Shown here in pieces: positions 1 to 22,044 of a stretch of DNA of 22,044 bases. The position numbers and the translations under genes are program-made. Source of the stretch: a virus; IMG/VR virus record IMGVR_UViG_3300031772_000322, positions 1 through 22,044 of that record. One strand, written 5' to 3'. Numbering within the stretch: position 1 is the first letter of the stretch; each line of letters opens with the position of its first letter. The notes beneath the pieces were generated by a model. That model worked only from the letters and a program-made list of their open reading frames with translations, did no database searches and had not been told where the DNA came from.

Positions 1-3000
1 TCAGTATAATCTGTATAGGTACGAGTTTTACGTTCAATATCGAAAGTATTAGTAGCCGCATCTCCTAAATAGAGTAAATCTTGTTGAGGATGTACTGCTC
101 CACAGGTTTGATTTAATGCCCATCTAGTCCATGTTTCAGTAAATGTATTCCAGACATAAGCTTGTGTGGGAGTTGTATCCGATGCTTGTTCTATAGAAAA
201 GAATATATATTTTCTATCAGATTCATATGATATACCAAAACTTAAATTCTTAACTTTAGTAAGATCTGTTTCAAAAAGATCAAGCATCTTATCTTCAATG
301 GGTCTAGATATTACTGTTACTCCTGTATCAGAAACAGATACAATACCGTATTTAGAGAGCATAAAAATAAGGTTATTTAAACTTACTGCAGATTCTGCCG
401 AAAGGATTTGAGTGGTACCATCGAATAAATCTACTATAAAACTAGTAGGACCCGTACCGGTAAGTCGAAAAATACCATCTTCTTTAAGAATAAATAAACT
501 ATCTCTTAATGCAATTATTCTTAAAATGGCCGCATGGGCGCTGCCAACTTTAGTGAAATTCAACAATGGCACGGCTTCGGGCTGTTGAGTTTTACTAAAA
601 TAAAGTCCATTGGCAAATGCATCATTTTGTGAAGATATTAATGTTCCACTTGCGGGAAGATTTGGACTATAGGCAGATCCTGCCAATGTGCTACTTGCAG
701 TTGCGTAGAATGTTCCACCACCAAAGACTCGTTCTTGGAATAATATTTTACCTGGAAGTTGGTCGAATCCTGATAAATAATATGCATAAACTGTTGGAAC
801 TGGTCCGGTTGTTCGATTAACTACTCTAATTAAAGACTGTGCAGTATCGGCTATATTTTGTGCAGGAGATCCTTGTGCGAATATCTGAAATTGTTTGGCG
901 GTAATATTTTCAACTAGTTTTGCGGTATAAGTTGTTCCTGCTATTGTAATAGTATCATTAAGTTGAATTCCACCTGAGCCATTTTTAAATGTTAGTGTAA
1001 TTGTTCCAGTTGTAGTTGCGGCATTGGAAATCTGAAATCCTGCTTCAAGATTTAATAGAAGTCCTGTCGTGGTCGCTGTTGCATTTTTACTTAATGTAAT
1101 AGATGTTGGACTATCAATACTAAGAACAGTTGTGTCAGAAGGAATTCCTACTCCAGTGATAATTTGTCCTACTTGAAATAAAGTAGTAGAAGGAATATTG
1201 ATAACAGAAGGAGAAGTATTAGTTATATCTCCAGTACTACTAAATGCGTCATATACTGCAGTTACTGTAGTGTTGGCAGGAATTCCTGTACCAGATACAA
1301 TTTGTCCAAGTGAAATACCTGTATAACCAATTGATAGAGTATTTGCTGCGGAAGTTGTAGTTGCGGCTGTACTTATAGTTATAACTGTAGAACTAACTAT
1401 TTCAGTAATAACTGCCCCTGCTGGAATATATGTAGGATTAGTTGTATCAGATATAGTTTGTCCTACATAAAGAGATGAAACGTCCGATACTGCAGTTATT
1501 TGATTACTTCCTGCGGTAAGTGTTCCAGTGACAGTATATGACAAATTTCTAACTGTAGTGGGGGTATCGGCTGAAACATTAGTAGTATTACCAAATACAT
1601 TAAATTGTCCAGAGATTGCCAAGATACTAAGTGTTAAATTTTGCTTAGTCTTTGTATTTGCATAAAATGTACTACCTTTAAAGAGTGTTACATCCTTAGC
1701 AAATGGAGGAGGTTCATTAGCTTGAAGTATACCTTCTTGACTTGGAGATGTATAAAGTGCGGCTCCATTACGTAAACTTTCAGGAGTTTCATCTGTAAAA
1801 GTTACATAGCCATTGGTTAGATCCGTGCTGCTAGGATTAGCTTCATATACCAATGCCATTTCATCACTAGCTGGATCATTTGCGGTTGCACTGAATCCAG
1901 ATCTATATACTTGATAGAAATAAGTTGTAAGTACGCCTGCCGGAATTGTAATATTTAAATCGACATCTCTAGTTGTTCCAGAGGTATTAGCGATCTCTAT
2001 ACGTTGACTTGGTGCGCCTAATAAAAGATTCTTATTGGCATCTTTATATCCCCAGACAACTCTATATGCAACTTGAACATTAGTCGGCATAAATCCACTA
2101 GTTGCATTATTAAGTATTGCAAATCCATCTAGGCCTTTAGGTGCACCGGATGCGACAATATTACTAGTGAGAGAGTCTAGTTTTTGTATACCAGTTGATG
2201 TGGTAAAATAAACATTATTATTAGCCTCTACTGATCGAAGTTTAGTAGTAGTATCTGGTTGATTATATGTACCAGAATAACTTATCCAGCCATAAACCTG
2301 GATTGAATTTCTAGCAGTGAGAGTATGAATTCCGGTTCCTTGTGTAGTAAGATCTACCGCAATTCCTCCAGAAGTAGTTGATACTTGAAAATAAGTATCG
2401 GCCACTGTTGTAACATAATAAATAACTCCGGCAGTGAGGCCTCCAGGAAGTGTTCCAGTTGAAGTAAATTCAACTGTTTCTCCAGATACTAATCCATGGA
2501 AATTAACATTGATTTGGTTATTTGTTATATCTACATCGGCAGGAACAAATGTAAAAGTTCTACTACTAACTGATGCAGGATTGGAAAGTGTTATACTTGT
2601 AGTTCCAACTGTAGTAATAGTTGTAATGGTTGGAAATCCAAGAAGATTAGAATTGGATGCAACTAGTCCGGCATTGGTATTTGTAAAAGTAATAGGATTA
2701 GAAATAGTTACAGTATACGGCCCTGCCCCTGATATAGATGAGATAGTCGATCCTACCGGTATTCCTTGTCCACCTATAAATTGTCCAACATATAAACCTA
2801 CTACTGAATTAATATTTGTAATAGTATTACTACCTAATGTAATTGATCCAGAGAAGTTTTGTTCTACTGTAGATATTGTAATGTTTTCGCCAACATATAG
2901 ATTCGCAACTGAATCTAAATTAGTAATAACATTAGAAGTAGCTAATTGTTTGCCGGTAATTGTGACAGTAGGAGAATAAAATGCGAGTTTAGTAGGAACA

Positions 3001-3239
3001 TTTAATACTCCATAATGAGAAAGTACATTGTCGCCAAAGCGAAAGATTTGACTGGCGCGATCTGTTGAAGTATTACTAAGAAGGCCAGGAAGTTGATTGT
3101 ATCCTCTTCGAGGCTCAATGACTGCTTCTCGATCGAGAACTATATTATCGCCTTGTGTAAGAGATCCAGGCTTTACTTCAGAGAGTTGATTTTGAAATGT
3201 TCTGAGGCCAGAGTTTTTGATTGTAAGGTTCTGGGCCAT
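1..3239 (-). CDS. Large tail hub-like virion protein, 3' end outside window
   Basis: An open frame starts at ATG 3239-3237 (MAQNLTIKNSGLRTF) and runs off the window without a stop, giving about 1,079 residues. It is rich in Thr, Ser, Gly and beta-branched residues. Residues near 130-190 and 570-730 hold repeated modules of the form LYVGQ-I-G-GIP-T-ITLS. Near 245 is a module resembling HGLVSGETVEF...GLTAGVIYYV, and near 390 a fibronectin-like stretch (VAYRVVWGYKD). The visible C-terminal part (LFILKEDGIFRLTG, then ISRPIEDKML) resembles beta-propeller segments of podovirus hub or DNA-stabilisation proteins. It starts one base after the stop of the 40-aa ORF, with AAAGAG as a weak ribosome site, so coupled translation is likely. 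The large beta-rich virion protein is clear. The hub role is inferred from style and from its place after the adaptor-like gene. Confidence 0.7.
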   Translation of the reverse strand, partial: MAQNLTIKNSGLRTFQNQLSEVKPGSLTQGDNIVLDREAVIEPRRGYNQLPGLLSNTSTDRASQIFRFGDNVLSHYGVLNVPTKLAFYSPTVTITGKQLATSNVITNLDSVANLYVGENITISTVEQNFSGSITLGSNTITNINSVVGLYVGQFIGGQGIPVGSTISSISGAGPYTVTISNPITFTNTNAGLVASNSNLLGFPTITTITTVGTTSITLSNPASVSSRTFTFVPADVDITNNQINVNFHGLVSGETVEFTSTGTLPGGLTAGVIYYVTTVADTYFQVSTTSGGIAVDLTTQGTGIHTLTARNSIQVYGWISYSGTYNQPDTTTKLRSVEANNNVYFTTSTGIQKLDSLTSNIVASGAPKGLDGFAILNNATSGFMPTNVQVAYRVVWGYKDANKNLLLGAPSQRIEIANTSGTTRDVDLNITIPAGVLTTYFYQVYRSGFSATANDPASDEMALVYEANPSSTDLTNGYVTFTDETPESLRNGAALYTSPSQEGILQANEPPPFAKDVTLFKGSTFYANTKTKQNLTLSILAISGQFNVFGNTTNVSADTPTTVRNLSYTVTGTLTAGSNQITAVSDVSSLYVGQTISDTTNPTYIPAGAVITEIVSSTVITISTAATTTSAANTLSIGYTGISLGQIVSGTGIPANTTVTAVYDAFSSTGDITNTSPSVINIPSTTLFQVGQIITGVGIPSDTTVLSIDSPTSITLSKNATATTTGLLLNLEAGFQISNAATTTGTITLTFKNGSGGIQLNDTITIAGTTYTAKLVENITAKQFQIFAQGSPAQNIADTAQSLIRVVNRTTGPVPTVYAYYLSGFDQLPGKILFQERVFGGGTFYATASSTLAGSAYSPNLPASGTLISSQNDAFANGLYFSKTQQPEAVPLLNFTKVGSAHAAILRIIALRDSLFILKEDGIFRLTGTGPTSFIVDLFDGTTQILSAESAVSLNNLIFMLSKYGIVSVSDTGVTVISRPIEDKMLDLFETDLTKVKNLSFGISYESDRKYIFFSIEQASDTTPTQAYVWNTFTETWTRWALNQTCGAVHPQQDLLYLGDAATNTFDIERKTRTYTDYT

Positions 3240-3240
3240 A

Positions 3241-3363
3241 TTATTTTAACTCTTTAAAAGTATAACCTTTAACTGAAGTCTTTTTACAATCTAAGATATC
3301 CCGTATTGAAGAATCATCTAATCCTGTTTTTCTTGATGCATAAATTAGAAATTGTGTTTTCAT
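3241..3363 (-). CDS. 40-aa stand-alone NUMOD1-like DNA-binding peptide
   Basis: A short frame lies between the adaptor-like gene and the hub gene. It starts at ATG 3363, encodes 40 residues and stops one base before the hub ATG. Residues about 8-38 (YASRKTGLDDSSIRDI, then KKTSVKGYTFKEL) match the pattern of the helix-turn-helix tail found at the C-terminus of phage homing endonucleases: A-S-R-TG-D-SSI, then K-K-T-GY-F. No nuclease domain accompanies it and no strong Shine-Dalgarno is visible. It is either a small DNA-binding protein in its own right or the last remnant of a homing endonuclease. The tight packing into the operon favours translation. The family assignment comes from motif recognition only. 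Confidence 0.6.
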   Translation of the reverse strand: MKTQFLIYASRKTGLDDSSIRDILDCKKTSVKGYTFKELK

Positions 3364-3382
3364 AATTTATTAAATTCTATTA

Positions 3383-4342
3383 TCAGAAACGTCTATACGG
3401 ACTTTGGTTGAAAGTTGAGAATCTTGAAATTACTTTACGATTTGCACCTTCTACCCTGTTAGAAATTAATTCTAATACACTTTTTTTCATTGTAGTAAGT
3501 CTATCAGAAGCAATTTGAAAATTCTTATCATCTCCTAATGATGCCAAAAGTTTTACTGCAACGGATTGTGCGAGTAGGCTATGAACTTCAACTGGAAGAA
3601 TCGGAATTGGACTTTCATTAGCCAGACAAATATAATCTCCAACAGAAATATTATAAGTACTTAAATCTGCAGGAAAAGTAATAGTATTTGTGGTCGAATC
3701 TATACTTAATGCTATATCCATGGTAAGAAGTTTAAAGGCTGGATTAGACTTTACAACATCGGCAGTAATTGTAATACTATTACCTGATCCAAAATCGGTT
3801 GGAATAAGATTTACTATACAGGTATTATTGGTAATACTTGTAATTTGTGAGCACTGTGTAGTTTGAATTAGCTTACTAGGTCTTTTGAAATAATAAAGAC
3901 GTAAAGTCTGACCTGCAAATGAACTCGCCGCTGGAGTAAGCATAACTTGATTGTCTCGCATAAAGAAAGCCGCAAGACTAAGAAAGTTATTAAAGTTGTT
4001 ATTAAATACTGCATCTTCTGCAGCTAGTTCAGGTAAGGACCGTTCATTTGGTTGGTCGTTATTTTCAGGATTGATAAGAATAGTTACATCTCTTAATTTG
4101 GCACCAATTGATCTAGTTGGCACTTCAAATGCTCTAGTTGTTCCATCGATATAATAATCTTTATAGTCTACTAGATATTCTTCTCTAGCAGACATAATGA
4201 AAGGAACAATGCTGGTCTGAATTTCTTCATCTGCCATATCTAATAGATCGGCATTAGTAAATGTTATTTGAGATATAGGAGTAAAGGATTTCCTAATAAT
4301 ATCTGCAAGCAAATTTACTGTCGTATAATTGAAACCTGACAT
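3383..4342 (-). CDS. Head-tail adaptor-like virion protein
   Basis: This is a 319-aa protein starting MSGFNYTTVNLLADIIRKSF. The N-terminal about 60 residues look helical and contain FTNADLLDMADEEIQTSIVP followed by REEYLVDYKDY. Next come VPTRSIGAKLRDVTIL and, around residues 130-165, RDNQVMLTPA and LRLYYFKRPSKL. This combination, an early acidic helix, REEY, an R-IG-LRDV strand and an LYYFKRP strand, is the style of phage head-tail connector or adaptor proteins. Its place next to a large hub-like protein fits. The ribosome site is weak. It could instead be another neck protein; the exact family is not certain. Confidence 0.6.
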   Translation of the reverse strand: MSGFNYTTVNLLADIIRKSFTPISQITFTNADLLDMADEEIQTSIVPFIMSAREEYLVDYKDYYIDGTTRAFEVPTRSIGAKLRDVTILINPENNDQPNERSLPELAAEDAVFNNNFNNFLSLAAFFMRDNQVMLTPAASSFAGQTLRLYYFKRPSKLIQTTQCSQITSITNNTCIVNLIPTDFGSGNSITITADVVKSNPAFKLLTMDIALSIDSTTNTITFPADLSTYNISVGDYICLANESPIPILPVEVHSLLAQSVAVKLLASLGDDKNFQIASDRLTTMKKSVLELISNRVEGANRKVISRFSTFNQSPYRRF

Positions 4343-4368
4343 TTTTAGAACACTTTCTACTTGAAGAT

Positions 4369-4560
4369 TTAATACAGTTTTTTATTGAGATTATATTTTC
4401 TATGAATCTCATAATCTGGATTAACTTTTCTTTCAAGTTTAGCATTAAAATCGCTCTTAAGTTTGGGTTCTTTAAAAGAATCCATTTGACTTTTTGGCGA
4501 GCGCATTTTGCTAGATAAACCTTTAAGAACGCCTATCTTTATACTTGGAGTAAGACTCAT
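4369..4560 (-). CDS. Small basic protein, unknown function
   Basis: A 63-residue ORF (MSLTPSIKIGVLKGLSSKMR...) is rich in Lys and Arg, with no membrane segment or Cys motif. Its ATG shares one base with the stop of the acidic protein upstream (TAATG), and AAAGAGA lies just before it, so the two are probably translationally coupled. The C-terminal half (ERKVNPDYEIHRKYNLNKKLY) is charged and tyrosine-containing. No family is recognised. The overlap with its neighbour and the ribosome site are the reasons to treat it as real. Confidence 0.6.
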   Translation of the reverse strand: MSLTPSIKIGVLKGLSSKMRSPKSQMDSFKEPKLKSDFNAKLERKVNPDYEIHRKYNLNKKLY

Positions 4561-4898
4561 TATCTCTTTAATCGCTCCGCTAATAGTTTCTTAAAAGCTT
4601 CAGGAAGTTCCATTTCATGTTCAGGAGTTTCCGAAGATTCTTCTTCTGGCGATTCTGCAGATTCTTCCGCTTCACTGTCTTCTGGGGCATGTTCTGCAGA
4701 CTCTTCGGCAGATGATTCGGCAGCTTCATGTTCAGGAGATTCTTCTGGTTGTCCAGGAAGCTCTTTTTCGGCATGAACTTCTAATTCGATGGATTTTGGA
4801 TTTCCATGCTCGGCTTGAAGTTGCTTCATAAGCTTTACAATCTCCATCAAAGACTCCATCTTTGACTTTTGTTGGTCTTGTTCATCATTAAACATCAT
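4560..4898 (-). CDS. Acidic Glu/Ser/Pro-rich small protein
   Basis: This 112-residue protein begins MMFNDEQDQQKSKMESLMEIVKLMKQLQAEHG, a probable amphipathic helix. Residues about 45-95 are a low-complexity block of Glu, Ser, Pro and Ala (repeats of AEESAE and SPEHE type). A short helix ending AFKKLLAERLKR closes it. Its very negative charge contrasts with the basic protein encoded directly after it. AAGGAT precedes the start. It is the first gene after a TAATAAGTA element, about 50 bases upstream. A role in virion assembly is possible from position only; no family is recognised. Confidence 0.7.
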   Translation of the reverse strand: MMFNDEQDQQKSKMESLMEIVKLMKQLQAEHGNPKSIELEVHAEKELPGQPEESPEHEAAESSAEESAEHAPEDSEAEESAESPEEESSETPEHEMELPEAFKKLLAERLKR

Positions 4899-4927
4899 TT
4901 CATTATCCTTTCAATATATTGATCTTA

Positions 4928-4945
4928 AAGGCAGTTTAAAGCCTT
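4928..4945 (-). promoter_or_regulatory. Leader RNA hairpin after the 4951 TAATAAGTA element
   Basis: On the minus strand AAGGC and GCCTT form a 5-bp stem around an 8-base AT-rich loop, starting 5 bases after the 9-mer. It lies in the leader of the acidic-protein gene. Four other units show the same element-then-hairpin order. Confidence 0.45.
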
Positions 4946-4950
4946 CTAAA

Positions 4951-4959
4951 TACTTATTA
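4951..4959 (-). promoter_or_regulatory. TAATAAGTA element, copy 6 (upstream of the 4898 unit)
   Basis: The minus strand reads GATTAATAAGTATTTAG. The core is identical to five other copies in the window. This copy overlaps the stop codon of the 4957-5778 gene and lies about 50 bases before the ATG at 4898. Interpreted as a phage promoter or processing element; see the finding on this motif. Confidence 0.6.
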
Positions 4960-5778
4960 ATCTTGGTCTTTATTGCCTTTAAGTAAAGCTGATTCGGTTA
5001 AAGGGGTCATTCCTGCGGCGGCAGCTACGTGTGCAGAACACCCTGCAAAGAAATTGGCCATGTCTTTCAAGAAGGCACGTTGGAAATTGGCAGTGAGTAC
5101 CGCCCCTTTTTGAATAGCGGCCTGTTCTTGAGCAAAAAATTGATTAATGAAGTTTTGAGCCATTTGGCCATTTACTCCAATTTGTGAGAAATAGATATGA
5201 TTTCCTTCATCAATAGAGCCGCCTCTAGATCTGGCGGCACAAATGCCCTGTTCAAAGGCCTTCATGATATGATAGGCTTCTTCTTCCTTTTCAAAGTCAA
5301 TTTCGGACATTTCATCATATCCGGCATTTTTAAGGATCTGTTTGTATTGCTCTGTATAGTTCGTAACGGCCCGTACGGCGCCTTCTACATAAAGCATCGT
5401 GGTTTGGAGCTTAGAGGTCTCGAAATCGATTTCTAGCTCTATTTCCTGCTGTTTAATGTCATCTGTTTCAGTGAGTAGGTCTCGCTCCAAGCGTTGAATA
5501 TGAAGTTGCTTCTTATTCATGTTATATTGGGCCTCTTTAAGGGCTTCTATAGACTTATTGACTTCTGCTAGGATTTGACGTGCATTCCTAAGAGGGGTAG
5601 GATGGCTTACTGTCATGAAATTGTCCATGAACTGGCTTTGGGTTTTACCAAAGTTGGAGGAGGCTTCTCTTATCATTGGAAGATTTTGCTGTATATTCTT
5701 GGCCATAAGAGCATATTCTTTAGCCCGTTTAGCAAGTTCCATCTTAGGATTTTCTATTTTAATTAAGTTAAATTTCAT
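4957..5778 (-). CDS. Helical virion-region protein, unknown function
   Basis: A 273-aa protein starting MKFNLIKIENPKMELAKRAK. Residues about 15-150 read as long charged helices, probably coiled coil (AEVNKSIEALKEAQYNMNKKQ, LERDLLTETDDIKQQEIE). The C-terminal third has FINQFFAQEQAAIQKGAV and an Ala-rich segment (CSAHVAAAAGM). There is no signal peptide or Cys-based site. The ATG shares one base with the stop of the upstream propeller gene (TAATG), and that gene's last codons supply GGAGGT as ribosome site. Position suggests an assembly or internal virion role, but no family is recognised. Confidence 0.75.
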   Translation of the reverse strand: MKFNLIKIENPKMELAKRAKEYALMAKNIQQNLPMIREASSNFGKTQSQFMDNFMTVSHPTPLRNARQILAEVNKSIEALKEAQYNMNKKQLHIQRLERDLLTETDDIKQQEIELEIDFETSKLQTTMLYVEGAVRAVTNYTEQYKQILKNAGYDEMSEIDFEKEEEAYHIMKAFEQGICAARSRGGSIDEGNHIYFSQIGVNGQMAQNFINQFFAQEQAAIQKGAVLTANFQRAFLKDMANFFAGCSAHVAAAAGMTPLTESALLKGNKDQD

Positions 5779-7004
5779 TAAATACCTCCATGACTATCAG
5801 ATAGGCCGCCAAAATATTGACGTGATATAGTAAGACTTCCAAAATTAGTAGCATTTGATGCAGAAGCAATAGTAATATAGTCGATAGTGCTACTTGCTGT
5901 TGCGCCTCCAGTAATTACCCCTCTGACTGAATTGGATGTACCCGCGCATTGATATCTTGATGTAGTAAGATTACCAAAGGTTGTACTATTTCCAGTAGAT
6001 GCAATTGTAACATATTGCATAACAGTTGTTCCAGAAGCTCCTCCACAGAAAACTCCTATTGTACTACTGCAACAAGCTTCTAGTGCATAGGATGCTGTAG
6101 TACTAAGTGTTCCAAAAGAAGTACTATTTGCCGCAGTAGCAATAGTAATATAATCCATGGTATTATTATAACCAAGTATCCCTCTAGTTGTACTATTAAC
6201 TCCTGCAGATTCAGAAAAAGTTGTTGTAAGAGATCCAAATGAAGTACTATTTCCAGTGGTTGCTATAGTAATATATTCCATAGAGGTAGTATCATTTACG
6301 CCTCCGCCCATTACTCCTCTAGTTCCATTCGACATCCCAGCTTGAGTACGAGTTGCGGCAAGCAAACTACCAAATGAACTACTATTACTTGTTGTTGCAA
6401 TAGTAATATAATCCATTGTGGTTACATAGGCACCGTTATATCCACCGCAGAAAACACCTCGTGTACTACTAGAAACCCCGGTACATCCGGCATCATCTGA
6501 AGATAAATTTCCAAATGTGGTGCCGTTTCCTGTTGTATTAATAGTAATATACTCCATTGATGAGACGCCAGGATAAGATGTTCCAAATACTGCTCTTCCT
6601 GCGACTGTTGCGGAAACCCATACTGGTAAACCAGAAGATACTGTTAATATACTACCTTCTGCTCCAATAGCTAATCTAGTTGGTGTTCCAGAAGAACCTC
6701 CATAGATCATATCTCCTAGTGTAGTCATTGGGTTAGTCATGCCTGCAGAAGAGGTGGCCGGGGCGTCTGTGAACCAATTAGTTCCATTGCTTTGAAGTTG
6801 TACTTCGCCCCAATTAGATGTAATGACTTTGCTGCTGGCTCCATCAATAAGCTCGGAAGCATTAGGGTTAATTGTTATATTATTAGTGGCGGCGCTTCCA
6901 GTACAGTCTTTTATAATAAGAATACGGCCATTAGTAGGCGCGGGGAGAGTGATTGTTCTTGCACCCCCACTTGAGTCTACTAATACTAGATTATCTTTAG
7001 CCAT
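5778..7004 (-). CDS. Tail fibre protein with six-repeat propeller domain (copy A)
   Basis: A 408-aa protein. Residues 1-75 form a beta-rich module (MAKDNLVLVDSSGGARTITL, NGRILIIKD, NNITINPNASELIDG, SNGTNWF) also present in the next two upstream propeller and fibre genes. A linker NPMTTLGDMIYGG follows. From about residue 133 there are six repeats of about 42-47 residues with the pattern RGVF-GG, then MDYITIATT-NSTSFGSL. The protein ends LSDSHGGI. Six repeats suit a six-bladed Kelch-like beta-propeller, probably a receptor-binding head. The last Gly-Gly codons (GGA GGT) are the Shine-Dalgarno for the downstream gene, whose ATG overlaps the stop. Repeat 4 is shortened, having lost the usual glycine loop. 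Confidence 0.8.
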   Translation of the reverse strand: MAKDNLVLVDSSGGARTITLPAPTNGRILIIKDCTGSAATNNITINPNASELIDGASSKVITSNWGEVQLQSNGTNWFTDAPATSSAGMTNPMTTLGDMIYGGSSGTPTRLAIGAEGSILTVSSGLPVWVSATVAGRAVFGTSYPGVSSMEYITINTTGNGTTFGNLSSDDAGCTGVSSSTRGVFCGGYNGAYVTTMDYITIATTSNSSSFGSLLAATRTQAGMSNGTRGVMGGGVNDTTSMEYITIATTGNSTSFGSLTTTFSESAGVNSTTRGILGYNNTMDYITIATAANSTSFGTLSTTASYALEACCSSTIGVFCGGASGTTVMQYVTIASTGNSTTFGNLTTSRYQCAGTSNSVRGVITGGATASSTIDYITIASASNATNFGSLTISRQYFGGLSDSHGGI

Positions 7005-7016
7005 ATTATACCAGAA

Positions 7017-7310
7017 TTATTGACGGGCATCCCAGAAGTCACTAGCAAGAGTTGTTTTTTCATCATTAGTCAATGCTGTATCATTTTGAGTACCGGGAAT
7101 CATAGGGGCCATTATTGTTAAAGTAATAATATATCCAATAAAAGCGTCTTTTGTCGTAAAAGTAATAAGTTCACTACTTGGAGGAACATAACAAGTTACA
7201 TCGTCTTTTGTAAGTCCTATCATTTTACCATTATTATAGAAATGTCCTCCATCTTCAATAAAGTAGGGAATAGTTCCACCATGTAATTTGTATTGTACTA
7301 TATGTTTCAT
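7017..7310 (-). CDS. 97-aa protein between propeller genes, possible fibre chaperone
   Basis: The start is placed at ATG 7310 (MKHIVQYKLHGG), not the further upstream ATG, because GGAGGT lies about 8 bases before it and the upstream fibre gene ends at 7312. The N-terminal half is mixed beta with aromatic residues. Residues about 60-75 (AFIGYIITLTIMAPMIPG) are hydrophobic. The end ALTNDEKTTLASDFWDARQ resembles the PLSNDKKAEFVTYRQTLR stretch of the chaperone-like protein at 12985-13200. That similarity, and its place between two fibre genes, hint at a fibre assembly role. This is weak inference and no family is firmly recognised. Confidence 0.65.
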   Translation of the reverse strand: MKHIVQYKLHGGTIPYFIEDGGHFYNNGKMIGLTKDDVTCYVPPSSELITFTTKDAFIGYIITLTIMAPMIPGTQNDTALTNDEKTTLASDFWDARQ

Positions 7311-7311
7311 A

Positions 7312-8556
7312 TTATAAACCTCCGTGGCTATTAGAACATGCCGCACTGCCATATTGAGTAACAGTTAGCGTCCCAAAAGAAGTGGCATTACTAGTTGTTG
7401 CAATATCAATATAATCAATTGTATCTAAATATGCGGCACCATCGTACCCGCCTGCAAATATACCTCTAACAGAATTAGAAGTTCCTGCTAGTCCAAAGGT
7501 TATAAAAGTTAAATTTCCAAAAGTAGTACTATTGCTGGTTGTGGCTATCGTAATATATTCCATAATGTCTTGAGCTGTCCCAGATACATCGCCTCCACCA
7601 AAGACACCTCTTGTTGCACTAGAACAGCCTGCCAAAATAAATCTAGCAGTCCCAAGTGTTCCAAATGTAGTCGCATTGGCAACGGTTGCAATGGTCACAT
7701 AGTCCATGGCATTATTACTTCCGCCAAATCCGCCAGCAAAAACTCCTCTTGTAGGGCTAGACACTCCGCCCGTTCCATATCTTCCCACCGTCAATGTCCC
7801 AAAAGTAGACGCATTAGCTATGGTAGCAAAATCGATGTAATCCATGTTCGTAGTTGATGCAGCTCCAGTAGAATAAATACCCCGCGTTACATTAGAAAGG
7901 CCCGTACAATATTCTGCGTTGACTACTAAATTTCCAAAAGTAGTAGCATTTCCAGTACTTGCTATGGTAATGTAGTCCATTTCTTTATTAGTTCCGCCGT
8001 CGCCTCCAGCGAAAACTCCTCTCGTATCACTAGAACAAGCTCCTAATAAATTTCTTGCAACAGTTAAGTCTCCAAAATCTACAGCATTGGATGTTGTAGA
8101 TATTGAAATGTAATCCATTGTATTAATTGGTCCTTGTCCTCCACCAATAACTGCTCTAGTTCCATCATACCATCGCGGAATGCCGCCGATAACTGTTAAA
8201 GTCGATCCTGTTGTTCCAATTCCTAATCTAGTTGGAGTTCCAGAAGAACCTCCATAGATTATATCGCCCAATGTAGTCATTGGGTTAGTCATACCGCTAC
8301 TGGGGGAAGCGGGGGCATTTGTAAACCAATTAGTTCCATTACACTGAAGTTGTACTTCTCCCCAGTTGGCCGTGATAACTTTAGTATTAGCCCCATCAAT
8401 CTTTTCACTAGCATTTTGACTTATAGTGATATTATTGGTAGCCGCATTTCCTGTAGAGTCCTTAATAGTAAGAAGTCTACCATTAGTGGGTGTAGGAAGC
8501 GTAACCGTTATCGGCCCTCCGCTACAATTTACTAATACTAAGTTATCTTTGGCCAT
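7312..8556 (-). CDS. Tail fibre protein with six-repeat propeller domain (copy B)
   Basis: A 414-aa paralogue of the 5778-7004 product. Residues 1-75 hold the shared beta module (MAKDNLVLVNCSGGPITVTL, IKDSTGNAATNNITI, NGTNWF), then NPMTTLGDIIYGGSSGTPTR. Six repeats run from about residue 132 to the end, each starting RGVFAGG or similar, then MDYITIAST-NATTFGNL and ending in a Cys-Ser or Ser-Asn turn. Terminal residues are CSNSHGGL. The GGA GGT codons of SHGG form a strong Shine-Dalgarno for the ATG at 7310. GAGGAT precedes its own start. Predicted role: a six-bladed propeller receptor-binding protein attached to the tail through the N-terminal module. Confidence 0.8.
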   Translation of the reverse strand: MAKDNLVLVNCSGGPITVTLPTPTNGRLLTIKDSTGNAATNNITISQNASEKIDGANTKVITANWGEVQLQCNGTNWFTNAPASPSSGMTNPMTTLGDIIYGGSSGTPTRLGIGTTGSTLTVIGGIPRWYDGTRAVIGGGQGPINTMDYISISTTSNAVDFGDLTVARNLLGACSSDTRGVFAGGDGGTNKEMDYITIASTGNATTFGNLVVNAEYCTGLSNVTRGIYSTGAASTTNMDYIDFATIANASTFGTLTVGRYGTGGVSSPTRGVFAGGFGGSNNAMDYVTIATVANATTFGTLGTARFILAGCSSATRGVFGGGDVSGTAQDIMEYITIATTSNSTTFGNLTFITFGLAGTSNSVRGIFAGGYDGAAYLDTIDYIDIATTSNATSFGTLTVTQYGSAACSNSHGGL

Positions 8557-8568
8557 ATTATATCCTCA

Positions 8569-9531
8569 TTAACTAATTGAATAGTTACTCGATACTGTAT
8601 TTGTGGTGATTTGTAATCCACCATTGATTTGATGCGTAGCTGTAGATCCTGAAAGACCAATAGTTGCAATGGCCGCAGTGGCTTGTGCAATTAAAGTATC
8701 TCCTGTCAAAGTTTTGGCACCTGCAAGAGTTTGAGTTCCAGTAGTTACAACCCCGCCAAAACTTGCGCTTGCTGGTTCAAGGTTTAATACTTGTCCAGAA
8801 AGGGTAGCAGCATTTGCATTTGGTGTTGAGCCAATTGCAGCTAAAGTGACATCTCCACTATTTGTACCAGTGAGGTCTAATAGTGTTTTTACTTGAGAAG
8901 TAGTAAGATCTAATGCATTTGCCGTACTACCAGTATTATTACCTTTAATTGTATTTGCCGCCATTTGCGCAGCTTTGGCATTTGTTACAGCATTTGCCGC
9001 AATAGTGGTTGCAAAAGACCCTGTGCCAGATCCTGTAACATCACTTGTAAGAGTGATTGTTTGATCTCCAGTATTTGTGCCAGAGAGATTTGAAGCAGAA
9101 ATAGCTCCAGTAAATGTCTTTGCGCCTGAGAAGGACTGCGTGGTATTATTTACAAGACCAGGAACTGTAACCGAAGCCGATTGGGCAACAAGACTACTTC
9201 CAGTGATGACAAGACCATTTGCAGAAGCGGTTTGGCTATCGATAGTTCCAATAGAACTAACTCCGCCAACAGTAGTTGCATCATCATGATCTAAAAACCA
9301 ATTTGTTCCATCACTTACTAAACTTGCAGATCCAAAAGCAAAGTTGATTACTTTACTAGAAGTTCCATCAATAAGTTCTGAAGCATTGGGATTAATAGTA
9401 ATGTTATTTGTATTTGCATTACCAGTTGAATCCTTAATTTTAAGAACTCGTCCATTTGTTGGTGCCGGAAGTGTGATTGTTCTTGCGCCTCCAGATGTGT
9501 TTACTAGTACTACATTATCATGTGCGGCCAT
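8569..9531 (-). CDS. Short tail fibre protein, shared N-terminal module
   Basis: A 320-aa protein. Residues 1-80 are the same module as in the propeller genes (NVVLVNTSGGARTITLPAP, NNITINPNASELIDG, DGTNWF). The middle is classic phage fibre shaft sequence: TQSFSGAKTFTGAISASNLS, NTGDQTITLTSDVTGSGTG and AKAAQMAANTIKGNNTGST. The end VSSNYSIS is similar to the end of the next gene (VATNYSVL). There are no propeller repeats. AAGGAGAG overlaps the stop of the preceding gene and serves this start. It is probably a trimeric fibre component; the shared ends suggest a modular exchange family. Confidence 0.78.
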   Translation of the reverse strand: MAAHDNVVLVNTSGGARTITLPAPTNGRVLKIKDSTGNANTNNITINPNASELIDGTSSKVINFAFGSASLVSDGTNWFLDHDDATTVGGVSSIGTIDSQTASANGLVITGSSLVAQSASVTVPGLVNNTTQSFSGAKTFTGAISASNLSGTNTGDQTITLTSDVTGSGTGSFATTIAANAVTNAKAAQMAANTIKGNNTGSTANALDLTTSQVKTLLDLTGTNSGDVTLAAIGSTPNANAATLSGQVLNLEPASASFGGVVTTGTQTLAGAKTLTGDTLIAQATAAIATIGLSGSTATHQINGGLQITTNTVSSNYSIS

Positions 9532-9542
9532 TTATCTCTCCT

Positions 9543-10682
9543 TTAAAGAACTGAATAATTTGTTGCTACTGTGGTTGTTTTAACTTGAATACTTGAATTT
9601 GTAATTATGGTACCTTCGAATGTCCAAGCTTGATTTGCATCAATATTGCCTGCAGTAAGTCCATTTGTTGCGAAGCCTAAGCTATTTGCTCCATTTCCAT
9701 ATATACCTTTATTTGTTGTGCTAAAGGCATAAGATGGTGCCGATGCAGATCCTTCGGGGGCAGCTAATGGAAAACTAGTACTACCCGCTACTGATGTAAT
9801 ATTACCACTGGCATCGAATTGAGCAAATCCCGCCCCATATCCTGGTAATTGAAGTAGACCTTCACTACTAAGATATAGTCTATCTGCTAAAGTACCTGCT
9901 AGATTCGTAAGTTGAATATGGAAATCTGATGTAACAGTGAGACTATTTACTGTATTTGCCTTAAAAGCAAAAGTACCTGAAATTGGCGCACTGCCTACTG
10001 TAGTTGCGGCAGCTTGTGCTGTCCATTTAGAATAATCTTGTCCAGCAACAACTGCATTATTAATACCAACTGTTCCAGATCTGGATGTTAGAGTTGATAC
10101 TCCTGAGACAGAAGTGCCTGCAAAATAAGAATGTAACTTTATCTGTCCCCTATTTGCAGTAGTAGCATCGGAATACTGAATCCCACTATTAGCTCCGCCA
10201 ATTGTAGCATCTGACCCAATAAATATTTGACCACTTGTATTATTCTGGACAATAATATTGCCTGTAGTATCAACTAAAGGTCGTATTTTAAGAGTTGTAT
10301 TTGCTGTTAAAAGTGGTTGTAAAGTTGTAGTTGTTGATGCTGTTAAAAGACTAAGATCAAATTTGAATTTCTTAGTTGCATCTGATGCACTAACAAAATC
10401 AAGTTGAGCGTCCGTGGCATCGCCACTAAGAGTAATATTTGGAGTTAAACCTCCACTACTATGTAAAGGTAAAGATGCTGTTACTGATGTTACTCCTCCA
10501 CCCCCTCCGCCTGTGGCAGCAACCCATGCACTTCCACTCCAGATATAAATAGTCTCTGTATCAAAGGTTACTCTTACATCACCTATTGTATTTCCTGTTG
10601 CTGGTAAATTGGCTAATGTGCTAACTCCATCTTTATAGCTAGCAGATCCGCCTTCCCCTAGTTTTATAAAAGTTGAACTCAT
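9543..10682 (-). CDS. Tail fibre protein with MSSTFIKL N-terminus
   Basis: A 379-aa protein. The first 8 residues MSSTFIKL are shared with the large double-propeller protein. Residues about 20-60 (VSTLANLPATGN, IGDVRV, IYIWSGSAWV) are a common fibre attachment module that recurs alone in the 48-aa ORF at 20573-20719. A Gly linker follows, then beta-rich shaft sequence (LPLHSSGGLTPNITLSGDAT, LKIRPLVDTTGNIIVQNNTS). The C-terminus (NSSIQVKTTTVATNYSVL) resembles that of the next gene. The ATG overlaps the stop of the gene upstream (TAATG). Interpreted as a virion fibre protein; the receptor is unknown. Confidence 0.75.
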   Translation of the reverse strand: MSSTFIKLGEGGSASYKDGVSTLANLPATGNTIGDVRVTFDTETIYIWSGSAWVAATGGGGGGVTSVTASLPLHSSGGLTPNITLSGDATDAQLDFVSASDATKKFKFDLSLLTASTTTTLQPLLTANTTLKIRPLVDTTGNIIVQNNTSGQIFIGSDATIGGANSGIQYSDATTANRGQIKLHSYFAGTSVSGVSTLTSRSGTVGINNAVVAGQDYSKWTAQAAATTVGSAPISGTFAFKANTVNSLTVTSDFHIQLTNLAGTLADRLYLSSEGLLQLPGYGAGFAQFDASGNITSVAGSTSFPLAAPEGSASAPSYAFSTTNKGIYGNGANSLGFATNGLTAGNIDANQAWTFEGTIITNSSIQVKTTTVATNYSVL

Positions 10683-11017
10683 TAGGCTAACAAATCGCCT
10701 TTCCCATTTATCTGAACATTAAGTGTTCCAGTACCCGAAGTAAAAGTATATACTACTCTTATTTTATCATAATATGCAGTAGTTACTTCCCATATAGCAT
10801 CGCCTGCTGCAGTAATTGCTATATCTGAACCCGGATAATCAATATAATTAGTTCCATCTACGGAAGCTTGTAATTTAATATCTCCTACTGGAGTTCCGGT
10901 CCATTTAGCATATATTGCATAGCCATCTATTCTAGATAAATCCATAGCTGTTGAAGTTAAAGTGGAGGTCATAACTCCATTAGTTAGGATTGGTGTATTA
11001 AATATATTTTCTGACAT
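10682..11017 (-). CDS. Small beta-sandwich virion protein
   Basis: A 111-aa protein with no Cys or membrane segment. The order of motifs (SRIDGYAIYAKWTGTPVGD, IKLQASVDGTNYIDYPGSD, IWEVTTAYYDKIRVVYT, GTLNVQINGKGDLLA) is a recurrent small beta-sandwich seen near tail or fibre genes in many phages. It is the first gene after a TAATAAGTA element only about 15 bases upstream, with AGGAGT as ribosome site. Its stop overlaps the next ATG. A small structural protein is likely; its exact place in the virion is not visible. Confidence 0.65.
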   Translation of the reverse strand: MSENIFNTPILTNGVMTSTLTSTAMDLSRIDGYAIYAKWTGTPVGDIKLQASVDGTNYIDYPGSDIAITAAGDAIWEVTTAYYDKIRVVYTFTSGTGTLNVQINGKGDLLA

Positions 11018-11032
11018 TTTTGACTCCTGTAA

Positions 11033-11041
11033 TACTTATTA
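11033..11041 (-). promoter_or_regulatory. TAATAAGTA element, copy 5 (upstream of 11017)
   Basis: The minus strand reads ATATAATAAGTATTACAGG. The core is identical to the other copies. It lies only 15 bases before the ATG at 11017, so it almost touches the AGGAG ribosome site and leaves no room for a leader hairpin, unlike the other five copies. The short distance is awkward for a plain -10 promoter and keeps RNA processing open as an explanation. Confidence 0.55.
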
Positions 11042-11060
11042 TATCTCTCTATTAATCCTA

Positions 11061-12977
11061 TTATAATCCGCCGTGGCTATCAGAACATGCTGCTAGTCCA
11101 AATCTACTTACAGTTAAGGCACCAAAGGTTGTTGCGGTACTTAATGTTGTAAAAGTAACATAGTCTATTGTATCTCTGGCAAGCCCCCCTGCGCGTCCTC
11201 CGCCAACAACCGCTATTGTGCTACTAGAACAGGCTGCTAAATAGTCTCTGGCAACAGTAAGGCCTCCAAATGCGGTTGCGGTACCTAATGTTCCAATTGT
11301 AATATAATCTGTCGTTGTTTGAGGAATTGTAGTAGATCCACCTGCAAAAACGCCAATTGTCGCATTAGAACATCCACTAAGAACAGTTCTAGCTTGACTT
11401 AATACTCCAAATGAACTACTATTTGCTGCGGATGTAATATCAATATAATCTATTGTATCAAGTCTAGAGTATCCACTGCCGCTACCAATTGTTCCGCCAG
11501 TTCCTCCAGCAAAAATACCTCGTGTAGGGCTTGCGCATGATGCCAATCCCGCTTTTTCTTGAGTTAAATCTCCAAAATATGTAGCCGAGCCTAATGTTGC
11601 AATAGTAATATAGTCCATCGCTTGGGTAAAATTAGAAGATAGACTTCCAAAAAGACTTCCCCCCGCAAAAACACCTCGTGTACTATTTGAGCACGATCCG
11701 AGGCCTGCTCTACTTGCAATTAGACTTCCAAAAGTTGTTGTGTTAGTTAAAAGAGACATTGTAATATAATCTATTGTTGCTATTGTTAAACCTGAAAAGG
11801 GATCAAGTCCTCCAGCAAATATTCCTCTAGTACTACTAGAACAGGACCCAAGTAATATGCTTGGAGTAGATAAAGTTCCATAATTAGTTGCATTAGCTAC
11901 AGTTGCAAAAGTAATATAATCAATTATATTACAAAGAAATAAGTCGTCTTGTCCTCCAGAAAATATACCAACTCCTGAAAGAGGCGCGGGGCCCACTCCG
12001 CCTCCAGAACCTCCATGGCTACCTGAAAGGGCTGCTAAACGAGATCGGGCTGCAGTAAGATTTCCAAAATTAGTTGCCGCCGCCGCCGTGGCAATAGTAA
12101 TATTACTTATTACAGATGTAGCTAAAGGTGCGCCTGTATTACCTCCACCAAAGATCCCTTTAACTGAATTAGAAGTACCGGCAAGTAGTGTTGTTGTTGC
12201 TGTTAAAGCGCCAAAGGTTGTTGCGGTGCCAGTAGTTGCAATAGTAATAAAATCCATTGTTGTTACACGTCCAGTTAAAGCTCCGGCGGTATTTCCACCT
12301 GCAAATACACCTCTGGTGCTACTAGAACAAGCTGCTAAATTCTGTCTTGCTACAGTAAGGCCTCCAAAAAAAGTAGCACTATTTCTAGTAGCAAATGTAA
12401 TATATTCTATAATACTTGTACCAGATCCCCCCCCTGACGTATTACCTCCACCAAAAATACCTCTAGTTGTACTAGAGCATCCCGCAAGTTGATATGCCAA
12501 ATATGAACCAAATAAAGTGCCAAAATTACTAGCATTTGCAATAGTTGCAATAGTAACATAATCTATTGTGCCTAATAATGTAATAGATGGAACTGAATTT
12601 CCTCCAGCAAATACACCAATAACAGCATTAGATGCTCCGGCCAATTGATCTCTTGCTAGAGTTAAATTACCAAAAGTAGTGCTTGCACTGGCCGTGGCAA
12701 TAGTAATATAATTCATTACATTTCTTGGCGTACCAGTAACATTACCTCCACCAAAAATACCTCTAGTTGTACTAGAGACTGCTGCTAAAAAATCTACAGA
12801 TAATGGAAGGCTTCCAAAGGTTGTTGCCGCTCCTCCAGATCCTCCAATATCAATATAATCCATTACGGTGCCGCCGCCGCCAAATACTGCTCTTCCTGCT
12901 CCAGATGGAGGTGGAGTTGGACCTCCTCCTATTGGGATCATCCAGAGGCCATTTAATTTTATAAATGTCGATGACAT
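11061..12977 (-). CDS. Double six-repeat propeller fibre protein (fusion)
   Basis: A 638-aa protein. It begins MSSTFIKLNGLWMIPIGGG with a Pro linker (GGPTPPPSG). Residues about 28-318 carry six repeats with RGIFGGGN...MNYITIATA...TTFGNLTLAR...SNA, ending LSGSHGG. A linker SGGGVGPAPLSG leads to a second set of six repeats (about 332-638) ending CSDSHGGL. The single-propeller paralogues end with the same SHGG followed by a stop, so the internal SHGG looks like the end of an ancestral gene fused to the next. Predicted: two six-bladed propellers in tandem, acting as a receptor-binding or baseplate-peripheral protein. AAGGAT precedes the ATG and overlaps the stop of the chaperone-like gene. It lacks the NNITINPNASELIDG module of its paralogues. 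Confidence 0.8.
   Translation of the reverse strand: MSSTFIKLNGLWMIPIGGGPTPPPSGAGRAVFGGGGTVMDYIDIGGSGGAATTFGSLPLSVDFLAAVSSTTRGIFGGGNVTGTPRNVMNYITIATASASTTFGNLTLARDQLAGASNAVIGVFAGGNSVPSITLLGTIDYVTIATIANASNFGTLFGSYLAYQLAGCSSTTRGIFGGGNTSGGGSGTSIIEYITFATRNSATFFGGLTVARQNLAACSSSTRGVFAGGNTAGALTGRVTTMDFITIATTGTATTFGALTATTTLLAGTSNSVKGIFGGGNTGAPLATSVISNITIATAAAATNFGNLTAARSRLAALSGSHGGSGGGVGPAPLSGVGIFSGGQDDLFLCNIIDYITFATVANATNYGTLSTPSILLGSCSSSTRGIFAGGLDPFSGLTIATIDYITMSLLTNTTTFGSLIASRAGLGSCSNSTRGVFAGGSLFGSLSSNFTQAMDYITIATLGSATYFGDLTQEKAGLASCASPTRGIFAGGTGGTIGSGSGYSRLDTIDYIDITSAANSSSFGVLSQARTVLSGCSNATIGVFAGGSTTIPQTTTDYITIGTLGTATAFGGLTVARDYLAACSSSTIAVVGGGRAGGLARDTIDYVTFTTLSTATTFGALTVSRFGLAACSDSHGGL
12009..12020 (-). 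other. Internal SHGG codons marking the propeller fusion junction
   Basis: The codons AGC CAT GGA GGT for SHGG occur in the middle of the 638-aa gene. In the single-propeller genes the same four codons sit at the 3' end and supply the next gene's GGAGGT ribosome site. Here translation reads on into a Gly-Ser linker. Read as the fossil of a gene junction. Confidence 0.55.
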
Positions 12978-12984
12978 TATATCC

Positions 12985-13200
12985 TTAACTTGGTTTTGTG
13001 GGCCAGACTACTTCTGATTGACTTTGCATAGCATCAATATTTTGTGCCGTAGGAAGGTCTCTAAGAGTTTGTCTATAAGTTACAAATTCTGCCTTTTTAT
13101 CATTAGATAATGGACAATCGACTAATTGTGTAAAATCGGTTTCTTTAAGAAGTCTATCTCTAACTACTCTAATCAATCCTTGTAAAGATGGAGTTGACAT
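12985..13200 (-). CDS. Phage tail assembly chaperone-like protein
   Basis: A 71-aa protein starting MSTPSLQGLIRVVRDRLLKE. Residues about 20-50 (DFTQLVDCPLSNDKKAEFV, then YRQTLRDLP) and the end (VVWPTKPS) match the pattern of the small phage tail or fibre assembly chaperone family: D-T-L-D-PLS-DKK-E-YRQ-LRDLP, then WP-KP. It follows a large fibre gene with an overlapping TAATG stop/start and precedes the double-propeller gene, as expected for a protein that helps fibres fold or attach. The ribosome site AGGAGA lies inside the last codons of the upstream fibre gene. Confidence 0.75.
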   Translation of the reverse strand: MSTPSLQGLIRVVRDRLLKETDFTQLVDCPLSNDKKAEFVTYRQTLRDLPTAQNIDAMQSQSEVVWPTKPS

Positions 13201-15158
13201 TATCGCATTCTCCTAGCAGAAATTCTTCCTACATATTGTGGAGTAGCTACTGTATAACTAGCATTAACTTTAAAATAGTATGTAGTAGTTGTAGTAATAT
13301 TTACACGATAAGATGCTATTGAACTGCCAGATCCTTCTGTGGGGACAGGAACTGCTATATTGATATAGTTATTCCCTTCAATTAGACCTGTTGTACTTGT
13401 TCCCAATGCAGTTCCGATTCCAACTGCAATACCTGTAACGGTTGCGCCATTGATCGCCGTGTTAATTATCGCAGAAATATCCCAATCGCCTGGAGTAAGA
13501 ACAATAGATCCTAAATCTCCCCAAGTACCTGATGGTGTTGGAAAGTTAGTATAAGTAAGAACTTTAGCTTCTTTATATTCACCAATATATCCAGTTTGTG
13601 CATCCGTACCATTTGATACTCCAACAATTGCGCCACTAAGTTGTACGGCATTTGGACCTGAAGATTTTCTTACTCTCCAATTCCAAGTAGTAAGATCTGC
13701 CCATCCAGAAGCATTAAGTCCTCCATAAGTAGAAGGATTGGAAGTACGTCCTGCATTACCAAACTCTACTAATACTTTATCGGTCGATCCTGCTATAGTT
13801 TCGAGATCAATTCCATAAATAGCAGTATTTGCATAAGTCGTATTTTCTATACGTCCACCAATAAGTGGAAGCCATTTATTTGCACTATCTGCCGTATCTC
13901 TAAATTCTATACTAAGAACATCTGTTGGTTGTATAGGAGTATTAAATTGCACTTGAAATCTAGTTGCCGCAGATGCCGTTGTGCTATTAATAGCTAAAAT
14001 TGGTGTACCTTCAGGACCATGACCAAAATAGGCCGAATTGCTTGCTGTTGCGCCAGCGGCAGTAATTGGTTCAGTATTAAAAGCATACTCAGTTTGATTA
14101 TTAGCAAGTTGAATATTAGAAGACAAGCCTACAATAGGCGCTAATATTTCAAATACTAGTTCTCCACTAGTAGTTGGCGCGGCAAGTCTACTCCAGAATA
14201 GATCTTGATAACCAAAGCCATCTGTCTCTAAAAAATTAATTTGATTTGTATCTGCTCTTGCTTGAACATTCCCATATTCAAAAGTAGGACCTGCTGTAAT
14301 TAATTTAAAATTCATGTTTCCTTGTGGATATTGGCCATTACATTTGGTAGCATCTATAACAAGGCCTGCGGGCATTGTAATTGCGACACCAACTCCACTT
14401 GAATATCTTCCAGTGCCGGAAGAATCAACACTTCCTCTAATACGAACAGAATCGCCTTCGCGTCGCATGTAAATAGTTGTACTACCTGTTGAACCTAAAC
14501 TTCTAGGTGTATTTGTAAGATCTCCAGCTTCAATTGCAATAACACTGGTAAGAACCCAGTCTCCAATTGCTGCCGCAATAATAGGAGTTTGATTGCTTAC
14601 TCTAACACTATCAACTATCATGCTCCAGTTGGTTGTAGTGGCATTACTTGCCGCACAATGTAGAATAAGTCTATAACTAGTACTAGTTGTTGCTAAAAAG
14701 GTAGCTTGAAAAAGTCCACTACCATTTGAAAGACTACTTACAGAAGGTGTAATTAATGTGCTATTAGTAATATCATAAACAAATACTGCCAAATCGCCAG
14801 CAGTATATGCACTTCCTGAGCTAAAATCAAAGGAAATAGTAAGAGGTATTCCCTTATCAGCAGTATCTATTGTAAAATCTGTGCTATAACCTTCGCCTTG
14901 TGCATTACCAGTTTTAGTAATAGACATAGATTTAAGACCGCGAAGTTGTCCACTGCCAATTATAGCATTATTAATAACTGTAGGACTTCCGCCGGTGCCA
15001 TCGCTTGGTGTGGTAGCTGCGGCATCTTTATATGCATTCCAGTTTTGTGGTCCAGCCACTTGTGCGCTATAAGCATCTAATCTATCAAAGTTGCCATTTC
15101 GAATATAGTTGAAAGTGCCGAAGTTATTTTGTGCCAGTGGATGTGAATCAAATGCCAT
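13200..15158 (-). CDS. Large tail fibre / receptor-binding protein
   Basis: A 652-aa protein. The N-terminal part (NYIRNGNFDRLDAYSAQVAG, QNWNAYKDAAA) starts a jelly-roll-like module of about 190 residues resembling carbohydrate-binding domains of phage fibres, ending IVDSVRVSNQTP. The middle holds several beta-rich blocks (SVRIRGSVDSSGTGRYSSG; IEFRDTADSANKWLPLIGG; LVEFGNAGRTSN). The last about 110 residues (YTNFPTPSGTWGDLGSI, LTPGDWDISAII, TTTYYFKVNASY, YVGRISARRMR) are a typical C-terminal receptor-binding beta domain. It is followed directly by its probable chaperone. The SD-like AGGAGA for that gene is encoded in ARRMR. No enzyme active site is apparent. Confidence 0.8.
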   Translation of the reverse strand: MAFDSHPLAQNNFGTFNYIRNGNFDRLDAYSAQVAGPQNWNAYKDAAATTPSDGTGGSPTVINNAIIGSGQLRGLKSMSITKTGNAQGEGYSTDFTIDTADKGIPLTISFDFSSGSAYTAGDLAVFVYDITNSTLITPSVSSLSNGSGLFQATFLATTSTSYRLILHCAASNATTTNWSMIVDSVRVSNQTPIIAAAIGDWVLTSVIAIEAGDLTNTPRSLGSTGSTTIYMRREGDSVRIRGSVDSSGTGRYSSGVGVAITMPAGLVIDATKCNGQYPQGNMNFKLITAGPTFEYGNVQARADTNQINFLETDGFGYQDLFWSRLAAPTTSGELVFEILAPIVGLSSNIQLANNQTEYAFNTEPITAAGATASNSAYFGHGPEGTPILAINSTTASAATRFQVQFNTPIQPTDVLSIEFRDTADSANKWLPLIGGRIENTTYANTAIYGIDLETIAGSTDKVLVEFGNAGRTSNPSTYGGLNASGWADLTTWNWRVRKSSGPNAVQLSGAIVGVSNGTDAQTGYIGEYKEAKVLTYTNFPTPSGTWGDLGSIVLTPGDWDISAIINTAINGATVTGIAVGIGTALGTSTTGLIEGNNYINIAVPVPTEGSGSSIASYRVNITTTTTYYFKVNASYTVATPQYVGRISARRMR

Positions 15159-15161
15159 AAA

Positions 15162-16370
15162 TTAAATTCCAAACCAATTAGTGCCATCGGATATAAGTGA
15201 AACCGAGGCATAATCTGAGTTAATAATTAATTGAGTTTGTCCATCAATAAGAGCACTACCTGCTCTTAAAAGTGTAATATGATTTACTGATGCTGTTCCA
15301 GAAATATCTTTAATTGTAATTGTTTTACCATTAAATACCGCTGGAAGAGTAATAGTGGCGGCGGCAGATTGATTTACAAGTTCTATATCTGTTCCAGAAG
15401 CCATTGTTGCGCTAGTGGTTACTGTTACTACTGTTGATGTAGTCGCGCCGATGGTAGTCCATGTTGGAATACCGCCAGCAGATACAGTAAGAAATTGGCC
15501 TAGGGTGCCAATTGCTAGTCTTGTTCCACTACCAGATGCTCCTCCATAAATAGTATCTCCTAGTGTGGTCATTGGAGAAAGAGCATTAAATGCTGGAGAT
15601 GCTGTGGTTTGTCCTGTGCCGCCATTGGCTATCGCAACAGTTCCTGTTACATTTGCCGAAGTACCAGTTGTATTTTGATTTAATGTTGGAATATCTGTTG
15701 CAACTAAAGCTCTAAAGGTTGGTGCAAGTGGCCCACCAGTAGCAGGGCCTATTAGTACGGTATTTGCCGCTTGAGTAGCAAGAGTTACTGCAAAAGTTCC
15801 AGTAGTTGTAATACTTGCAGGAGTAACAGATAAAAATGATGGAACTGTCATTCCTACACTTGTAACTGTTCCTAATCCAGATGCTGTGGTCCAGACATAG
15901 TTGGCGCCATCAAATTCTAAGAATGTATTTGTACTTGGTGCCGTAGAAGGAAAAGTAAAATTATAGCTACCTGTATTAACTGTTGATATAGTTTTATTAG
16001 TAAGAGTTTGTGTTCCACTTACTGTAACTAAATCAACCCCTGCATAAGCTGGGGCTATATCACTTGATCCAGTTCCAAGAGCTAAATCTCCTGTATTTCC
16101 AGAGTTTCTAAAGGATATAGTATCGGCAGTTGCTAATCTAAAATTGCCAGTTGCCGCAAGATTGGCTGATCTAGTTTTATAATAAGCAGATTTTAGACCA
16201 AAATTAGGACCAAAGTCTATATCACCTGTAAGGGCAAATAAACCGCCAGCTTTTGGAAGGAGATTTTGTGTAACAGCTAAGGCCCAGTTAGTGGCATTAG
16301 TTCCCCATCCTTCATTTGAAGTTTGAGGATATTCATATGTTATGCCGTTAACGACTAAGGAAATTGCCAT
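15162..16370 (-). CDS. Tail fibre protein, first of the fibre cluster
   Basis: A 402-aa protein. Residues 1-60 (MAISLVVNGITYEYPQTSNE, GWGTNATNWALAVTQNLLP, then GGLFALTGDIDFG) are a common fibre attachment domain. The middle is fibre shaft sequence (TLTNKTISTVNTGSYNFTFP, GTVAIANGGTGQTTAS). Residues about 270-310 (PMTTLGDTIYGGASGSGTR, GTLGQFLTVSAGG) match the linker of both single-propeller proteins. The last 80 residues (ATITLPAVFNGKTITIKD, SALIDG, SDGTNWFGI) match their N-terminal module, here used as a C-terminal cap. A strong TTGGAGG ribosome site and a TAATAAGTA element with leader hairpin lie upstream, so this gene opens a long fibre operon. Confidence 0.8.
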   Translation of the reverse strand: MAISLVVNGITYEYPQTSNEGWGTNATNWALAVTQNLLPKAGGLFALTGDIDFGPNFGLKSAYYKTRSANLAATGNFRLATADTISFRNSGNTGDLALGTGSSDIAPAYAGVDLVTVSGTQTLTNKTISTVNTGSYNFTFPSTAPSTNTFLEFDGANYVWTTASGLGTVTSVGMTVPSFLSVTPASITTTGTFAVTLATQAANTVLIGPATGGPLAPTFRALVATDIPTLNQNTTGTSANVTGTVAIANGGTGQTTASPAFNALSPMTTLGDTIYGGASGSGTRLAIGTLGQFLTVSAGGIPTWTTIGATTSTVVTVTTSATMASGTDIELVNQSAAATITLPAVFNGKTITIKDISGTASVNHITLLRAGSALIDGQTQLIINSDYASVSLISDGTNWFGI

Positions 16371-16393
16371 TTATGGCCTCCAAGTATTAAGCT

Positions 16394-16416
16394 ATTGGGG
16401 GCATAAGCCCCGCAAT
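16394..16416 (-). promoter_or_regulatory. GC-rich leader hairpin of the fibre operon
   Basis: On the minus strand ATTG, a bulged C, and GGGGC pair with GCCCC and CAAT around a TTAT loop: nine pairs with one bulge. It begins one base after the TAATAAGTA element and ends about 23 bases before the ATG at 16370. No T-run follows, so it is read as a 5' leader stem and not a terminator. Confidence 0.55.
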
Positions 16417-16417
16417 A

Positions 16418-16426
16418 TACTTATTA
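16418..16426 (-). promoter_or_regulatory. TAATAAGTA element, copy 4 (upstream of 16370)
   Basis: The minus strand reads AAATAATAAGTATATTGCG, in the gap between the decoration-like gene and the first fibre gene. The core is identical to the other copies. The GC-rich leader hairpin starts one base downstream. Confidence 0.6.
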
Positions 16427-16445
16427 TTTAAACTAACTTGGTAAA

Positions 16446-17021
16446 TTAAGCTTTGCCAAAGTTAAACGTAGTTGGAGTAGGAAGTTTTCCAGCTCCACTG
16501 GCCAAAAGTGCCCCGCCAAGAGTAATCGCCGTAGAAGATTTGGCAATTGGAAGAGTATTTCCAATAACTCCAGCAATAAGACAGCTAACTGTACAAACTC
16601 CTGAAGCTGAAGAAGCTTGAACTACTCCAGAAAGAGCATCGGTCGTACTGGCATTAATTGCGGCAGCTAAATTGGCCGCAGCGGTGGCTGCAGTTGTTCC
16701 AACTCTAAATTGATTATTTGTTGGTGTAGCAACATTTGCCACAGCGGTAAGAACAACGCCATTAATAGTAACTGTATCTAAAGCGGTTGCGGCTCCAGAA
16801 AAGGTAGCAGTTTGAGAGGCAGCAACGGCATCGGAAGCTCCACTATCTACTACTCCAGAGAGGACGGAAGCGGCTCTGGCTCCTGCACTTAGTGCTCTGA
16901 AGAAATTCTCTACTTTGCGAGCAAAGGGAAGTTTTCGGCTTGAACTATCGCTCAAGATATCTTGTAGGGTTCCAATGGGTAAATCCGTATTGATTTCCAT
17001 TACTAATCGACTTTTTGACAT
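16446..17021 (-). CDS. Capsid-associated decoration-like protein
   Basis: A 191-aa protein. The first about 55 residues (VMEINTDLPIGTLQDILSD, RKVENFFRALSAGARAASV) are polar and helical. From residue 65 a beta domain appears with ASQTATFSGAATALDTVTIN, GVVLTAVANVAT, NQFRVGTTAATAAANLAAAI and a run ending LLASGAGKLP. This ING-TAVA-NQF-VGTT-A-AANLAAAIN pattern is a common phage structural module. The gene is the first after the MCP terminator. It has its own TAATAAGTA element, a structured leader and an AAGGAG site. A capsid decoration or minor head protein is the likely role, inferred from position. Confidence 0.7.
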   Translation of the reverse strand: MSKSRLVMEINTDLPIGTLQDILSDSSSRKLPFARKVENFFRALSAGARAASVLSGVVDSGASDAVAASQTATFSGAATALDTVTINGVVLTAVANVATPTNNQFRVGTTAATAAANLAAAINASTTDALSGVVQASSASGVCTVSCLIAGVIGNTLPIAKSSTAITLGGALLASGAGKLPTPTTFNFGKA

Positions 17022-17035
17022 ATATACTCCTTAGA

Positions 17036-17092
17036 ACTTAACAGGACCTGAAGGAACAGGCAGCTAGCACCATGCTAGAGTACAAGTTAAGT
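17036..17092 (-). promoter_or_regulatory. Three-way-junction leader RNA before the decoration-like gene
   Basis: On the minus strand a perfect 7-bp outer stem (ACTTAAC at 17092-17086 with GTTAAGT at 17042-17036) closes over two hairpins. One is CTAGCA-TGG-TGCTAG (17078-17064) and the other CCTG-TTCCTT-CAGG (17060-17047). The ribosome site AAGGAG follows just after the outer stem. It starts 14 bases after a TAATAAGTA element. It could stabilise the mRNA or act as a translational operator. It lacks a T-loop, anticodon arm and CCA-type end, so it is not a tRNA. Confidence 0.55.
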
Positions 17093-17106
17093 AATTGATC
17101 TTATAA

Positions 17107-17115
17107 TACTTATTA
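17107..17115 (-). promoter_or_regulatory. TAATAAGTA element, copy 3 (upstream of 17021)
   Basis: The minus strand reads GATTAATAAGTATTATAAG, right after the T-run of the MCP terminator and before the structured leader. The terminator-element-leader order argues that the element starts a new transcript. Confidence 0.65.
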
Positions 17116-17119
17116 ATCT

Positions 17120-17150
17120 AAAAAAAAGAGGAGGCTTTATGTGCCTCCTC
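17120..17150 (-). terminator. Rho-independent terminator after the major capsid gene
   Basis: On the minus strand GAGGAGGC and GCCTCCTC form a perfect 8-bp stem around a 7-base loop, followed by eight Ts. It lies 30 bases after the MCP stop codon. This is a textbook intrinsic terminator. Confidence 0.93.
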
Positions 17151-17180
17151 TTCTCTATCTAGATTTAACTAGAATACTAA

Positions 17181-18308
17181 TTACGAATTAACGATATTAG
17201 TGATCTTAACAAGTCTAGCAGGACTATCGCTAAACAAAGTTTGATCGGTGTAAGCCCTCAGTTCGTATCCAGCAGAAGAGGTCAATTCCAAGAAGAAATC
17301 TTCTTGTTGTTGACGACCAGGCATCTTGAAGCTGATATTCATCGCGCCAATTCTCTTAAGTCGCTTGGGCGGGAATACAAATGCTTCGCCTTCTTTGACA
17401 TAGATGGAAGAAACGATATCGATTTTTCCATTTTGTCCGTGGAAGGAATATTCAGAAGCACCAGTTTCGAGTTTGCTTGTCTTGTAGCTGTCATCATACA
17501 TACGAAGAGCAGCTTGATCTGAACTGATGTTCGCCCAGGTCTTGGGAGAAATCATACAAACCACGTCTTGGTCAAGACCACGTTCTACGGCCAAAGCAAC
17601 TGCAGCTAGAATCTTTTGGAAACTAAGAGCGGCCGATTGTGCACTAGAAGTGTTACCTTTCCACAGGTTATAAGTCGAAGCGCTGATATTGTATAGAGTA
17701 CCAGTATTAGTGATAATTCTATCCAAACCGAACACATCATTTAAGAGTGATCCAAGTGGAATAAGGAATGCGCCAGTTGAAATGGCGGCATCAATGGCTG
17801 TAAGGTCAGTAGAGTTACCCGAAACGCTTACGGTTCGAGCAGTGAGGTCTACAGAAGTAACAACCAATTGGGCGTTAGTGTTAAGCTTATCGCCAGTTGA
17901 CGTAGGAACGGCAACAGACGTACTATCAAGAGGCATATTTTCAGATCCAGCCCAGATACCAGAAGCCCATGAGGCCGTGGTAAGAGTGAAGGTTCTGCTA
18001 GCGCCAGATCCTGAAGAAGAAGCAAGTTGACCAATGTTCGTTGATCCATAGAACATCGAAATTTCAAGTCGTTTCGCAATGCTGTTCACCATGTTTTGAA
18101 CCATAAGTGAAGTAGCTTTGACGAAAGCTTTCTTGTCATTCGAGGCACGGGCGGCAGCTTCATAACTCATTTGAGAACGAATCAACATTTGCGCACCAGC
18201 AAGTTGAGCGTCTTTGAAGACAGCAGCAACTGCATTTTGCAAGTTGAAAGCTCCCGAGTCAGCAGCGGCATACGTGATGCCGTGTTCGTGGGATAGTTGG
18301 ACTGGTTG
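17181..18308 (-). CDS. Major capsid protein, exon 2
   Basis: The 3' exon encodes 375 residues, starting QPVQLSHEHGITYAAADSGA. Joined to exon 1 it gives a 425-aa protein with the junction IGNLYH|QPVQLSHEHG. The frame has no proper start of its own: the only candidate is a TTG that is the last intron triplet. Sequence features typical of an HK97-type capsid protein include the Ala-rich helical region AAVFKDAQLAGAQMLIRSQM, KATSLMVQNMVNSIAKRLE, and the late domain WANISSDQAALRMYDDSY and SSAGYELRAYTDQTLFSD. Placement after a scaffold gene, its own strong terminator and codon use unlike the AT-rich fibres support a highly expressed capsid gene. The MCP call rests on context and composition, not a database match. 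Confidence 0.85.
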   Translation of the reverse strand, partial: QPVQLSHEHGITYAAADSGAFNLQNAVAAVFKDAQLAGAQMLIRSQMSYEAAARASNDKKAFVKATSLMVQNMVNSIAKRLEISMFYGSTNIGQLASSSGSGASRTFTLTTASWASGIWAGSENMPLDSTSVAVPTSTGDKLNTNAQLVVTSVDLTARTVSVSGNSTDLTAIDAAISTGAFLIPLGSLLNDVFGLDRIITNTGTLYNISASTYNLWKGNTSSAQSAALSFQKILAAVALAVERGLDQDVVCMISPKTWANISSDQAALRMYDDSYKTSKLETGASEYSFHGQNGKIDIVSSIYVKEGEAFVFPPKRLKRIGAMNISFKMPGRQQQEDFFLELTSSAGYELRAYTDQTLFSDSPARLVKITNIVNS

Positions 18309-18318
18309 CAATTTGTTA

Positions 18319-18336
18319 CTTAGATTTTAATCTAAG
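18319..18336 (-). other. Intron 3'-end stem (P9.2-like)
   Basis: On the minus strand CTTAGAT, TAAA loop and ATCTAAG form a perfect 7-bp hairpin, ten bases before the 3' splice site. Part of the folded intron after the endonuclease ORF. Confidence 0.6.
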
Positions 18337-18357
18337 AGCTAATCATTTCTGTTAGCT
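18337..18357 (-). other. Intron stem directly after the endonuclease stop (P9.1-like)
   Basis: On the minus strand AGCTAA and TTAGCT form a 6-bp hairpin immediately after the endonuclease stop codon. It shows the ORF is inserted into a peripheral loop without breaking the intron fold. Confidence 0.55.
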
Positions 18358-18358
18358 T

Positions 18359-18925
18359 CTACTGTTTCATATGAAAAATAAAATGTAATCCGCCGGTAGT
18401 TTTTCTTTTTCCGGTACAAACTTCACTTATTCGAGGATAATGTAAATTTAATTCTTTAGCGGCCTGTCTGGCACTTTTATATATAATTCCTGTTTCTACA
18501 CACATAACAGGCTTAGATTTAACTTGAGCTATTACATGCTTCCAATGTTCACCATTAGTTTGTCCTAAACGTGCAACTCTATTTTTAGCGGCATGTTCAG
18601 AACTAACAGGTTTACCTTTACGTTCTAAAGACCATTTTTTCTTTTGTTCTTCAGAGTGAGAATTTGAATAACCATTTATTGATTTAGGAGATTTATTCCA
18701 GCCTTTATTCAATAAATCATATTGTTGAATCATCATCTCTTCTAAAATCACAGCCTCTTGTAAAGAAAGATAGTCTTGAACAAGTTCAATAGAATATTCT
18801 TTTCTATTTAACTTTCTTCTTCGAACATGACAATCAAAACGTATTTTTAACGTATTTTTTGTTAGTCCAGCGTAGACTATATTTTTTTGTTTATCTCGAA
18901 TTAGATATACTTTATAATTTTTCAT
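18359..18925 (-). CDS. GIY-YIG homing endonuclease encoded in the intron
   Basis: A 188-aa protein. Residues 5-80 are the GIY-YIG nuclease domain: KVYLIRD and IVYAGLT are the GIY and YIG strands, with conserved Arg29 and His33 in IRFDCH. The EEMMIQQY helix supplies the catalytic Glu, followed by the GWN turn. Residues about 88-125 (SHSEEQKKKWSLERKGKP, SSEHAAKNRVARLGQ) form NUMOD3-type DNA-binding segments. Residues about 138-185 (TGIIYKSARQAAKELN, RISEVCTGKRKTTGG) form a NUMOD1-type helix-turn-helix. It lies wholly inside the group I intron and has GAGGT 7 bases before the ATG and a near-consensus promoter about 130 bases upstream. It would cut intron-less capsid alleles near the insertion site to drive intron homing. 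All domains look intact. Confidence 0.93.
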   Translation of the reverse strand: MKNYKVYLIRDKQKNIVYAGLTKNTLKIRFDCHVRRRKLNRKEYSIELVQDYLSLQEAVILEEMMIQQYDLLNKGWNKSPKSINGYSNSHSEEQKKKWSLERKGKPVSSEHAAKNRVARLGQTNGEHWKHVIAQVKSKPVMCVETGIIYKSARQAAKELNLHYPRISEVCTGKRKTTGGLHFIFHMKQ

Positions 18926-19057
18926 GCATCGTACCTCGTAAGGTTGCTGCTATTTTATATCAGTAGCTCGGACTATCGCATCCCCTCTTTCGGGGTTCTT
19001 TCGTTTAGTCTCTCACGGTGGCTATTTGCCTTCCGCCTTATTTCCCTTTCAGTGTCC

Positions 19058-19086
19058 ATTATATCATAAAAGGGGGTCTAAGTCAA
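19058..19086 (-). promoter_or_regulatory. Near-consensus extended -10 sigma70 promoter inside the intron
   Basis: On the minus strand TTGACT (19086-19081), a 17-base spacer and TATAAT (19063-19058), with TG one base before the -10, match a host sigma70 promoter at 11 of 12 hexamer positions. It lies downstream of P1 and the 5' strand of P3, so its transcript could not splice and would serve only the endonuclease. No other site in the window was noticed that matches this well. Confidence 0.75.
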
Positions 19087-19117
19087 TTAGAAAGAATTTT
19101 ATTACCACCAGCCTTTA

Positions 19118-19267
19118 ATGGTAAAGATTACCGATTTCTTTAGCGGCTTCGATAAACGGAACCAGCTTAAGTAATTTGACACCATCTGGAATCAAATTTT
19201 CGATTTTGTCAGCATAAACTTCCTTAAAAAGGCCGTTCAGTGTGCTAACTGTATTTGGAGTTGACAT
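19118..19267 (-). CDS. Major capsid protein, exon 1
   Basis: A 50-codon exon (MSTPNTVSTLNGLFKEVYAD, KIENLIPDGVKLLKLVPF, ending EIGNLYH) that is followed at once by an in-frame TAA in the intron. The ATG at 19267 has AAGGA about 12 bases upstream. The amphipathic N-terminus, IENLIPDGVKLLK and the NLYH end flow in frame and in style into QPVQLSHEHG of exon 2. It is too short to look like a gene on its own and would be missed by length-filtered calling. A long leader of about 170 bases precedes it, starting at a TAATAAGTA element and hairpin. Confidence 0.9.
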
Positions 19268-19440
19268 ATTTTATATTTTCCTTTTCAAAATATTATAATT
19301 TTATTGTTTTAAATTCGCTGAATGTCTACTTCAACACAAATTTAAATACAATGATTTTAGTTATTTTGAATTATCATTTTCGGATTAACTTTCAGTGGAT
19401 AGTCTTTCAACGTCCATGATTGCTAGAAAATGAGTTCTAT

Positions 19441-19459
19441 GTAACCAGATTATGGCTAC
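19441..19459 (-). promoter_or_regulatory. Leader hairpin of the major capsid transcript
   Basis: On the minus strand GTAGCC pairs with GGTTAC (one G.U) around a 7-base loop, four bases after the TAATAAGTA element. The remaining leader to the ATG at 19267 is AT-rich with no further gene seen on either strand. Confidence 0.5.
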
Positions 19460-19463
19460 AAAC

Positions 19464-19472
19464 TACTTATTA
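19464..19472 (-). promoter_or_regulatory. TAATAAGTA element, copy 2 (upstream of the capsid gene)
   Basis: The minus strand reads GTTTAATAAGTAGTTTG, a few bases after the terminator stem at 19481-19500 and just before the leader hairpin. Unlike the others the core is followed by G, not T, but the 9-mer is intact. It is the only plausible element seen for starting the capsid transcript. Confidence 0.6.
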
Positions 19473-19480
19473 AACGACAA

Positions 19481-19500
19481 CGGCCCCTAAGAAGGGGCCG
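19481..19500 (-). terminator. Terminator-like hairpin after the scaffold gene
   Basis: CGGCCCC and GGGGCCG form a perfect 7-bp stem around a 6-base loop, about 33 bases after the scaffold stop. The T-run is weak and interrupted (TTGTCGTTT), so termination may be partial. It separates scaffold and capsid transcription. Confidence 0.7.
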
Positions 19501-19533
19501 CATCGACAGAAAGGAGAGTAGTATCAGGAGAAA

Positions 19534-20481
19534 TTATTTTAAATACTTATCAAGCTCTTTTTGGAAATCATCCATGGATAAACCCTTCTTTGGCTTATCA
19601 TCATCGGATTGTGGTTTACTGGCAACTGCTTCTGTTTTAGTTGGAGCAACAGGCGCTTTAGCTTTAACCTTTTGAACTTCATATTGTCTAATCTTTTTAA
19701 GTTGTTCATCGCCTAAAAGCTTGACCAAATCATCCACATCATAATGGCTGAATAGAGATTTATGTTCATCTTCAAGATCGCCGCGTACTCTAGTCGCAAC
19801 ATCTGCGGCAGTGGCTTCATAACCATTTTCAAGTGCACTAGCCATATATTCAGCTATGCGGGCAACGGTCTTTGGATTCTTTGGAAGCTTATAAGTATCG
19901 ATAGCTTTAATGATTTGATCTTGGATGTCACTTTCATATTTGGTTTGTAATTTTTGAATTCGTTCTTCTCTTTGTTGTTTAACCAAATCATCTTTTTCGG
20001 CTCGAAGTCTGTCAATTTCTGCCATAATTTCAGATTTTTGTCGTTCTTCTGGGGACATCATTTGTTTCTTGGCTTCATTCATAAGATAATCTTCGGCCAT
20101 TTTACGAACATCGTGCCCGAGAGATTGAAGAGCTTTTTGAGGATCTTTTTGTAATAGTTCAAGAATGGCTTCTGCCTTCTTACGTGAAGTGGCGGCTTGT
20201 TCAAACTTTTCATGTGCACCAAGTCCAAGTTGAGCTAGGCGAACTAATTCTGCTTCTGAAGCAACTTCTCGGTTCTTACCATTGGATTTAAGATTCCATT
20301 TTTTAATGGCTTCTTTAATTTCTTGTTGAGTAGGAGGTTGTGCTTCTTGTACTGGACTTACTTCAGACGCAGCTTCGGTTGCAGTAGACCCTACTGAATC
20401 GGCTGGAGGAGTAGTTGTTGAAGTATTTGCTAATGGAGCGGCACTTGGTGTCGCTGGTGTAGACGATGGTGCATCGGCCAT
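19534..20481 (-). CDS. Capsid scaffolding protein
   Basis: A 315-aa protein encoded directly before the MCP. The first about 50 residues are Pro, Ser, Thr and Ala rich and disordered (SSTPATPSAAPLANTSTTT). Residues about 52-110 are charged helix with a short conserved-looking block (KWNLKSNGKNREVASEAELV). Residues about 110-210 are strongly helical and coiled-coil prone (MMSPEERQKSEIMAEIDRL, KDDLVKQQREERIQKLQTK). The C-terminus is Lys-rich, ending DDFQKELDKYLK, as expected for the helix that binds capsid subunits. There is no protease motif. Disordered N-terminus, long helices and position are the classic scaffold pattern. A TAATAAGTA element and two leader hairpins lie upstream; the ribosome site is AAAGGAA. 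Confidence 0.85.
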   Translation of the reverse strand: MADAPSSTPATPSAAPLANTSTTTPPADSVGSTATEAASEVSPVQEAQPPTQQEIKEAIKKWNLKSNGKNREVASEAELVRLAQLGLGAHEKFEQAATSRKKAEAILELLQKDPQKALQSLGHDVRKMAEDYLMNEAKKQMMSPEERQKSEIMAEIDRLRAEKDDLVKQQREERIQKLQTKYESDIQDQIIKAIDTYKLPKNPKTVARIAEYMASALENGYEATAADVATRVRGDLEDEHKSLFSHYDVDDLVKLLGDEQLKKIRQYEVQKVKAKAPVAPTKTEAVASKPQSDDDKPKKGLSMDDFQKELDKYLK

Positions 20482-20499
20482 ATATAGATTCCTTTCACG

Positions 20500-20511
20500 T
20501 CCCTTACGGGA
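20500..20511 (-). promoter_or_regulatory. GTAA-tetraloop hairpin before the scaffold start
   Basis: On the minus strand TCCC, a GTAA (GNRA-type) loop and GGGA form a small hairpin just upstream of the ribosome site. It is short and could be chance, but a GNRA loop in a 5' leader is noteworthy. Confidence 0.35.
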
Positions 20512-20525
20512 TTGGTTGTTGGTAA

Positions 20526-20549
20526 GTTTATTCCATTATGGAGTAAAAC
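20526..20549 (-). promoter_or_regulatory. Leader hairpin after the scaffold TAATAAGTA element
   Basis: On the minus strand GTTTTA pairs with TAAAC with one bulge, and TCC with GGA inside it, starting 10 bases after the 9-mer. It is weaker than the other leader stems but in the same place. Confidence 0.4.
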
Positions 20550-20558
20550 TATCTATAA

Positions 20559-20567
20559 TACTTATTA
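20559..20567 (-). promoter_or_regulatory. TAATAAGTA element, copy 1 (upstream of the scaffold gene)
   Basis: The minus strand reads TGTTAATAAGTATTATAG, six bases after the stop of the 48-aa ORF. The core and the flanking TATTATA match copy 3 base for base. It is about 78 bases before the scaffold ATG. Confidence 0.6.
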
Positions 20568-20572
20568 ACAGA

Positions 20573-20719
20573 TTAAATCTTTAAGAATAAATAATGTAGA
20601 ATCCATTTATTTGTTTCCCAGACATAATAACAAAATTTATTAGAAATAATATACATATCTCCCTCTTCACTAGAAGAAGGAAGTTCATTTTTATTTGTTA
20701 TATTTCCTTTAAATTTCAT
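20573..20719 (-). CDS. 48-aa mini-protein made of one fibre attachment module
   Basis: The ATG at 20719 has GGAG 6 bases upstream and follows the fibre-like gene stop by 15 bases. The 48-residue product begins MKFKGNITNKNELPSS. The centre (EEGDMYIISNKFCYYVW) and NKWI resemble the GDVRVTFDTETIYIWSGSAWV module at the N-terminus of the 9543-10682 fibre protein. The two share L-P, then GD, an aromatic strand and W-x3-W spacing. It may be a free-standing structural module or the leftover N-terminus of a lost fibre gene. The good ribosome site and the promoter-like element right after its stop suggest it is a real terminal gene. Confidence 0.7.
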   Translation of the reverse strand: MKFKGNITNKNELPSSSEEGDMYIISNKFCYYVWETNKWILHYLFLKI

Positions 20720-20734
20720 ATATTCTCCGAGAGA

Positions 20735-22044
20735 TTAAATTATACTAGTAATAATTCCGTTTGTAACCGTAACAGTCTTTGAATCCACCGTAGTAAATGT
20801 TCCAGTTGCACCATTTGCTGGAGTTAAAGTTGCCGATGCTACATCTCCACTTATTGTTGCATTTCCTGTGACATCTAATTCAAATGCGCCAGTTGGCTGT
20901 CCAGTAGCTCCGCCGATAACTACATTTTTAGCGAACCAGTTATCTGCACTTGTATCTCCAATCCAGACTCCCCAAGGATTTGTAGCTAAGGATGAAAATC
21001 CAGGAATAACTCTAAATCCATAAAGATTAGTAACAGAAATAGTGCCACCTTGAGATATACATCCAATGGCAGTGATATTTGACAAATTTGTAATAGTTCC
21101 ACCATCAAATGGAATAATAGGCCCTGGAACTGATGCACCTACTGCTAATCCTGTAAATGTATCTACAGTCTTTCCGATAGCAACGGTTGTTTGGGATGCT
21201 GCTAAAATATTACAGAATCCTAGAAACCCACCAAAGGCATCTGGCCCCATATCATCTTCAAATAATGCATTTGTAGAAAATCCATTACCTACTACTAAAG
21301 TACTAGATGTGGGACTACCAGATGCAACATGATAAAGACCTCCCAGAGAATTCATTCCGAAAAAGCCTGGGGATGCTGGAAGTATAGCAGTATCAAAATT
21401 GGTATATGATTGAAAAGATCCGTCATTTACGACCAATCCAATTTTTTGAGTAGAAGAAACTACATTACTTAAATTTATACTAGCTCCAACTGCACTTCCA
21501 ATTATTCCGCCAGTTCCATTGGGACTTAAATTAATTCCTATATAACTTCCTATAGAAGATCCAGATAAAAGATTTGGTCCTATATTTACGGATTGAAAAG
21601 TTGTTAATGTGGTTCCACTATTAAAAGTAGGATTAACATTTAAATCTGAATGATAGTCAATTGAACTATATGCTGCTCCAAAATTTGATTGAATAGATAA
21701 ACCTGAATAATTGGCACCTACCGCCATTGAGCTATTAAAGGTGGGGGCAAGAACAACTCCATTATAATTTGTCATTCCGGTGCCTGAAAACTGAGATCCT
21801 AAGAAAATACCTTGAAATCCACCAGTATGCGTAGTTCCTGCACTCCAGGTACCATTTAGATTTAAATAACTAATATCTTGAACACTAGCAGTTCCATGAA
21901 GCCCTTGATTAAGATCAATACCGCTGAAATGATAAATCTTTCCGGTAGTAATAGTATCATCACCAAGATTTAATTGAATATTAAGACCTTGAACTCTTCC
22001 TACTTCCCCGGAACTTTGGTGATTGGCTCCAAGAGTAAGAAGAC
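20735..22044 (-). CDS. Fibre-like protein, 5' end outside window
   Basis: The open frame continues to the window edge, so the Met at 21775 is internal and not the start. About 436 residues are visible. The sequence is Gly, Ser, Thr and Asn rich with a loose repeat of beta-strand/turn units (IYHFSGIDLNQGLHGTASV, ISYLNLNGTWSAG, GGFQGIFLGSQFSGTG, GLSIQSNFGAAYSS, GIIGSAVGASINLS). This suggests a repetitive beta-helix or fibre shaft. The end (VIGGATGQPTGAFELDVTGN, ATLTPANGATGTFTTVDSK, TVTVTNGIITSII) is a common phage fibre C-terminal sequence. It lies just before the scaffold gene, outside the main fibre cluster. Enzyme activity is not apparent. Confidence 0.72.
   Translation of the reverse strand, partial: LLTLGANHQSSGEVGRVQGLNIQLNLGDDTITTGKIYHFSGIDLNQGLHGTASVQDISYLNLNGTWSAGTTHTGGFQGIFLGSQFSGTGMTNYNGVVLAPTFNSSMAVGANYSGLSIQSNFGAAYSSIDYHSDLNVNPTFNSGTTLTTFQSVNIGPNLLSGSSIGSYIGINLSPNGTGGIIGSAVGASINLSNVVSSTQKIGLVVNDGSFQSYTNFDTAILPASPGFFGMNSLGGLYHVASGSPTSSTLVVGNGFSTNALFEDDMGPDAFGGFLGFCNILAASQTTVAIGKTVDTFTGLAVGASVPGPIIPFDGGTITNLSNITAIGCISQGGTISVTNLYGFRVIPGFSSLATNPWGVWIGDTSADNWFAKNVVIGGATGQPTGAFELDVTGNATISGDVASATLTPANGATGTFTTVDSKTVTVTNGIITSII

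Follow-up and report, generated by a model that had tools for sequence, protein, structure and literature searches.

Introns that interrupt capsid genes have been described from several groups of phages. In the mycobacteriophage LittleE, an intron lies in the major capsid gene, and its splicing was proven by RT-PCR and N-terminal protein sequencing (PMC3706429). The same source cites a capsid gene intron reported earlier from the lactococcal phage Tuc2009 (PMC3706429). Among crAss-like phages, MCP introns are found in the Delta and Zeta groups, and one Zeta MCP is spread over five fragments (PMC7886860). Genes with multiple introns occur in Bastillevirinae, with splicing shown by experiment, and orf142 of phage Twort is a further multi-intron gene; this 2025 survey asked why only replication and nucleotide genes host phage introns (PMC11878797). 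The consequences of an intron endonuclease for other phages have been tested experimentally with gp210 of PhiPA3, which harms a co-infecting phage (PMC11620839).

Here, we analyse a 22,044-base metagenomic virus fragment, referred to in its entirety as the window. We consider it about 95% probable that its HK97-fold major capsid gene, from an uncultured tailed phage, carries a mobile group I intron that splices two exons into a 425-aa frame and encodes an endonuclease most likely homing into intron-less capsid genes. The locus is organized as follows:

19118..19267 (-), capsid gene exon 1, 50 codons from ATG, in frame with exon 2
18309..19117 (-), group I intron, 809 nt, as judged from the best splice junction, a covarying fold and a covariance-model match
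18359..18925 (-), GIY-YIG / NUMOD homing endonuclease gene, 188 aa, inside the intron
18309..18311 (-), UUG, the 3´-terminal intron triplet and a false start codon of exon 2
17181..18308 (-), capsid gene exon 2, 375 codons and stop

One of the closest parallels is LittleE, which shares a group I-type intron with U before it and G at its end, the location in a major capsid gene and the presence of an endonuclease ORF. The ORF of LittleE is LAGLIDADG-like and on the opposite strand, whereas that of the window is of the GIY-YIG type and on the same strand, and splicing is proven in LittleE and predicted from sequence in the window (PMC3706429). The crAss-like phages belong to another phage group and resemble the gene family of the window in having multiple group I introns per capsid gene (PMC7886860). 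Bastillevirinae and Twort orf142 have in common with this family several group I introns per gene, a small exon between two of them and the issue of exon skipping, but their introns are mostly in DNA polymerase, terminase and nucleotide genes, unlike the capsid gene of the window (PMC11878797). Finally, gp210 can serve as a model for the window endonuclease, as it cuts an essential gene of an intron-less co-infecting phage; it is an HNH enzyme whose intron sits in a jumbo phage RNA polymerase gene, whereas the window has a GIY-YIG enzyme in a capsid gene, with a similar role proposed (PMC11620839). Because capsid introns from Tuc2009, LittleE (PMC3706429) and crAss-like phages (PMC7886860) are already on record, the window intron is of a known kind, and the novelty implied in a preliminary description of the locus was overstated.

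Splice junction and capsid protein

Joining of the two exons gives an uninterrupted 425-aa protein in which the frame is kept at NLYH|QPVQ, and a TAA stop meets the exon 1 frame right at the start of the 809-nt insert. Among all 30 in-frame splice combinations in which U precedes the intron and G ends it, the NLYH|QPVQ junction ranked first with 695.5 bits against the capsid profile (runner-up, 682.4). The intron borders read CAU|UAAAGG ... AAUUG|CAACC, such that U is the last exon base and G the last intron base, and the junction of the joined exons is AATCTTTACCAT|CAACCAGTC. The nearest intron-less relative is provided by the IMG/VR contig L004, in which a protein 85% identical over 425 aa is encoded in one frame. 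The empty site in L004 DNA, AATCTCTATCAC|CAACCAGTACAATTG, is located exactly at the predicted junction. The preliminary description had placed the in-frame join and the terminal U and G at these positions, and the comparison with intron-less capsid proteins that it proposed bears this out. Its prediction of a false TTG start was also correct, in that the mechanical ORF list begins exon 2 at 18311-18309, the final three bases of the intron. The problem is widespread among relatives, where 34 of 45 introns have ATG, GTG or TTG as their 3´ end, so that gene callers can begin the downstream exon within the intron.

The PHROG major head protein family phrog_14242 is matched by exon 2 alone with 38.0 bits and by the joined exons with 52.1 bits, in an alignment starting at profile position 2. 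A Pfam search of the capsid protein returned no match, and the L004 protein scored 48 bits against NCBIfam capsid_maj_Podo (cut-off 80). An AlphaFold model of the intron-less L004 protein (pLDDT 83, pTM 0.84) resembles the capsid of cyanophage A-1(L) (Z 20.5) and that of HK97 (Z 16.5); it thus has the HK97 fold, for which the similar scores of encapsulins are to be expected. The increase in score upon joining and the modelled fold support the view, in line with the initial naming of the gene, that it encodes an HK97-fold major capsid protein. Deposited phages contain one capsid relative, 25% identical, in an unannotated Silvanigrella phage. This phage and a Bdellovibrionales MAG, both with distant capsid relatives, offer hints only, and any host named for the window phage is a guess.

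Ribozyme fold and endonuclease gene

The following elements, with helices named in the order customary for group I introns, are found in the intron and next to its 5´ splice site:

19118..19124 (-), P1 exon strand UUACCAU, immediately before the 5´ splice site (exon-guide covariation)
19102..19108 (-), P1 internal guide sequence GUGGUAA (exon-guide covariation)
19090..19096 (-), P3 5´ strand UUCUUUC (alignment covariation, covariance model)
19006..19012 (-), P7 5´ strand G-A-GACUA with bulged A, the guanosine-binding site (covariation)
18996..19002 (-), P3 3´ strand GAAAGAA (alignment covariation, covariance model)
18992..18995 (-), P8 5´ strand CCCC (covariation)
18982..18985 (-), P8 3´ strand GGGG (covariation)
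18970..18975 (-), P7 3´ strand UAGUCC (covariation)

Pairing of UUACCAU with GUGGUAA gives a P1 of 7 bp with U.G at the cut. The window intron, with its endonuclease ORF removed, was aligned to 13 related introns of other phages (n = 14), of which eight are without endonuclease and just 199-256 nt long. The RNAalifold consensus comprises P1, P3, P4, P5, P6, P8 and two P9-type stems; in 36 of its 44 pairs, both partners vary across the 14 introns. Adding P7 as a pseudoknot brings the consensus to 48 pairs, and in the 14 introns 98.6% of cells are then paired, with compensatory change in 36 of the 48. The corresponding values are 77.7% and 20.4 pairs in shuffled controls, and 34-47% and 7-13 pairs when the partner is slid by 1-3 columns; the observed pairings are far above both types of control and thus not mere chance. 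All nine helices are 94-100% paired and have compensatory changes, the P3/P7 pseudoknot core is present, and the window intron keeps every core pair. In P7, A-U is replaced by G-C at one end and G-C by A-U at the other, with the bulged base between them. The exon and guide strands of P1 covary among introns, such that each guide matches its own site.

When the window was left out of its construction, a covariance model still matches 18961-19099 (-) with 104.1 bits (E about 1e-23). Rfam RF00028 gives 11.5 bits on the intron core, below its gathering cut-off of 50, and at the gathering score it found no match in eight related loci either. Other weak Rfam names at the intron were discarded as chance matches. 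The P1 pairing and the P3, P7, P8 and P9-type stems read in the preliminary description were all recovered and covary; of the covariance-model check suggested there, the family-specific model succeeded and the Rfam model did not. With splice junction, covarying fold and covariance model in agreement, the 809-nt insert is by these measures a group I intron, as first proposed. Since such introns evade the Rfam cut-off and supply false NTG starts from their ends, database entries for the capsid proteins of such phages are likely truncated. The model without the window also detects the same ribozyme class in MW202674.1 (Podoviridae sp. ctn9Y15; L241 2640-4155) with 106.9 bits. Here, the annotation divides a P22-type coat gene into two coat CDS on either side of a hypothetical protein, which looks wrong; the intervening gap appears to hold a group I intron. 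The capsid belongs to a family other than that of the window (PF11651), the record does not call the gap an intron, and no endonuclease ORF was seen in it.

The ORF within the window intron has an I-HmuI_NUMOD-like end (35.3 bits, cut-off 27) and a GIY-YIG domain just short of the Pfam cut-off (22.0 bits, cut-off 22.6), and it matches the PHROG homing endonuclease family phrog_314 (1.1e-16). One further element precedes it:

18933..18944 (-), leader hairpin ACCUUACGAGGU, covering the probable ribosome-binding site of the endonuclease ORF

Five of the six related introns tested, including that of the window, have a comparable predicted hairpin. Hairpins repress endonuclease translation in T4 introns, and by analogy the leader hairpin may do so here.

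For the window intron, we infer splicing, cleavage and homing along the following lines. The transcribed RNA would fold such that the guide pairs with exon 1 and the P3/P7 core holds the guanosine site. Cleavage after UUACCAU and subsequent ligation of exon 1 to exon 2 would restore the 425-aa capsid frame. The GIY-YIG/NUMOD endonuclease would most likely cut, near codon 50, the capsid gene of any co-infecting phage that lacks the intron, and repair of the cut gene would copy the intron in.

Insertion sites and phage kinship

IMG/VR was scanned with exon 2, an exon 2 profile, the endonuclease and a C-terminal stretch of 160 residues of the capsid protein, supplemented by one genome scan. Of the 107 distinct capsid genes obtained, 81 are contiguous and 25 are interrupted; some were found via the endonuclease, so that the share of interrupted genes (25 of 107) cannot be read as an unbiased frequency. 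The remaining gene, in a Bdellovibrionales MAG contig (L166 4854-6092), has two in-frame stops and represents a prophage remnant or a sequencing error.

Introns at CDS nt 150, the site used in the window, are also present in phages with an exon-2 capsid just 42-45% identical to that of the window, and the endonucleases of these distant introns are 52-69% identical to the window enzyme. L005 (also L170; 87%), the sister of the window phage in the capsid tree, does not have the nt 150 intron; its related endonuclease, 62% identical, is in an intron at nt 145. The endonuclease tree separates site 145 from site 150 in all cases but one (support 92/94), the exception being L175, the lone site-150 member on the site-145 side, and requires just two changes of insertion site. 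Grouping of the window endonuclease with that of the sister phage is rejected (p-AU 0.0004). Endonuclease kinship tracks insertion site and not phage kinship, as expected from homing, which supports an element that follows its target site rather than the phage. The intron had earlier been called mobile with no mention of the endonuclease ORF at 18925-18359 (-); the term itself is consistent with the GIY-YIG/NUMOD gene and the site-following kinship. Introns without endonuclease ORF are found at the site of the window in L205 (97-352, 256 nt) and L237 (2227-2478, 252 nt), and single introns in L025 (2118-3527) and L196 (4946-6404) apparently contain two endonuclease ORFs each, one GIY-YIG and one of another family.

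Rather than being a selfish element, the intron could serve chiefly as a switch that controls when capsid protein is made, and such roles have been proposed for introns in phage replication genes (PMC11878797). We regard this as highly improbable, because 81 of the 107 relatives manage without an intron, close relatives differ in site and ribozyme class, which is unexpected for a switch that is kept, and the intron carries an endonuclease gene. Slightly less probable again is a decayed group I intron, with splicing or endonuclease function lost and the capsid gene broken in the window genome. All knowledge of the intron comes from its sequence, and at least one relative (L024 2995-3556) has a frame break close to the start of its homologous GIY-YIG endonuclease ORF. 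However, in the window all core pairs are retained, both exons and the endonuclease ORF are open, and a phage without capsid protein would not be propagated. A capsid gene starting at the TTG of exon 2, with the 50-codon ORF and the endonuclease ORF as separate genes and no splicing, would agree with the mechanical ORF and with the head-protein match of exon 2 on its own, but is less probable still in view of the covarying ribozyme fold, the origin of this TTG in the end of the intron and the presence of exon 1 in the same frame in all 81 uninterrupted relatives, none of which is the exon-2-start capsid named in the preliminary description as the refuting case.

Introns across the capsid gene family

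The mobile intron of the window belongs to a larger set. Splice-aware alignment of the 25 interrupted genes places 45 inferred introns at about 15 positions (CDS nt 42, 52, 81, 138, 145, 150, 156, 158, 164, 168, 180, 181, 182, 211 and 237), every one of them within nt 42-237 of about 1275. There is one intron in 12 of the genes, two in six and three in seven, and the shortest internal exons are 13, 14, 16, 18, 20, 23, 29 and 30 nt. No introns were found past codon 80, with a C-terminal query that could reveal them up to about codon 257. Codons 14-79 correspond to the N-terminal part of the L004 model, ahead of the strand pair 81-98. Two or three stacked group I introns are seen in the capsid genes of L228 (4333-6440), L110 (3784-5890) and L170 (4454-6365), and likewise in L168, L210, L237 and L238; internal exons in these seven genes are 13-61 nt. 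P1 was measured by the solver as a plain run of pairs, which is just 4 at some sites (e.g. nt 158 and 211) and absent in L185, and boundaries with a weak P1 are less sure since they depend on the U/G rule and an unbroken protein alignment. In L224, the intron called first was discarded as an artefact caused by contig truncation.

Single-linkage clustering lumps all 45 whole introns into one cluster, and ribozyme classes were therefore set by eye, with the class of the window at nt 52 and 145-168, another at 180-237 and another at 42. Over 96 loci (1.16 Mb), the model of the window class matches solely in capsid genes in these contigs, and ten longer records (37-85 kb) have at most one match each. 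Compared with random positions, intron sites fall in better conserved parts of the gene (p 0.0009). However, introns are absent from codons 241-270, where conservation is no lower, so that conservation alone cannot account for the unusual crowding. The odds of uniform placement are about 2e-8 if sites are independent, an assumption violated by neighbouring introns of the same class.

One possibility, which we advance tentatively and hold at somewhat less than even, is that the first fifth of the capsid gene is a battleground shared by a clade of phages, where several lineages of introns and endonucleases have come to occupy, by convergence, about 15 sites in a 200-nt segment, with up to three introns stacked and exons of 13-30 nt, possibly because cutting the capsid gene of a rival pays in co-infection. 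We found no description of multi-class introns crowded into one short capsid segment in a literature search that covered few subscription papers; searches for capsid intron hotspots, P22 coat introns and Bdellovibrio phage introns gave nothing closer, and an earlier report is possible. Few phage genes are expressed as strongly as that of the capsid, so its splicing has to be near complete. For ribozyme efficiency and exon skipping, a gene of this kind with three introns and 13-nt exons would represent a demanding test set by nature. The family is a counter-example to the notion that phage introns are confined to replication and nucleotide genes (PMC11878797) and offers dense comparative material.

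Elsewhere in the window (5778-12977), tandem repeats of about 46-50 residues recur in several adjoining ORFs; the repeats contain FAGG and MDYITIAT-like motifs and are present in about 20 copies at the DNA level. These ORFs probably encode repeat-built tail proteins.
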